A stretch of 48,144 bases of DNA from a virus: IMG/VR virus record IMGVR_UViG_3300031974_002798, positions 1 through 48,144 of that record; one strand, 5' to 3'. The notes beneath the pieces are model-generated. The model saw only the letters and a list, made by a program, of their open reading frames with translations. It was not told where the DNA came from and ran no database searches. Each line of letters opens with the position of its first letter. The first letter of the stretch is position 1. Positions 1-48,144 of this stretch are shown one piece after another. The position numbers and the translations under genes were made by a program.

Positions 1-57
1 CTATATATACTTTATCTTTATATATACTACTACTACTATTAGTATTAGCTATACTAC
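1..57. other. AT-rich simple-sequence intergenic stretch
   Basis: This short non-coding start of the window is made of TATATA and TAC/TAG triplet-like runs, for example ACTACTACTACTATTAGTA. No open frame or hairpin terminator is evident. It lies downstream of the first minus-strand gene and would be leader DNA of the next gene beyond the window edge. Confidence 0.5.
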
Positions 58-91
58 TATTATTTAGGTTATTTTATTCTACCTCACTTTT
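58..91 (-). repeat. 33-bp intergenic repeat, copy A
   Basis: This sequence recurs almost unchanged at 413..446. On the minus strand both copies read AAAAGTGAGGTAGAATAAAA, then TAA, (C/G)CTAAAT and (A/G)AT. In each copy the TGA near the start is the stop codon of the gene that ends there, and the remainder is leader DNA for the next gene. It is probably a shared expression or processing element. Confidence 0.7.
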
Positions 92-413
92 TTTTGAAAT
101 CCACTATCCGAGCTATTCGGTTCTTTATCATTCGGCGTTCTGATTTGTTTAATTGAACATTATCAACTACCCATTCTAAATACGATTGTGGTGCTTTAGT
201 AATATGTGTATCTTTATACTTACCTTTTCTAAAGTAACCACTTGCTACATCTATGAAATTATACTTAGGGTTTGGTTTCATTTTACCTTTTTTTGGCTTC
301 TTATTTTTATTAGTTATCTTATCAATATCTGATTGGATTTGTTCTTTTGTTTTACCTTTACGGCTACCTACCTTTACTAATACCTTATCTGTATTATATA
401 TCTTAGATATCAT
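84..413 (-). CDS. DUF3820-like small basic protein
   Basis: A 109-residue, strongly basic protein. The middle is a lysine-rich stretch (about residues 15-50). The C-terminal half has the pattern F-K-G-K-Y-K-D-T-x-I-x-x-A-P-x-S-Y-L-E-W, which resembles the DUF3820 motif (GKYKG...iP..YLeWl) also found at the C-end of exodeoxyribonuclease X-like proteins. That family is not biochemically defined; a nucleic-acid-binding role is only suggested by the charge. The start lies just after one copy of the 33-bp intergenic repeat and the stop is embedded in the other copy. Confidence 0.8.
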   Translation of the reverse strand: MISKIYNTDKVLVKVGSRKGKTKEQIQSDIDKITNKNKKPKKGKMKPNPKYNFIDVASGYFRKGKYKDTHITKAPQSYLEWVVDNVQLNKSERRMIKNRIARIVDFKKK

Positions 414-446
414 ATCATTTAGCTTATTTTATTCTACCTCACTTTT
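413..446 (-). repeat. 33-bp intergenic repeat, copy B
   Basis: Second copy of the element at 58..91, with only three mismatches. It contains the stop codon of the gene at 439..879 and ends at the ATG of the gene at 84..413, so it occupies the whole intergenic space. Confidence 0.7.
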
Positions 447-879
447 GTTCATTCACCACAATCCCATCATCCGGAGAAATGAAGTGCTCATATGGACGAG
501 CGATCGCATCATCCGGAGAAATGAAGTGCTCATCATAATGATACCCATTTATACTATTACTATTAGTCTCTGCATCTGTGGTTGTGGACATACGAGGAAT
601 CTCTGCGCATGGATTATAGTTATCACCATTAACTTTGAGTTCGAATGCCATTCTAAGAACCTCTGCTATGTGAATGGGTATACGGAATGTACCTATGTCT
701 TTACTCTCCAAACCTATCTGAGAATGGTGACTTCCTCTATAGTCAATTGATACCCAAATTATAGTTGAATATCTTCTTCCTCTTCTTATACGGATTGTGT
801 ATTCATCAACTACTATTGTGTCACCAATCCATTGGGTTAATACATCCCACATTCTTTGGGTTAGTTTCTTATCCTTCAT
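439..879 (-). CDS. Hypothetical protein with duplicated C-terminal motif
   Basis: 146 residues, not recognised. The N-terminal two thirds look like a folded alpha/beta domain. The C-terminus carries two copies of the peptide YxEHFISPDD, 14 residues apart, encoded by a perfect 27-bp direct repeat (465..491 and 507..533). The start overlaps the TGA of the upstream gene as ATGA and follows an exact copy of the ACCAAAACAAAG leader. Expression is therefore probably translationally coupled to the upstream gene. Confidence 0.8.
   Translation of the reverse strand: MKDKKLTQRMWDVLTQWIGDTIVVDEYTIRIRRGRRYSTIIWVSIDYRGSHHSQIGLESKDIGTFRIPIHIAEVLRMAFELKVNGDNYNPCAEIPRMSTTTDAETNSNSINGYHYDEHFISPDDAIARPYEHFISPDDGIVVNEQK
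465..533 (-). repeat. 27-bp direct repeat inside a gene (42-nt period)
   Basis: The sequence CATCATCCGGAGAAATGAAG and the following TGCTCAT occurs at 465..491 and again, identically, at 507..533. The 42-nt spacing keeps the reading frame, so the gene at 439..879 gains a second EHFISPDD peptide. The lack of any mismatch suggests a recent duplication or gene conversion. Confidence 0.85.
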
Positions 880-1115
880 CTTTGTTTTGGTTTAAATTCA
901 TCATAAAAACAAGCTTCCCGATCATCAATAATGTCACCCACATTGTGTTCTTTCCACCAAGATTTTGTTGTAGTATCCTCTAGTTTAATTTTACCTTCAA
1001 AAATACCTACATCGTCATATAAATGTTCAACATACAAACATTCTGTACCTTCAATAAACCAAGTGTCTTTTTTCGCAATATAGTATTGCCCTTCTATGAA
1101 ATCTTCTCTACTCAT
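876..1115 (-). CDS. Hypothetical small protein
   Basis: 79 residues, not recognised; rich in aromatic and acidic residues (WWKEHN, YFDE-like). It begins MSREDFIEGQYYI. The last residues, FKPKQR, are dictated by the ACCAAAACAAAG leader of the next gene, because the reading frame runs through that element to a TGA that overlaps the next ATG. It is a member of the tightly packed small-gene series between 0.4 and 4 kb. Confidence 0.8.
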   Translation of the reverse strand: MSREDFIEGQYYIAKKDTWFIEGTECLYVEHLYDDVGIFEGKIKLEDTTTKSWWKEHNVGDIIDDREACFYDEFKPKQR

Positions 1116-1273
1116 CTTTGTTTTGTATACGAAACAACTCGTTTATTTCTTACATCTATTGTTGAAACACCAATAGGACTGTTATAGTTAAAATAGAAAG
1201 TATTACCTTCTCTATAAGCGTTGTAAGTTACAGTTAACGGGCCTTCCATTACTTCTATAATATACTTACTCAT
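1112..1273 (-). CDS. Hypothetical 53-aa protein
   Basis: A 53-residue frame starting MSKYIIEVMEGPLTVTYNA and ending RVVSYTKQR. It fills the gap between its neighbours exactly, with ATGA overlaps at both ends and the CAAAGATG leader in front of its start. This placement is the main evidence that it is real. The product looks like a small beta-rich domain; no family is recognised. Confidence 0.75.
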   Translation of the reverse strand: MSKYIIEVMEGPLTVTYNAYREGNTFYFNYNSPIGVSTIDVRNKRVVSYTKQR

Positions 1274-1464
1274 CTTTGTTTTGATTTATATGATTTTAAT
1301 GCTTTTGATGCTGTATCAAAATGTTTCTGGGCATCATTAAGATGTTTCTGGGCTGTATCAAAATGTTTCTGGGCTTTATATAAATGATATTGAGCATATC
1401 CTAGTGCAAGAATACTCCCAACACCACATGTTATCATTATAATGTATAATATTTCTTCACTCAT
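1270..1464 (-). CDS. Single-pass membrane protein with heptad repeats
   Basis: 64 residues. Residues about 5-27 form one hydrophobic helix (ILYIIMITCGVGSILALGY). The rest is a run of seven-residue units of the form AQKHFDT/AQKHLND/AQKHFDT, predicting an amphipathic helix or coiled coil next to the membrane. The DNA repeats with a 21-nt period around 1318..1375. Role unknown; a membrane-anchored oligomer is the simplest reading. The start overlaps the TGA of the upstream gene and has the exact leader element. Confidence 0.8.
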   Translation of the reverse strand: MSEEILYIIMITCGVGSILALGYAQYHLYKAQKHFDTAQKHLNDAQKHFDTASKALKSYKSKQR

Positions 1465-2051
1465 CTTTGTTTTGGTTTATTTAGTTCACTAGAGATAGCC
1501 AAATTTGTAGCCTTTTTATCTATTTGTTTTACCACATCCCAATTTAAAACCATACATTGTTTATATCCTTCTATCATATACTGTGTAGGTACAGTTAGAC
1601 TACTCATCATTACATTGGCCAAAGATAGTACATCCAAATCATCTTTAGAAAACCAATTCAATACTTGCTCTTTAGATGAGAATGCAAAGTAAAAATATTT
1701 AAAGGGTATGTACTTTCCTATACGTTTCTTTATATTTTGTTGGAAGGTATTGTAATTAGCTCTCAACAACCCATCTTCAGCCCATCCAGGCCTCGTTGCT
1801 TTACTTAATGTTGGACAGTATTTAGCACCTTTCTTAATTACATCTCTATATTTGATATACTGAGGTATCTCATAATATGGTTCTCTGTATAATAGAGTTT
1901 GATTAATCATATTTTTTAGAGATACACCAGTACTATCAAATCGATTAATGTTTAGTCCTTTATCAGAATAATCATCATCTTTTATACGGTAAGGCCCTCT
2001 ATAAAAATCATCTTTCATATGAACTCTCCAAATACGTTTTTGGTTATTCAT
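1461..2051 (-). CDS. Hypothetical 196-aa phage protein
   Basis: 196 residues. It starts MNNQKRIWRVHMKDDFYRGPYR and has a segment FYFAFSSKEQVLNWF followed by an L-rich helix. A similar layout (x-GPYR- near the N-terminus, then FxF-S-EQ-x-x-WF) occurs in uncharacterised phage proteins, so I call it a conserved phage protein without a function. It ends in KPKQR because of the next gene's leader. It overlaps the upstream gene by 8 nt. Confidence 0.8.
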   Translation of the reverse strand: MNNQKRIWRVHMKDDFYRGPYRIKDDDYSDKGLNINRFDSTGVSLKNMINQTLLYREPYYEIPQYIKYRDVIKKGAKYCPTLSKATRPGWAEDGLLRANYNTFQQNIKKRIGKYIPFKYFYFAFSSKEQVLNWFSKDDLDVLSLANVMMSSLTVPTQYMIEGYKQCMVLNWDVVKQIDKKATNLAISSELNKPKQR

Positions 2052-2244
2052 CTTTGTTTTGGTGTTTAATATCCAACACCCATTCCATTAAATCAATCAT
2101 ACTACATTGTTGATTGAATTGTTCTATTTTTTCAGATATACCCCGCGAAGCTCCATTTGGTGGGTTATTTAAGAAATGAACTAATTCATCCTTGTGTTTA
2201 TTCATTTCTATTAACTTGTTATATATTTCTTCTCTACTTTTCAT
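2044..2244 (-). CDS. Hypothetical helical protein
   Basis: 66 residues, mainly helical and charged (MKSREEIYNKLIEMNKHKDE). The pattern resembles small phage proteins of unknown function with a conserved end-of-helix WVLDI. The C-terminus HQNKDE comes from the leader element being read in the second frame, ending at TAA 8 nt inside the next gene. Confidence 0.8.
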   Translation of the reverse strand: MKSREEIYNKLIEMNKHKDELVHFLNNPPNGASRGISEKIEQFNQQCSMIDLMEWVLDIKHQNKDE

Positions 2245-2609
2245 CTTTGTTTGGTGTAAGGGGTTTCAAAGTAGATTTCATTTCCATTGGAATCATACTT
2301 TCTTTTCACCCAATAATCATAACAGTAACCGTGGGTTTCATAGTAAATACAATTTCCATTGGAATCGTATTCTCTTTTAATATAGTTCCCGCTATTGTAT
2401 TCGGTGTAGATTTCCTTTCCATTGGAATCATATTCTGTTTTAAACGAAAACCCATTAGAGTTTTCACAATAGGCTATTCTTCCTTTGGAATCACGTTCAT
2501 ATCTACTCCATTCTCTATTAGAGTCTTCACGGTAAATACAATTTCCATTCTTATCTTTGATTCTAAATGGAAACTCTTTGATGTGAAGTTGTTGTGCTAT
2601 TGTACTCAT
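2241..2609 (-). CDS. DSNG-repeat protein, paralogue 1
   Basis: 122 residues. The N-terminal cap MSTIAQQLHIKEFPFRIKD is followed by about five units of roughly 20 residues with the core YDSNGNxIYYE, similar to YD- or MORN-like beta repeats. It is the longest of three paralogues here (others at 5141..5509 and 13115..13357) and lacks their common C-terminal cap (DKRPKGCEGKV...KLTEV), ending instead in YTKQR. Repeat number differs between paralogues, suggesting expansion or contraction by recombination at the identical TTTCCATTGGAATC DNA units. Function unknown. Confidence 0.85.
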   Translation of the reverse strand: MSTIAQQLHIKEFPFRIKDKNGNCIYREDSNREWSRYERDSKGRIAYCENSNGFSFKTEYDSNGKEIYTEYNSGNYIKREYDSNGNCIYYETHGYCYDYWVKRKYDSNGNEIYFETPYTKQR

Positions 2610-2989
2610 CTTTGTTTACTAAAGTTAGTTAACAATCCATTTATGTTATCTCCTCCAACAGGATTTGCTGATTGAATGTTGTATTTAGGTAAGGATTTGT
2701 TGTTGTCTATACAATAGTTCACCAACCATTTGGCACAATCAAATCCTGTCTTAGCATACTCAATAGTACACTCCAATGGTTTCATTGGGTCACCATTCAT
2801 TATATCAGGTTCCAAATCATGGTCAAAACAGATAGCAGTTGGCAATCCATTTTGCTCAATCCAATCTACAAATTCATTGTAGTTCTTCACCCATATAGTT
2901 TCAAAAGGTTTTTCAATAGGAGAATAGTCCAACCAATTTTCTGTGTTTGGATTTCTAATATCGTCTAACCAAAGGAGTGTCTTACTCAT
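2606..2989 (-). CDS. Cyclic-phosphate-processing-type receiver (cREC-like) protein
   Basis: 127 residues. The N-terminus LLWLDDIRNP, the central AICFDHDLE and the later KTGFDCAKWL and PKYNIQSANPVG patterns match small receiver-fold proteins of the cREC type, described as cyclic-phosphate-processing receiver domains in phage and defence-linked contexts. The paired acidic residues (D9, D10 and the FDHD motif) would bind metal. Substrate is unknown; nucleotide or RNA cyclic-phosphate chemistry is only inferred from the family name. It sits in the small-gene operon with ATGA overlaps. Confidence 0.75.
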   Translation of the reverse strand: MSKTLLWLDDIRNPNTENWLDYSPIEKPFETIWVKNYNEFVDWIEQNGLPTAICFDHDLEPDIMNGDPMKPLECTIEYAKTGFDCAKWLVNYCIDNNKSLPKYNIQSANPVGGDNINGLLTNFSKQR

Positions 2990-3203
2990 CTTTGTTTTGG
3001 TTTAACTTGTCTATTTCACCAACTAATCCTTTTAAAGAATCTTTCAAATTACCAAAACTTTCACTCTCTAGTAATTTAATTTTTTCCTCATCTGATAATT
3101 TGAAAACTTCTTTTTTTAAATCATTGATTCCAAAATCGATTTTATCACTCAAAGACACTGCCTGGTCTAAAAGTTCTTGTGTACTTGGTTTTTCTTTATT
3201 CAT
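2982..3203 (-). CDS. Hypothetical coiled-coil protein
   Basis: 73 residues, nearly all helix-forming with regularly spaced leucines (about residues 10-70), so a short coiled coil is likely. Ends NQNKDE through the next gene's leader element. The ATG is preceded by ACCAAAACAAAA, a one-base variant of the recurring leader. No family recognised. Confidence 0.75.
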   Translation of the reverse strand: MNKEKPSTQELLDQAVSLSDKIDFGINDLKKEVFKLSDEEKIKLLESESFGNLKDSLKGLVGEIDKLNQNKDE

Positions 3204-3215
3204 TTTTGTTTTGGT

Positions 3216-3575
3216 TTAATATTCTACATATCCACAAAAAATATATGTGAATGGGTTTTTAATTAACACCCATATTCTTTTCCATAATGGATAGTTTGAT
3301 TTTATTTTAATTGACGGTATTTTCTTTTTAATCATCTTTTTTTTGGGTACATCCTTAACATTATCATATTCAAGTTCACTACGCAGTTCCAAATATCGTT
3401 TACCTTTCTTAATGTCTCTATTAAAAGATGTAATAAAGTAGTTATCGATATTCTTCATCACTTTATCAACATTAGGATGTGTTTGTAAATTTTCTCTATC
3501 CTTTATTGTCATACCATCAACATAAACAATATCGGAATCCAATATCATTCTAAATATTGTATTTTCGGGTTTCAT
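3216..3575 (-). CDS. Hypothetical protein with hydrophobic C-terminus
   Basis: 119 residues, not recognised. The first two thirds are charged, with a lysine cluster (KKKMIKKKIPS), and the last 25 residues are hydrophobic and aromatic (WKRIWVLIKNPFTYIFCGY), suggesting membrane association through the C-terminal tail. Its start is 9 nt downstream of a CAAAGAT element that here is followed by AAGTT before the ATG. Confidence 0.75.
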   Translation of the reverse strand: MKPENTIFRMILDSDIVYVDGMTIKDRENLQTHPNVDKVMKNIDNYFITSFNRDIKKGKRYLELRSELEYDNVKDVPKKKMIKKKIPSIKIKSNYPLWKRIWVLIKNPFTYIFCGYVEY

Positions 3576-3760
3576 AACTTATCTTTGTTTTGGTTTATTT
3601 CTTTGAGCTCAAATATTTTACAATCTTCAATATTACAACCCTTTAACGTTTCTTCTTTCCATTTTAACATTCTATTTATGTTAGTTGAAATGTTATAACC
3701 TATGGTAAAGTCATCGTTTCTTTCCTCGTGAATCAGTCCTATGTATCTTTTTTTACTCAT
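3572..3760 (-). CDS. Hypothetical 62-aa protein
   Basis: 62 residues starting MSKKRYIGLIHEERNDDFT. A longer in-frame start exists at 3868, but it would overlap the upstream gene by about 115 nt. The start at 3760 follows the recurring AAAAACAAAG leader directly and gives the usual short overlap, so I chose it. Ends NQNKDKL, again from the leader element of the following gene. Function unknown. Confidence 0.75.
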   Translation of the reverse strand: MSKKRYIGLIHEERNDDFTIGYNISTNINRMLKWKEETLKGCNIEDCKIFELKEINQNKDKL

Positions 3761-3905
3761 CTTTGTTTTTAAATACCATTTCAATCTTACTACTACTTCT
3801 ACTAAATGCCTCAAATGGCAATTTACTGAATATGGACTTATTGTGTACCTCTCTTTGGGTTTGTTCATCCATACTTCTCCACCACTCTAATGCTTTCTCT
3901 CTCAT
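3753..3905 (-). CDS. Hypothetical 50-aa protein
   Basis: 50 residues starting MREKALEWWRSMDEQTQ, with a hydrophobic KLPFEAFSRSS stretch. The ALEWW motif followed by a short linker recurs in small phage proteins of unknown role. A longer frame from 4055 exists, but its extra N-terminus is antisense-like methionine- and histidine-rich sequence inside the upstream gene, so it is rejected. One nt separates it from the upstream stop. Confidence 0.7.
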   Translation of the reverse strand: MREKALEWWRSMDEQTQREVHNKSIFSKLPFEAFSRSSSKIEMVFKNKDE

Positions 3906-3906
3906 C

Positions 3907-4152
3907 TTAATAGTGTTTAAAATATCCATCATTCCACAATCTGTGGACTTCTCTTTGTATCTTATCCTCTGATTCACCATTGAATGTTGCCCAATATGGG
4001 AATGGGCCATTTGTTTCATAATAGAACAATACATCATCATACTTAGTGTTTTCATTCACTCTGAATGAGAATGGTTGTCCATCAATGGTTATATCATAAT
4101 GTCGTACCTCTTCTTTCCACAGCACTTTCTTTTCACAGAGTTGTACCATCAT
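3907..4152 (-). CDS. Hypothetical 81-aa protein
   Basis: 81 residues (MMVQLCEKKVLWKEEVRHY...), apparently a small beta-rich domain with several aromatic residues. It lies between two very short genes with ATGA or 1-nt junctions. Not recognised. Confidence 0.75.
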   Translation of the reverse strand: MMVQLCEKKVLWKEEVRHYDITIDGQPFSFRVNENTKYDDVLFYYETNGPFPYWATFNGESEDKIQREVHRLWNDGYFKHY

Positions 4153-4241
4153 TTTTTATTCATCATTTTTAGGAAACTTCCCAATATAATGACAGACAGA
4201 ATTCCTATCACTACCCCATATGCTAATGCTTCAAAATTCAT
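4149..4241 (-). CDS. Tiny single-pass membrane protein
   Basis: 30 residues. MNFEALAYGVVIGILSVIIL plus GSFLKMMNKK forms one transmembrane helix with a basic cytoplasmic tail. The TGA overlaps the ATG of the gene at 3907..4152 as ATGA, which supports it as a true gene despite its size. Role unknown. Confidence 0.65.
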   Translation of the reverse strand: MNFEALAYGVVIGILSVIILGSFLKMMNKK

Positions 4242-4248
4242 ATGTAAA

Positions 4249-4383
4249 TTACTTCAACTGTTTATACAATATTCCAACACCACTTTGTTCCACAACATAA
4301 AGCCCACCTTGGTAAACACCAGTATTAAAACTGATTTGTTTAAAACCTGACCGCTTCATTATCATTGGGATTCTTACTTTCAT
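4249..4383 (-). CDS. Hypothetical 44-aa basic protein
   Basis: 44 residues starting MKVRIPMIMKRSGFKQISF and ending VGILYKQLK. It begins behind the leader ACAAAAAATAAAGGTT, close to the leader of the gene at 4453..4614, and lies 23 nt downstream of a predicted promoter. No family recognised. Confidence 0.65.
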   Translation of the reverse strand: MKVRIPMIMKRSGFKQISFNTGVYQGGLYVVEQSGVGILYKQLK

Positions 4384-4406
4384 AACCTTTATTTTTTGTT
4401 ACAATC

Positions 4407-4438
4407 TGAATATACGAAATATATTTCACATATCCAAA
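4407..4438 (-). promoter_or_regulatory. Bacteroidetes-type promoter for 4249..4383
   Basis: Minus-strand TTTG (4435..4438), a 20-nt spacer and TATATTCA (4407..4414). The element sits in a true gap between two genes that otherwise abut, and has the same spacing as eleven others in the window. Confidence 0.6.
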
Positions 4439-4452
4439 TCTTTTGATGGATT

Positions 4453-4614
4453 TTAATTTTGTTCTAACCAAAGTTCACGTTCATCATGAGCAATGTTTGA
4501 TTTCAATTCCAAATACTCTGATTTAGTGATACATATCTCCTTATTAAAGGAGTTTAAGACGATTACACATTCATCTCCTGTTATACCGCAAGTAAACTCT
4601 TTAACTACTTTCAT
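4453..4614 (-). CDS. Hypothetical 53-aa protein
   Basis: 53 residues starting MKVVKEFTCGITGDECVIV; two cysteines and a short beta-hairpin-like N-terminal half, then a helical C-terminal half (SEYLELKSNIAHDERELW). It fills the gap upstream of a promoter and has an AACAAAAAACAAAGGTT leader. Function unknown. Confidence 0.65.
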   Translation of the reverse strand: MKVVKEFTCGITGDECVIVLNSFNKEICITKSEYLELKSNIAHDERELWLEQN

Positions 4615-4632
4615 AACCTTTGTTTTTTGTTA

Positions 4633-4812
4633 CTATACATCAATGGGTAATCCTTCTTTCTTCAACTCTTCGTACATCTCCCTTGCGATGGATATACACC
4701 ACTTAGGGTCAGCACCCTTCACCACATTGTTTGTTGATGATCGGAGTGCATGAATCTTTTGAGCATGTTTGGATATAAACTTATCCTTATACAATATATC
4801 TGTTACATCCAT
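4633..4812 (-). CDS. Hypothetical 59-aa protein
   Basis: 59 residues starting MDVTDILYKDKFISKHAQK. The C-terminal half, DPKWCISIAREMYEELKKEG, is helical and resembles the tail of small phage helical proteins. Two nt separate its start from the upstream stop. Not recognised. Confidence 0.7.
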   Translation of the reverse strand: MDVTDILYKDKFISKHAQKIHALRSSTNNVVKGADPKWCISIAREMYEELKKEGLPIDV

Positions 4813-4814
4813 AT

Positions 4815-5144
4815 CTATTGGGGGTTATCAAGCTGAACTAACAATTGTGTTATTACCTCATCAACAATATCTTTTTGTTGCTTAACAACTTCATGTCTTT
4901 CCTTTAAAGGATATGTATAATCACCTATGAATTCTGACCAGGCTTTTTCCTGTCCTTTTTTCACTTGGTATTCAACATCTAGTTGTTCAGTATCAATGTT
5001 CCACGAACTTTTTTTAACGATTTTATCTTCTGTTCGCAATTCAATGTCTATGAGTTCTGTATCAAGATCCCACGACAATCTGTCAAGACTTTTAAATAAA
5101 TTCTCTGCAGCGTTTTCGTCTAGTTCAATGGTAAACTTTTTCAT
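4815..5144 (-). CDS. Hypothetical acidic protein with internal repeat
   Basis: 109 residues, acidic. Two similar segments, LSWDLDTELIDIEL (about 22-35) and SSWNIDTEQLDVEY (about 46-59), suggest an internal duplication of a beta strand pair. The C-terminal half is helical. The start shares ATGA with the stop of the upstream DSNG-repeat gene. No family recognised. Confidence 0.75.
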   Translation of the reverse strand: MKKFTIELDENAAENLFKSLDRLSWDLDTELIDIELRTEDKIVKKSSWNIDTEQLDVEYQVKKGQEKAWSEFIGDYTYPLKERHEVVKQQKDIVDEVITQLLVQLDNPQ

Positions 5145-5509
5145 ACCTCTGTTAGTTTGTATTTCTTTCCATCAATCTCTACTACCTTTCCTTCACAACC
5201 TTTTGGTCTTTTGTCTATAATGTACCCATCAGAGTTTTCATAGTAGATTTCCTTTCCATTGGAATCGTATTCTCTTTTATACCACCATCCATTGCGGTCT
5301 TCGCAGTAGATTTCATTTCCATTGGAATTGTATTCATATTTCTCCCAATACCCATTACAGTTTTCATAGTAGATATTATTTCCATTGGAATCGTATTCTC
5401 TTTTATACCCCCAGCCATCAGAGTCTTCATAGTAGATTACATTTCCATTCTCATCTTTAATTATAAATGGAAATTCTTTGATATTAAGCTGCTGTGCTAT
5501 TGTTTTCAT
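5141..5509 (-). CDS. DSNG-repeat protein, paralogue 2
   Basis: 122 residues: N-terminal cap MKTIAQQLNIKEFPFIIKDE, four units of about 20 residues around YDSNGNxIYYE, then the C-terminal cap DKRPKGCEGKVVEIDGKKYK with LTEV. The caps are almost identical to those of 13115..13357, which has only two units. The repeat DNA contains multiple near-identical TTTCCATTGGAATCGTATTC blocks. Function unknown; repeated aromatic beta hairpins could form an extended or binding surface. Confidence 0.85.
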   Translation of the reverse strand: MKTIAQQLNIKEFPFIIKDENGNVIYYEDSDGWGYKREYDSNGNNIYYENCNGYWEKYEYNSNGNEIYCEDRNGWWYKREYDSNGKEIYYENSDGYIIDKRPKGCEGKVVEIDGKKYKLTEV

Positions 5510-5515
5510 TTGTCT

Positions 5516-5773
5516 TTATGTTAAGAATTTAATGTCCTTTATCCTATCCATTATCTGTTGACGATATTGATATTCTACATCACTATCAATCCAAAGATGG
5601 TAATCACCACCAATCATACCAGGAGAATCATCATGCTCACAATACCCCTCAGTAAATCCCAAATTGTCCTTATTGAGTAAATCAAAGATTTTGGTGTATC
5701 TACCATTGTAGGGCCAATATCGGCCCTTATCTTTATGGTTCTTTATGATGAGTTTTGTAATGTACTCACTCAT
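5516..5773 (-). CDS. Hypothetical 85-aa protein
   Basis: 85 residues starting MSEYITKLIIKNHKDKGRYW, with a central GFTEGYCEHDDSPGMIGGDYHLWI segment rich in D, H and G. Not recognised. Overlaps the upstream gene by 4 nt. Confidence 0.75.
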   Translation of the reverse strand: MSEYITKLIIKNHKDKGRYWPYNGRYTKIFDLLNKDNLGFTEGYCEHDDSPGMIGGDYHLWIDSDVEYQYRQQIMDRIKDIKFLT

Positions 5774-6051
5774 CGTTCAACGATTCCAAGAAAACCATTT
5801 GGGAAGCCTGTTTTGAGTTGACCCCACAGCATCACCTCATCAATCAGACAATCAATGTAATCTTTGACGAGAAAAGTTGTATCAGAAGAACCGAACCCTT
5901 CATCGGGGCTCTGATTCAAAGTCCATTGTTCAGCCACTCCTTTTGCCGTTAGGAGAACATCAACCTTATCTAAAAAGGGTTTGATTTTGTCATAACCATT
6001 GACAGTTTCAGCGATTTTGACAATTGTTTTGGGGTTTACTATGTAGTTCAT
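5770..6051 (-). CDS. Hypothetical 93-aa protein
   Basis: I start this gene at the ATG at 6051 (MNYIVNPKTIVKI) rather than the in-frame ATG at 6060. The sequence before it, AATGAGAGATATGAA, is shared with the gene at 7134..7253, and the 6051 start gives the same 19-nt distance from the promoter. The product is helical with WTLNQSPDEGFGSSD in the middle. Function unknown. Confidence 0.75.
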   Translation of the reverse strand: MNYIVNPKTIVKIAETVNGYDKIKPFLDKVDVLLTAKGVAEQWTLNQSPDEGFGSSDTTFLVKDYIDCLIDEVMLWGQLKTGFPNGFLGIVER

Positions 6052-6070
6052 ATCTCTCATTGTTACAGTA

Positions 6071-6102
6071 CTAATATAGTGATAATGTCTGAAACTACCA
6101 AA
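6071..6102 (-). promoter_or_regulatory. Bacteroidetes-type promoter for 5770..6051
   Basis: Minus-strand TTTG (6099..6102), 20-nt spacer, TATATTAG (6071..6078). Almost identical, including spacer sequence, to the element at 14975..15006. Confidence 0.7.
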
Positions 6103-6138
6103 CTTTGAATGTTAAATTTTATATATAAAGTGTTAAAT

Positions 6139-6345
6139 TTATTCATCAATCTCTTCTCCAATCACATCATTCCACTCCGAATCCAAAATTCCTGTGATGA
6201 TGAACTCTCTTTCAGATGGGGTTAGTTGTGGAAATGCATCTTGAACTAATGTACCAGAATACCAATCAGCCATCTGTTCATCGGTAATATTCAAATCCAA
6301 AGTGTTGACATTACCACTAATCGGTGATTTGCGTGTTATCTTCAT
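6139..6345 (-). CDS. Conserved small phage protein
   Basis: 68 residues, beginning MKITRKSPISGNVNTLDLN. The layout (RKSxxSGxxxTLDLxxT-x-EQ-x-x-WYxGxLxQDAFPxL-x-x-x-EREFIxTGIxxxEW) is one I recognise from uncharacterised small phage proteins in diverse hosts. No biochemical function is known to me. Overlaps the upstream gene by 4 nt. Confidence 0.85.
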   Translation of the reverse strand: MKITRKSPISGNVNTLDLNITDEQMADWYSGTLVQDAFPQLTPSEREFIITGILDSEWNDVIGEEIDE

Positions 6346-6536
6346 TCCGTTTCGTTTATTTCTTCAATTGCGTAATAAGCCTCTTTGATATCGTTAACAT
6401 AACCAATTGGGTCATTCAACGCAAATACCATTTCAGAAATCCAAGCGTCCGTATTCCACTCATTGTGACTAACAGTGAGTTTTTCACCCACCTTCTTCAT
6501 CATCATTCTGAGTTCGTTCTTTTCTTCGATTGTCAT
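6342..6536 (-). CDS. Hypothetical 64-aa protein
   Basis: 64 residues, helical and acidic (MTIEEKNELRMMMKKVGEKL...). The central part includes WNTDAWISEMVFALNDP. Overlaps the gene at 6139..6345 as ATGA. Not recognised. Confidence 0.75.
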   Translation of the reverse strand: MTIEEKNELRMMMKKVGEKLTVSHNEWNTDAWISEMVFALNDPIGYVNDIKEAYYAIEEINETE

Positions 6537-6551
6537 ACTATCTGTTTTCTA

Positions 6552-6848
6552 TTAAATATGAGATGTCAAACCACGACCACCAGCGGGGTCAATATCACCT
6601 TCAATCCAAGGTGGAAGGTCTGACCATTCTTCTTCGGGAGCATTCTCATCAATGTAGGCCTCAAGCTCTTCCTTTGGTCGAGATTCAATCTCGTCTTCTA
6701 TTCGGTCAAAGAGAGGTTCGAAGTCATCCATAATCTTTCCTACAAGTTCTCCTAAACCGTCCATTAAGAGTTCCTGTTCGAGTTGATTGTGCAAATCTTC
6801 CATTTCCTGGTAGAGCTCTTTGATGGTAAGTTTGGTCAAATCTTTCAT
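6552..6848 (-). CDS. Hypothetical acidic helical protein
   Basis: 98 residues, very acidic, helical over residues 1-70, then a short tail with EEEWSDLPPWIEGDIDPAGG. It could be a small acidic DNA-mimic-like or adaptor protein, but nothing specific supports that. Overlaps the upstream gene by 4 nt. Confidence 0.75.
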   Translation of the reverse strand: MKDLTKLTIKELYQEMEDLHNQLEQELLMDGLGELVGKIMDDFEPLFDRIEDEIESRPKEELEAYIDENAPEEEWSDLPPWIEGDIDPAGGRGLTSHI

Positions 6849-7117
6849 TCTACTTCCAATTTAAATGTTTCGTCAGATGGATAAGGCATTTCCACATCGT
6901 AGTTCCATACATATCCTTCGTTGTGAGCCAGAACTGCGTTTTTAAAGTTATATCCGAATCGGATAGGGACAGCGGGCCCTCTGTAGACTGCCCGTTTTCC
7001 ATCATTGGTCAACTCACCACTACACTTAGTACATTTACACTTAGTGGTGGTGTCTTCCCACAAGCGGACGACATCGGTACACTCTTTACAATAGATCAGT
7101 TTGGGAGTATATTTCAT
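6845..7117 (-). CDS. Zinc-ribbon protein, paralogue 1
   Basis: 90 residues with the start placed at 7117 (MKYTPKLIYCKECTDVV). A longer frame to 7237 would overlap the small membrane gene upstream. C-x2-C near the N-terminus and C-x-C-x2-C at about residues 27-32 form a zinc ribbon. The tail AVYRGPAVPIRFGYNFKNAV resembles the tail of the gene at 7320..7622, so the two are paralogues. Possible nucleic-acid or protein binding; role unknown. Confidence 0.75.
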   Translation of the reverse strand: MKYTPKLIYCKECTDVVRLWEDTTTKCKCTKCSGELTNDGKRAVYRGPAVPIRFGYNFKNAVLAHNEGYVWNYDVEMPYPSDETFKLEVE

Positions 7118-7133
7118 AGGTCTGTTATTTTTT

Positions 7134-7253
7134 TTAGATTCTAAGGTCACCATCCTTATACATTTCGTATCCAATTCGGGCCAATCCCACAATACTAATG
7201 ATAATGGGAGCAAATATGGCCACTCCAGCAATCCCAATAATTATGTCGTTCAT
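7134..7253 (-). CDS. Tiny membrane protein
   Basis: 39 residues. MNDIIIGIAGVAIFAPIIIS plus IVGLARIG forms one transmembrane helix, followed by a short charged tail. Preceded by the leader AATGAGAGATATG shared with the gene at 5770..6051, 19 nt from a predicted promoter. Role unknown. Confidence 0.65.
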   Translation of the reverse strand: MNDIIIGIAGVAIFAPIIISIVGLARIGYEMYKDGDLRI

Positions 7254-7272
7254 ATCTCTCATTCTTACACCA

Positions 7273-7304
7273 CTAATATAGTGAATAGTTTTGAATCCAC
7301 CAAA
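7273..7304 (-). promoter_or_regulatory. Bacteroidetes-type promoter for 7134..7253
   Basis: Minus-strand TTTG (7301..7304), 20-nt spacer, TATATTAG (7273..7280), in the intergenic space after 7320..7622. It is 19 nt from the predicted start codon. Confidence 0.65.
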
Positions 7305-7319
7305 TCCTAAATGTTAAAT

Positions 7320-7622
7320 TTATGTTAAATCTTTCTCCACTCTCTTAATGGAGTCAGCCCACTTAGGAATGGTGAATGCAGTAAACTCTTCTCCCTTACA
7401 ACATACATCTGGATTCGTTTCCATCTTATCCAATAGTCGTTGGAGTTTTATCGTACCCAACAAAGAGTTGTTAGAGAACCCAATCGGAATTGCCTCCCCC
7501 CAAATCTCTGCGTTAAGAGTATCTACATATTGTCCGCCAGACTTTCCACAATCACAACTTTTGGCGTTGTTAAGTGAAAGGGATGTCACAGACCAACATT
7601 CGGAGCAGATGATTAGTTTCAT
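7320..7622 (-). CDS. Zinc-ribbon protein, paralogue 2
   Basis: 100 residues starting MKLIICSECWSVTSL. Cysteines in C-x2-C and C-x-C arrangement (about residues 6, 9, 23, 25) form a zinc-binding knuckle, and GEAIPIGFSN matches the GPAVPIRFGYN of the paralogue at 6845..7117. It has its own promoter 18 nt upstream. Function unknown. Confidence 0.8.
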   Translation of the reverse strand: MKLIICSECWSVTSLSLNNAKSCDCGKSGGQYVDTLNAEIWGEAIPIGFSNNSLLGTIKLQRLLDKMETNPDVCCKGEEFTAFTIPKWADSIKRVEKDLT

Positions 7623-7640
7623 ATCTCTATTTTTACTATG

Positions 7641-7672
7641 TAAATATAATAAATGTATCTGAGATATCCAAA
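7641..7672 (-). promoter_or_regulatory. Bacteroidetes-type promoter for 7320..7622
   Basis: Minus-strand TTTG (7669..7672), 20-nt spacer, TATATTTA (7641..7648). The leader that follows, AAATAGAGATATG, resembles those of 6051 and 7253. Confidence 0.65.
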
Positions 7673-7700
7673 TTTTGAAGTGTTAAATTTTGATTATTTT

Positions 7701-7964
7701 TTAGATACCAAATGCATCGTTGACCTCATCAATCAACTCGTGGTGTCTTCCTCTTCTCAAATCAATGTGTAGGGCATTCTTTAGATTCCAAGTTGCCCAA
7801 ATACCTATCATAATCAACATTGTGAACAAGAACACTGCCATCAATGTTTTAGTAGTGAATGTAACTTTGTCTAAGGCATCATCAACCACATCTTTGTTAA
7901 ATGTACTATCAACCTTAATAGGTTCAAGTTCATTTACTACTGCAGTTCTTTTAACCAATTCCAC
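7701..7964 (-). CDS. Single-pass membrane protein
   Basis: 87 residues; one strong transmembrane helix at about residues 39-61 (TLMAVFLFTMLIMIGIWAT), with a soluble N-terminal region and a basic C-terminal tail. Its start lies 28 nt inside the upstream small gene. Function unknown. Confidence 0.75.
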   Translation of the reverse strand: MELVKRTAVVNELEPIKVDSTFNKDVVDDALDKVTFTTKTLMAVFLFTMLIMIGIWATWNLKNALHIDLRRGRHHELIDEVNDAFGI

Positions 7965-8098
7965 TTTAATCCGTTTATTATTCTGTTGTTAATCGTTGCC
8001 CAATCTCGTATCTCTTCACAATACTCAAAGTCTCTGAGGAGTTGTTCCTTTCTATCCCCAATGATTTCGTATGTCTTTCCTCTGAATGTGTATTTCAT
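7937..8098 (-). CDS. Hypothetical 53-aa protein
   Basis: 53 residues starting MKYTFRGKTYEIIGDRKEQ, a beta hairpin followed by helices (FEYCEEIRDWATINNRI). It overlaps the upstream Smr-type gene as ATGA and the downstream membrane gene by 28 nt. Not recognised. Confidence 0.65.
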   Translation of the reverse strand: MKYTFRGKTYEIIGDRKEQLLRDFEYCEEIRDWATINNRIINGLKWNWLKELQ

Positions 8099-8307
8099 AT
8101 GTCAGAAACTATTATCATCCCACTGTTATGTAATGGAATATACCACCCAAACCCATGTTCTTCTAAGAACTCAATGACTATAGATTTCATAGGTGGGGAG
8201 TTACCTGTTATGATTTGCCATCCATCTCTGTTATATCTAACCAACAGATGTTTCTCCAACATAGGTTCAACCTCTTTATATCTTAACCCATGTAAATCTA
8301 TTATCAT
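8095..8307 (-). CDS. Smr-domain protein
   Basis: 70 residues comprising a stand-alone Smr-like domain: IDLHGLRYKEVEP at the N-terminus (catalytic-type DLHG), then ITGNSPPMKSIV in place of the usual TGxG, and a C-terminal IPLHNSGMIIV strand. Smr domains at the end of MutS2 and in single-domain proteins nick or bind nucleic acid, and those lacking the second glycine motif may bind only. The domain is complete for its family (about 70-80 residues). Role in the phage unknown. Confidence 0.8.
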   Translation of the reverse strand: MIIDLHGLRYKEVEPMLEKHLLVRYNRDGWQIITGNSPPMKSIVIEFLEEHGFGWYIPLHNSGMIIVSDI

Positions 8308-8310
8308 ATC

Positions 8311-8553
8311 TCAATAGTCGTCTGCACATATTATAGGTGTATCCTCACCATAGTATGCTGATTGGATGTTGTATCCATAATGGTATACTGCATCTTCTTC
8401 GGTCATACCATCATTAACCAATATATCCAATATCTTTCTTTGTGAATATATCAGTCTCAATGAGTGTTCATCTACACCAATTATTGCTTCATCAAAACCA
8501 TCTAATTTTAGGAATTGGTCATCAGGATACCATTCCATTATGTGTTGTAACAT
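8311..8553 (-). CDS. Conserved small phage protein
   Basis: 80 residues. The pattern DGFDEAIIGVD, then a RLIYSxxKILDIL helix, DGMTEEDAVxxYGYNIxxAYxGExTPI, is one I recognise as a conserved uncharacterised protein of many phages. It is complete at both ends. No function can be assigned. Confidence 0.85.
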   Translation of the reverse strand: MLQHIMEWYPDDQFLKLDGFDEAIIGVDEHSLRLIYSQRKILDILVNDGMTEEDAVYHYGYNIQSAYYGEDTPIICADDY

Positions 8554-8562
8554 AGTTTGTGT

Positions 8563-8916
8563 TTATAGAGTTGCTATATTTGAACCTCCTCTTCCTCTAC
8601 CTGTTCCTCCACCCCCACCACCAGTGGGTTGTCCACCACCAGATGTGGTATTGGTATTTCCACCAGTAGATGTAGTACTAACATTCGGAGTTGTATCAAC
8701 TATACCCAAAATGTAGTTGTATACTGCCATTGCATCCATACCAGTCGTAGTTTCACTACCACTCTCTGATATACTATTCTTAACATATGTCACCATCTCT
8801 TTTTGAATCACATATGTATCTTCAAACAACTTCTCACCCAAATTACCTTGATTTGCTAACAGATTCTCTGCTTCAACAAATACATTGGTTTGGTATTCTG
8901 ATAATTCTACTTCCAT
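8563..8916 (-). CDS. Phage protein with Gly/Thr-rich tail
   Basis: 117 residues, starting MEVELSEYQTNVFVEAENLL directly behind the upstream stop (TAAG-ATG). A longer frame from 8949 would overlap the upstream gene by 32 nt. Residues 1-75 are helical; residues about 80-112 are Thr, Gly and Asn-rich and end in a poly-Gly stretch (TGGGGGGTGRGRGG), likely disordered and possibly nucleic-acid binding. No family recognised. Confidence 0.75.
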   Translation of the reverse strand: MEVELSEYQTNVFVEAENLLANQGNLGEKLFEDTYVIQKEMVTYVKNSISESGSETTTGMDAMAVYNYILGIVDTTPNVSTTSTGGNTNTTSGGGQPTGGGGGGTGRGRGGSNIATL

Positions 8917-8917
8917 C

Positions 8918-9085
8918 TTATTTCTCATTTTTACCATAGTATCTCTCATTTCTGTTATAGAGTTCTCTCTCTATCTCCAACTGAGAAACATATGGTTTGT
9001 TAGCATCTTGCCACCATCCACTTGGACTGTTGTCGGTTTGTTCGTTAACTTTAGTGTTCTTAACTTCTTTCTTCCATTTGAACAT
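8918..9085 (-). CDS. Hypothetical 55-aa protein
   Basis: 55 residues starting MFKWKKEVKNTKVNEQTDNS; very polar, with SGWWQDANKPYV in the middle. Its ATG follows the stop of the Nudix gene with no gap. Not recognised. Confidence 0.7.
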   Translation of the reverse strand: MFKWKKEVKNTKVNEQTDNSPSGWWQDANKPYVSQLEIERELYNRNERYYGKNEK

Positions 9086-9484
9086 TTAGGGTTTCTCCTT
9101 CTTTAAGAAGACACTATACGAATCGAATAGTATCTTACCTGCTTTTTTAGTTAGTGGTGTTAAATCCATATCAAAGAATTCCTTCTTATTAACGAACTTA
9201 ACTTCTTGATGAGCAAGTAGTTTTGCTTTACCACCTCTAAGTTTAACAGGCATTGGAGTAAACTCTATATTGCCCTCTGATAATGTTCTCAATCTATGGA
9301 ATGGATATACATCAATATCCAACTCTTCCTTAAATTCTCTGATAAGAGCATTATCAATAATTTCACCCTCTTCTATTTTTCCACCTGGAAATTCCCATTT
9401 GCCAGGCTGATGTTCATTATCGTCAAACCTCTTACCAATCAGAACCTTATCATTCCATATCAGTATTCCGCAAACCACTTTCAT
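9086..9484 (-). CDS. Nudix hydrolase (MutT-like)
   Basis: 132 residues with a complete Nudix box at 35-57: G35-K-I-E-E-G-E41, then R49-E50-x2-E53-E54. These are the residues that bind the catalytic metals. The N-terminus VVCGILIWNDKVLIGKR and GKWEFPGGK match the MutT/8-oxo-dGTP diphosphatase type, but pyrophosphatases of other nucleotides or sugar nucleotides share this layout, so the substrate is uncertain. Likely soluble. A TATTTATA motif lies 31 nt upstream. Start chosen from the AATAAAG leader before the ATG. Confidence 0.85.
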   Translation of the reverse strand: MKVVCGILIWNDKVLIGKRFDDNEHQPGKWEFPGGKIEEGEIIDNALIREFKEELDIDVYPFHRLRTLSEGNIEFTPMPVKLRGGKAKLLAHQEVKFVNKKEFFDMDLTPLTKKAGKILFDSYSVFLKKEKP

Positions 9485-9633
9485 CTTTATTAAACTCTTT
9501 GTACAACCTTTCCCATATAAATATGGTAAGTTTTGTTTTAAGGTTTAATGGAAGTGTTATGTTCAGATTCTCAAAAGAAGAACGTGGTTTGTTTGGTTCT
9601 GTATTATCGAATATCGTCTGATGAAATAACAAC
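9485..9633. other. Intergenic gap with TATTTATA motif
   Basis: 149 nt without a convincing minus-strand gene. It holds a CCATATTTATATG-like motif (9514..9525) 31 nt before the Nudix start. A TTG-started minus frame overlaps the Nudix gene and a 32-residue plus-strand frame exists; I trust neither. Confidence 0.5.
9516..9523 (-). promoter_or_regulatory. TATTTATA motif upstream of Nudix gene
   Basis: Minus-strand TATTTATA (TATAAATA on the plus strand) inside CCATATTTATATG. The same octamer occurs intergenically six more times (19202, 22905, 22933, 26630, 27174, 43356). The near-palindrome leaves its orientation uncertain; it could be a late-type promoter. Confidence 0.4.
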
Positions 9634-9891
9634 CTAAGTCATTTTATGATTCAGTTGCTTTTTGAAATCATCAATCACAGACTTCTCACAATGGAAGTGT
9701 ACCAACAAATCAATCATTGATTTTCTGTTCAAAACCAATGGACGAACATTACATGCAGGCATCTCCATATCCTTCTTTGTGGTGTACAACCACTCATCCG
9801 CACCTTCCCTAACTAACATCCAACAACTTTTGTTGTTCTCTTCATCAACATGATAGCTGATTTCTTTACCGAATCTCTCTATTGTTACCAT
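9634..9891 (-). CDS. Hypothetical 85-aa protein
   Basis: 85 residues starting MVTIERFGKEISYHVDEENN, a beta-rich N-terminal part with W residues and a helical C-terminal part (SMIDLLVHFHCEKSVIDDF). Not recognised. It is transcribed from its own promoter embedded in the end of the GroEL gene. Confidence 0.75.
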   Translation of the reverse strand: MVTIERFGKEISYHVDEENNKSCWMLVREGADEWLYTTKKDMEMPACNVRPLVLNRKSMIDLLVHFHCEKSVIDDFKKQLNHKMT

Positions 9892-9911
9892 AATTTTTGG
9901 TTTGTTTGATA

Positions 9912-11535
<1,624 letters not shown>

Positions 11536-12117
11536 TTATTCTTCTTTTTTATTTTTGAGTGTTTCTTTCGTTTTTTCTATTTGCTCAATTCTCCAATGTG
11601 GTTGTCCTCCTCTGATGTTACCCTTCAGATTATGAAAACAATTATAACATAGGAATCTAAGGTTATCCCTTAAATGGTTTTTCCAATCGCCATCGATGTG
11701 GTCTAATATCAGCGGAATCTTATTGTCTGTAATCCTCCGTTCATCGTACCCACAATTATGACAACATGATTTAAAGTTTACTTTATCTGCGTTATTCAGT
11801 AACCTATTCTTTAGATGGTGTACTGAGTACTGAGGATATTTACCCTCCAATATATCTTTGAGTGCATATTTACCTCTGGTTATATTATATGGTTTCTTTA
11901 CACCCTTACCTCTTTTGTTCTTTTGTAACTCCCACAAATCTTTTCCAGTTTCTTCATCGATGTATCTCTTTGAATACTTCTGATATGTAGTCAATGATAC
12001 ATTTAGAAATCTAGCTGCACCACTATTTGATTTGGAGTTCTTCATCGCATAACGGATTTGTGCTTCCGTAAGGTTGAGTGGTGTTCTCCCCTTACCAAGC
12101 ACAAATCCATTAGGCAT
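11536..12117 (-). CDS. HNH endonuclease with N-terminal DNA-binding region
   Basis: I use the ATG at 12117 (MPNGFVLGKGRTPL), preceded by GGGAG; a GTG at 12135 overlapping the upstream TGA is a possible alternative. Residues about 10-60 contain a helix-turn-helix-like segment (AQIRYAMKNSKSNSGAARFL). The C-terminal half has the zinc and HNH pattern C-x2-CGYDER, IPLILDHIDGD, NLRFLCYNC, giving paired cysteines and the catalytic His of an HNH nuclease. It may be a free-standing homing-type endonuclease next to GroEL. Confidence 0.85.
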   Translation of the reverse strand: MPNGFVLGKGRTPLNLTEAQIRYAMKNSKSNSGAARFLNVSLTTYQKYSKRYIDEETGKDLWELQKNKRGKGVKKPYNITRGKYALKDILEGKYPQYSVHHLKNRLLNNADKVNFKSCCHNCGYDERRITDNKIPLILDHIDGDWKNHLRDNLRFLCYNCFHNLKGNIRGGQPHWRIEQIEKTKETLKNKKEE

Positions 12118-12131
12118 TACATCTCCCTTTT

Positions 12132-12356
12132 TCACTCTTTACCTTTGTATTTAGGAAGTGGTTCTAACAACATCTTAATCAATAGAGATATAAAGAATGT
12201 ATCCCAAAATGTTAGATGTGGTGCGTTGAATGCATTACATACTATGTAGTTCCATGTCCACCACAATGGTAGTGTATATATCACTATGACCAATGACAAT
12301 GCGATACATGCAACAATGACTGTACCGACCCAGTTTATAACTCCTTTCATTTCCAT
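12132..12356 (-). CDS. Two-helix membrane protein
   Basis: 74 residues with two hydrophobic helices (about 8-30, VGTVIVACIALSLVIVIYTL, and about 45-66) separated by NAPHLTFWDTF. Small phage membrane proteins of this form are common but uncharacterised. The stop overlaps the GTG alternative start of the nuclease gene. Confidence 0.75.
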   Translation of the reverse strand: MEMKGVINWVGTVIVACIALSLVIVIYTLPLWWTWNYIVCNAFNAPHLTFWDTFFISLLIKMLLEPLPKYKGKE

Positions 12357-12361
12357 ATAAC

Positions 12362-12598
12362 TTATTTTCTTATGTACTTACTACACATACTTTCCAAAAA
12401 TTGGAAGTCTCTGTATGTTAATAAGTATGTTTCTGATTTTAATTTATTACCCAATTTGTACAATCGGTTTCTATCCCTCCATTGAGGTACACCAAATGTA
12501 TCACCACTTTCCCATATCAAAGACCATATATAGTTAATCATATGGACTTGTTGTGTTTGTATCGATTCCAATGTCTGCGTTACTTTGTTTACTTCCAT
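12362..12598 (-). CDS. Hypothetical 78-aa protein
   Basis: 78 residues, helical N-terminus (MEVNKVTQTLESIQTQQVHM) followed by a basic region. Overlaps the upstream membrane-protein gene by 10 nt. Not recognised. Confidence 0.75.
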   Translation of the reverse strand: MEVNKVTQTLESIQTQQVHMINYIWSLIWESGDTFGVPQWRDRNRLYKLGNKLKSETYLLTYRDFQFLESMCSKYIRK

Positions 12599-12933
12599 AG
12601 TATCTGAATAGACACCAGTGATATGGCAAGTAGTAATGACACAAATGTTTTCAATGTGATACCTTCACCCATATACAACCATGTAAGGAATGTAAATGAT
12701 AAGATACCCATACCAAAGGTGATGAATCTTCCTGGCCACAATAACCCATCAAAGTAGGTCACAATGTATTTAGTACCCATAATGAACAGATAAGATACAA
12801 CTGAACCAATACCAATGGATAGTAACAATGGGTTCTTCTTAAACCACTCCCATAAGAACTGCCCATTAGTTTGATACCAAATCAATGTCTGTCCAATGAA
12901 GACCAATACCATTCCCGTAACTAACCCTCTCAC
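12589..12933 (-). CDS. Four-helix integral membrane protein
   Basis: 114 residues with four predicted membrane spans, including a FDGLLWPGRFITFGMG loop and the last span EGITLKTFVSLLLAISLVSI. I recognise the LLWPGRF / GEGITLKTFVSLLLA layout from an uncharacterised membrane protein found in environmental phage genomes. Function unknown. Confidence 0.8.
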   Translation of the reverse strand: MRGLVTGMVLVFIGQTLIWYQTNGQFLWEWFKKNPLLLSIGIGSVVSYLFIMGTKYIVTYFDGLLWPGRFITFGMGILSFTFLTWLYMGEGITLKTFVSLLLAISLVSIQILWK

Positions 12934-13118
12934 TCTACATCCTCATTTTCAGCGTCATCAAAATCACTACCATTATAGTAGGTTGGTGATGGTAGTGCCG
13001 AATAGTGACACCATTCATCGTATCGAAACTCATCATCAGAAAAGTTCTCATCCTGATTATCAAAGGGGTCATTACCCTCATCTTTCTGTTGGTCAATCCA
13101 ACGCTTAATCATACTCAT
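12930..13118 (-). CDS. Hypothetical acidic protein
   Basis: 62 residues, strongly acidic and polar (DEGNDPFDNQDENFSDDEFR), likely disordered. ATGA overlaps with both neighbours. Not recognised. Confidence 0.75.
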   Translation of the reverse strand: MSMIKRWIDQQKDEGNDPFDNQDENFSDDEFRYDEWCHYSALPSPTYYNGSDFDDAENEDVE

Positions 13119-13357
13119 ACCTCTGTTAGTTTATACTTTTTACCATCAATCTCAAATACCTTACCCTCACAACCTTTGGGTCTTTTGTCTATAATTAACC
13201 CACAAGAGTCTTCAAAGTAGATTCTATTTCCATTGGAATCGTATTCATATTTAAACCAAAACCCATAAGAGGTTTCATAGTAGATTTCATTTCCATTCTT
13301 ATCTTTGATTCTAAATGGAAAATCTTTAATATTAAGCTGTTGTGCTATTGTTTTCAT
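13115..13357 (-). CDS. DSNG-repeat protein, paralogue 3
   Basis: 80 residues. The shortest of three paralogues: N-terminal cap MKTIAQQLNIKDFPFRIKDK, two repeat units (YDSNGNRIYFE type), and the C-terminal cap DKRPKGCEGKV...YKLTEV nearly identical to 5141..5509. The number of units appears to be the only large difference, pointing to loss or gain by recombination. Confidence 0.85.
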   Translation of the reverse strand: MKTIAQQLNIKDFPFRIKDKNGNEIYYETSYGFWFKYEYDSNGNRIYFEDSCGLIIDKRPKGCEGKVFEIDGKKYKLTEV

Positions 13358-13358
13358 A

Positions 13359-13637
13359 TTACCAAAATTTATCTACATCACCATTTAAAAATTTCTTCTG
13401 TTTCTGTATAGCCTTCTTCAATTCAGACTTATTTACAGACACCTTCTTTTTACCTAAGTACTTCTCCTTATAGTATTCAATCAAATTATCACCACCCATA
13501 CCCATCACAATGATGTTTGTATCTTCGGGTAGATACTTCTTTGAACGAACACTATTCACCAAATCTATATGTGCATCAAACACATCTATTCTTGGCTTTC
13601 TACACCTCTTTGGTGTATGTACTACTATCGTCTTCAC
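13359..13637 (-). CDS. Hypothetical 92-aa basic protein
   Basis: 92 residues starting MKTIVVHTPKRCRKPRIDVF. The first half includes IIVMGMGGDNLIEYYKEKYL; the second half is lysine-rich. Not recognised. Confidence 0.75.
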   Translation of the reverse strand: MKTIVVHTPKRCRKPRIDVFDAHIDLVNSVRSKKYLPEDTNIIVMGMGGDNLIEYYKEKYLGKKKVSVNKSELKKAIQKQKKFLNGDVDKFW

Positions 13638-13991
13638 TTACAGTCCGTAACCAACAACACCACCATTCTTTTCTACCTCAACGGCGGTGGCTCGTTTCTC
13701 ATCGGGGTTCTTTATACTTTTGTTGTTGATGAGAATCCGTTCGGCTCGGCCGATACCCATCACCAATTGGTGGAATGGAATACCCAGCAAGTCCATCTCT
13801 TGGATAGTGGTATCACGCAGATACTCAGGACGAGCAGTAGTTAGGACAATGTGGTGACCCTCTTTGAATAGTTTTGTGAATGTTTCAACCACACCAGGCA
13901 GAGCTTTTGCGGTGAAAGGGTCAATGTCATCGAAGTTGACTTGATGGACAAGAGTCCCATCAATATCGCTGAAGATTGTTTTTTGTTTCAT
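13638..13991 (-). CDS. HAD-family phosphatase
   Basis: 117 residues. HAD motif I FSDIDGTLV (catalytic nucleophile D9, general acid D11), motif II VLTTARPEYL, and a lysine in KNPDEKRATAV in the region of motif III. The small cap-less form is usual for phage phosphatases with nucleotide or polynucleotide substrates, but the substrate cannot be deduced. Its promoter is 18 nt upstream of the ATG. Confidence 0.85.
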   Translation of the reverse strand: MKQKTIFSDIDGTLVHQVNFDDIDPFTAKALPGVVETFTKLFKEGHHIVLTTARPEYLRDTTIQEMDLLGIPFHQLVMGIGRAERILINNKSIKNPDEKRATAVEVEKNGGVVGYGL

Positions 13992-14009
13992 TACCTCACT
14001 TTTACAGTG

Positions 14010-14041
14010 TAAATATACGAATTAACTTTGAATTAACCAAA
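14010..14041 (-). promoter_or_regulatory. Bacteroidetes-type promoter for 13638..13991
   Basis: Minus-strand TTTG (14038..14041), 20-nt spacer, TATATTTA (14010..14017), 18 nt from the ATG. Confidence 0.7.
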
Positions 14042-14043
14042 TG

Positions 14044-14628
14044 TTAGGTCAAAAGATTTACTGCTTTAGCCACATTTTTTTCAGTAGCTCCGTAACCCAT
14101 TACCCGATTGATAGCTTCATCCAATGAAATCTTACCAAAGACATAATTTTCGGTTGTCGTCATCTCCCTCAACATCCGAACGATATCAGGTACTGAACCG
14201 AACTTTGGTCTGTTCTGTACATGCAGATACTTAGTTGCTGGGTAGATTTTGGTTTGGTTGTCAGTCTGTGGTTTCGGGCCCTCCTTCATATCATATGAGT
14301 CAGTCATACCATTGAACTTTCCAGGCACAAAGATAGACCCAAACAATCGAACATCATCTACTATGGATTGGTCTACCTCATATCCACGCTCATCTGATAG
14401 GTACACATCAACTGAGTTACCATTTGCAAATGAGGATGATGATACACTTACCACCACATTGGGGTAATTCATCTTAACATATTGTTTCATCACATTAGAA
14501 GTGGCTGCGTGACTCATATAAATCTCAGGCCGTTCTAACTTATTCCCACTCCAATCCTTTGTTCTTAGGAACTTCACAGGAAGTTGGAACATCATGTCCA
14601 TCAATTCGAATTTAAACTTCTTTGTCAT
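14044..14628 (-). CDS. LPD29-like domain protein
   Basis: 194 residues. The central part, KQYVKMNYPNVVVSVSSSSF with ANGNSVDVYLS and a DDVRLFGSIFVPGKFNGMTD stretch, has the form of the LPD29 domain (a module of large polyvalent phage and mobile-element proteins). It is probably a stand-alone copy. Biochemical role not known. The start follows AAACCAAAGCT, a relative of the recurring leader. Confidence 0.7.
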   Translation of the reverse strand: MTKKFKFELMDMMFQLPVKFLRTKDWSGNKLERPEIYMSHAATSNVMKQYVKMNYPNVVVSVSSSSFANGNSVDVYLSDERGYEVDQSIVDDVRLFGSIFVPGKFNGMTDSYDMKEGPKPQTDNQTKIYPATKYLHVQNRPKFGSVPDIVRMLREMTTTENYVFGKISLDEAINRVMGYGATEKNVAKAVNLLT

Positions 14629-14648
14629 AGCTTTGGTTTAAGTGTTTA

Positions 14649-14951
14649 TTAATTTTCTACTCTGTCGTGAACAGGAATCGGTGCATCGCCAGGGAATCGT
14701 GAGTCAGATGTGTAGACGAAGTTACCTCCCATCATTGAGTGTTTACCTGATTTTACAAGTGACGCAGGTTTTGCATACCAAGCAGGTTTATCCCACAGTT
14801 CACGTTTAATCAAGACCAACGAATCATCTGGAATAGAATCTATATCATCGGTGTCAAAATAAAGGTTAAAAGAATCACCTACTGAAGTCAAACCGTTGTT
14901 GGTACAATCTCCAAGTGGGTGGCGGAACGGAAAGGTTAGAATTTTGTTCAT
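14649..14951 (-). CDS. Hypothetical 100-aa protein
   Basis: 100 residues starting MNKILTFPFRHPLGDCTNNG. The last part, MMGGNFVYTSDSRFPGDAPIPVHDRVEN, resembles the C-terminus of a family of small uncharacterised phage proteins (F-Y-SDSRFP...PIPVHDR). No function known. It has its own promoter 23 nt upstream. Confidence 0.75.
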   Translation of the reverse strand: MNKILTFPFRHPLGDCTNNGLTSVGDSFNLYFDTDDIDSIPDDSLVLIKRELWDKPAWYAKPASLVKSGKHSMMGGNFVYTSDSRFPGDAPIPVHDRVEN

Positions 14952-14974
14952 TTGTTTATCTTTTAATTACAGTA

Positions 14975-15006
14975 CTAATATAGTGATAATGTCTGAGACT
15001 ACCAAA
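14975..15006 (-). promoter_or_regulatory. Bacteroidetes-type promoter for 14649..14951
   Basis: Minus-strand TTTG (15003..15006), 20-nt spacer, TATATTAG (14975..14982). The spacer is identical to the one at 6071..6102 except for one base, so the two were probably duplicated. Confidence 0.7.
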
Positions 15007-15015
15007 CTTTAAATG

Positions 15016-15507
15016 TTAAAGTTTTGTTAACATTCCCATATATTGTAGGAGTACATCCTTCTCCGCCAGAAACACCTTAGCAAACTTAGGGTCATACATA
15101 GTGATAGACTCTGAGTTGTGTTTGATGTCTGCGACTTTGATGAGTTTTGCTCGGTCACTCACTACACCCAACCTCTTTGCTTCGTTGGTCTTCCTTAGCT
15201 TCCTGTTTTGTTGAGGGAAACTATCTTTTGTGAATACATCAGTTAGGTCAACCACCAAACTTAGAATGTCAGTAGCGTCAGCGACATCAAAGTTCTGAAA
15301 CAGAAATGTCCTCAACTGACTATGAGTAACATCGGTGTCCTCTAACACATCGTGGAGGAGAGCTGCGTAAACCATATTGTCATCACCACCCATATCCTTA
15401 ACCATCTTAGCGACAGCAATGGGGTGGATGATGTAAGGGTCGTTGGTGTACTTCCTCAGTTGTGTACCATGTGCTTTGGTTGCGAAGTCTAATACTATTT
15501 GGTACAT
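15016..15507 (-). CDS. HD-domain hydrolase, MESH1/SpoT-like
   Basis: 163 residues from the start at 15507 (MYQIVLDFATKAHG); an in-frame ATG four codons upstream at 15519 would leave only a 7-nt gap to the promoter, against the usual 18-23. HD-type metal ligands: H in YIIHPIA, HD in LLHDVLEDT, and D in KVADIKHNSES. The order AHGTQLRKYTxxPYIxHP ... LLHDVLEDT ... KxADxxHN is that of (p)ppGpp hydrolases (SpoT N-domain, MESH1). A phage enzyme of this kind could lower the host starvation alarmone; substrate not proven. Confidence 0.85.
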   Translation of the reverse strand: MYQIVLDFATKAHGTQLRKYTNDPYIIHPIAVAKMVKDMGGDDNMVYAALLHDVLEDTDVTHSQLRTFLFQNFDVADATDILSLVVDLTDVFTKDSFPQQNRKLRKTNEAKRLGVVSDRAKLIKVADIKHNSESITMYDPKFAKVFLAEKDVLLQYMGMLTKL

Positions 15508-15526
15508 ATCCTTAATCATTACAGAA

Positions 15527-15558
15527 CTAAAGTACGAATAATAGTTGATATATCCAAA
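15527..15558 (-). promoter_or_regulatory. Bacteroidetes-type promoter for 15016..15507
   Basis: Minus-strand TTTG (15555..15558), 20-nt spacer, TACTTTAG (15527..15534). The distance to the ATG at 15507 is 19 nt, matching the units at 6051 and 7253. Confidence 0.65.
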
Positions 15559-15573
15559 TCCTAAATGTTAAAA

Positions 15574-15735
15574 TTATGTTAAATCTTTGTTCTTATGCTT
15601 CTTCTTACGAGTGTAGACTTTCTTACTCTTTACCACTTGTTCGGTCATTTTCTTACCGATGTGGCGAGCAGCTTCACCTGATGTCCAACCACCATTGAAG
15701 TCCAAAGTATCCTTATGTTTCTTATTCTTTGCCAT
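15574..15735 (-). CDS. Small lysine-rich protein
   Basis: 53 residues starting MAKNKKHKDTLDFNGGWTSG, then EAARHIGKKMTEQVV and a KKVYTRKKKHKNKDLT tail. Very basic, possibly nucleic-acid-binding or a virion-packaged protein. Function unknown. Its ATG is only 7 nt from the -7 box of the upstream promoter. Confidence 0.7.
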   Translation of the reverse strand: MAKNKKHKDTLDFNGGWTSGEAARHIGKKMTEQVVKSKKVYTRKKKHKNKDLT

Positions 15736-15742
15736 TTGTACT

Positions 15743-15774
15743 ACAATATAATAAAAAAAGGGGACTTATCCAAA
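15743..15774 (-). promoter_or_regulatory. Bacteroidetes-type promoter overlapping a terminator
   Basis: Minus-strand TTTG (15771..15774) lies in the loop of the hairpin at 15758..15781; 20 nt later is TATATTGT (15743..15750). Promoter and terminator thus share the same DNA. Confidence 0.5.
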
Positions 15775-15781
15775 TCCCCTT
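15753..15781 (-). terminator. Rho-independent terminator of 15786..15920
   Basis: Minus strand reads AAGGGGA, a 10-nt loop, TCCCCTT, then a T-run. The 7-bp GC-centred stem with a poly-T tail directly follows the stop of the gene at 15786..15920. It is the only clear hairpin terminator I found in the window. Confidence 0.7.
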
Positions 15782-15785
15782 CAAA

Positions 15786-15920
15786 TTATTTTCCTTGTCC
15801 TCTGTACTTTTTTTTGTAGTGTTTAGAGTGTTTCATTTTGGATGTCCTCTTTTTTGAGTGAACACCCTTTCTCTTTCGACTTTTGGATTCTATTTTTGTA
15901 TTTGATAATGCTCTAGCCAT
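15786..15920 (-). CDS. Small highly basic conserved phage protein
   Basis: 44 residues starting MARALSNTKIESKSRKRKG and ending HYKKKYRGQGK. The pattern RKRKGVHSKKRTSKxKxSKxYKKKYRGQG is familiar from small proteins of phages and prophages of Bacteroidetes. Probably DNA- or RNA-binding; no experimental role known to me. It is the last gene of the transcript, directly before a terminator. Confidence 0.8.
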   Translation of the reverse strand: MARALSNTKIESKSRKRKGVHSKKRTSKMKHSKHYKKKYRGQGK

Positions 15921-15933
15921 AGTGTTTTAATTA

Positions 15934-18459
15934 TTAAAAAGGTTGTATTCCATAATCACCAATATTACCTTTGAATAACTTTTGATCTTTTGATTTTAAC
16001 TTTCCAAATGATTTGCTTAACTTCTTTATTCCTTGGGTGAAAAGATTAAAATTATCCCTATCGTAATTGTCCTCCATGTATTCATCCGCCATTAATGTTG
16101 CATCATCAATGTTATCTGCTGCCACAAGAAGAATTACTTTCTGATCCCTCTTAGGATTCCAATACTGTAATCTAAAGATAGCTTGATCCGGAGCAATATC
16201 TTTCTTGTATGTACTAAAATCTACTGAACTTTGTTTGAGTTTTGGGATTTCATTCAGATAATGTCCAAACTTATATTTGAAAGATCCTTTATGATAAATA
16301 TTGTTACCCTTTACACTTTCAATTTCTGTATAATCGAAATCAAAACCATCATATCCAGGTTCCCATCGATGCGGAGACTCCAGGTCTCCAATAAAATTCT
16401 TTGTACCCACCCAGGTGATTTTTACTGTTAAAGGCTGTCCTAATCTGGGTTCTAAACCGACATCTGGGTAATTATGAAGAGCATATGTTTTACCCTTACG
16501 GAGAGCCTTCATAATTTTCCTATTGTGTTTGTTGTATGTATCAAGATCTACTGGACTGTGTTTGAGTTTTGGGTTTCCTTTCGTCCACCATCTGTATTCT
16601 TCGGATACTACTTCTGCTTCCCTCATGGAAAATATTTTATTCATTTTTATCGCGTCTTCATCTGGGGTACTAGGGGAAACCTTTCCTGTTTTAAGATTCA
16701 TTTCAAATCCATTCATATATGAAGGATTACCATCACCTAAATCAACGTAAAATTTTATTTTTCCATTGATAGGGGTTTCATCATATCCCTCAAGTTTACC
16801 CCCTACTTTTTTGGCTGCTGCTATTAATCTATTATGAAGATCATCATTAGAACCTTTCTTTTTCATTTTTCTTAGACTTTTCTTCCACCCTCTGTAATCT
16901 TCGGATACTACTTCTGCTTCATTAAACGGCCCTCTCTTCCCCTTCTTTATTGGAGTAACGATGTATACATTTCCTTTCATGTCATTGTCATCGTCTGACC
17001 AAGGATAGGGAATATTTGTCCATTTCTTCTTACCAGTCTTTTTTATATCCCCTATTTCATCAAAACCTACCACTACAGCATCTTCTAAACCTCTACCAGT
17101 ACCTCTTTCCTCTTCGTAATATACAAAATGCTTTCTGCTAACAGATATAACAACTCCTGCTGAGTAATTACCAGTGGAATAAGAAACTATAACATAATCT
17201 CCTGCTTTAATCTTTACATTAGATGAATTATAGATTTTACTGTGTTTGAGTTTTGGGTTTCCTTCATGTCCGTAGATGTGTCCATCGGATCCTAATTCTG
17301 CTTCACTAAGCGATTCTTCCATCTGAGTGTCTAATGGTTTTCTTAAATCGACAGTCTTAGGCCCATTATCTAAAACCCAACCATATAATTTCTTCTTCCA
17401 CTCTTTTTCTGGAGTAATACCACCACCCTGCTTTTTGATTGGAAGTGATTTGAACCCCTTTACAGCACCTTTCATTTCGTTTCCTTTAGAATCTTTATAA
17501 GTTATTGTATTTTCTCTATTGTTTAGAATAACATCGATTCTACCATTCAATCCTTTTGGTAAACCACCAGTTAAGATACCCCAAATCGTTTTAGCAGCAC
17601 CTTCATGCGTTAAGAGTAAGATGTCATCAGGAACTACTCTACTTCTTTCCTTATTCTGCTTAACTGCCAAATGATAGTTTGTTAATACCCATATAAGGTG
17701 AATGTTTTTGGAGTCATAACCTGCGTCTACCAATGGTTTGATTACAGATGTGATTGAACCCACCTTTTTAGCTGTGATATCGAACAATAGGTTAGGTAAG
17801 GTTTCTTTATTTTGCTTTCCCTTCAACATATTGATTAACCACTTATCTTTCAATCCCATTGCATCTACAATAAGGTGTAGTGACATTACATTGTTAGGAT
17901 TCTTTAGGTCTGCTGCGACATCTGCGATAGTCATTCCCTTACCTAATACAAATTCTTCAACGTGAGCTTTGTCTTTTGGTTTGAGTTTGTTACCATACTT
18001 CTTATACCACTTATCAACTGAGAACTTACCCAATTGGTCTAATTTACCAACGGCTTTCTTCATTTCATCAACATCTCTCACTTTGAATCCAGCTGCGTCA
18101 ATGAAGTTATCAATCGCGAATCCTTTACCACTACCAGCACCACCTGCCATAAAGACTATCTGTCCGTAGGGTGACCTGTTTGAGAATGTGATTAGTTTTT
18201 CATCTAATTGTTCTGATTCGTTTACTGATTCTTCAATCTTCTTTACAAATCGAGGATAAACCCATGCTTCTTCGCCAGCGTATTTTAAACTGTTACCAAC
18301 TACCTCTTTGCCAGATTTAAGTCTTGGTATATCTTTATTATCTACAGCTAACCTTTCACCATTGATCATTACTACTATTGTATAAGGGCTTTTTGCTTCG
18401 TTTACTGATTCACTTAGTTGTGATTTTATCTCTGATTGTATAAATTCTCTTAGATTCAT
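15934..18459 (-). CDS. Large modular P-loop (kinase-like) protein, possibly virion-packaged
   Basis: 841 residues. The N-terminus MNLREFIQSEIKSQLSE is an amphipathic helix ending in E, like the capsid-targeting peptides cut by T4-type prohead protease. A P-loop GGAGSGKG at 106-113, then PDDILLLTHEGA and a basic region, suggests a zeta-toxin- or nucleotide-kinase-like ATP-binding domain up to about residue 370. The remainder holds small modules joined by similar linkers: LSEAELGSDG (about 385), NEAEVVSEDY (about 513), REAEVVSEEYRWW (about 615). The motif (E/K)GNPKLKHS follows the first and third; IPKLKQSSVDF (about 740) is a variant. The DNA around 17241, 16557 and 16231 shows matching direct repeats. 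Confidence 0.8.
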   Translation of the reverse strand: MNLREFIQSEIKSQLSESVNEAKSPYTIVVMINGERLAVDNKDIPRLKSGKEVVGNSLKYAGEEAWVYPRFVKKIEESVNESEQLDEKLITFSNRSPYGQIVFMAGGAGSGKGFAIDNFIDAAGFKVRDVDEMKKAVGKLDQLGKFSVDKWYKKYGNKLKPKDKAHVEEFVLGKGMTIADVAADLKNPNNVMSLHLIVDAMGLKDKWLINMLKGKQNKETLPNLLFDITAKKVGSITSVIKPLVDAGYDSKNIHLIWVLTNYHLAVKQNKERSRVVPDDILLLTHEGAAKTIWGILTGGLPKGLNGRIDVILNNRENTITYKDSKGNEMKGAVKGFKSLPIKKQGGGITPEKEWKKKLYGWVLDNGPKTVDLRKPLDTQMEESLSEAELGSDGHIYGHEGNPKLKHSKIYNSSNVKIKAGDYVIVSYSTGNYSAGVVISVSRKHFVYYEEERGTGRGLEDAVVVGFDEIGDIKKTGKKKWTNIPYPWSDDDNDMKGNVYIVTPIKKGKRGPFNEAEVVSEDYRGWKKSLRKMKKKGSNDDLHNRLIAAAKKVGGKLEGYDETPINGKIKFYVDLGDGNPSYMNGFEMNLKTGKVSPSTPDEDAIKMNKIFSMREAEVVSEEYRWWTKGNPKLKHSPVDLDTYNKHNRKIMKALRKGKTYALHNYPDVGLEPRLGQPLTVKITWVGTKNFIGDLESPHRWEPGYDGFDFDYTEIESVKGNNIYHKGSFKYKFGHYLNEIPKLKQSSVDFSTYKKDIAPDQAIFRLQYWNPKRDQKVILLVAADNIDDATLMADEYMEDNYDRDNFNLFTQGIKKLSKSFGKLKSKDQKLFKGNIGDYGIQPF
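16216..17265 (-). repeat. Dispersed direct repeats inside 15934..18459
   Basis: TGTGTTTGAGTTTTGGGTTT plus CCTT occurs at 16557..16580 and 17241..17264, with a variant TTTGTTTGAGTTTTGGGATTT near 16231. A second pair, ATCTTCGGATACTACTTCTG type, is near 16600 and 16900. They encode the (GN)PKLK and EVVSE linkers and would allow module shuffling. Confidence 0.7.
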
Positions 18460-18623
18460 TTTTTGTCTCCGTATGGGAACATTTTGTTCAATTTGTCCTG
18501 TCTACCACTACACCCACAATCGGACTTACCAACTGCTTTGGCAATCTTTTCTGCTAAGATATCCAACTTAGTTGCGGATGTTATCTTTTTGATATCATCA
18601 CCCAATCCTCTTGATTTACTCAT
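18456..18623 (-). CDS. Small CGC-containing phage protein
   Basis: 55 residues starting MSKSRGLGDDIKKITSATK and ending NKMFPYGDKK. The motif KSDCGCSGRQDKLNKMFPYG matches a conserved uncharacterised phage protein (usually DCGCxxRxxxLNKxFPY). Its TGA overlaps the ATG of the large gene downstream. Function unknown. Confidence 0.75.
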   Translation of the reverse strand: MSKSRGLGDDIKKITSATKLDILAEKIAKAVGKSDCGCSGRQDKLNKMFPYGDKK

Positions 18624-18846
18624 CACCACCTTCTATTCTCATGCTCAAACCTTCTTTCACCATCGATTGATATATCTCTGTTATCAAAACCTCATCGTCT
18701 GAGTCTTTTACTTCACATACACCATTATTATGAACGATGTTTGCTATTGACCCAGCCTGAAGATGTGGATAATTGAGATACTTTTGAATTACCATAGTGA
18801 CGTGTTCAAAGGTATTTACATTATCATTTAATATAAATAGTCTCAT
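18616..18846 (-). CDS. clpS: ClpS-like protease adaptor
   Basis: 76 residues covering the ClpS core: LFILNDNVNTFEHVTMVIQK (ClpS: LYNDDxxTxExVxxVL), then IVHNNGVCEV (ClpS: VHxxGxAxV) and a final amphipathic helix. ClpS binds N-end-rule substrates and hands them to ClpAP. The N-terminal extension that couples ClpS to ClpA is almost absent, so it may alter rather than mimic host delivery. Sits in a run of small genes; the start shares ATGA with the upstream gene. Confidence 0.8.
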   Translation of the reverse strand: MRLFILNDNVNTFEHVTMVIQKYLNYPHLQAGSIANIVHNNGVCEVKDSDDEVLITEIYQSMVKEGLSMRIEGGDE

Positions 18847-19004
18847 AAATCGTATTTCAGTTTGAAATTCTCTATCACTTCTTTTAAGTCTATCAAATCA
18901 CAAACATCAGCCTCAATGGGTCTTCCATCATCATTCATAACATACACAATGTGACCTTTAATTGTTGTCACTTCCTGTGGTAGTTGTTTCACTAATATTT
19001 TCAT
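18843..19004 (-). CDS. Hypothetical 53-aa protein
   Basis: 53 residues starting MKILVKQLPQEVTTIKGHI; a beta-rich N-terminus and a helical, acidic C-terminus. Overlaps the 3' end of the upstream gene and shares ATGA with the ClpS-like gene. Not recognised. Confidence 0.7.
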   Translation of the reverse strand: MKILVKQLPQEVTTIKGHIVYVMNDDGRPIEADVCDLIDLKEVIENFKLKYDL

Positions 19005-19197
19005 TCATATTCTCCAAACCTTTTAGTATGGTAACCAACTTTGCACATTTCTCATAGTGTTCCACTTCAGTAAAGTATTCCAATAACAGGTTTACAAACT
19101 GAACTCTCATACTATGGTTGAACTCATAAGTCCATTCAAAATCCTTTTTGGTTAGGATTTCATATGCGTTGACCATTACTTTCTTTTCGTAGTTCAT
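18958..19197 (-). CDS. Hypothetical helical protein
   Basis: 79 residues, helical: MNYEKKVMVNAYEILTKKDF... The C-terminal tail (SETTTTGSDNN) is polar and overlaps the next gene in another frame by 47 nt. A TATTTATA motif ends 4 nt before the ATG. Not recognised; overlap length makes the very C-terminus doubtful. Confidence 0.7.
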   Translation of the reverse strand: MNYEKKVMVNAYEILTKKDFEWTYEFNHSMRVQFVNLLLEYFTEVEHYEKCAKLVTILKGLENMNENISETTTTGSDNN

Positions 19198-19201
19198 TGT
19201 A

Positions 19202-19209
19202 TATAAATA
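19202..19209 (-). promoter_or_regulatory. TATTTATA motif
   Basis: Minus-strand TATTTATA 4 nt before the ATG at 19197. If it is a promoter core the transcript would be essentially leaderless. See also 22905, 22933, 26630, 27174. Confidence 0.35.
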
Positions 19210-19220
19210 TGATTTTAAAT

Positions 19221-20882
19221 TTAGTGAATTATCTTATTGATGTAGTTTTGTACATCTCTATCTGTAAACTCCCTCACCAAATGAGTTTTGATAGTAACAT
19301 CAGGATACTTTGACTTTAGTTTGTCTACTGCTTTGATGTTCTTTGATGAATCATCCATAAAAGCCACATCCGTATATCCTTTCTTAATGTGTTTCTCAAT
19401 CCAATCTGCTTTGTCTTTTGGATTGTTACTACCCAATGCAACTACATAGACATCAATCCCCATCTCCTTTTTGAACCAATGTTTTATTGGGAATCCCATT
19501 GCCCTAGCAGTAAGAATGGTAACCCTTTTGTCTCCTTTCATAGACATTCTTTTCAGTAAGTCAACATTCTTCTTAATCGCTTTGGGTTCATTCAACATCT
19601 TATTGAAGTCACTAAAGTCATATACATCACCCGACTTCTCTTTATACTTAGCATATTGTGCTGGGTCTAACTTTGTTTCAGTACCATCTTTGTGTTTAAC
19701 ATAGATGAATGATTTGGTTGTTGCCAATGTATCATCAAAATCAAACACTCTTAATGATTTACCCTCACTCAACATTCTGATTTCGTCTACGAACACATCT
19801 GATATAAGTTCATCTAAGTTCATATACTTATCTTTCTCTGTGTTCCTAATCCAAGTACCAATATCTGGCCCCTTCATATCTGATGGTGCGTCCTTACCAC
19901 TAACAGACAAATCAAAGTTGACGAACCTCTGTGCGTCCATACCAACAATCTTACCGAACTTCACAATTTGGTCATCCGATAGAGTGGTTCTCTTTTGAAA
20001 TCTTTTGTAGTCCACTATCATCTCAGGCTTGAAGTGTTGTAATGACACCAAAAACACTATGTTGTTCAACTCTTCATTTGAGTATGTTAGTTTGTTCAAC
20101 TGCTTTGACAATAGAGTCGATGGGTTCTTTCTCAGTAGAGATGCTAAGAATATAATGTAGTCGTTGTCGTCTATGTATGGTTTGGTCACCTTCAAAGATG
20201 GTAGTATAAGTTTGGTGAACCCAATCTTATCATTCATCTCCATATAGGCCTTTGGACTCTTTGCTGACTTAATTGATTTGATGAACTCATCTCTGATTCT
20301 CTCAGCACTTACCCCCTTTAGTGTTGGGTCGTTTTGTAGTGCTGATAGTAAGTCTTTATCGAATGTACCTCCCAATCGGGCTTGGAATCTCAATGCCCTC
20401 AATTTTCTGAGTGGGTCTTCTTCGAATCTCTCTACTGCTTTACCTACAGTTCTGATTTTGTTCTTCTTTAGGTCTTCTATACCACCAACCAAATCGACTA
20501 TCTCTTTCTTATCAATGTCATAGAAAAGAGCATTGACAGTCAAATCTCGTCTTCGTACATCACCTTCAATATCTGTGTAGTCTACAGATGTGGGTCGTCT
20601 ACCCTTACCGATATCTTTTCTGAATGTAGCAATCTCATTACCATTTACAATCACCACCCCAAATGCCTTACCAACTTCGGCGGTGTTGAATCCGTTATCG
20701 GTAGCAATCTTCAGAACCTCATCAGGTTTTGCATCAGTAGCTAAATCAAAGTCTTTTGGACTCTTACCCAAAATCGCATCTCTTACCGCTCCACCAACAA
20801 CATAGAGTTTCTTACCACTCTTTTTGAATGCTCTGTGGATTTTGGTTATGTCCGATGGTATTTTAAGTTTCAATGTTTCCAT
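19221..20882 (-). CDS. CCA-adding/poly(A) polymerase fused to a HAD domain
   Basis: 553 residues. N-terminal class II nucleotidyltransferase: YVVGGAVRDAILG at 28-39, metal-binding DFD at 44-46, RRRDLTVNA at 110-118 and DPLRKLRALRFQARL at 156-170, then a head-to-body helical region. This is the layout of CCA-adding enzyme or poly(A) polymerase. The C-terminal 170 residues are a HAD phosphatase-like domain: VFDFDDTLATT (D381, D383), ILTAR (456-460), FMDDSSKN (508-515). The fusion could process RNA 3' ends: phosphate removal plus nucleotide addition (inference). The start overlaps the stop of the upstream gene by a few bases. Confidence 0.85.
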   Translation of the reverse strand: METLKLKIPSDITKIHRAFKKSGKKLYVVGGAVRDAILGKSPKDFDLATDAKPDEVLKIATDNGFNTAEVGKAFGVVIVNGNEIATFRKDIGKGRRPTSVDYTDIEGDVRRRDLTVNALFYDIDKKEIVDLVGGIEDLKKNKIRTVGKAVERFEEDPLRKLRALRFQARLGGTFDKDLLSALQNDPTLKGVSAERIRDEFIKSIKSAKSPKAYMEMNDKIGFTKLILPSLKVTKPYIDDNDYIIFLASLLRKNPSTLLSKQLNKLTYSNEELNNIVFLVSLQHFKPEMIVDYKRFQKRTTLSDDQIVKFGKIVGMDAQRFVNFDLSVSGKDAPSDMKGPDIGTWIRNTEKDKYMNLDELISDVFVDEIRMLSEGKSLRVFDFDDTLATTKSFIYVKHKDGTETKLDPAQYAKYKEKSGDVYDFSDFNKMLNEPKAIKKNVDLLKRMSMKGDKRVTILTARAMGFPIKHWFKKEMGIDVYVVALGSNNPKDKADWIEKHIKKGYTDVAFMDDSSKNIKAVDKLKSKYPDVTIKTHLVREFTDRDVQNYINKIIH

Positions 20883-20883
20883 A

Positions 20884-21651
20884 CTACTTTAGTGTTGGAA
20901 TACCACCAATCTTTGGTATTCTCTTCTTCCAAGTGTTGTAAATCAGTTTTCTTTTTTTGATGTCTATTACATCATCATCAACTAATGAATCTAAGTAATC
21001 ATCTACTACCTTCTGATATGGTTGTTTCAATGTCTTTGCTTTTGAGTACAAACCATGAATGTTTGCATCAACCTCTTTTGGTAACAGATAGTACTTATAG
21101 TATATTTCAGGATTCTGTCTGATTTTACGCCTCATAGCTTTGTCACCTCTCAATCTCTTTGATGATTTCTCTGCTGGAGAATCTTTACCATGTGTTAGAT
21201 GTTCAATCTCATGTCTTACCAAATCCCTCAACACAGGTTGTATCTTTGAGAACACCCTACCACTTTCAGCATCATTTGGATGTAGTCCTATCAAAACCTC
21301 AATGTTTGCGAACTCCGCTTCCGCATCTGCTGAACCATCGATGAAGAACTTACCTTCTTCTACGCCTTCATCACTTATAGCCAACTTCATTTCCACTTCT
21401 ACATCTACACCACTTACTTCATCTGAATAGTCACCCACATACAATGTAGCTCTTTCAGCATTGAACATATCACTCATTTTAGTAGTTGGTGCAGGATCTT
21501 TGCGAACAACATACCCCTTATACTTTTTGGGGTTTTCTTCAGTACCACTACCTTTGGCGGCTTTCTTTATTGTTTTGAAGATGTCTTTGTTGATTTCACC
21601 TGTGAGTTTGTCGTACATACCCTCTACTATCAAATGTTTTAATCGAATCAT
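20884..21651 (-). CDS. HExxH (zincin-type) phage peptidase-like protein
   Basis: 255 residues. A zinc-metalloprotease motif VRHEIEHLTHG appears at about residues 159-169, followed by a basic region. The N-terminus is MIRLKHLIVEGMYDK: short, amphipathic and with LIVE-G resembling the (I/L)-x-E cleavage site of T4-type prohead protease, so the first 10 residues may be a capsid-targeting peptide. A virion-packaged protease is possible. The -7 box of a promoter overlaps its start codon. Confidence 0.75.
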   Translation of the reverse strand: MIRLKHLIVEGMYDKLTGEINKDIFKTIKKAAKGSGTEENPKKYKGYVVRKDPAPTTKMSDMFNAERATLYVGDYSDEVSGVDVEVEMKLAISDEGVEEGKFFIDGSADAEAEFANIEVLIGLHPNDAESGRVFSKIQPVLRDLVRHEIEHLTHGKDSPAEKSSKRLRGDKAMRRKIRQNPEIYYKYYLLPKEVDANIHGLYSKAKTLKQPYQKVVDDYLDSLVDDDVIDIKKRKLIYNTWKKRIPKIGGIPTLK

Positions 21652-21680
21652 AATATACGAAATCTTTTTTATATATCCAA
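21650..21680 (-). promoter_or_regulatory. Bacteroidetes-type promoter abutting the start of 20884..21651
   Basis: Minus-strand TTG (21678..21680), 20-nt spacer, TATATTAT (21650..21657), in which the final AT belongs to the ATG of the peptidase gene. Either transcription begins within the gene or the element is used differently. Confidence 0.45.
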
Positions 21681-22607
21681 CCTTTTGTCAGGAGTTTTGA
21701 AATCTTTTTTCCTCATCACAGTCTTAGCGATTGCTTTGTTAGCCTTCTTCATAAAAGGTATGTTGATATTAGTTCTGTCATCAGTAGCCACAATGGAGTT
21801 GTATTTGTTTAGGAACTCAACGAACTCATTCTTTTTCTTTGATAGTCTTTTGAAGAACCCAATAAGTTCAGCTGATGATATCTCCTTACCATTACGAGGA
21901 TCGTTGAGTCTGTCAAAGAAGTGTTTGTCTGTGATTACCACATCCATTGGATTGAGTTTCTTATCAGCAAAGGTGTCTATCTTTTGTAGGTCAGCCATTG
22001 GGATTTCATTGATAGGTACACAATTTGGCACCATCTTACCACCTTTCTTCTTACCACCAACTTGTTTGTATCCCTTCCAACATGCTTCTTTCACCAATCT
22101 GTATTTGAGTAATGGTTTGCCATTGATTGTAATGTCACCCTTTTCGTTCTTATCGATTGACTTCACTACAATTCGTTTGTTTTTGAACTTACCACCCAAT
22201 ACAGTATCACCCACTTTGATAGGGATTGTGATATTTTCTAATATCTCATTGATTGTGTTCGCAATGTGTTTATATAGTTTGATAGCATTATTAGCTGATA
22301 GATGAATTCGGTGTACATTCAACTTTACATCATCACCCCATTTATAGATTGCAGCTCCCCATCTATGATGACCATCTACAATATGATTGTCTTTTGATAT
22401 GATTAGGGGTTTCATCTTATTCGGAGATGTGAATCTGTTTGCTATACCTTGAACCTTATCTTTGTATAGTTCCTTCTGTGCCTTCTTCAACTTTGATGCT
22501 ACAATAGTTTCTTTGGTCACCTTTACCTTATCAGCAACCATAGAAAGTGCCTTACCCAAATCTTGGGTCTTTACCTGCGGCATATCTTTTCGACTGAAAT
22601 TAGGCAT
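21669..22607 (-). CDS. ParB/sulfiredoxin-like N-terminal domain protein
   Basis: 312 residues. Residues about 70-85 (PLIISKDNHIVDGHHRWGAA) carry the ParB/Srx signature GHHR in a nucleotide-binding fold. The middle contains CWKGYKQVGGKKKGGKMVPN, a conserved motif found in many marine T4-like phage proteins of unknown role. DNA or nucleotide binding is likely; segregation is not implied. Downstream it ends near the promoter of the peptidase gene. Confidence 0.8.
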   Translation of the reverse strand: MPNFSRKDMPQVKTQDLGKALSMVADKVKVTKETIVASKLKKAQKELYKDKVQGIANRFTSPNKMKPLIISKDNHIVDGHHRWGAAIYKWGDDVKLNVHRIHLSANNAIKLYKHIANTINEILENITIPIKVGDTVLGGKFKNKRIVVKSIDKNEKGDITINGKPLLKYRLVKEACWKGYKQVGGKKKGGKMVPNCVPINEIPMADLQKIDTFADKKLNPMDVVITDKHFFDRLNDPRNGKEISSAELIGFFKRLSKKKNEFVEFLNKYNSIVATDDRTNINIPFMKKANKAIAKTVMRKKDFKTPDKRLDI

Positions 22608-22743
22608 CCTTCCCCTTCAGATATTTTGATACAAGCTCAATCTCCTCACGGATGATTTCTTTGATTTGTGACTCATATTTGGTGAACTTAGAGTTTTTGT
22701 ATTTAGTGTACACCTCTTCCAAATGTTCTTTTAGCTCATTCAT
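22600..22743 (-). CDS. Hypothetical helical protein
   Basis: 47 residues, all helix (MNELKEHLEEVYTKYKNSKF...). Overlaps the starts of both neighbours in the usual ATGA or short-overlap manner. Not recognised. Confidence 0.7.
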   Translation of the reverse strand: MNELKEHLEEVYTKYKNSKFTKYESQIKEIIREEIELVSKYLKGKDA

Positions 22744-22901
22744 CTCAAACCCTTCAGATTGAATACTGCTGCCTTTGCAACATTATCTCTTCTCTGTTTC
22801 TCCAATTGAAATTGCCGTAGTCCCTCTTTCATATCCCTCTCATAGAGTTCTTTGTTTTTGGGATTACTCATCCAATCTTGCCATCTGTATTCTCGTACCA
22901 T
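22740..22901 (-). CDS. Hypothetical helical protein
   Basis: 53 residues starting MVREYRWQDWMSNPKNKELY, charged helix with a KQRRDN cluster. A TATTTATA motif ends 3 nt before its ATG, with a second 31 nt upstream. Not recognised. Confidence 0.7.
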   Translation of the reverse strand: MVREYRWQDWMSNPKNKELYERDMKEGLRQFQLEKQRRDNVAKAAVFNLKGLR

Positions 22902-22904
22902 ATC

Positions 22905-22940
22905 TATAAATATTAGGTTATTACATATTACATATAAATA
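22905..22940 (-). promoter_or_regulatory. Two TATTTATA motifs before 22740..22901
   Basis: Minus-strand TATTTATA at 22933..22940 and 22905..22912, 20 nt apart, in the only gap between the two-component operon and the downstream genes. They may mark a late promoter; see the finding on this motif. Confidence 0.4.
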
Positions 22941-22945
22941 TGGTA

Positions 22946-23521
22946 TTATTCTTTATCAGTATTAGTTGCGTGTTTAACACCCATAATAGTTCCGATGATA
23001 CTGAATGAGTTGGTGAGTAAGATACCAAATAGGTTAGACCATGTTGATTCAATTATCTTTGCATCGTTACCATTTAACAATACGAACATATATAATGCCG
23101 TAGTTATTATACCAACACCCATTATCACCCAAAGAGCCACCTTCACAATACTACCCATCAACTCTGTTTGGGTTTTCTTCTGAAGTAACGATAGGTCGGT
23201 TTCTGCTACCTCTTTTGCTCGTTCTGCTTCTTCCCTAGCGTCCTCCGCCTCATCCTTTAACCTTTCAGATTCTTCCCTCGCAGATTCTGCGTCTTTGAAC
23301 AATGTCTCTAACTCTTTGTTTTGTTCTTGAACTTGTTTGGTTACAGACAACCTCTTCTTCCTAGCAGTAGCATCCCTCTCTATACAAGTCTGAAGATACT
23401 CAGCAAAATCAGTATCACCATCTTCTGCTTTGATTATCTTTAAGATGTTACCCTCTAAGTAAACTCTCTTCTTTGAGGCTAACTCTAAGAGTACATCTCT
23501 TGTATGACTTGTTACAACCAC
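22946..23521 (-). CDS. Coiled-coil protein with two membrane helices
   Basis: 191 residues. Residues 1-50 form a small domain (LLELASKKRVYLEGNILKII). About 55-118 is a charged coiled coil with EESERLKDEAEDAREEAER repeats. Residues 124-149 and 161-182 are transmembrane helices with a short loop. It is the last gene of the kinase/receiver operon, 1 nt after the receiver. A membrane-bound effector or receptor subunit is an inference only; unknown family. Confidence 0.8.
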   Translation of the reverse strand: MVVTSHTRDVLLELASKKRVYLEGNILKIIKAEDGDTDFAEYLQTCIERDATARKKRLSVTKQVQEQNKELETLFKDAESAREESERLKDEAEDAREEAERAKEVAETDLSLLQKKTQTELMGSIVKVALWVIMGVGIITTALYMFVLLNGNDAKIIESTWSNLFGILLTNSFSIIGTIMGVKHATNTDKE

Positions 23522-23968
23522 TTACTTATATACTTTGAATGGGTTAGTTTTGTTTAAGTATCCTTCGTAGTCATTTCTGAACTCTTCCAATCTTGGTTCA
23601 ATGTCATCTGATTTGATAATCCAGAACTGAGCACCTGCTTCTTTTGCTTTCTCAATTTCTTGGTTATCATCAGATGATGAAATAATACCAATTACACATC
23701 CGTTCCCATAGTCAAAGTTGATTTTATGAATCAGTTCGATTCCATCAAACGATGAACCAACGATGTTCAAATCAACGAATACACATTCGGGTCTTTCGTG
23801 ATTTGGGTCGTCTGGAAACCATTTCTTAAACAATGCATCTGCCTCATCGGAAGAACTCAATGCTTCCAATGAAAGGGTTATGTCCAAAATACTACATGCA
23901 TCTTCAAATACTAAGTGGAACAAATCCTCATCATCCACCAACAAAATAGAATTAATCATTGTGCTCAT
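23522..23968 (-). CDS. CheY-like response-regulator receiver
   Basis: 148 residues. Receiver domain with VDDED (acidic pair D12, D13), phospho-acceptor D66 in FVDLNIVG, S97-S99 in IISSS and the conserved lysine K119 in WIIKS. There is no attached output domain, so it would act through protein-protein contact, like single-domain CheY. Its start lies 4 nt inside the kinase gene. Phosphate donor is probably that kinase (inference). Confidence 0.9.
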   Translation of the reverse strand: MSTMINSILLVDDEDLFHLVFEDACSILDITLSLEALSSSDEADALFKKWFPDDPNHERPECVFVDLNIVGSSFDGIELIHKINFDYGNGCVIGIISSSDDNQEIEKAKEAGAQFWIIKSDDIEPRLEEFRNDYEGYLNKTNPFKVYK

Positions 23969-25215
23969 TTTAACCTTATCCTTAATTTAGTTCCTGATTT
24001 AACTTTTTCTGCACTCATATCAAAACCATGCTGATTCAGAATTGCGATACATATATTCAACCCCAATCCCGATCCGCCTTCTTCTTGACCTTCTCTTCTC
24101 TTATATGGCTTGGACAACTCAACAAACTCTTCTGCAGTCATCCCTCTACCATTATCTTCTACACATAATGTATCTTTGTCTTCCATATATATTGAAACCT
24201 TCTTCGTAGAACTATCGTTGTACTTCAATCCATTACGAATGAGGTTGTCTATGGCTGTACAAAATAATGCATCGTTTACCTCTATTGTGGGTAACTCTCC
24301 GATTAAAACTTGCTTTTTGTACGATGTAGATGAAAGGTAGTCTTCAAGTATCTCTCCTAAATTAAACTCCTCAACATCTAATTGTACATTCTCTTTTACC
24401 AAATTGGTAAATTCCTTAACACCCTCATATACCTTTTGGGTATGTTTCAACCCTTCTTCTAACATTTTCAGAGGCGCTTTTATTTTCAATTCATCTATTG
24501 AGTCTTCCGTTAACCTTCTTTTTAATGATGATAGTCCACGTGGCATATATGTGTTGATACCACTATGCATATCATGTCTGAGTATCTTAGCAGCGTGTTC
24601 TAAGTATGAGTTCTTTTGGTTTACTATCTCTTCTGCATCATGTTGTGTTGTTACATCATTTGCTATCTTCAGTACCTTTGTGTACTCACCATCTTTGTTT
24701 CTGATTGGGGTGTAGTTACCATACAACCATCTTTCACTACCATCCTTTGCAACTCTCTGAAACTGATTGGTGATGATATCACCCCTTCGTAGTGTTTCCC
24801 AAAAGTTGGCGTACTCTTTACTCTTTGAGTATGATTTGGTCACCATAAGTCTATGTGGTTTACCTATGACCTCTGATGTAGTATACCCCATAAGATTACA
24901 GAAGTTTTCGTTTGCTTGAATGATGTTACCATCCATACCAATTGTTACAACAAGGTTAGACCTATTGATTGCCGATAGTTGTGCATCTACAGTTTCTTCT
25001 CTTACCTTAACATTATTACTTAGTTCGTATCCCACTTTGAAAAATGGTGGCATGAAGAGTACAATACACCACCAACCAAATCTTTCTAATGCTAAGGATG
25101 TTTCAACTAATTCAAATACTACACAGGTTTGTATAACAAAAAAAACCATCATAATGATGATTGATGTTAATAGTGATAACTTACCTGTAACTGATATACC
25201 TCTGAATATGTTCAT
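23965..25215 (-). CDS. PAS-domain sensor histidine kinase
   Basis: 416 residues. Two transmembrane helices (about 12-38 and 46-66), a PAS domain (about 84-190, with NLMGYTTSEVIGKP), a dimerisation/phospho-acceptor region with H214 in ILRHDMHSG, and a HATPase domain: N-box DNLIRNGLKYND (323-334), G1 VEDNGRGM (352-359), G2 GSGLGL (381-386). All motifs for autophosphorylation are intact. The start overlaps the last base of the holin gene. Histidine kinases are rare in phages; proximity to lysis genes suggests timing control (inference). Confidence 0.9.
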   Translation of the reverse strand: MNIFRGISVTGKLSLLTSIIIMMVFFVIQTCVVFELVETSLALERFGWWCIVLFMPPFFKVGYELSNNVKVREETVDAQLSAINRSNLVVTIGMDGNIIQANENFCNLMGYTTSEVIGKPHRLMVTKSYSKSKEYANFWETLRRGDIITNQFQRVAKDGSERWLYGNYTPIRNKDGEYTKVLKIANDVTTQHDAEEIVNQKNSYLEHAAKILRHDMHSGINTYMPRGLSSLKRRLTEDSIDELKIKAPLKMLEEGLKHTQKVYEGVKEFTNLVKENVQLDVEEFNLGEILEDYLSSTSYKKQVLIGELPTIEVNDALFCTAIDNLIRNGLKYNDSSTKKVSIYMEDKDTLCVEDNGRGMTAEEFVELSKPYKRREGQEEGGSGLGLNICIAILNQHGFDMSAEKVKSGTKLRIRLK

Positions 25216-25667
25216 TACTGACTCTTATCTCGTTCTCCCTTATGCCTATCAATCTTATCAAGAATCTCATTCAGTAATTCGTTTTTGATGAATCCAGCCA
25301 TAGATGCGTTTTTGAGTGCTGATATAAGTTGGAAAACTAAGAATGGTGCTAATATTGTTTCTGACAACCATGCCGTACCTGCAAATCCTAATTCGATTGA
25401 TAGTATAGCAGTTAGTATCAACTCCCATGCGAATATGTTCTTCAACACCCTAAGTGCCTTATAGGTTTTGAAACCCTCTCTTTTGATACCTGCGATGATT
25501 CCAAAGAATCCATCCAACAACATTACCGATACAACTGCTAAGTATTGTTCTACATTGTCCGCTGTGAGTTTCATAAAGTAACTCATCATAAACCCACAAA
25601 ATGTGGATAGTGCCATAATGATTTGGGCAGTTGTTGATTTGATTAATGTCATCTTATTAGCTTCCAC
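25215..25667 (-). CDS. Holin-like membrane protein
   Basis: 150 residues with about four hydrophobic segments and a charged C-terminal tail (IDRHKGERDKSQ). The layout (LDGFFGIIAGI ... FKTYKALRVLKN ... hydrophobic ... polar tail) resembles toxin-secretion/phage-lysis holins of the Phage_holin_4 type. Its start lies 11 nt inside the endolysin-like gene, the usual lysin-holin arrangement. Confidence 0.8.
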   Translation of the reverse strand: MEANKMTLIKSTTAQIIMALSTFCGFMMSYFMKLTADNVEQYLAVVSVMLLDGFFGIIAGIKREGFKTYKALRVLKNIFAWELILTAILSIELGFAGTAWLSETILAPFLVFQLISALKNASMAGFIKNELLNEILDKIDRHKGERDKSQ

Positions 25668-26274
25668 TTTCGATGTCAGAACTTTCGATTAATGTATATG
25701 TGAATGAGTTTCCATAGAGTGTCGCACTTTTGTTGACTAACTCCATAAACAATTTGAAGTCATCATTTGCTGCGATTACTTGACAACCAGCAGACCACTT
25801 ATCTATTTGTACAGATTTACCACCCTCTCTTCCAGTGGCTCTATGAATATTGATACCATAGATTCCCTCTTTGATGCTTTCCTCTGAGAAATCGTATGTA
25901 CCATCTTTGTTGTTGTCTCTATAGACTTTGAGTGGGGACTTTTGTCTGAGTGCTTGGTACTTACCTTGATGTAACCCAATTTTATGTGAACCTCTGTATT
26001 GTCCAGGAACTAAGATTGCGACACCAGCTTCGTTCAGTAAGTTTTTTTCCCAATGGGCGCCAGGATCCGTAGTTGCTTCAAACTGATGATACATCATATT
26101 AGTACCAATCGAATATGATACCGTTACCCAATCATCGAATCGGTTGGTTACCTTACCACCTGTTTCTGAATTTCTGATACCTACGATGTTGAGGTTATAG
26201 TCACCACCTTCGAACCATCTGTATCCTTTTTTCTTTACTGCGTTTCGTACTTCATCCCTTGTGAAACTTCCCAT
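25657..26274 (-). CDS. YkuD-like cell-wall enzyme, probable endolysin
   Basis: 205 residues. The pattern NIHRA, about 16 residues, then WSAGCQVI matches the His...(S/T)xGCx signature of YkuD/L,D-transpeptidase-like domains, which act on peptidoglycan peptides. No N-terminal signal peptide is seen, in keeping with a holin-dependent lysin. The adjacent holin supports a lysis role. An alternative is a host-wall remodelling or virion enzyme. Confidence 0.75.
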   Translation of the reverse strand: MGSFTRDEVRNAVKKKGYRWFEGGDYNLNIVGIRNSETGGKVTNRFDDWVTVSYSIGTNMMYHQFEATTDPGAHWEKNLLNEAGVAILVPGQYRGSHKIGLHQGKYQALRQKSPLKVYRDNNKDGTYDFSEESIKEGIYGINIHRATGREGGKSVQIDKWSAGCQVIAANDDFKLFMELVNKSATLYGNSFTYTLIESSDIESGS

Positions 26275-26296
26275 TCATACCCCTGTGTTTTACTAC

Positions 26297-26605
26297 TTAC
26301 TTTTTCTTTCTACCCTGACAATGAGCTTTCTGACTGAACCCTTTGGGGTTGTTACAATCGATACTTCGTTTGTATTTGTCTGACCACTCCTCATCAATCT
26401 TATTAATCAATGATTCCAATTCCATCTCAACTTTGTTTGGTAAACCACTTCGTTTTGTTTTAGCATATTTCTCAAGATCCTTCTCACTCATTCTGTCCAC
26501 CAAATCCTTTACTTGTTTGGATACTTTGGACTTTGGAGTGTCACCTCTCTTTACTGATAATGCTAACCCAAATAACTTCTGTTGTTGTTTACTAACCGAT
26601 GGCAT
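26297..26605 (-). CDS. DUF3008-like small phage protein with C-terminal Cys/His motif
   Basis: 102 residues. N-terminus MPSVSKQQQKLFGLALSVKR matches DUF3008-like proteins (MPSxSKxQQxxFxxAxxxK). The C-terminal SIDCNNPKGFSQKAHCQGRK is a conserved motif of marine phage proteins, with two Cys and one His for possible metal binding. Function unknown. A TATTTATA motif lies 24 nt upstream. Confidence 0.8.
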   Translation of the reverse strand: MPSVSKQQQKLFGLALSVKRGDTPKSKVSKQVKDLVDRMSEKDLEKYAKTKRSGLPNKVEMELESLINKIDEEWSDKYKRSIDCNNPKGFSQKAHCQGRKKK

Positions 26606-26629
26606 GGATTCCTTCGTAAGTTCTTTGGA

Positions 26630-26637
26630 TATAAATA
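26630..26637 (-). promoter_or_regulatory. TATTTATA motif before 26297..26605
   Basis: Minus-strand TATTTATA within CCCATATTTATATCC, 24 nt upstream of the start codon. Located just before the lysis/two-component operon, so it could drive that operon. Confidence 0.4.
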
Positions 26638-26641
26638 TGGG

Positions 26642-26794
26642 TTAATCTAATTTAACACTACCCATTGGGACAATCCATTCCCTATCAAATGGGTCTGCTA
26701 CTTTGACTTCTTGCTTTTGTTCGTTTACTGATATAACTATCACCCTCTCCCCTTCTGGAAGACACCCGTTGTGATTGTGATAACTCTTCGTCAT
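26642..26794 (-). CDS. Possible small KOW/SH3-like protein in a second frame
   Basis: 50 residues starting MTKSYHNHNGCLPEGERVIV and ending DREWIVPMGSVKLD. The form (E-G-E-RVIVI-x-x-N-x-x-EVKVADP-x-EWIVP) looks like a small beta-barrel. It overlaps the gene at 26685..26921 by 110 nt in another frame. Either the two genes overlap, or a frameshift joins the N-terminal half of that gene to this one. Confidence 0.5.
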   Translation of the reverse strand: MTKSYHNHNGCLPEGERVIVISVNEQKQEVKVADPFDREWIVPMGSVKLD

Positions 26795-26921
26795 CGTTGT
26801 TCTCTTTAAATTTTCCATGCTTTCTCTTTTTGTTATGAACCATTCCTACAGAATCTTCATATAACTCTTCTAACTCATCAAAATTTTCAAAGTTGATTTG
26901 ATTAAGTCTGATTTTTGACAT
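26685..26921 (-). CDS. Hypothetical 78-aa basic protein
   Basis: 78 residues starting MSKIRLNQINFENFDELEEL. The first 45 residues are acidic-helical, then basic (NKKRKHGKFKEN). The final 30 residues, Ser/Arg-rich, overlap the better-looking second frame at 26642..26794, so the true C-terminus may differ. Not recognised. Confidence 0.55.
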   Translation of the reverse strand: MSKIRLNQINFENFDELEELYEDSVGMVHNKKRKHGKFKENNDDEELSQSQRVSSRRGEGDSYISKRTKARSQSSRPI

Positions 26922-26924
26922 TCG

Positions 26925-27167
26925 TTATTCCTTTATGATTTTAAGTTTACTTATTGCGTTTAAGAATTGTTCTGGTGTATATTCTTTTCCCTTTTCATCT
27001 TTGATTGTAATAGATTCTAATGTATCGGGATATTTGTGTACCATCCTTTCAAATATTTCAAAGCCTGATTCTGCCCAAAAGTTTTTGAAAGACGATTCAC
27101 CTAAGATGTTTGTTGAGTATTCCTCTTCACCATCCACATCATCTGGAAGTAAAATATAGTATCTCAT
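26925..27167 (-). CDS. Conserved small T4-like phage protein
   Basis: 80 residues starting MRYYILLPDDVDGEEEYSTN. The pattern (ILLPxD...NILGESSFxxFWxxxG...FLxxIxKLKI) is one I recognise from uncharacterised proteins of T4-like marine phages. A TATTTATA motif ends 6 nt before the ATG, followed by AGGAGATATG. Confidence 0.8.
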   Translation of the reverse strand: MRYYILLPDDVDGEEEYSTNILGESSFKNFWAESGFEIFERMVHKYPDTLESITIKDEKGKEYTPEQFLNAISKLKIIKE

Positions 27168-27173
27168 ATCTCC

Positions 27174-27181
27174 TATAAATA
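27174..27181 (-). promoter_or_regulatory. TATTTATA motif before 26925..27167
   Basis: Minus-strand TATTTATA, then GGAGATATG, the latter including a Shine-Dalgarno-like GGAG. It is 6 nt from the start codon, so at most a very short leader would remain. Confidence 0.35.
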
Positions 27182-27183
27182 CA

Positions 27184-29142
27184 TCAATTCAGATGAATTA
27201 GTGTATCTTCGTATGTTTTTACTTTATTCACTTTGACTCTGAATATATCCAATTCGAACTCACCAACCTCAATTTCAGATGACTCAAGTACTGATGACAA
27301 TTCGGTTATTAGATTGTATGAGTATTGGGTCAATTTGTTTGCATCGAAGCTTACAACTATGTCTGATTCTGTTGTTTGGTTGATTCTTTTAGTCAAATCG
27401 AATTGAGTGTTTGGTTGTTCTAATCGGATATAATCAACGATTTTTTCGGTTGGTATGTCTACATTTATCCTACTACACCAAGGTTCTAACATATTCAGAA
27501 TCTTTTCATTTGCGTTCTCCACTACGAATTCGACATCATACTTTGGTGGTACGATTGGTTTCATCAATGTGTCATGCTTTACAAAGTGTCCCCACTTACG
27601 AATGAAGTTTCTAGTTGAACGGGTATTCTGTGCTAACCACTCATCCGATTCCTTTCCAACGGCTGTTAGGGTTGGATTGTATCTACTACCTCTACAAGTC
27701 ATATGGTATACAAACCCATCCCATGTCTGAACGAACTTATATCCGTTGAGTTGGAATCGATTGAAAATGTCAGAATCTTCTTTTGATTGTGGTGCATATA
27801 ATGGGTCATGCCCACCTATTGACTGAAAGTCTTCTTTGTAAAAAGCCCAAGGTGCAAAGATACCTTCTGTTGTTCTACCTTGCATCAATGATGGAATTTG
27901 ATGTAGTAAATCCTCCTCCAATGGTTGGAAATCTTCTGGCTCTGTACCGAAATCCATAAGTATCTTCTCAGGCCCATCAGGATGTAGTGGTGGTTCAATA
28001 CGAGTAAGTGACACCACAGTTTGTGGTTTAATATGTTTCATTACAGAATCCAATGCATTTGGACAAAGATACATATCGGCGTGATAAATCATACAAATAT
28101 CTTTAGTGGCTACCTCATTAATCAAACGATCGTATAGGATTGTATGTCCCAATCTCGTTGGCCCTTCGTTTCTGATTGCATGGAAATTTGGGTCTTTGTC
28201 CATCATCTCCTTACACCACTCCCAAGTTCCATCATTTGAGAAATCATCAGCAATACAAATTTCAACATTATGAATACCTTGATTTTTTCTAATTGATTCA
28301 TATGACCACTTTAGGTACTTTAAATTGTTCCTAGATGGTTGTATTAAACTTATTTCCATAGGAGGGCCCAATGTGTATCCCATATCATCATCTGATACTA
28401 CTACTTGTTTTTTTGGTACTGCCATTTTAAGATTTGGGTGTTCTGTAGTCAACCAATTTTTACCAAACTCTAAAATATGTGGTCTGCCGATTAACTTTTT
28501 AAACTCAGACCATGTTTTATGTCCGTGATTATCGGTATTAACTAGCTGAATATAATTCTTTTTATTTTGTTTACTAATAATATACTCTAAACATTTTTTT
28601 AAAATATCAACTCTAAAAATAGCGTCAATGCTAATACAACCAAATGGGGAGTTTTTACTATCAAATGTATATATGTGTTTGCAATCAGTATTATATTCGG
28701 GTACACCATAATTTTTGTTAAAATCGGGATGTGAATTAAGACTATATCTTCCTAACTTACCTATGTTAAGCATGGCTATATCATTATTAACCATCTCATC
28801 AATAATATTACCAAACTCTTCCCTATTTGTGTTGCAGAACATTCTATCTTCTGTTAGATAAAATACATATGGTGTTTTTACATTCTCTAACAAACGTAAT
28901 GTAGTTTCAGCCCAATTAAATGTTTCGTTATCAACCCAATTGTAAAATTGTATGTTTTTAAAATTTTCAAAATACAATTTTTTTACCCTATCCAAATTAA
29001 AATTAGTTTTGTAGTTAACGACTATATTACACTCACCAAATACATTTGATGTGCATCGAACACCAACAGATGATTCCATATGATGTAACTTATCTTCGTT
29101 TTGAACAATAAAATTTTGAAGTAGTGTTAATTTATTTTTCAT
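27184..29142 (-). CDS. Two-domain glycosyltransferase (GT-A N-domain plus GT2)
   Basis: 652 residues. Residues 1-230 form a GT-A-like domain with TPYVFYLTEDRMF as the likely metal site. From about 255 a GT2 domain follows: EISLIQPSRNNLKYLKWSYES, ICIADDFSNDGTWEW and YHADMYL as the DxD-like site. The last 120 residues (FVVENANEKILNMLEPWCSR ...) form a tail often seen in GT2 proteins of T4-like marine phages. The N-terminal half is more AT-rich than the C-terminal half, pointing to a separate origin. Substrates unknown. Confidence 0.85.
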   Translation of the reverse strand: MKNKLTLLQNFIVQNEDKLHHMESSVGVRCTSNVFGECNIVVNYKTNFNLDRVKKLYFENFKNIQFYNWVDNETFNWAETTLRLLENVKTPYVFYLTEDRMFCNTNREEFGNIIDEMVNNDIAMLNIGKLGRYSLNSHPDFNKNYGVPEYNTDCKHIYTFDSKNSPFGCISIDAIFRVDILKKCLEYIISKQNKKNYIQLVNTDNHGHKTWSEFKKLIGRPHILEFGKNWLTTEHPNLKMAVPKKQVVVSDDDMGYTLGPPMEISLIQPSRNNLKYLKWSYESIRKNQGIHNVEICIADDFSNDGTWEWCKEMMDKDPNFHAIRNEGPTRLGHTILYDRLINEVATKDICMIYHADMYLCPNALDSVMKHIKPQTVVSLTRIEPPLHPDGPEKILMDFGTEPEDFQPLEEDLLHQIPSLMQGRTTEGIFAPWAFYKEDFQSIGGHDPLYAPQSKEDSDIFNRFQLNGYKFVQTWDGFVYHMTCRGSRYNPTLTAVGKESDEWLAQNTRSTRNFIRKWGHFVKHDTLMKPIVPPKYDVEFVVENANEKILNMLEPWCSRINVDIPTEKIVDYIRLEQPNTQFDLTKRINQTTESDIVVSFDANKLTQYSYNLITELSSVLESSEIEVGEFELDIFRVKVNKVKTYEDTLIHLN

Positions 29143-29148
29143 AAAAAT

Positions 29149-29586
29149 TTATTTTATAGTTGTGTAATTTGATATAAAATCGCTACAAATACCATAACAT
29201 TGATTGATATTTCCCAAATACCCCAATTCTGGTAAAACACATATACTATTTGTATGTAATTCTTTTCCTGGATAAGTCCATATGAACCCATTAGAAGTTA
29301 ATGTATAGTCATCTTTTTGATGCCAAAAACTATGTATGTTCTGATTAGAGTTCATCATTGACATAGCTTCTGAATTTTTTGCATGACACCATATATAATT
29401 GTTTTCTAAAAATGACTCATCAATTTTATATATGGGTTTATCGTGACCTAACCAATATCCATTATCATACCAAACATCGATTTCAACATCATAACTACCA
29501 TTCAACGTATCTAATATGTAAGATGGTTTATTTTCTAATTTAGAATGAGTTCCATCTACATTTCCTCTATGAGATATTAACTTCAT
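29149..29586 (-). CDS. GDPD/PLC-like phosphodiesterase-type protein
   Basis: 145 residues. N-terminus KLISHRGNVDG, ENKPSYIL and YDVEIDVWY resemble the HRG...EN...EIDV pattern of glycerophosphodiester phosphodiesterase (PI-PLC superfamily). The domain is short (normally 220-250 residues), so activity is uncertain; such truncated proteins occur in surface-polysaccharide gene clusters. Overlaps the upstream gene by 4 nt. Confidence 0.7.
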   Translation of the reverse strand: MKLISHRGNVDGTHSKLENKPSYILDTLNGSYDVEIDVWYDNGYWLGHDKPIYKIDESFLENNYIWCHAKNSEAMSMMNSNQNIHSFWHQKDDYTLTSNGFIWTYPGKELHTNSICVLPELGYLGNINQCYGICSDFISNYTTIK

Positions 29587-30296
29587 GCTCCTACAACTCC
29601 ATGATTAAAATTTCTAATTTTTCTAGCCAACGACATTTCCGGTAAAATAGTTTGATTGTTAAATTCTATTTTTAAACCACATTCATTAGCTAAATCCACA
29701 GGCATTGTTCTTAGATTATAAGATGTTGTATTTATGATTTTATCGTACATTGTTTTGAATTTTTTTGATGTGTTCATATTCATAATATAACAAAAATCAC
29801 CAGGATGTGCTGAACTATAATTTGATATTATCACATCGTTTTTAACATGAATTTCTTTTAAATTTATATCATTGTGTAATACTATATCAGGTCTAAACAT
29901 TATGACTTTTTCATATTTTATGTCACAACTATCAGCGTAAGATAACATTAGTTCTATACTTTTCTTAATCGATAAAAAGAAACTCATTCTGTTAAACTCT
30001 CCTTTACGATTTGGTGTAAAGCATAATGATTTAAGCTCATCTGCGTATTGTTGATTACTTTCAAACAAATGTGATTTAGGATGATAACATTCAATCATAC
30101 CTTTTTGTGCAGTTGGTGTCCAACAATGAACAAACACATCAATTGGATTGTTTACATTTATAATGTGTTTATGATTAATTTCAGACACTTTATCATATTC
30201 GATTAACCTTGGTGTTTCTGTGGGAACAACATCATTTATACGACTATTAGACAGTCCAACAGCTCCAAAAAAACAAATAGCATATTTATTTTCCAT
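29583..30296 (-). CDS. Putative glycosyltransferase-like protein
   Basis: 237 residues. Features: CFFGAVGLSNSR near the N-terminus, DVFVHCWTPT, and VIMFRPDIVL, the type of segment containing a metal or sugar-nucleotide site in some glycosyltransferase-like proteins. I cannot place it in a numbered GT family. It is among the most AT-rich genes in the window. Confidence 0.65.
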   Translation of the reverse strand: MENKYAICFFGAVGLSNSRINDVVPTETPRLIEYDKVSEINHKHIINVNNPIDVFVHCWTPTAQKGMIECYHPKSHLFESNQQYADELKSLCFTPNRKGEFNRMSFFLSIKKSIELMLSYADSCDIKYEKVIMFRPDIVLHNDINLKEIHVKNDVIISNYSSAHPGDFCYIMNMNTSKKFKTMYDKIINTTSYNLRTMPVDLANECGLKIEFNNQTILPEMSLARKIRNFNHGVVGA

Positions 30297-31647
30297 AATT
30301 CTCTAAATAATATTTTAAATCTTCAGGTGTTCCCAATCCCCACATTTTCTCAATATCGAATGTTCTGATTTGTTTACCATCTTCTATTGCTTGATTAAAT
30401 ACAGGACAAACATAGAACTCATTGTTTACTCTGATATCTTTTTCAATCATATCTTCCGCATACTTTACAAAATCAGAACCTTTCTTCCAATAGTAATATC
30501 CAACCGTAGCAATATCTGAAATAGGATTCTTTTCTGCAACTTCAGTTACTAACCCTTCTTCGTTTACTTTAGCAAAACTCCACTTTGGATGAGTTGCTCT
30601 GAATGATACAATACCACCATCTACATCAGTTTCATTCATCTTATACATAAATTCAGTTGAGTCCCATTCTACGAATTGGTCTGAGTTAGCAAAGAATAGT
30701 GGGCTATCATTATCAATATGTTCTTTTGCCAAAAGAGCCGTACAAGCTGCTCCTTCAGTTAACCCATCTACTTCTACTACTTTACAATTTGGTGAGATTA
30801 GATTTAATAGAGTATCTAAATTATACTTTTCTCTGTGTTCTTTCTGAACTACGAAGATGAAGTTTGCATCTATGTTTAGATTTTCCACTACAACTTGAAT
30901 CATAGGGTTTCCCTCTACATCAATTAGTGGTTTGGGGAAACTATATCCCGCTTGTTGGAATCTACTTCCTGCCCCTGCCATTGGGATAAGCACATTCATT
31001 TTCTTATCTTCCCATTTTGGTAAATCGTTTGGTTTTCCCATTTCTATTTCAGTTAATTTTTTAAATATATTTGTGTAAGTTACTTCAGTTGTATTTTTAA
31101 CTCTTAACACATATGCTTTAGAACGAGATGCTGCAAGTAACCCATATGGTGAATCTTCTACAATCAAAGTTTCTTCAGGTAAACATCCCATCTTTGAGAT
31201 TGCTCTCCAATACATTTCAGGATGTGGTTTAGAGTTTTGTACATCTTCGTTCGATATGATGTAATCCATAAACTCCATAATCCCCAACTTTGAAAGTACA
31301 GTCAATACCGTCTTTCTGATTGAGTTAGAACATACAGCAATTTTGTATCCATCTTCAACCAAAGTATCCATTACTGACTGTAAGGTTAGGTTTGGTTTTA
31401 ACTCTTTCAGTTTTTGTAAAGTTAGTTTTTGTTTCTTTTCCCAAATTTCACTATGTAATTCAACTGGCAATCCTTTTCGTTCTGTCAACATTTCTAACTT
31501 TTGATTTGTTTTCAAACCATCGAAAGTTGACAAGTGTTCTGCCCAACTAATTGCGTATTCACCCAATGCTTCATTGAGTGCATCGTAATGAATGTTTTTA
31601 GCTTCAACCAAAACACCATCTAAATCAAATATGATTAATTTTATCAA
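30286..31647 (-). CDS. HAD phosphatase-sugar nucleotidyltransferase fusion
   Basis: 453 residues. N-terminal about 210: a beta-phosphoglucomutase-like HAD (IIFDLDGVLVEAKNIHYDAL, AVCSNS, VEDSPYGLLAA). C-terminal about 240: a nucleotidyltransferase with LIPMAGAGSRF, a FPKPLIDV signature and FANSDQFVEW as the metal site. The two activities in one chain suggest synthesis of a nucleotide-activated sugar with sugar-phosphate processing. Overlaps the downstream gene by 11 nt. Substrate unknown. Confidence 0.85.
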   Translation of the reverse strand: MIKLIIFDLDGVLVEAKNIHYDALNEALGEYAISWAEHLSTFDGLKTNQKLEMLTERKGLPVELHSEIWEKKQKLTLQKLKELKPNLTLQSVMDTLVEDGYKIAVCSNSIRKTVLTVLSKLGIMEFMDYIISNEDVQNSKPHPEMYWRAISKMGCLPEETLIVEDSPYGLLAASRSKAYVLRVKNTTEVTYTNIFKKLTEIEMGKPNDLPKWEDKKMNVLIPMAGAGSRFQQAGYSFPKPLIDVEGNPMIQVVVENLNIDANFIFVVQKEHREKYNLDTLLNLISPNCKVVEVDGLTEGAACTALLAKEHIDNDSPLFFANSDQFVEWDSTEFMYKMNETDVDGGIVSFRATHPKWSFAKVNEEGLVTEVAEKNPISDIATVGYYYWKKGSDFVKYAEDMIEKDIRVNNEFYVCPVFNQAIEDGKQIRTFDIEKMWGLGTPEDLKYYLENYGK

Positions 31648-31651
31648 AACA

Positions 31652-32620
31652 CTATCCTTTTAGAATTTCTTTCATAGTTTTAAATACATCTTTGTAGTTA
31701 GACACTCCAGTTTCTAGTGGATTATCAAATACAGGATATACTTTTGAATTTGATAACTTTTTAATATAACTACTCTCATTAGTTAAATATCCTGGTCGTT
31801 TTTCTTTTCCATCTGGTACATACATTATTACTGGTTTTCCGAAGTATGAACATAACACACCACCACCACCATTGGGTGTAATAAAAGCATCGGCTGAAGA
31901 AAATATTTTTAGTTGTTGTTCATTATATGATTTTCCATCTAATAGGTCATCTAATAAGTAAACATTATTAAAGTGATTACATAAATCATAATCACTCATT
32001 TTACCAAAACCATCCACATATGATGAAAGTTCTCTACCCATAGATATGGAATTTACTTCATTTTCATCAGTTGTAAATTCTGTATTTTTAGGTCTTTTGT
32101 AGACAACATTGTATCCGTTTTCTTGTAAGTATACAAAAATATAATATAGACATTTTATATCAAATGTTCGTAATGGCCTTCTATTAAGTTCTCCAAACTC
32201 AATATTATATGTATTGTTCACTACAACATATGGTTTCTCAATAATGTTTGATGTATAAATTTCTTTGTAAGGTGGTGCTATCCATTGTGAATAATCGAGA
32301 ACACCATTAGCTAAGCATTTTTCTTCGGTAGACAAATCCCCATAGTCCTTTCCAAATACACCCATCGCATTGTGGTGTATCCAGTTATTTGGTAATTGAT
32401 TCAGGCCTGATTTTGAATTCACTATGGTTCTGTTTTCAAAAGATTCAATAACACTATCACAAAAATAGTAGAATGGTTTCATATCTTTACTAGTAGTTAC
32501 TGTCCCCAATTTTTTATTTTTGTGTAAATAATAGGCATATGGTATGGCTAGAACTAACTCATGTGCAAATTCAGAATTTATACTAAGATTTATTTTCGAT
32601 AAGGTCTTTGTATTGTTCAT
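31652..32620 (-). CDS. Putative GT-B-fold glycosyltransferase-like protein
   Basis: 322 residues. C-terminal SSADAFITPNGGGGVLCSYF with GKPVIMYVP resembles the acceptor or donor-site loop of GT-B enzymes (GG then a strand ending in a proline). N-terminal half is hydrophobic and Asn-rich. No precise family. AT-rich, in the middle of the sugar cluster. Overlaps the upstream gene by 38 nt. Confidence 0.65.
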   Translation of the reverse strand: MNNTKTLSKINLSINSEFAHELVLAIPYAYYLHKNKKLGTVTTSKDMKPFYYFCDSVIESFENRTIVNSKSGLNQLPNNWIHHNAMGVFGKDYGDLSTEEKCLANGVLDYSQWIAPPYKEIYTSNIIEKPYVVVNNTYNIEFGELNRRPLRTFDIKCLYYIFVYLQENGYNVVYKRPKNTEFTTDENEVNSISMGRELSSYVDGFGKMSDYDLCNHFNNVYLLDDLLDGKSYNEQQLKIFSSADAFITPNGGGGVLCSYFGKPVIMYVPDGKEKRPGYLTNESSYIKKLSNSKVYPVFDNPLETGVSNYKDVFKTMKEILKG

Positions 32621-33017
32621 CTAATTTGTTTTTATTAACAGCTCTCAGCTCATTCGCCTTTCTTAATTTTTTATGATTATGTGAAAATAGATTTACATCG
32701 GGTGATTCTTTTAACGCCTCACTTAAATTGGCCCTATCACCCTCACCAGTTGTGATGTCACAATTAATAAGTTTCTCTAAAGTTTCAACAATAGTATCTA
32801 CTTTGTAAGTTCTTTTTTCTGATATGTAATCATACTTACCATTATTTATAGTATCCGACAACAATTTAGTAATTTTACTCTTTATCTCTGCTATCAAAAC
32901 TTCTTGATGTTTTATATTTTCCAACAAACCATCTTTTTTAAAAAAAAACAGTTTAATGTTCTCTGAAATTAATCTGTCAAGTAAGGCAGATAGTGTGTCT
33001 ATGTTAGTTATATACAT
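32583..33017 (-). CDS. Hypothetical protein of the sugar cluster
   Basis: 144 residues starting MYITNIDTLSALLDRLISEN; helical with a Lys/Asn-rich C-terminus (NKNKLDEQYKDLIENKS). Proteins of this form occur in polysaccharide clusters, but I cannot name a family. It stands 3 nt after the methyltransferase stop. Confidence 0.6.
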   Translation of the reverse strand: MYITNIDTLSALLDRLISENIKLFFFKKDGLLENIKHQEVLIAEIKSKITKLLSDTINNGKYDYISEKRTYKVDTIVETLEKLINCDITTGEGDRANLSEALKESPDVNLFSHNHKKLRKANELRAVNKNKLDEQYKDLIENKS

Positions 33018-33020
33018 ATA

Positions 33021-34229
33021 TTATCCTTCGGTTACTACAGATGGAAAGTACTTTAAAAATACATCATTTGTATTGTATCGCACTCTTTTGATTCTATCTC
33101 TGATTTCATTGTAAAAGTTCCATGCTAATGGTACAAATAAAACTTTTGCGTCTGTTGGTAAATCTCTGACATATTCTATACTATTGATTTGTATATTAGA
33201 TCCAGGAGTGTACAATCCTTGTTTGAGTGGATTGTCATCAATAATAGTATCAATTTGGTCACATCCCGCAAAATTTAAAAATGTCATACCTTTTGCAGCT
33301 GCTCCATATCCTATAATTGTATAACCATCTGATTTATGTTTATCAATCTGTTCGTTAAAGTTTGTTCTTATTTTTCGGATATTGTCAGCATAATAATCAT
33401 ATGTTGTTAATTTACAAAGACCTCTTTCTTTCTCTACATCTATTAAATTATCAACCCATCGTTTCTCTACATCTGTTGTTGTTTTTTTGAAAACAAATAC
33501 ATAGCTAATACCATGCACTGGTGTTTTAATAACATCCACCAAATGTAACTTACTTCTTTTTGATAATTCGTTCATAGAATTAATATTGAAGAACGATATG
33601 TGTTCGTGGTAGATTGTATCAAATTGATTACTATTAACGATTTCCGATTGTGATGTTTGTATGTACAAAGTTCCATCATCATCTAACACATCGGAACAAT
33701 CATTCAAAAATTTCAAAGCATTCTCATTATGAGCAAATACATTTTGAGCAGTTACCACATCAAACTTAGTAGAAAACTGATTTCTTCCTAAAAAATAATC
33801 ACAAACAACATTGTGGTTTTCACTACTAATACCATACAAGTTTTCAGCTGGGTCTACACCATATGTTTGCCACCCCAACCTTTTGAAAGAATTAAGTTGA
33901 GAACCATCATTACACGCAATATCTAAAACATTACCAACCTTGTTTTTTGATGTAACAAAGTCTGCGAACCAATCAAAATAATCACATAATGTTTTTGTAG
34001 TACCACTCACATATAAATAATCCTTAAACATTAGGTCTGGATTTACTATATGAGACAATTGTAAGTGGTAGCAATTTTTACATAAATTTAATCTCAATGG
34101 ATATATATCCAATTCAGAATTATTGTCGTGATAAGAATTTGCTAATGGCTGGTCATTTAAATTAATTACTTCTTTTAAATCAGTACTACCACAACAAATA
34201 CAATCTGTTTTTTTAGTGTTTGTAGTCAT
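33021..34229 (-). CDS. SAM-dependent sugar C-methyltransferase-like
   Basis: 402 residues. An N-terminal zinc-binding segment has CICCGSTDL ... LCKNCYHLQ (C-x2-C, C-x2-C), followed by LDIACNDGSQL as the SAM-binding loop and a C-terminal domain starting near IIGYGAAAKGMTFLN. This three-part form is that of NDP-hexose C-methyltransferases. It supports production of branched or methylated sugars by the cluster. Overlaps the upstream epimerase gene by 17 nt. Confidence 0.85.
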   Translation of the reverse strand: MTTNTKKTDCICCGSTDLKEVINLNDQPLANSYHDNNSELDIYPLRLNLCKNCYHLQLSHIVNPDLMFKDYLYVSGTTKTLCDYFDWFADFVTSKNKVGNVLDIACNDGSQLNSFKRLGWQTYGVDPAENLYGISSENHNVVCDYFLGRNQFSTKFDVVTAQNVFAHNENALKFLNDCSDVLDDDGTLYIQTSQSEIVNSNQFDTIYHEHISFFNINSMNELSKRSKLHLVDVIKTPVHGISYVFVFKKTTTDVEKRWVDNLIDVEKERGLCKLTTYDYYADNIRKIRTNFNEQIDKHKSDGYTIIGYGAAAKGMTFLNFAGCDQIDTIIDDNPLKQGLYTPGSNIQINSIEYVRDLPTDAKVLFVPLAWNFYNEIRDRIKRVRYNTNDVFLKYFPSVVTEG

Positions 34230-35151
34230 ATATTTTGTCTCTTTTTGTTTTTGATATTAAATCATAGTTATCAACTATTGATTTTGTAATACTTTCTATA
34301 GTTTCTCTGAATGAAAATTTGTATTTCATAGAAAACTTTGTACTTGATATAGAAAAGTTATAATGCTTAGTCTGCGATTTAATGTTTGTAATGTTATTAG
34401 GGTCTGTTTTATATTCAACTACTGGTGTATTAGTTATATCACCAACAGTATATGCTATCTCTTCAGCAGTTGAATTAAAAGATGCTAAATTGTAAATACC
34501 CCTATTGTTTTTAGTGCTATCAATTATACATTCCACCGATTTACACAAATCCTCCATTCCAAGAACAGGTCTCATTATATCTTTGATATAAAGTTTGATT
34601 TCACCCTCTTCTATAGCACTACTAACCATTGAGTTAATCATAACATCGGTTCTCATTGTGGGTGAGTATCCACAAACAGTTCCGAATCTAAGTCCATAGT
34701 ATTCTACACCACTTCGTTCAGCATATAAATCTATTATATGTTTTGTTATATCATACTGATTATGTGGTTTAAAGTGGTTATAGTTTTCAGTTACAACATC
34801 TTCTCCTACATCACCATATACACTTGAACTACTTGCATAAATAAACTTTTGATGCTTTCCTATTTTCTCTATTAAGTTTATAAAGTTAGTTACATTGTTT
34901 GTATATGCACTAATTAATTTACCCTCTGACATTTTTACACTTGAGTGTCCTGCAAGTAGTATCACTACATCGTGACTCTGAATAAATTCCTTTGACAAAT
35001 TGTTAATATCATCAACAACTGTATTTTCTTTAGGTTCATCAAACCAACAAGTATCTACTAATGATAACTGATGTGTTGCCTTCCATCGTTCTGAAAGTCT
35101 AGAACCAACATAACCATTACTACCTAAAATGATTATTTTTTTACTTTTCAT
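34213..35151 (-). CDS. NAD(P)-dependent sugar epimerase/dehydratase (SDR)
   Basis: 312 residues. Rossmann motif IILGSNGYVGS near the N-terminus, YASSSSVYGD and the catalytic YDITK (Tyr-x3-Lys). An extended-type short-chain dehydrogenase acting on nucleotide sugars. Its promoter is 14 nt upstream, so this transcript starts the methyltransferase-to-GDPD part of the cluster. Confidence 0.9.
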   Translation of the reverse strand: MKSKKIIILGSNGYVGSRLSERWKATHQLSLVDTCWFDEPKENTVVDDINNLSKEFIQSHDVVILLAGHSSVKMSEGKLISAYTNNVTNFINLIEKIGKHQKFIYASSSSVYGDVGEDVVTENYNHFKPHNQYDITKHIIDLYAERSGVEYYGLRFGTVCGYSPTMRTDVMINSMVSSAIEEGEIKLYIKDIMRPVLGMEDLCKSVECIIDSTKNNRGIYNLASFNSTAEEIAYTVGDITNTPVVEYKTDPNNITNIKSQTKHYNFSISSTKFSMKYKFSFRETIESITKSIVDNYDLISKTKRDKIYDYKH

Positions 35152-35165
35152 AGTCTAAATTTTAA

Positions 35166-35196
35166 CTAATATACGAATTATTTTTTTAATTTACAA
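35166..35196 (-). promoter_or_regulatory. Bacteroidetes-type promoter for 34213..35151
   Basis: Minus-strand TTG (35194..35196), 20-nt spacer, TATATTAG (35166..35173). It marks an internal transcription start in the 16-kb sugar cluster. Confidence 0.65.
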
Positions 35197-36084
35197 CAAT
35201 TTTATTCTATTAGGGTTGTTAGTACCATAAATTGGTTTGACAAAGGTTTGTTCGTCTGTTTCAGGTAACCTCCCCCACTTCTGAATAAACTTTCTAGAGT
35301 TGTCATACTCTGCCTTTTGTTGTCTTTCTGATTTAGAGTTGAACCTATCCTTTGCCTCATCTCTGAAATGTGAACCTCTAGCTGAGAAGTGATACACCAC
35401 AGATTTAGTAGTCATTACAAACTCATACCCCTCTAATTGCATTCTAATAAATAAGTCCATATCATCAAATGACGCAGGTGAGAATATTGGGTCGTTTCCA
35501 CCAATCCACTCATAGTCTTCTTTCCTACAAAAGAATCCTGCACCACCACCTTTACGAACACTAATGTTGTTTTCATTTGAAAATTCAACTGCCCACTTAT
35601 CAAAATGGTCTGTGTTAAAGTTGTGATGATACTCACCAAATTCAGATGTAGGTACAAAGACAGTACCTGGTCTATAGTCAGGATCGTTTGGGAATATCTT
35701 TGGTTGGATTCTGAATGATGATGCGATAACCCTACCTTTATTAGATTCTACTATCTTTTGTAACTCTAAGTCTTGGTTGGGTGCAATCCACATATCTGAA
35801 TGAATGATGTTGACATATTCGGTATTTGCTTTGTCTACACAATAGTCCATACCACCACCAATTCCCAATGGGATTTCATTTGATTCTATGTACCCTTTAA
35901 GATTTGTGTCCACTATCATCTGAGATTCCAACCACTCATTTGTACCATCATTACAATTTTCAGCTATGATAACAATTGGTTGGTCTTTGTAGTATGCGTT
36001 TTTTCTTACAGATTGGTAAGCCAACTTTACATAGTCCAAATTGTTGTTAGTGGAAATACAGGTTGTTATTTGATTTTGTTTCAT
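35191..36084 (-). CDS. Family 2 glycosyltransferase
   Basis: 297 residues. GT2 features: TTCISTNNNLDYVKLAYQSV, IVIIAENCNDGTNEW, IHSDMWIAPN (DxD-like DM) and GGAGFFCRK followed by ASFDDMDLF. The C-terminal RGSHFRDEAKDRF and RKFIQKWG segments occur in GT2 proteins of marine phages. It resembles the C-terminal part of 27184..29142, so the two may be paralogues. Acceptor unknown. Confidence 0.85.
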   Translation of the reverse strand: MKQNQITTCISTNNNLDYVKLAYQSVRKNAYYKDQPIVIIAENCNDGTNEWLESQMIVDTNLKGYIESNEIPLGIGGGMDYCVDKANTEYVNIIHSDMWIAPNQDLELQKIVESNKGRVIASSFRIQPKIFPNDPDYRPGTVFVPTSEFGEYHHNFNTDHFDKWAVEFSNENNISVRKGGGAGFFCRKEDYEWIGGNDPIFSPASFDDMDLFIRMQLEGYEFVMTTKSVVYHFSARGSHFRDEAKDRFNSKSERQQKAEYDNSRKFIQKWGRLPETDEQTFVKPIYGTNNPNRIKLL

Positions 36085-36090
36085 GTATGT

Positions 36091-36822
36091 TTACTTATAA
36101 TAGTCTTTTATTTTGTCCCAAACACTACTAACAAAATTAAGTTGTATATTTCTGTCTAACCCATTGAAATGCCAAAAATATCCCATATCTAAAAAATAAC
36201 CATTGTGTAATATTTCTCTTCGTATCATATGAAACAAATTCCACCTTTCCGATATCAGCTCAACATCCTCTCCCATATACTTTAAAAAATAGTTAAATAC
36301 AGTCTGATCAAAACCCTTCCTATATTTCTCTCTGTATTCTTTAATTATCGATTGATTATCAATATAAAATTGTTTGAACGAATCTATGATATATCTATGT
36401 TCATTATCAAATAAAAGAACTCCAGAATTGAAGTATTTATCCCATTCTAAATTTACATCACCAAACATCGACTTATAGGAATTAATACCTTCCCAAATCC
36501 AACTTAGTCCAGAGTTATCTCTTACTGCTCTAATCCTTCCTTTAGGGAATTCATCAAAGATGTTCGGTGCATCCCACCTAACCATAATATCCGAATCGAT
36601 ATATAAATACCTGTCATATTCAGGTTTCAAATCAAATATCCAATATCTAAACCAATGTGGAGATGTATTTTCTATTTGTGGTTTGTCAATGATATAAAAG
36701 TCTATATTATGTCTATCACAATAGTGTTTCCAACTTTGTTGTGTTACATCACATAAGTTCGTATCTTTTATAGCTCTACCGTTTACTGAAGTAGTGTATA
36801 TCAGAGTTTTTACTGATTCCAT
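36091..36822 (-). CDS. GT8-like glycosyltransferase
   Basis: 243 residues. YLYIDSDIMVRWDAPNIF contains the DxD metal site typical of GT8, and NSGVLLFDN is the usual second motif. C-terminal YFWHFNG is consistent. Donor sugar unknown. Overlaps the upstream gene by 13 nt. Confidence 0.8.
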   Translation of the reverse strand: MESVKTLIYTTSVNGRAIKDTNLCDVTQQSWKHYCDRHNIDFYIIDKPQIENTSPHWFRYWIFDLKPEYDRYLYIDSDIMVRWDAPNIFDEFPKGRIRAVRDNSGLSWIWEGINSYKSMFGDVNLEWDKYFNSGVLLFDNEHRYIIDSFKQFYIDNQSIIKEYREKYRKGFDQTVFNYFLKYMGEDVELISERWNLFHMIRREILHNGYFLDMGYFWHFNGLDRNIQLNFVSSVWDKIKDYYK

Positions 36823-37751
36823 ATATCATTCCAAGTTTTAGATTTGTAATTAGGATTAAGTGCATTGTAACAATTCTGTTCACAAAGTTTGTTAGCAGGT
36901 TGATACCAATTGTGAGCTCTTCTCAATTCACCCGTATTTGTTTTATCAATACCTTCTTCACCTAATATATAACTTCTCTTCTTTGGGTGTTTTCTATTAT
37001 GTACTACCAATATGTTTCTGAAATGGTATTGTGGGATGTTACCCAATACCTTTTGAGTCATCATCATAAATGCAGTATCTTCATGCACAAAGAATACTGA
37101 ACGAGGGATATTGACACCTGATTTGACTACCTCTGATGAGATTACCAAACCACACCCATTGAACTTATGTGGTGATATGATAGACACATCCAAATCTGTA
37201 ACTTTGTCATTGAATGAATTCATTTCATCTTTGTTCATTGTGTATCTCAATGACCACCAATTTTCAGTATCCATTCCTATAAATGGTTTGTCTGTAAATT
37301 CCACATGCTCCAAAGGTTTCCAAGTATCATCCCACATTTTGCATATACCGAATGTAGCTAAGTACTTTGGTGTATTCACATTTTGATGTAGAGTATCTAA
37401 CGACGTGAACATTTGTTTTGGAACTAACATATCAGATTCACCCCAAACCAAAACATCTACTTCATCACAATACCTATCGTTGAACTCTCTACGATAGTCT
37501 GCTATGGTGTATAACCTATCTTCAAATACAACATCAAAATCCTCTAATGTACTTTTTATGTTGTTAATACATTTCTCTTTTTGTTCAGTACTGATACATT
37601 TTTCCAAATCTTCATTTGTTACAACTCTAAAGTCTACTACCACCTCCCCATCATATTGTGATATTGCTTCTTTTAGAGTTTCAACATATTCTGATATAAT
37701 ATGTACTTCGTACCATTGTACTAAGCAACCTATTGCGAATTTAGTTTTCAT
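36810..37751 (-). CDS. Glycosyltransferase-like protein
   Basis: 313 residues from the start at 37751 (MKTKFAIGCLVQWYEVHIIS), 1 nt after the upstream stop; a 15-residue longer frame would overlap that gene by 44 nt. The segment VDVLVWGESDMLVPKQMF provides a DxD-like ESDM motif, and FFVHEDTAFMMM follows later. GT-A-like overall but without a clear family. Ends in WNDIWNQ. Confidence 0.65.
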   Translation of the reverse strand: MKTKFAIGCLVQWYEVHIISEYVETLKEAISQYDGEVVVDFRVVTNEDLEKCISTEQKEKCINNIKSTLEDFDVVFEDRLYTIADYRREFNDRYCDEVDVLVWGESDMLVPKQMFTSLDTLHQNVNTPKYLATFGICKMWDDTWKPLEHVEFTDKPFIGMDTENWWSLRYTMNKDEMNSFNDKVTDLDVSIISPHKFNGCGLVISSEVVKSGVNIPRSVFFVHEDTAFMMMTQKVLGNIPQYHFRNILVVHNRKHPKKRSYILGEEGIDKTNTGELRRAHNWYQPANKLCEQNCYNALNPNYKSKTWNDIWNQ

Positions 37752-37752
37752 G

Positions 37753-38484
37753 TCAACCATTTTTACACAATTCTCTTCTGTGTCTCCATCCACCAAGATT
37801 TCCGTGGTTTACACTAACAAATCCATTAATATACAACTTAGCACCACGCTTAATATGGTCTAATTGAAATCTTTCATTCCCGCCCCAAGGTGGTGTATCT
37901 GAATGGCAAAATCTTCCATTATTATTATACTTTTCATAATATAATCGATGAAATGCAAATAACCAAACATGCATTCCACCATAAACTGGATGTTTATTAG
38001 TCACATCATGTATTTTATTTGGACTGACTTTATGTTGTCCAGTACCAATATTTCTTACTCCGAACAAAGAATTTTCTAAATCCATATCCTCAATAGAATT
38101 GAACAGATTATTGATGGACTTATCAAATACAATGTCATCATTACAAACAATGATAAAATCATTTCCGTTTAAATATCCAAATTGACTACAAAAATTCCAT
38201 GCACCAGTAAGTCCTAATCTATCATCTTTCAACGAAATGTAATTATGTGTAAGTGCGATTGGTATTGTATCTACAATAGTTTCAGATGCGTTATCTAATA
38301 TCAATGTATCGTAATCAAACTCTACCGAATCTTTTAATGAAGACAAACACCTATGTAATAAATCTCTACCTTCAGCTCTACCCCTTCGATTCTTACCATC
38401 CCTATTTTTTACAAAAACTTCATCATCATGTTCTTTTCTATAGTGATTTACTATAGCGAATAATGGTTTATTAATTTTACTCAT
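37753..38484 (-). CDS. Family 2 glycosyltransferase-like protein
   Basis: 243 residues. LILDNASETIVD, LGLTGAWNFCSQ and FIIVCNDDIVFD (CNDDI as the DxD-like site) have the GT2 pattern, and the C-terminal NERFQLDHIKRGA fits. Overlaps the upstream gene by 4 nt. Confidence 0.8.
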   Translation of the reverse strand: MSKINKPLFAIVNHYRKEHDDEVFVKNRDGKNRRGRAEGRDLLHRCLSSLKDSVEFDYDTLILDNASETIVDTIPIALTHNYISLKDDRLGLTGAWNFCSQFGYLNGNDFIIVCNDDIVFDKSINNLFNSIEDMDLENSLFGVRNIGTGQHKVSPNKIHDVTNKHPVYGGMHVWLFAFHRLYYEKYNNNGRFCHSDTPPWGGNERFQLDHIKRGAKLYINGFVSVNHGNLGGWRHRRELCKNG

Positions 38485-39491
38485 ACCACTCCATTATATG
38501 TTTTTAGTTCATCATACCAATGTAGTACCAAATTCTGAATAGAGTATTGTTCCTTAAATACCTTTCTGGCATTATCAGCTATGTCTTTGTATTTGTTCCA
38601 ATTGGTTACAACATCATCTATAACCTCATTTAAGTTACTCCAATCATAATTACATGGGATATAGGTTTCGTATGGTATATATACATTTGGTTTAGTTACA
38701 ACATTTCCCATATCTGGTTTTATCATAACAGACCCAAATTGTATTATCTCAAAGTCTCTGAAACATACCTCACCCATTCCGAATGGACTTAATGTCATTT
38801 TACTTCTGCGTAATACATTTACATACTCGTTATATGGTCGTTTGTCTTTGTATACTATATGTTTCTTATCATCAATCACATCCCAAGCACCCACTCTATG
38901 ATTTGTATACATTATGTCATTTCTAACATTGTGGTCATAGTTCTCTTTGTGATAACCTTGATATATAGCACATACATCTATGTCTCTGTTTAAATTTGAT
39001 ACATCAAAGTTTAAATATTGTGGGTTATAATATCCTAAGTTCCAACCACTCAATCTTAAACGATTTTGGTAGTCATCTTCTGATATGTCATATGATAAAT
39101 CTAAGTCACTGCCATTTCCAAAGAACCATTTATTAAATGCAGATGGAGTTTTATACTCTTCTCTTTTCAACAATTGATTCTTATACAATGCTTTAGCGTT
39201 TGACTTTTCTAAAACCTCATACGCTGCCATTAGAGATGTTGAGTCAGACCCATCAAACAAATAGTAATCACCCTCTTTGTTGGATAAGTTTTCCAACCCA
39301 ACAGAAATACTCTCATCTAATGGAACTGATTTGTTTAAGAAATCAACCATTCCTACGAATTCATAGTCAAATGAACCATCTTGTACAAACTCAACACCTA
39401 TTTCTGTAAATACATTTGCATACATCAAAAAGGGTCTGAAAGTATGATTGTTGCGACCTACATTCCAATTTGTTAATTTAATCTTAATCAC
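38481..39491 (-). CDS. Exostosin/GT-B-like glycosyltransferase
   Basis: 336 residues. The C-terminal LSPFGMGEVCFRDFEIIQFG segment followed by IKPDMGN resembles the nucleotide-sugar site of exostosin-like and related GT-B enzymes (SPFG...R..E....G). The N-terminal half begins MIKIKLTNWNVGRNNHTF. Overlaps neighbours by 4 nt at each end. Substrate unknown. Confidence 0.7.
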   Translation of the reverse strand: MIKIKLTNWNVGRNNHTFRPFLMYANVFTEIGVEFVQDGSFDYEFVGMVDFLNKSVPLDESISVGLENLSNKEGDYYLFDGSDSTSLMAAYEVLEKSNAKALYKNQLLKREEYKTPSAFNKWFFGNGSDLDLSYDISEDDYQNRLRLSGWNLGYYNPQYLNFDVSNLNRDIDVCAIYQGYHKENYDHNVRNDIMYTNHRVGAWDVIDDKKHIVYKDKRPYNEYVNVLRRSKMTLSPFGMGEVCFRDFEIIQFGSVMIKPDMGNVVTKPNVYIPYETYIPCNYDWSNLNEVIDDVVTNWNKYKDIADNARKVFKEQYSIQNLVLHWYDELKTYNGVV

Positions 39492-40111
39492 AACTTACTA
39501 TAGAATTCGTTTTGTCGTTCTTGTCGTTCGATACTCTTAATATGTATCAATGAGTAATCTTCTTCTAAAGGTAAGATAGAGTGGTTAGAATGTCCAACTA
39601 TTCTTTCATGTACCTTTCCCTCCCATTTAATATGTTCTTCATTTCTGTAAATCCTCCATTGTGGGTCAGGCCAATTTACTCTTCCTCTATCATCAACTAC
39701 CCACCCCCACTTTTGGATGTGTTCTTTGGTTAACCCATCGACTTTGTTGATTCGTGGTACTCTGAATAAGTCTACATGCTTATTGATTGATACTATTTGT
39801 GGAACTAACTCCATCAAATGTAGTCCCATCATTTCATCTGCGTCAATCTGAAAGATGTAGTCACCATTACACATACTATTTAGATGGTTCTTCATTTTTG
39901 CGAAGTCACCATCGAATTCGTAGGGAAACCAATTGATTTCACAATTGACAGATTTTGCTCTCAAATAATCTTCTACAGATTGAGTCCCATTGGTTGAATC
40001 AAAGAGTACAACAATCTCATCTACACTCCTTTTGTTTTGTAATAGGAATGAAACTAATCTTTGTATCTCTACATGCTCATTACAAACGGGTATTGCGTAA
40101 CTTATCTTCAT
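39488..40111 (-). CDS. Family 2 glycosyltransferase
   Basis: 207 residues. Classical N-terminus ISYAIPVCNEHVEIQRLVSF, IVVLFDSTNG and YIFQIDADEMM (DxD) place it in GT2. The NWPDPQWRIYRN region with EGKVHERI resembles the WaaE/SunS-like group of GT2 enzymes acting on surface or peptide acceptors. Overlaps the downstream gene by 4 nt. Confidence 0.85.
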   Translation of the reverse strand: MKISYAIPVCNEHVEIQRLVSFLLQNKRSVDEIVVLFDSTNGTQSVEDYLRAKSVNCEINWFPYEFDGDFAKMKNHLNSMCNGDYIFQIDADEMMGLHLMELVPQIVSINKHVDLFRVPRINKVDGLTKEHIQKWGWVVDDRGRVNWPDPQWRIYRNEEHIKWEGKVHERIVGHSNHSILPLEEDYSLIHIKSIERQERQNEFYSKL

Positions 40112-40617
40112 TATTGATTATCCATTTCTTTTCGTTCTCTAGCTTCTTCTTCCATTCGCTGTCTTCTTTCAGCTGCTGATGGAATCTTATCGTACTTACC
40201 CCAATCATAGTTTACAACTTGCATCGATTTGATATTCTCCAATGTGAATGTACGATATGCTGCTTTGAGTTTCTTTTCTGTTTTGATTTCTGATGTATAA
40301 AATGCCTTTGATTGTTCATTGATTTGAATCTTTGCAACATCCAATCTTTTTACTTTTGGCGTATTCGACATCACCTCATTATATATCTTTGAAATCTCCC
40401 TCAACTTTTGTGGTGGTATTGCATCCAATGACAAACCATGTAATTTACCTTCGGATGTATTAGGCCACTTAGGTTGAAGTACAAACACCAAATATGGTTT
40501 TGTAGCAGTATCTAACTTATACTTAATCTTTAAAACCATACCCCTTTCGATTTTGGTTCTAGTAATCTGAGTAGGGTCTGTTGTTCTTCTTAAATGTGTA
40601 TTGTAGAATCCCGCCAT
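40111..40617 (-). CDS. Conserved phage protein of the sugar cluster
   Basis: 168 residues. N-terminus MAGFYNTHLRRTTDPTQITR, then YLVFVLQPKW and KLHGLSLDAI: a layout I recognise from uncharacterised proteins of marine phages (GFYNTxLRRTTDPxQ...HGLSLD). The C-terminus is highly charged (RRQRMEEEARERKEM). Role unknown; its position between glycosyltransferases may be incidental. Confidence 0.75.
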   Translation of the reverse strand: MAGFYNTHLRRTTDPTQITRTKIERGMVLKIKYKLDTATKPYLVFVLQPKWPNTSEGKLHGLSLDAIPPQKLREISKIYNEVMSNTPKVKRLDVAKIQINEQSKAFYTSEIKTEKKLKAAYRTFTLENIKSMQVVNYDWGKYDKIPSAAERRQRMEEEARERKEMDNQ

Positions 40618-41963
40618 TACTGAATCTTCTTCAACTTAGGTAACTTCAACTTTGGTGGTTCATTAGTTTGTTCTCCAACCTTCTTTAGTTTGGGTAACTT
40701 CAATCCAACCTGTTGTGGTTGTTGTGGTGTACCACTCATAGTACTCTCATCGAACAACTCACCAATCTTCTCAACCATCTTATCATATGAGAAATTGTCC
40801 TTACTCCACTTTCGATGTTTGCGTGACTTCTCCAAATAGGGTTTGTAGTTATCAAACATATCACGCATAATACCACCTGCCAAATTGTAGTCTGCGGTGA
40901 ACCATTGTGCTTCTTTCAACAAAAACTTATCAGAGGCAGATGGATGTACATTCTCCAAATTACCATTGACTACTGATACAAAGTCATTTTTGATGAAATC
41001 CATATGTCCACTCCAACCACTAACAATCATTGGTTTACCACTAATTGTTGCTTCCAAAAGTGGTCTTCCAAATCCCTCACCCTTAGTGAGTGACACATGA
41101 GCCTTTACCTTTGGGTGATTATACAATGCATTAACCTCCTCATCAGTCAAATCTGAATGGAGTAGGTAAACATTTGGTAACCTTACTGAACCGATTTGAT
41201 TTTTGATATTCTCAATCATCTTTTTCAATCTCACCCTATCCACCAATGCAGTTGAACCACCTGATGTTTTTAGGATGAGTGCGGGTTGGTTAGATTTGTT
41301 TTTGAATGCTTGTAGGAATGTCCAAATCAAACCACTTACATTCTTTCTATCTTGTCCAAAATCACCTTTCAACCAATGACCTACAAATAAGAATGCAAAC
41401 GATTCTTTGACATCTTTGAGTACATCATTGATTCTTTCCTCTGATGGTGCTTTCTCATTGTAGATATCCAAATTGATTCCTTCGAACAGAACTTCAATAG
41501 GTACATTACACTTTAACTGACCTACCAACTGATTTGTCTTCTCATCTTTCTTATCATATGTGGTGTTCATAATCACATCCTTTGTGAATTGTGATGATAC
41601 GACAACCTTATTCATACGATTGATACCCTCCAAGCATTCAGGTGGCATGATGGTGGTTTCTACACCAGCAGTCATTCCGATGTTGTATCTACCAACAGGT
41701 TGAAACTCATTGGGTACAGTTATCTGAATCCATAAATCAGGTTGTTGTTGTAACTGACCTACAATTACTCTTGATAGTAAGTCATCATCAACACCTTCTT
41801 TGAGTGCATCCATCGCAGTTTGTCCCCATCTCTGAGAAAGTATTTTGATATCCCAATCTGGTTTGGATTTAATCAACCCCCTCACAAAATCTCTACTCCG
41901 TGCCCCATAACCACTCCTCGTTGAGATGGGACAACTAATTACACATAACTTTACACTTTCCAT
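40617..41963 (-). CDS. GT4-like glycosyltransferase with repeated basic tail
   Basis: 448 residues. GT-B fold: N-terminal CPISTRSGYGARSRDFV, and a C-terminal Rossmann with VSLTKGEGFGRPLLEATISG and KPMIVSGWSGHMDF, the E-x7-E sugar-nucleotide site of GT4. The last 30 residues contain LKLPKLKK twice, separated by a linker, an unusual repeated basic tail. Its start overlaps the upstream GT4 gene by 13 nt. Confidence 0.85.
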   Translation of the reverse strand: MESVKLCVISCPISTRSGYGARSRDFVRGLIKSKPDWDIKILSQRWGQTAMDALKEGVDDDLLSRVIVGQLQQQPDLWIQITVPNEFQPVGRYNIGMTAGVETTIMPPECLEGINRMNKVVVSSQFTKDVIMNTTYDKKDEKTNQLVGQLKCNVPIEVLFEGINLDIYNEKAPSEERINDVLKDVKESFAFLFVGHWLKGDFGQDRKNVSGLIWTFLQAFKNKSNQPALILKTSGGSTALVDRVRLKKMIENIKNQIGSVRLPNVYLLHSDLTDEEVNALYNHPKVKAHVSLTKGEGFGRPLLEATISGKPMIVSGWSGHMDFIKNDFVSVVNGNLENVHPSASDKFLLKEAQWFTADYNLAGGIMRDMFDNYKPYLEKSRKHRKWSKDNFSYDKMVEKIGELFDESTMSGTPQQPQQVGLKLPKLKKVGEQTNEPPKLKLPKLKKIQ

Positions 41964-43339
41964 AATTCAACTTTGTTTCTTGGTTTCCAATTATCAAATG
42001 CACCCTCCATATATTCGATGAATCTTTCACCCATAAATCTTGCACTCATTCCACTCTCTTCAGAGTTAACCCACTCTGAACCTTCGATACCACATTCTGT
42101 TCTTCTTTCGGATGGTGTATCATACCATTGCCTCAATGCTTTTGCAGCATCTTCAAATGAACATCTGTCATCAAAAATGTATGGTGTAGGAGGTGAACCT
42201 TGCAGAGAACGATTGGATGGCCAGATTGGATTTACCCAACTACCCCAACTGAGATTCTGTGGTAAGTCTCTCTTATTGTGGAGTGACCCCAAATCAATAT
42301 ATTGTTCTGCGGTAATGTAGTTACCATCGATTGTAAAGTTACATTGGTCTTGCAATCCACCTGTGACATTCACCACGATCGGTGTTCCTGCTTTTACAGA
42401 TTCACAAGTAGCCAAACCGAACCCTTCATTAGATGCCATATTGATTGTAACATCTGATAGGTTGTATAGTACATTTAGGTCATCTGTTGTTAGTTGTGAG
42501 TTGGTGAACTTCACATCATAATCAGGACAAATATTGTTTACGACTTCAGGTAAGTCTGTACCATTTTGGTCTACAGGTTGAGTATGCATCAACAACACAA
42601 CCTTCTTAGCTTCTTCGGTGGTTAGTGTATCACAAAACTCTTTGTATGCTAATATGACATCGCCAGGATTCTTCCTACGAATGTTTCTGTTGTTATAGAG
42701 TACTATAAACTCTTTATTAGATACACCAAACTTAGCTTTCATTTCGGTTACCTTACCATACTCTTCTGAGTCTTTGGTAATTGGTTTGAACTTTTCAGAT
42801 ACACCATGTGGTACATAACCCACCTGCCAATCTTCATAATCCATACCAAACCTCTTCAACACTCTTTTGTTGATACCATAGGTTTGTTTTGAGATAGCCA
42901 TTAACAAATCACAACTACCATAGAATGGTGCGTTCCATTGTGGGTCTGGCAAATCATCCCAAATGTTATAATAGAAGATTGGGATGTGTCTACGAATCTC
43001 ATCTTCCATTGAGTACAACCATCCCCAAAATCTTGGGTCGGTGAAGTGTAAGATTGCATCTGGATTCTCAGCAATCATTATCTGTCGAATCATATCTTGG
43101 TTACCATAACCTGATGTAGGAATAATTCTAACATTTGCGTTATCAATACCTGCCTCTTCGTTTATGGAATCTGATACATCGAAGAACTTACCCTCATCAG
43201 GATGTTTCATCGCAGCTCCGACTTGGAGCCAATCATATTTATGTGCTGTATGTAATACGATTTCCTTTGACATTGTTGCGATACCACTATGTAATCGCAA
43301 ATCATCGGACAACAATACAATCTTTTTTCTTTTACTCAT
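41951..43339 (-). CDS. GT4-like glycosyltransferase
   Basis: 462 residues. GT-B fold: LLSDDLRLHSGIATMSKEIV at the N-terminus, ISKQTYGINKRVLKRFG, VLYNNRNIRRKNPGDVI, and C-terminal MASNEGFGLATCESVKAGTP, the nucleotide-sugar E-x7-E site. It is the first gene of the sugar cluster, behind a possible promoter, and pairs with 40617..41963. Confidence 0.85.
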   Translation of the reverse strand: MSKRKKIVLLSDDLRLHSGIATMSKEIVLHTAHKYDWLQVGAAMKHPDEGKFFDVSDSINEEAGIDNANVRIIPTSGYGNQDMIRQIMIAENPDAILHFTDPRFWGWLYSMEDEIRRHIPIFYYNIWDDLPDPQWNAPFYGSCDLLMAISKQTYGINKRVLKRFGMDYEDWQVGYVPHGVSEKFKPITKDSEEYGKVTEMKAKFGVSNKEFIVLYNNRNIRRKNPGDVILAYKEFCDTLTTEEAKKVVLLMHTQPVDQNGTDLPEVVNNICPDYDVKFTNSQLTTDDLNVLYNLSDVTINMASNEGFGLATCESVKAGTPIVVNVTGGLQDQCNFTIDGNYITAEQYIDLGSLHNKRDLPQNLSWGSWVNPIWPSNRSLQGSPPTPYIFDDRCSFEDAAKALRQWYDTPSERRTECGIEGSEWVNSEESGMSARFMGERFIEYMEGAFDNWKPRNKVELWKV

Positions 43340-43355
43340 TTCAAAACTTATTTAA

Positions 43356-43388
43356 TATAAATATCCGAATAAAATTAATCAATTCAAA
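43356..43388 (-). promoter_or_regulatory. Possible promoter for the sugar cluster
   Basis: Minus-strand TTTG (43385..43388), 21-nt spacer and TATTTATA (43356..43363), 16 nt before the ATG at 43339. It combines the TTTG box with the TATTTATA motif, so it could be a hybrid of the two element types. Confidence 0.45.
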
Positions 43389-43774
43389 TATACAACCTTT
43401 TTTCCGAATCTTACTAACAATCTCTCAAAGTGTTTTTGTTCTGATTCTTTTATGCCACCAAAGTAAAAAATCTTATCTGAGTGTTTTACAACACAATCAT
43501 ACTGATGTAGTATTTGTGTTGGGTGATATGGTTTGTCATAATACTCATCACTCATACCACTATACAGATTTCTTGTGGTATGTGCTGGGTTGTATTCTGT
43601 ATACCTAAGTCCGAACTCTAATGCGTACTTCCTAACCCATTTCTCACAACCATCTTTGTTACCCCTCGTTATGATATTTACACCAACACCTAACTTCTCT
43701 TTGATGTTGAATAAGAAATCTCTTATGTTCCTAACACTATCATACTTCGGAGAACCTATGATTGCTATGTTCAT
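43379..43774 (-). CDS. SLOG-superfamily (YspA/DUF2493-like) protein
   Basis: 131 residues with the start at 43774 (MNIAIIGSPKYDSVRN); a longer frame starting at 43873 is unlikely because it would be almost entirely inside the upstream gene. IIGSPKYDSVRNIRDF, IITRGNKDGCEKWVRKYAL and FYFGG fit the SLOG/DUF2493 Rossmann fold that binds nucleotides or ADP-ribose-like ligands. Ligand unknown. Confidence 0.75.
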   Translation of the reverse strand: MNIAIIGSPKYDSVRNIRDFLFNIKEKLGVGVNIITRGNKDGCEKWVRKYALEFGLRYTEYNPAHTTRNLYSGMSDEYYDKPYHPTQILHQYDCVVKHSDKIFYFGGIKESEQKHFERLLVRFGKKVVYLN

Positions 43775-44255
43775 CTTCTTTAAGTTTGTTCTGTACCTTG
43801 TTCCAATATCTTTTTGTACCACTCTTTTCAGACCACTTCGGCCCACCATTCCATGCTCTTGCGATTTCTTCATATACTCCCTCTTTATGATGATAATTAC
43901 TAACTATATAAAATATCTCAATTGACTTACCTCTATCCCATCTGTCTGATAGATTGTATCTGACATTTGAGTTGGACAACCTAAGTATCCGATTACACTC
44001 CTTCAACATTATGGGTCTAATTTGTAGACACCCAACTGCTTTCTCACTATGATTGTATGCCGAATCGTTACCTGAACTCTCAACCATAATCATAGCATTT
44101 ACCAATGGAGTCAAATCCAAAGAATCCACCACATTGGGTGGTGTAACATCAACAACAACATCCTTTACATTGATTTCAACCATTGGTTCAACCACAGGTT
44201 GTTGTACAGTGTTATACCCCAACATAAATGGGATTATCAGAATCAGCTTTCTCAT
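43740..44255 (-). CDS. Secreted lytic transglycosylase-like protein
   Basis: 171 residues. Signal-peptide-like N-terminus MRKLILIIPFMLGYNTV. The SLT-type core has LVNAMIMVESSGNDSAYNHS with the catalytic Glu, AVGCLQIRPIM and ARAWNGGPK near the C-terminus. It would cleave peptidoglycan. The signal peptide suggests export to the periplasm, either as a lysis component or to aid entry or spread. Separate from the other lysis cassette. Confidence 0.8.
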   Translation of the reverse strand: MRKLILIIPFMLGYNTVQQPVVEPMVEINVKDVVVDVTPPNVVDSLDLTPLVNAMIMVESSGNDSAYNHSEKAVGCLQIRPIMLKECNRILRLSNSNVRYNLSDRWDRGKSIEIFYIVSNYHHKEGVYEEIARAWNGGPKWSEKSGTKRYWNKVQNKLKEDEHSNHRFSEV

Positions 44256-45199
44256 ACCTTATGTCTGTTTTGTTTAGGACACTTATCAAAGTCATTTTTG
44301 AATGGACAGTACTTACAATTCTTATTGTTCTTACCAGCCATAGCAGGAAACTCTGAATCTGTTTTATAACTACCATCCTCATTAAATGCGTTTCGGATGA
44401 AGTCTTCAAAATTTTTGGTTATCTTATTCAGAGTAGGTTTACCATTAGATGGTACGAACTCCTGCACTCTCTTCTGTGCGTACATCATACCCTCCATTAA
44501 CTTCCTCTTTACGATGAAGTACTTTACATCAATCTTATCCAATGGATATCCGAATTGTTCAGATAGGAACTTTTTGTACAACACCAACTGAGCAGTCTTT
44601 GTTTTGTCAGCCTTCTGATATTTGTTCCAACCATTGGTTGAGGTTTTGATGTCCCATATAACCAATTTGTTTTGATATGTATCCTCAAACACCAAGTCTA
44701 AGAATCCCATCATATTGACATTATGTGATTCTATAGCTTTGGCGTAAATCGGTAACTCAATAGCAACCAACTTTAGTTGACGGGTGTTGAAATAATCAAT
44801 TCTATTTTTGGTAATAAAGTTGAGAATCTCAACCCCATCTTCTAAGAACTCTTCCATTTCAGATGGTGTACTGAAATCTCCACCAGTCTGTTGCCTCATC
44901 TTTGTGTATTCTGCAACCATCCCATCATATAACATCTTACCCAAATCTATTTGGGATGCTTCTTTAGGTGATTTATTGTACAGAACATCTAACCAAGTTT
45001 GAAGAGTTTCGTGCATTGCAGTACCAAACACCAAATGTAGTGATGGGTCGAATGAACGATGACCATCCATATAGTTCAACTTCCATTGTTTAGGGCAGTT
45101 GGCGTACATTGTGTATTGGGAGTAAGATACTTTTGAGTCGCCAGGTTGTGGTTCTCTCAATCCAAGTGTAAAGATGTTATTTATCTTACTATCTTTCAT
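44252..45199 (-). CDS. PD-(D/E)XK nuclease with Cas4/AddB-type Fe-S cysteines
   Basis: 315 residues. YSQYTMYANCPKQWK (C35), GTAMHETLQTWLD, MMGFLDLVFED and VIWDIKTS (metal-binding D and D-x-K) have the order of RecB/Cas4-like nucleases. C-terminal C295-x2-C298-x8-C307 with C35 could bind an iron-sulfur cluster. Such exonucleases process DNA ends. The gene lies downstream of replication genes and has its own promoter only 4 nt from the ATG. Alone, with no helicase beside it. Confidence 0.85.
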   Translation of the reverse strand: MKDSKINNIFTLGLREPQPGDSKVSYSQYTMYANCPKQWKLNYMDGHRSFDPSLHLVFGTAMHETLQTWLDVLYNKSPKEASQIDLGKMLYDGMVAEYTKMRQQTGGDFSTPSEMEEFLEDGVEILNFITKNRIDYFNTRQLKLVAIELPIYAKAIESHNVNMMGFLDLVFEDTYQNKLVIWDIKTSTNGWNKYQKADKTKTAQLVLYKKFLSEQFGYPLDKIDVKYFIVKRKLMEGMMYAQKRVQEFVPSNGKPTLNKITKNFEDFIRNAFNEDGSYKTDSEFPAMAGKNNKNCKYCPFKNDFDKCPKQNRHKV

Positions 45200-45203
45200 A
45201 CTA

Positions 45204-45234
45204 CTAATATAAGAATAATATTTGACATATCCAA
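45204..45234 (-). promoter_or_regulatory. Bacteroidetes-type promoter for 44252..45199
   Basis: Minus-strand TTG (45232..45234), 20-nt spacer, TATATTAG (45204..45211). It is only 4 nt from the ATG, suggesting a leaderless mRNA. Confidence 0.6.
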
Positions 45235-45678
45235 CTATTTGTAATAATTTATTTCCACCCCTGCTTCTTTGAACATCTCCAATGAACGAACTGCTGACTC
45301 ATCCCACTTCTTTCCAACTGCACCACCAACACTTTCACAATAGATTGATTTGATACCTGCATTGATGATTCCTCTACAACAATCAGCGCATGGAATCCCA
45401 CAAGTCAAATACATAGTACACCCTTTGGTTGATACACCAATACGAGCTGCATTGTAGATTGCGTTCCGTTCGGCATGTTCAAACCAATAATACTTTTCAG
45501 GTCGTTCTTGCCGTTCTTTGATGTCATCTACGATTCCTCTTGGAAATGAGTTGTATCCTGATGATACAATTTCGTTATCGACACCCACAATGAGAGCTCC
45601 TATTTGGGTTCTCTCATCTTTTGATTTCAGTTTGATTTGGTGTACAATATTTCTAAAGTACTCATGCCAATTCATCAC
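45235..45678 (-). CDS. Deoxycytidylate deaminase
   Basis: 147 residues. Zinc site HAERNAI (His, catalytic Glu) and PCADCCRG (two Cys). Its N-terminal DERTQIGALIVG and the inserted IKERQERPEKYYWFEHAE segment are typical of the dCMP deaminase family, which makes dUMP for dTMP synthesis. Overlaps the upstream gene by 4 nt. No thymidylate synthase is in the window. Confidence 0.9.
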   Translation of the reverse strand: MMNWHEYFRNIVHQIKLKSKDERTQIGALIVGVDNEIVSSGYNSFPRGIVDDIKERQERPEKYYWFEHAERNAIYNAARIGVSTKGCTMYLTCGIPCADCCRGIINAGIKSIYCESVGGAVGKKWDESAVRSLEMFKEAGVEINYYK

Positions 45679-46076
45679 TTAGCCCACTTACCTCTTTGTA
45701 CAATCTGAGCGATTACTCCGTAAACACTCATATCTTCGTAGGTGTCTTGAATACTCTCACCAACCTCATCTGGCTGACCCAACACTACCAATTGTTTTAG
45801 TCGTTGGATTTTGTCATTGAGTCTGAACCAAATGCCTGTAAGTGAAATCTTAATATCATCGGTGGTTTTCAAATCAGTACCTACCGAAATATTATCAGGC
45901 CCATAGTTCCTTTGTTTCTTACAAAAGGTTACATACATCTCATCCATTATGGTTTTGAACTCATCTGTTGTTTGAGGATATACCCTTTCACAATAATCAA
46001 CTGCGGACTCTTCAGTAGGGACAACCCTCTCACCCTTATGTACTACCTTTGTCTTTGATTCTTTAATATTATCCAT
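45675..46076 (-). CDS. DUF1599-like nucleotide-linked protein
   Basis: 133 residues. The pattern FCKKQRNYGPDNISVGTDL, then IWFRLNDKIQRLKQLV and EVGESIQDTYEDMSVYGVI resembles DUF1599 (nucleotide modification-associated domain 1): F-KKxxxYG ... RxxDKxxRLxxL ... ESxxDTxxDxxxY. The acidic residues could bind a nucleotide triphosphate through metal. Adjacent to dCMP deaminase, in agreement with nucleotide metabolism. Confidence 0.75.
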   Translation of the reverse strand: MDNIKESKTKVVHKGERVVPTEESAVDYCERVYPQTTDEFKTIMDEMYVTFCKKQRNYGPDNISVGTDLKTTDDIKISLTGIWFRLNDKIQRLKQLVVLGQPDEVGESIQDTYEDMSVYGVIAQIVQRGKWAK

Positions 46077-46311
46077 TGAGTTGTTGTTTTGGTCTATCGT
46101 GAATGTTTACTCTGAAGTATTTCTCTAATGCAGACAATCTATCGTCTGCGTCAACCAACATTCTCAACGCTTCCTCTGCGTTGTCGTAGAAGTCAGAAGT
46201 AGAGTGGTCACCAATACCAACTGATTTATCCATCAACAACTCCAAACTCAATAGTGCTTTTGCTCTATCAGACTCTGCTGATAGTCTTAACATTTCCGTT
46301 ACTTTACTCAT
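46069..46311 (-). CDS. Hypothetical 80-aa helical protein
   Basis: 80 residues, helical (MSKVTEMLRLSAESDRAKAL...), with a LEKYFRVNIHDRP tail. Overlaps both neighbours by 4-8 nt. Not recognised. Confidence 0.75.
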   Translation of the reverse strand: MSKVTEMLRLSAESDRAKALLSLELLMDKSVGIGDHSTSDFYDNAEEALRMLVDADDRLSALEKYFRVNIHDRPKQQLNG

Positions 46312-46751
46312 TTCAATAACTTTTTAGCTTCTTTTTCGGTTAAACCATATTTCATTAAAATCTTAATTGTATCCTCTTTGGGTAACAATTCTAAGTAGTC
46401 AATGACTTCCCTTTGAGATACACCATACCACGATGATAAGTAACCCAAAAGTTCTTTGTTGTACTTACCTTCCTTCTTACCCTTCACATACTTATCAAAG
46501 CTTTTCTTCTTTGGTAAGAAGTCCAAATACAGATTATAAACATCTTTTGGTGATAGGATACCAATGGTGTATTTCTGAAGAACATTCACAATTGGTAACA
46601 ATGTCATATTCATACTTAACCACCTATTGATTAAGAATGGGGTGAATGATTTCTTATCCATATCGGACAATGATTTCCAAGGCACCTTCTTCTCTTTGAT
46701 ACCACTAAGGTGTTCAAATATAGTTTTTGCTTTGGTTTTCTTTTCACTCAT
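46308..46751 (-). CDS. 62: Clamp-loader small subunit (T4 gp62-like)
   Basis: 147 residues. TIFEHLSGIKEKKVPWKSLS, FLINRWLSMNMTLLPIVN, VYNLYLDFLPKKKSFDKYV and a C-terminal region YGVSQREVIDYLELL match the phage clamp-loader A subunit (gp62 family). With the gp44-like ATPase it would load the sliding clamp. In T4 it follows gene 44 immediately; here a zinc-ribbon gene and a tiny basic gene stand between. Confidence 0.85.
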   Translation of the reverse strand: MSEKKTKAKTIFEHLSGIKEKKVPWKSLSDMDKKSFTPFLINRWLSMNMTLLPIVNVLQKYTIGILSPKDVYNLYLDFLPKKKSFDKYVKGKKEGKYNKELLGYLSSWYGVSQREVIDYLELLPKEDTIKILMKYGLTEKEAKKLLK

Positions 46752-47011
46752 TAGGGTAACAACTCCTTTGGTAAGAACCTTTCTGATACCTCACCACAAT
46801 TTGCACATCTGATTACAGGAATGGGTAACATCGACTTTTGTCCATTCGGTGATTTTACTGCAGGTACTTCTTTGAACATTGTAACCTCTTCAAAAAAGAT
46901 ACTCTCACAATTTTCACATTCTACAGTGTCCAACTTTGTTGGGTCGATATTCATCTGTGGTGCTTGTTGTTGTTGATTCATTCCAATCACCTTTCCTTTT
47001 TCTTTTGCCAT
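46751..47011 (-). CDS. Zinc-ribbon protein in clamp-loader operon
   Basis: 86 residues. ECENCESIFFEEVTMFKEVP and IPVIRCANCGEVSE supply two C-x2-C knuckles, forming a zinc ribbon. The N-terminus is Gln-rich and disordered (MNQQQQAPQ). Similar small proteins occur in phage replication regions. Partner unknown. Confidence 0.8.
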   Translation of the reverse strand: MAKEKGKVIGMNQQQQAPQMNIDPTKLDTVECENCESIFFEEVTMFKEVPAVKSPNGQKSMLPIPVIRCANCGEVSERFLPKELLP

Positions 47012-47014
47012 CTT

Positions 47015-47113
47015 TTATCCTTTTTGTTTTTGTGATTTACGTTTTCTTTTTAGGTTTTTTAATCCTCTTTTTTTTGCAATAATGGCAATCATTTGATTTT
47101 TTACTTTTTTCAT
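47015..47113 (-). CDS. Tiny highly basic protein
   Basis: 32 residues, MKKVKNQMIAIIAKKRGLKN then LKRKRKSQKQKG. Located between the zinc-ribbon gene and the clamp-loader ATPase, with short gaps of a few nt. Too short for homology; the fit to the gap is the main evidence. Confidence 0.55.
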   Translation of the reverse strand: MKKVKNQMIAIIAKKRGLKNLKRKRKSQKQKG

Positions 47114-47117
47114 AATA

Positions 47118-48047
47118 TTATCCTTTTATATCCATTAAAATTTGTAGCATCATTGCCATCACATTGATTTCTTTATCAACTACTGATGCGTCTTGGTACT
47201 GAGCCTCTGCGATTTTGAGGATGACATTACCTACCTTACCACTAGCATACTCATCTACATTATCATATAAGTATCTGTAGAATGGTGTAAAGTCTTTAAC
47301 CTTAGAATCTGCAATAATCTGTCTTATGTTTCTAAATGAATCTTTGAGATTATCGTTTGATTTCAATACACCCAAAACATCATCCATATAGTTTGCCTGA
47401 ATCGTAGATGTTTTATCAATCTTTAGTTCACCACCAATGACTTGTCGTTGTGCTGCATTCAACACTCTACGAATGTCAGGATATCCACTATTCACCAAAA
47501 CCGCCAAATCCTCCATTTGGTAGTTGACCTCTTCACCATCCAAAATGTCTTTCAACCTCATAGCTACCTCTTTTTTAGATGGAGGTGTAATACCGAAGGT
47601 CTGACATCTACTCTGAATGGGGTCGATGATTTTCTCTACATAATTACAAGTCAAAATGAACCTTGTAGTCTTAGAGAATGTTTCCATTAGATTACGGAGT
47701 GCTGCTTGTGCATTTGGAGTCAGATAATCACTTTCATCCAAAATGATAACCTTCCACTTTCGGAATCCCATCGATGATGCAAACCCTCTGATTTTATCTC
47801 TGACCGTATCTACATTGTTTTCATCCGATGCATTGATGTACATAACATCACAATCAATCTGATTAGTGATGATTTTGGCAAGAGTGGTTTTACCAGTACC
47901 TGCCTGCCCATACAATAACAAATGTGGTACATCTTCATTCTCAATGTAAATCTTTACCTTCTCTAAGATATGTTCATTACCAACATACCCTTCCAATGTA
48001 TCGGGTCTATATTTTTCAACCCATAAACTGTGTTCGTTATTGTTCAT
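47118..48047 (-). CDS. 44: Clamp-loader AAA+ ATPase (T4 gp44-like)
   Basis: 309 residues. N-terminal LWVEKYRPDTLEGYVGNE, Walker A GQAGTGKT at 47-54, Walker B VIILDESDY, the SRC arginine finger (QSRCQTF) and sensor 2 region SGYPDIRR. The layout matches T4 gp44 and RFC small subunits: ATP-driven opening and loading of the sliding clamp. Its first base overlaps the last base of the upstream TAA (TAATG). Confidence 0.95.
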   Translation of the reverse strand: MNNNEHSLWVEKYRPDTLEGYVGNEHILEKVKIYIENEDVPHLLLYGQAGTGKTTLAKIITNQIDCDVMYINASDENNVDTVRDKIRGFASSMGFRKWKVIILDESDYLTPNAQAALRNLMETFSKTTRFILTCNYVEKIIDPIQSRCQTFGITPPSKKEVAMRLKDILDGEEVNYQMEDLAVLVNSGYPDIRRVLNAAQRQVIGGELKIDKTSTIQANYMDDVLGVLKSNDNLKDSFRNIRQIIADSKVKDFTPFYRYLYDNVDEYASGKVGNVILKIAEAQYQDASVVDKEINVMAMMLQILMDIKG

Positions 48048-48144
48048 TATCTTCCGACTTCTTTTAAATATGTTTCTTTCATTTTATCCCAACTCATACC
48101 AATAGCATCTAAGTAAAATAGATTCTCTGGCTTCAACCTTCCCT
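48047..48144 (-). CDS. Partial gene, C-terminal 31 residues only
   Basis: The frame runs in from beyond the window edge and ends in a TAA that overlaps the clamp-loader ATG. The visible C-terminus includes LKPENLFYLDAIGMSWDKMK and ETYLKEVGR. In T4 the gene before 44 is the sliding clamp (45), but this end does not let me confirm that. Confidence 0.6.
   Translation of the reverse strand, partial: GRLKPENLFYLDAIGMSWDKMKETYLKEVGR

Follow-up and report, generated by a model that had tools for sequence, protein, structure and literature searches.

A candidate translation-start leader with stop codons in all three frames at the junctions of a small-gene array in uncultured phages

Why do neighbouring, unrelated small genes of one phage share a leader in front of their start codons and the same few residues at their C-termini? 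The window (the whole stretch of DNA analysed, 48,144 nucleotides of IMG/VR record IMGVR_UViG_3300031974_002798) was found to contain copies of one element between positions 877 and 3772, all on the minus strand. The full element was found to be TTAAACCAAAACAAAG-ATG-AGTAAA, in which TTAAACCAAAACAAAG is the consensus of the leader alignment; the form on which the interpretation below is based is written (T)TAAACCAAAACAAAG-ATG-AGTAA. The features are as follows.

877..895, minus: element copy, TTTAAACCAAAACAAAG region and ATG of gene 439-879; upstream tail KPKQR with TGA in ATGA; exact 15-mer
1113..1127, minus: element copy TACAAAACAAAGATG, start of gene 876-1115; upstream tail TKQR
1271..1288, minus: element copy TAA-ATCAAAACAAAG-ATG, start of gene 1112-1273; upstream tail SKQR
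1462..1479, minus: element copy TAA-ACCAAAACAAAG-ATG-AGT, start of gene 1270-1464; upstream tail KPKQR; exact
2044..2063, minus: element copy ACCAAAACAAAG-ATG-AATAA, start of gene 1461-2051; upstream end HQNKDE, TAA at 2046-2044; exact
2242..2256, minus: element copy CACCAAACAAAGATG, start of gene 2044-2244; upstream tail TKQR
2607..2621, minus: short element copy TAGTAAACAAAGATG, start of gene 2241-2609; upstream tail SKQR
2982..3004, minus: element copy TTAAACCAAAACAAAG-ATG-AGTAA at the start of gene 2606-2989, matching the whole consensus and carrying a stop in each of the three frames; the gene upstream ends NQNKDE; exact
3201..3218, minus: element copy TAA-ACCAAAACAAAA-ATG, one mismatch, start of gene 2982-3203; TAA is the stop of gene 3216-3575
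3572..3597, minus: element copy TAA-ACCAAAACAAAG-ATA, leader ATG lost; gene 3216-3575 begins at the next ATG (3575)
3753..3772, minus: degenerate element copy TTTAAAAACAAAG-ATG-AGTAA, start of gene 3572-3760; upstream tail KNKDE
876..3760, minus: cassette array of small accessory genes, linked by element copies; homologues lie beside leaders in other phages
4375..4405, minus: different leader repeat GTAACAAAAAATAAAGGTT before start 4383; possibly related, excluded from element counts
4606-4636, minus: second copy of the different leader repeat GTAACAAAAAATAAAGGTT, before start 4614

The initial annotation had placed CAAAG-ATG at nine starts, and CAAAG was found directly 5′ of the ATG at 9/9. 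Among the three variants that it listed, the one at 3203 was recovered with one mismatch and the one at 3575 contained an intact core followed by ATA, whereas the one at 4614 belonged to a different leader. Starts 4383 and 4614 were both preceded by this related but different leader, AAAAAAYAAAGGTT-ATG. The sequence ACCAAAACAAAGATG was found to be exact at starts 879, 1464, 2051 and 2989 and to contain one to three mismatches at 1273, 3203, 1115, 2244 and 3760. When counted against shuffled controls, as had been proposed, it gave 21 window matches with up to three mismatches versus 4.9 ± 2.1 in shuffles (0/100 shuffles reached 21), the low-mismatch matches being concentrated in 877-3772; the conservation beyond A-richness noted earlier was borne out, and the element is more specific than an A-rich context. 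Among the 215 ATG ORF starts of the window, AAAACAAAG was the most frequent 9-mer at positions −9 to −1, with six copies versus two for the runner-up. The element is a genuine start-associated sequence and is commoner than first noted. An Rfam search of window positions 1-6200, which cover the array region, gave no match.

The products of genes 876-1115, 2044-2244, 2982-3203, 3216-3575 and 3572-3760 were found to have homologues that adjoin leaders in other phages. The leader ATG was not the gene start in the family of 3216-3575, and two homologues (L211 and L232) retained it as a 7-codon ORF. No tblastn match in the syntenic relative G017 was found for the 17 predicted genes in 84-5773, no close homologues of the 196-aa protein were found in viral contigs, and no defence genes were found by PADLOC.

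The explanation that we favour, at a probability of roughly two in three, is that the element may serve as a leader for translation starts without Shine-Dalgarno, with coupling to termination of the gene upstream, and may double as short homology for cassette swaps. In the mRNA it would be a short, unstructured leader at which ribosomes start, and it would end the upstream ORF in any frame by the TAA 5′ of the leader, the TGA overlapping the ATG, or the TAA/TGA/TAG at +6. Each stop lies within −15 to +8 of the start, so every array gene could couple translationally to the next. As the same sequence is present at nearly every array junction, it would supply the short homology by which phage recombination may swap, add and remove small accessory cassettes, and exchange between co-infecting phages would leave both ORFs unbroken.

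Comparison of the leaders and their flanks showed shuffling at the element. Among leader pairs with one related flank, 198 were found to contain an unrelated other flank and 14 were related on both sides, and homology ended near leaders in 186/337 and 176/342 cases versus 38 and 41 expected (4-5 times). Variants at −17 to −15 were found to track the upstream gene (93/122) and not the downstream gene, and those at +5 to +12 the downstream gene, whereas core variants tracked neither neighbour, which places the linkage switch inside the core. One frame relative to the next leader was held by 99 of the 106 families, and 118 loci, including the window, formed one network through shared cassettes. 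Assembly chimeras are an unlikely source of the alternative neighbours, because 116 of the 198 shared flanks were less than 95% identical; among the alternative-neighbour pairs, which come from metagenomic records, independent samples repeated both arrangements in three and at least one arrangement in 26.

Breakage is not confined to the element. In comparisons of dissimilar contigs, 96% of leader junctions were broken versus 80% of other junctions, a set which includes mispredicted starts and decayed leaders, so the leader enriches for breaks and is not their sole determinant. The broken non-leader junctions favour a second explanation, in which the element is purely a start leader resembling the SAS of mycobacteriophages and conserved for nothing but initiation and coupling, the gene order is scrambled by ordinary illegitimate recombination, and breaks are seen at leaders only because recombinants survive at those gene boundaries. 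The Kozak-like adenines described below would fit it, as would the translational role proposed for SAS (PMC3203893). It is weakened, however, by the excess of breaks at leaders, by the switch of linkage inside the core with both flanks intact and by the register of families with the next leader, which would not result from random joining and later selection, and we consider it rather unlikely.

A dedicated site-specific cassette system, in which, by analogy with integrons, a phage or host recombinase would act on the leader, would suit the precise junctions, the cassette arrays and a cassette pool common to unrelated phages. It is improbable, since a tyrosine integrase was found in 0/18 array-bearing records, some of which are fragments, and a serine recombinase, a single one, in 1/18, and since the site is asymmetric, unstructured and short. 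Cassettes moved by an integrase were rejected on the absence of tyrosine integrase from these 18 records. The exchange assumed in the favoured explanation would presumably proceed by general recombination or by annealing at the short homology rather than through a dedicated recombinase. A homology of 12-24 nt is short for exchange of the RecA/UvsX type.

The absence of a Shine-Dalgarno sequence, which the initial annotation had linked to a Bacteroidetes-type host, was confirmed: the core ACCAAAACAAAG contained no AGGAGG-like sequence of the kind that defines a Shine-Dalgarno site 5-10 nt 5′ of the ATG, and Shine-Dalgarno sequences were found at 12.5% of the window starts versus 12.5% in the control. 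The genome-wide frequency was also near control in three further genomes (G001, G002 and G005). The leader is not confined to phages of this kind, because in one array phage (G007) 53% of the starts (n=30) had a sequence resembling Shine-Dalgarno. The fold energy of the element was 0 kcal/mol, and leader starts were less paired than other starts (0.30 vs 0.40). The consensus contains A at −3, −6, −12 and −13, and all four positions, together with low structure, favour initiation without Shine-Dalgarno in Flavobacterium johnsoniae (PMC6847099); that context is a loose positional preference, whereas the element is a fixed 12-mer copied over unrelated genes and phages. The bS21 proteins of four array-bearing phages matched only the F. 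johnsoniae bS21 and one other bS21 chain of the PDB, which fits a Bacteroidota host, and the hosts of the array phages are probably Bacteroidota. We infer a function in translation, and the enhancer or coupling role suggested earlier is plausible.

A transcription element, acting as promoter or leaderless start site, was considered very improbable. The constant distance to the ATG would suit a leaderless mRNA, but in 800-4700 the promoter-like (sigma-70) sites, scored with an E. coli-type consensus only, numbered 24 versus 23.8 in shuffles and the terminator-like sites one versus 1.2 expected, so that neither signal was in excess; moreover, gene overlaps of 4 or 8 nt are numerous, and an AAG insertion shifts the ATG by 3 in 40 copies.

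The element was found to contain stops in all three frames, namely TAA, which leaves no tail, ATGA, which yields KPKQR, and GAGTAA, which yields QNKDE, and all three were used by upstream genes, with ORF ends in frames 0/1/2 in 86/90/186 cases. In the window, the tail KQR was present in the genes stopping at 876, 1112, 1270, 1461, 2241 and 2606 and the tail NKDE in those stopping at 2044, 2982 and 3753. Both tails had been described before; the third frame had been missed and is represented by the gene stopping at 3216, with TAA directly 5′ of the leader at 3215. ATGA was found at 97% of leaders versus 56% in the background, a frame-2 stop at +6 at 64% versus 16%, and the Ser2 codon AGT at 240/245 versus 80/150; counted per family (321 families), the values were 97% for ATGA and 55% for AGT. 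Stops unused by the upstream gene were also retained.

The shared tails, common to dozens of unrelated proteins, are a by-product of reading through the element, as had been proposed. The 12-nt core was exact in 60/59/60% of cases for the three upstream frames, and the constraint therefore lies on the nucleotides. Rather than homologues keeping the tail where no leader follows, the opposite was seen: two homologues of 2606-2989 without a following leader (L341 and L301) lacked it, and one protein family was found to bear different tails in different contexts. Their occurrence in so many proteins could suggest that they act as peptide signals, for instance in degradation or as tags for interaction, and that the DNA sequence follows from them; this is scarcely tenable and was rejected, because the core is equally conserved in frame 0, where the upstream gene ends before it, because two frames yield different tails over it, and because homologues elsewhere lack or change the tail.

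The exact 21-mer was present in at least 119 DNA stretches among viral contigs versus three for a scrambled control, and four times in 257 Gb of prokaryote genomes. Many large uncultured phages were found to contain arrays of 5-24 copies, and most of the ones that have a capsid gene are T4-like; a gp23 capsid was found in 12/30 records searched, array-bearing and array-free together. Of the 480 deduplicated copies (at most one mismatch) from related phages, a sample partly selected for ATGA, 439 adjoined ATG (399) or AAG-ATG (40), and 105/135 one-mismatch copies not so selected adjoined a start. The array-bearing records scanned contained 1-24 true patterns each versus 0-1 for a backwards-read control. 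No array was found in cultured phage records by megablast, short-query blastn or tblastn of three cassette proteins. Flavobacterium LMO8 phages gave a weak match to a 41-mer. Among the matches listed when the literature was searched for the motif, all were to unrelated sequences. That the A-rich start context of AT-rich genomes without Shine-Dalgarno, in which starts are A-rich in general, was over-read as a motif has negligible probability and is refuted by the shuffles, by the excess of the 21-mer over its scramble and by the 9-mer ranking, in which the leader 9-mer at −9 to −1 reached 6-17 copies in five genomes versus 2-4 for the runner-up. The initial annotation, borne out in part, was too narrow in treating the element as a property of this phage; it had missed the stops in three frames, the spread of the element over many phages and its role as the junction of cassette exchange.

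Among known systems, the promoter-early stem-loops (PeSLs) of T4-type phages (Arbiol et al. 2010; Comeau et al. 2014, cited in PMC4503421) are likewise short regulatory repeats between small accessory genes, with a presumed part in cassette shuffling by homologous recombination, and the element too was found at shuffled accessory-gene junctions of T4-like phages. As far as PMC4503421 describes them, PeSLs are composite promoter-terminator motifs acting on transcription, whereas the element, a putative translation joint of 12-24 nt, runs directly into the ATG, usually leaves no gap between the genes and belongs to other phages, probably of Bacteroidota; three-frame stops were present, and neither an early promoter (by the E. 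coli-type consensus) nor a stem-loop or terminator was found. The SAS/ESAS of Cluster K mycobacteriophages is also a short asymmetric repeat directly 5′ of many gene starts, nearly absent from hosts, with a proposed role in translation initiation (PMC3203893). The element shares the asymmetry, the position and the rarity in host genomes, but its consensus TTAAACCAAAACAAAG differs from the 13-bp SAS GGGATAGGAGCCC, of which one degenerate copy, in Corndog, is recorded outside Cluster K, and three-frame stops and a shuffling role are not reported for SAS in the available portion of that source. Integron cassettes resemble the arrays as small promoterless genes that share a site (attC) and are reshuffled; unlike them, the arrays were found without a tyrosine integrase or a folded attC-like site, and the element supplies stop and start codons.

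In the mosaic genomes of phages, the joints are as a rule not marked by any signal that can be seen. The element is a visible short joint at hundreds of junctions in many phages, by which accessory-gene exchange without ORF breakage becomes directly testable. Arrays of unknown small genes can be recognised by it, and the shared C-terminal tails KPKQR and QNKDE, which are not domains, are a warning for annotation. For bacteria that do without Shine-Dalgarno, it would also represent a compact module from nature that combines stops in all frames with a start. A wider and more tentative reading is that uncultured Bacteroidota phages may maintain a recombinase-independent, integron-like cassette economy, in which one sequence is selected both as joint and as exchange point and the three-frame stops are adaptive; if this is true, these stops would let any gene plug in after any other.

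The repeat directly before the ATG starts of the small genes was found to have the consensus (T)TAA-ACCAAAACAAAG-ATG-AGTAAA in 480 deduplicated copies, of which 399 directly abutted the ATG and 40 contained one extra AAG. Depending on the frame in which the upstream ORF entered it, the element was read as an immediate TAA stop, as KPKQR followed by TGA, or as QNKDE followed by TAA (86, 90 and 186 cases, respectively). The third stop was formed by the second codon AGT followed by AA, AG or GA. AGT was the second codon in 55% of 321 families, and Ser2 was encoded by AGT in 240/245 leader genes against 80/150 other genes. The stops left unused by the upstream gene were also retained. The 12-nt core was exact in 60, 59 and 60% of the copies across the three frames, which argues that the constraint acts on the nucleotide sequence and not on the peptide.

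The window is 48 kb of viral DNA from an uncultured source (an IMG/VR record). Its convincing genes were almost all on the minus strand, and among its genes were those for a T4-type clamp loader and GroEL and one resembling a tRNA nucleotidyltransferase gene. The small-gene run was found at its left end (84-5773), with the following features.

876-3760, minus strand: array of small genes linked by copies of the element
2606-2989, minus strand: cREC_REC (cyclic-phosphate processing receiver) domain protein (Pfam PF20274, E 5e-21)
3216-3575, minus strand: gene with its leader ATG mutated to ATA; in the relatives L211 and L232 the leader ATG opens just a 7-codon ORF and the gene begins at the next ATG
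2241-2609 (minus strand) and 5141-5509: paralogues made of EYDSNGNEIYYE-type repeats, with the leader-written tail TKQR only in the former, the latter ending KLTEV
4375-4405 and 4606-4636: second leader repeat GTAACAAAAAAYAAAGGTT-ATGAAAGT, before the starts 4383 and 4614

The observation of the initial annotation was confirmed: its nine CAAAG-ATG starts were all found, with the exact 15-mer at four, and the window contained 21 matches (up to three mismatches) against 4.9 expected. The KQR and NKDE tails were also as described, and the third frame was represented by the TAA stop of gene 3216-3575, just before the leader of gene 2982-3203. The tails had been explained as read-through of the leader, and the explanation held in the comparison proposed there to refute it, as homologues of the 2606-2989 product not followed by a leader (L341, L301) ended without KQR. 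In the 2044-2244 family the tail varied with the joint (HQNKDE, NQNKDEIY, NQNKDEKN or KYVKPKQR), and in two more families (fam2, fam7) one and the same protein was found with either tail.

When the 17 predicted genes of 84-5773 were compared by tblastn with G017, a relative of 169 kb to which much of the remaining window is syntenic (mostly 60-92% identity), none had a match; the array is an accessory segment of the window. G017 itself, the closest large relative (L285-L293), contained a different repeat before starts, TTTACTATGTAAAAGAGAGATAAGTT-ATG, in four copies (record positions 38367, 95782, 106604 and 107251), which may be its own promoter-plus-leader cassette.

The main new finding is that genes are shuffled at the element. 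Among leader pairs, 198 were found to share one flank (at least 70% identity) with the other flank at random level and 14 to share both, figures that do not give a rate because near-identical junctions were removed beforehand. BLAST homology ended at leaders in 186/337 and 176/342 cases against 38 and 41 expected. Between dissimilar contigs, 96% of leader junctions were broken against 80% of the other gene junctions of the same loci, an imperfect comparison, as the latter set includes both leaders that have decayed and starts that were mispredicted. The switch in linkage is located inside the element: the upstream gene was tracked by variants at -17 to -15, the downstream gene by those at +5 to +12, and neither gene by core variants. 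The register with the following leader was constant in 99/106 families, as expected if exchange happens within the leader. Shared cassettes joined 118 loci, including the window, into one network. Assembly chimeras are an unlikely source of the alternative neighbours, since 116 of the 198 shared flanks were less than 95% identical, 38 junction types recurred across metagenomes of independent origin and, for three alternative pairs, both sides were replicated. A cassette of 35-46 aa (MSKEKLVGMICKKRLQTLEEN...; L226 4200-4340, also L014, L034, L113, L264 and L266) was found with near-identical DNA and differing neighbours in several loci, and once in a MAG labelled Campylobacteraceae, on a phage-looking contig.

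The motif had been treated as a feature of one phage, which did not stand, as the element was found in many IMG/VR viral stretches: at least about 120 contained the 16-mer and likewise at least about 120 the 21-mer, against 3 for a scrambled control of the same letters. Prokaryote genomes (257 Gb) contained 4 matches, one of which (two copies) was on an apparent phage contig. Whole records were also scanned: one of 380 kb contained 21 copies, one of 242 kb contained 24, and those of 210, 246, 126 and 61 kb contained 11-12 each. Within a record all or almost all copies shared a strand, and the backwards pattern matched 0-1 times. The T4 capsid family Gp23 was present in 12 of 30 array-bearing and array-free records searched. 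For the bS21 of four array phages, the matches in PDB were limited to the F. johnsoniae protein and a single further bS21 chain, and most array phages were without Shine-Dalgarno sequences at their other starts. In the exception, G007 (L333, L334), 53% of the other starts (n=30) had SD-like sequence; its bS21 nevertheless matched only Flavobacterium-type chains in PDB. The array phages probably have Bacteroidota hosts, and the window, which is without bS21, may have one too.

Among known systems, the promoter-early stem-loops (PeSLs) of T4-type phages are likewise associated with gene shuffling, though the work cited in PMC4503421 presents them as promoter-terminator motifs, and the mycobacteriophage Start-Associated Sequence (SAS) is likewise a start-associated repeat (PMC3203893). 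The three-frame stop-start joint is not among the published descriptions of either, as far as these are accessible.

In F. johnsoniae, A at -3, -6, -12 and -13 are positive initiation determinants (PMC6847099), and the element was found to contain A at all four positions. Pairing was 0.30 at leader starts against 0.40 at other starts. Given the stop-to-start distances of -15, +1 and +5, coupling to upstream termination would be possible in any frame. The element probably has a role in translation. No promoter, terminator or Rfam element was evident in the array region and no tyrosine integrase was found in 18 array records, and since none of these was found, general phage recombination, or else annealing, between copies of the leader is favoured as the probable route by which cassettes are exchanged.
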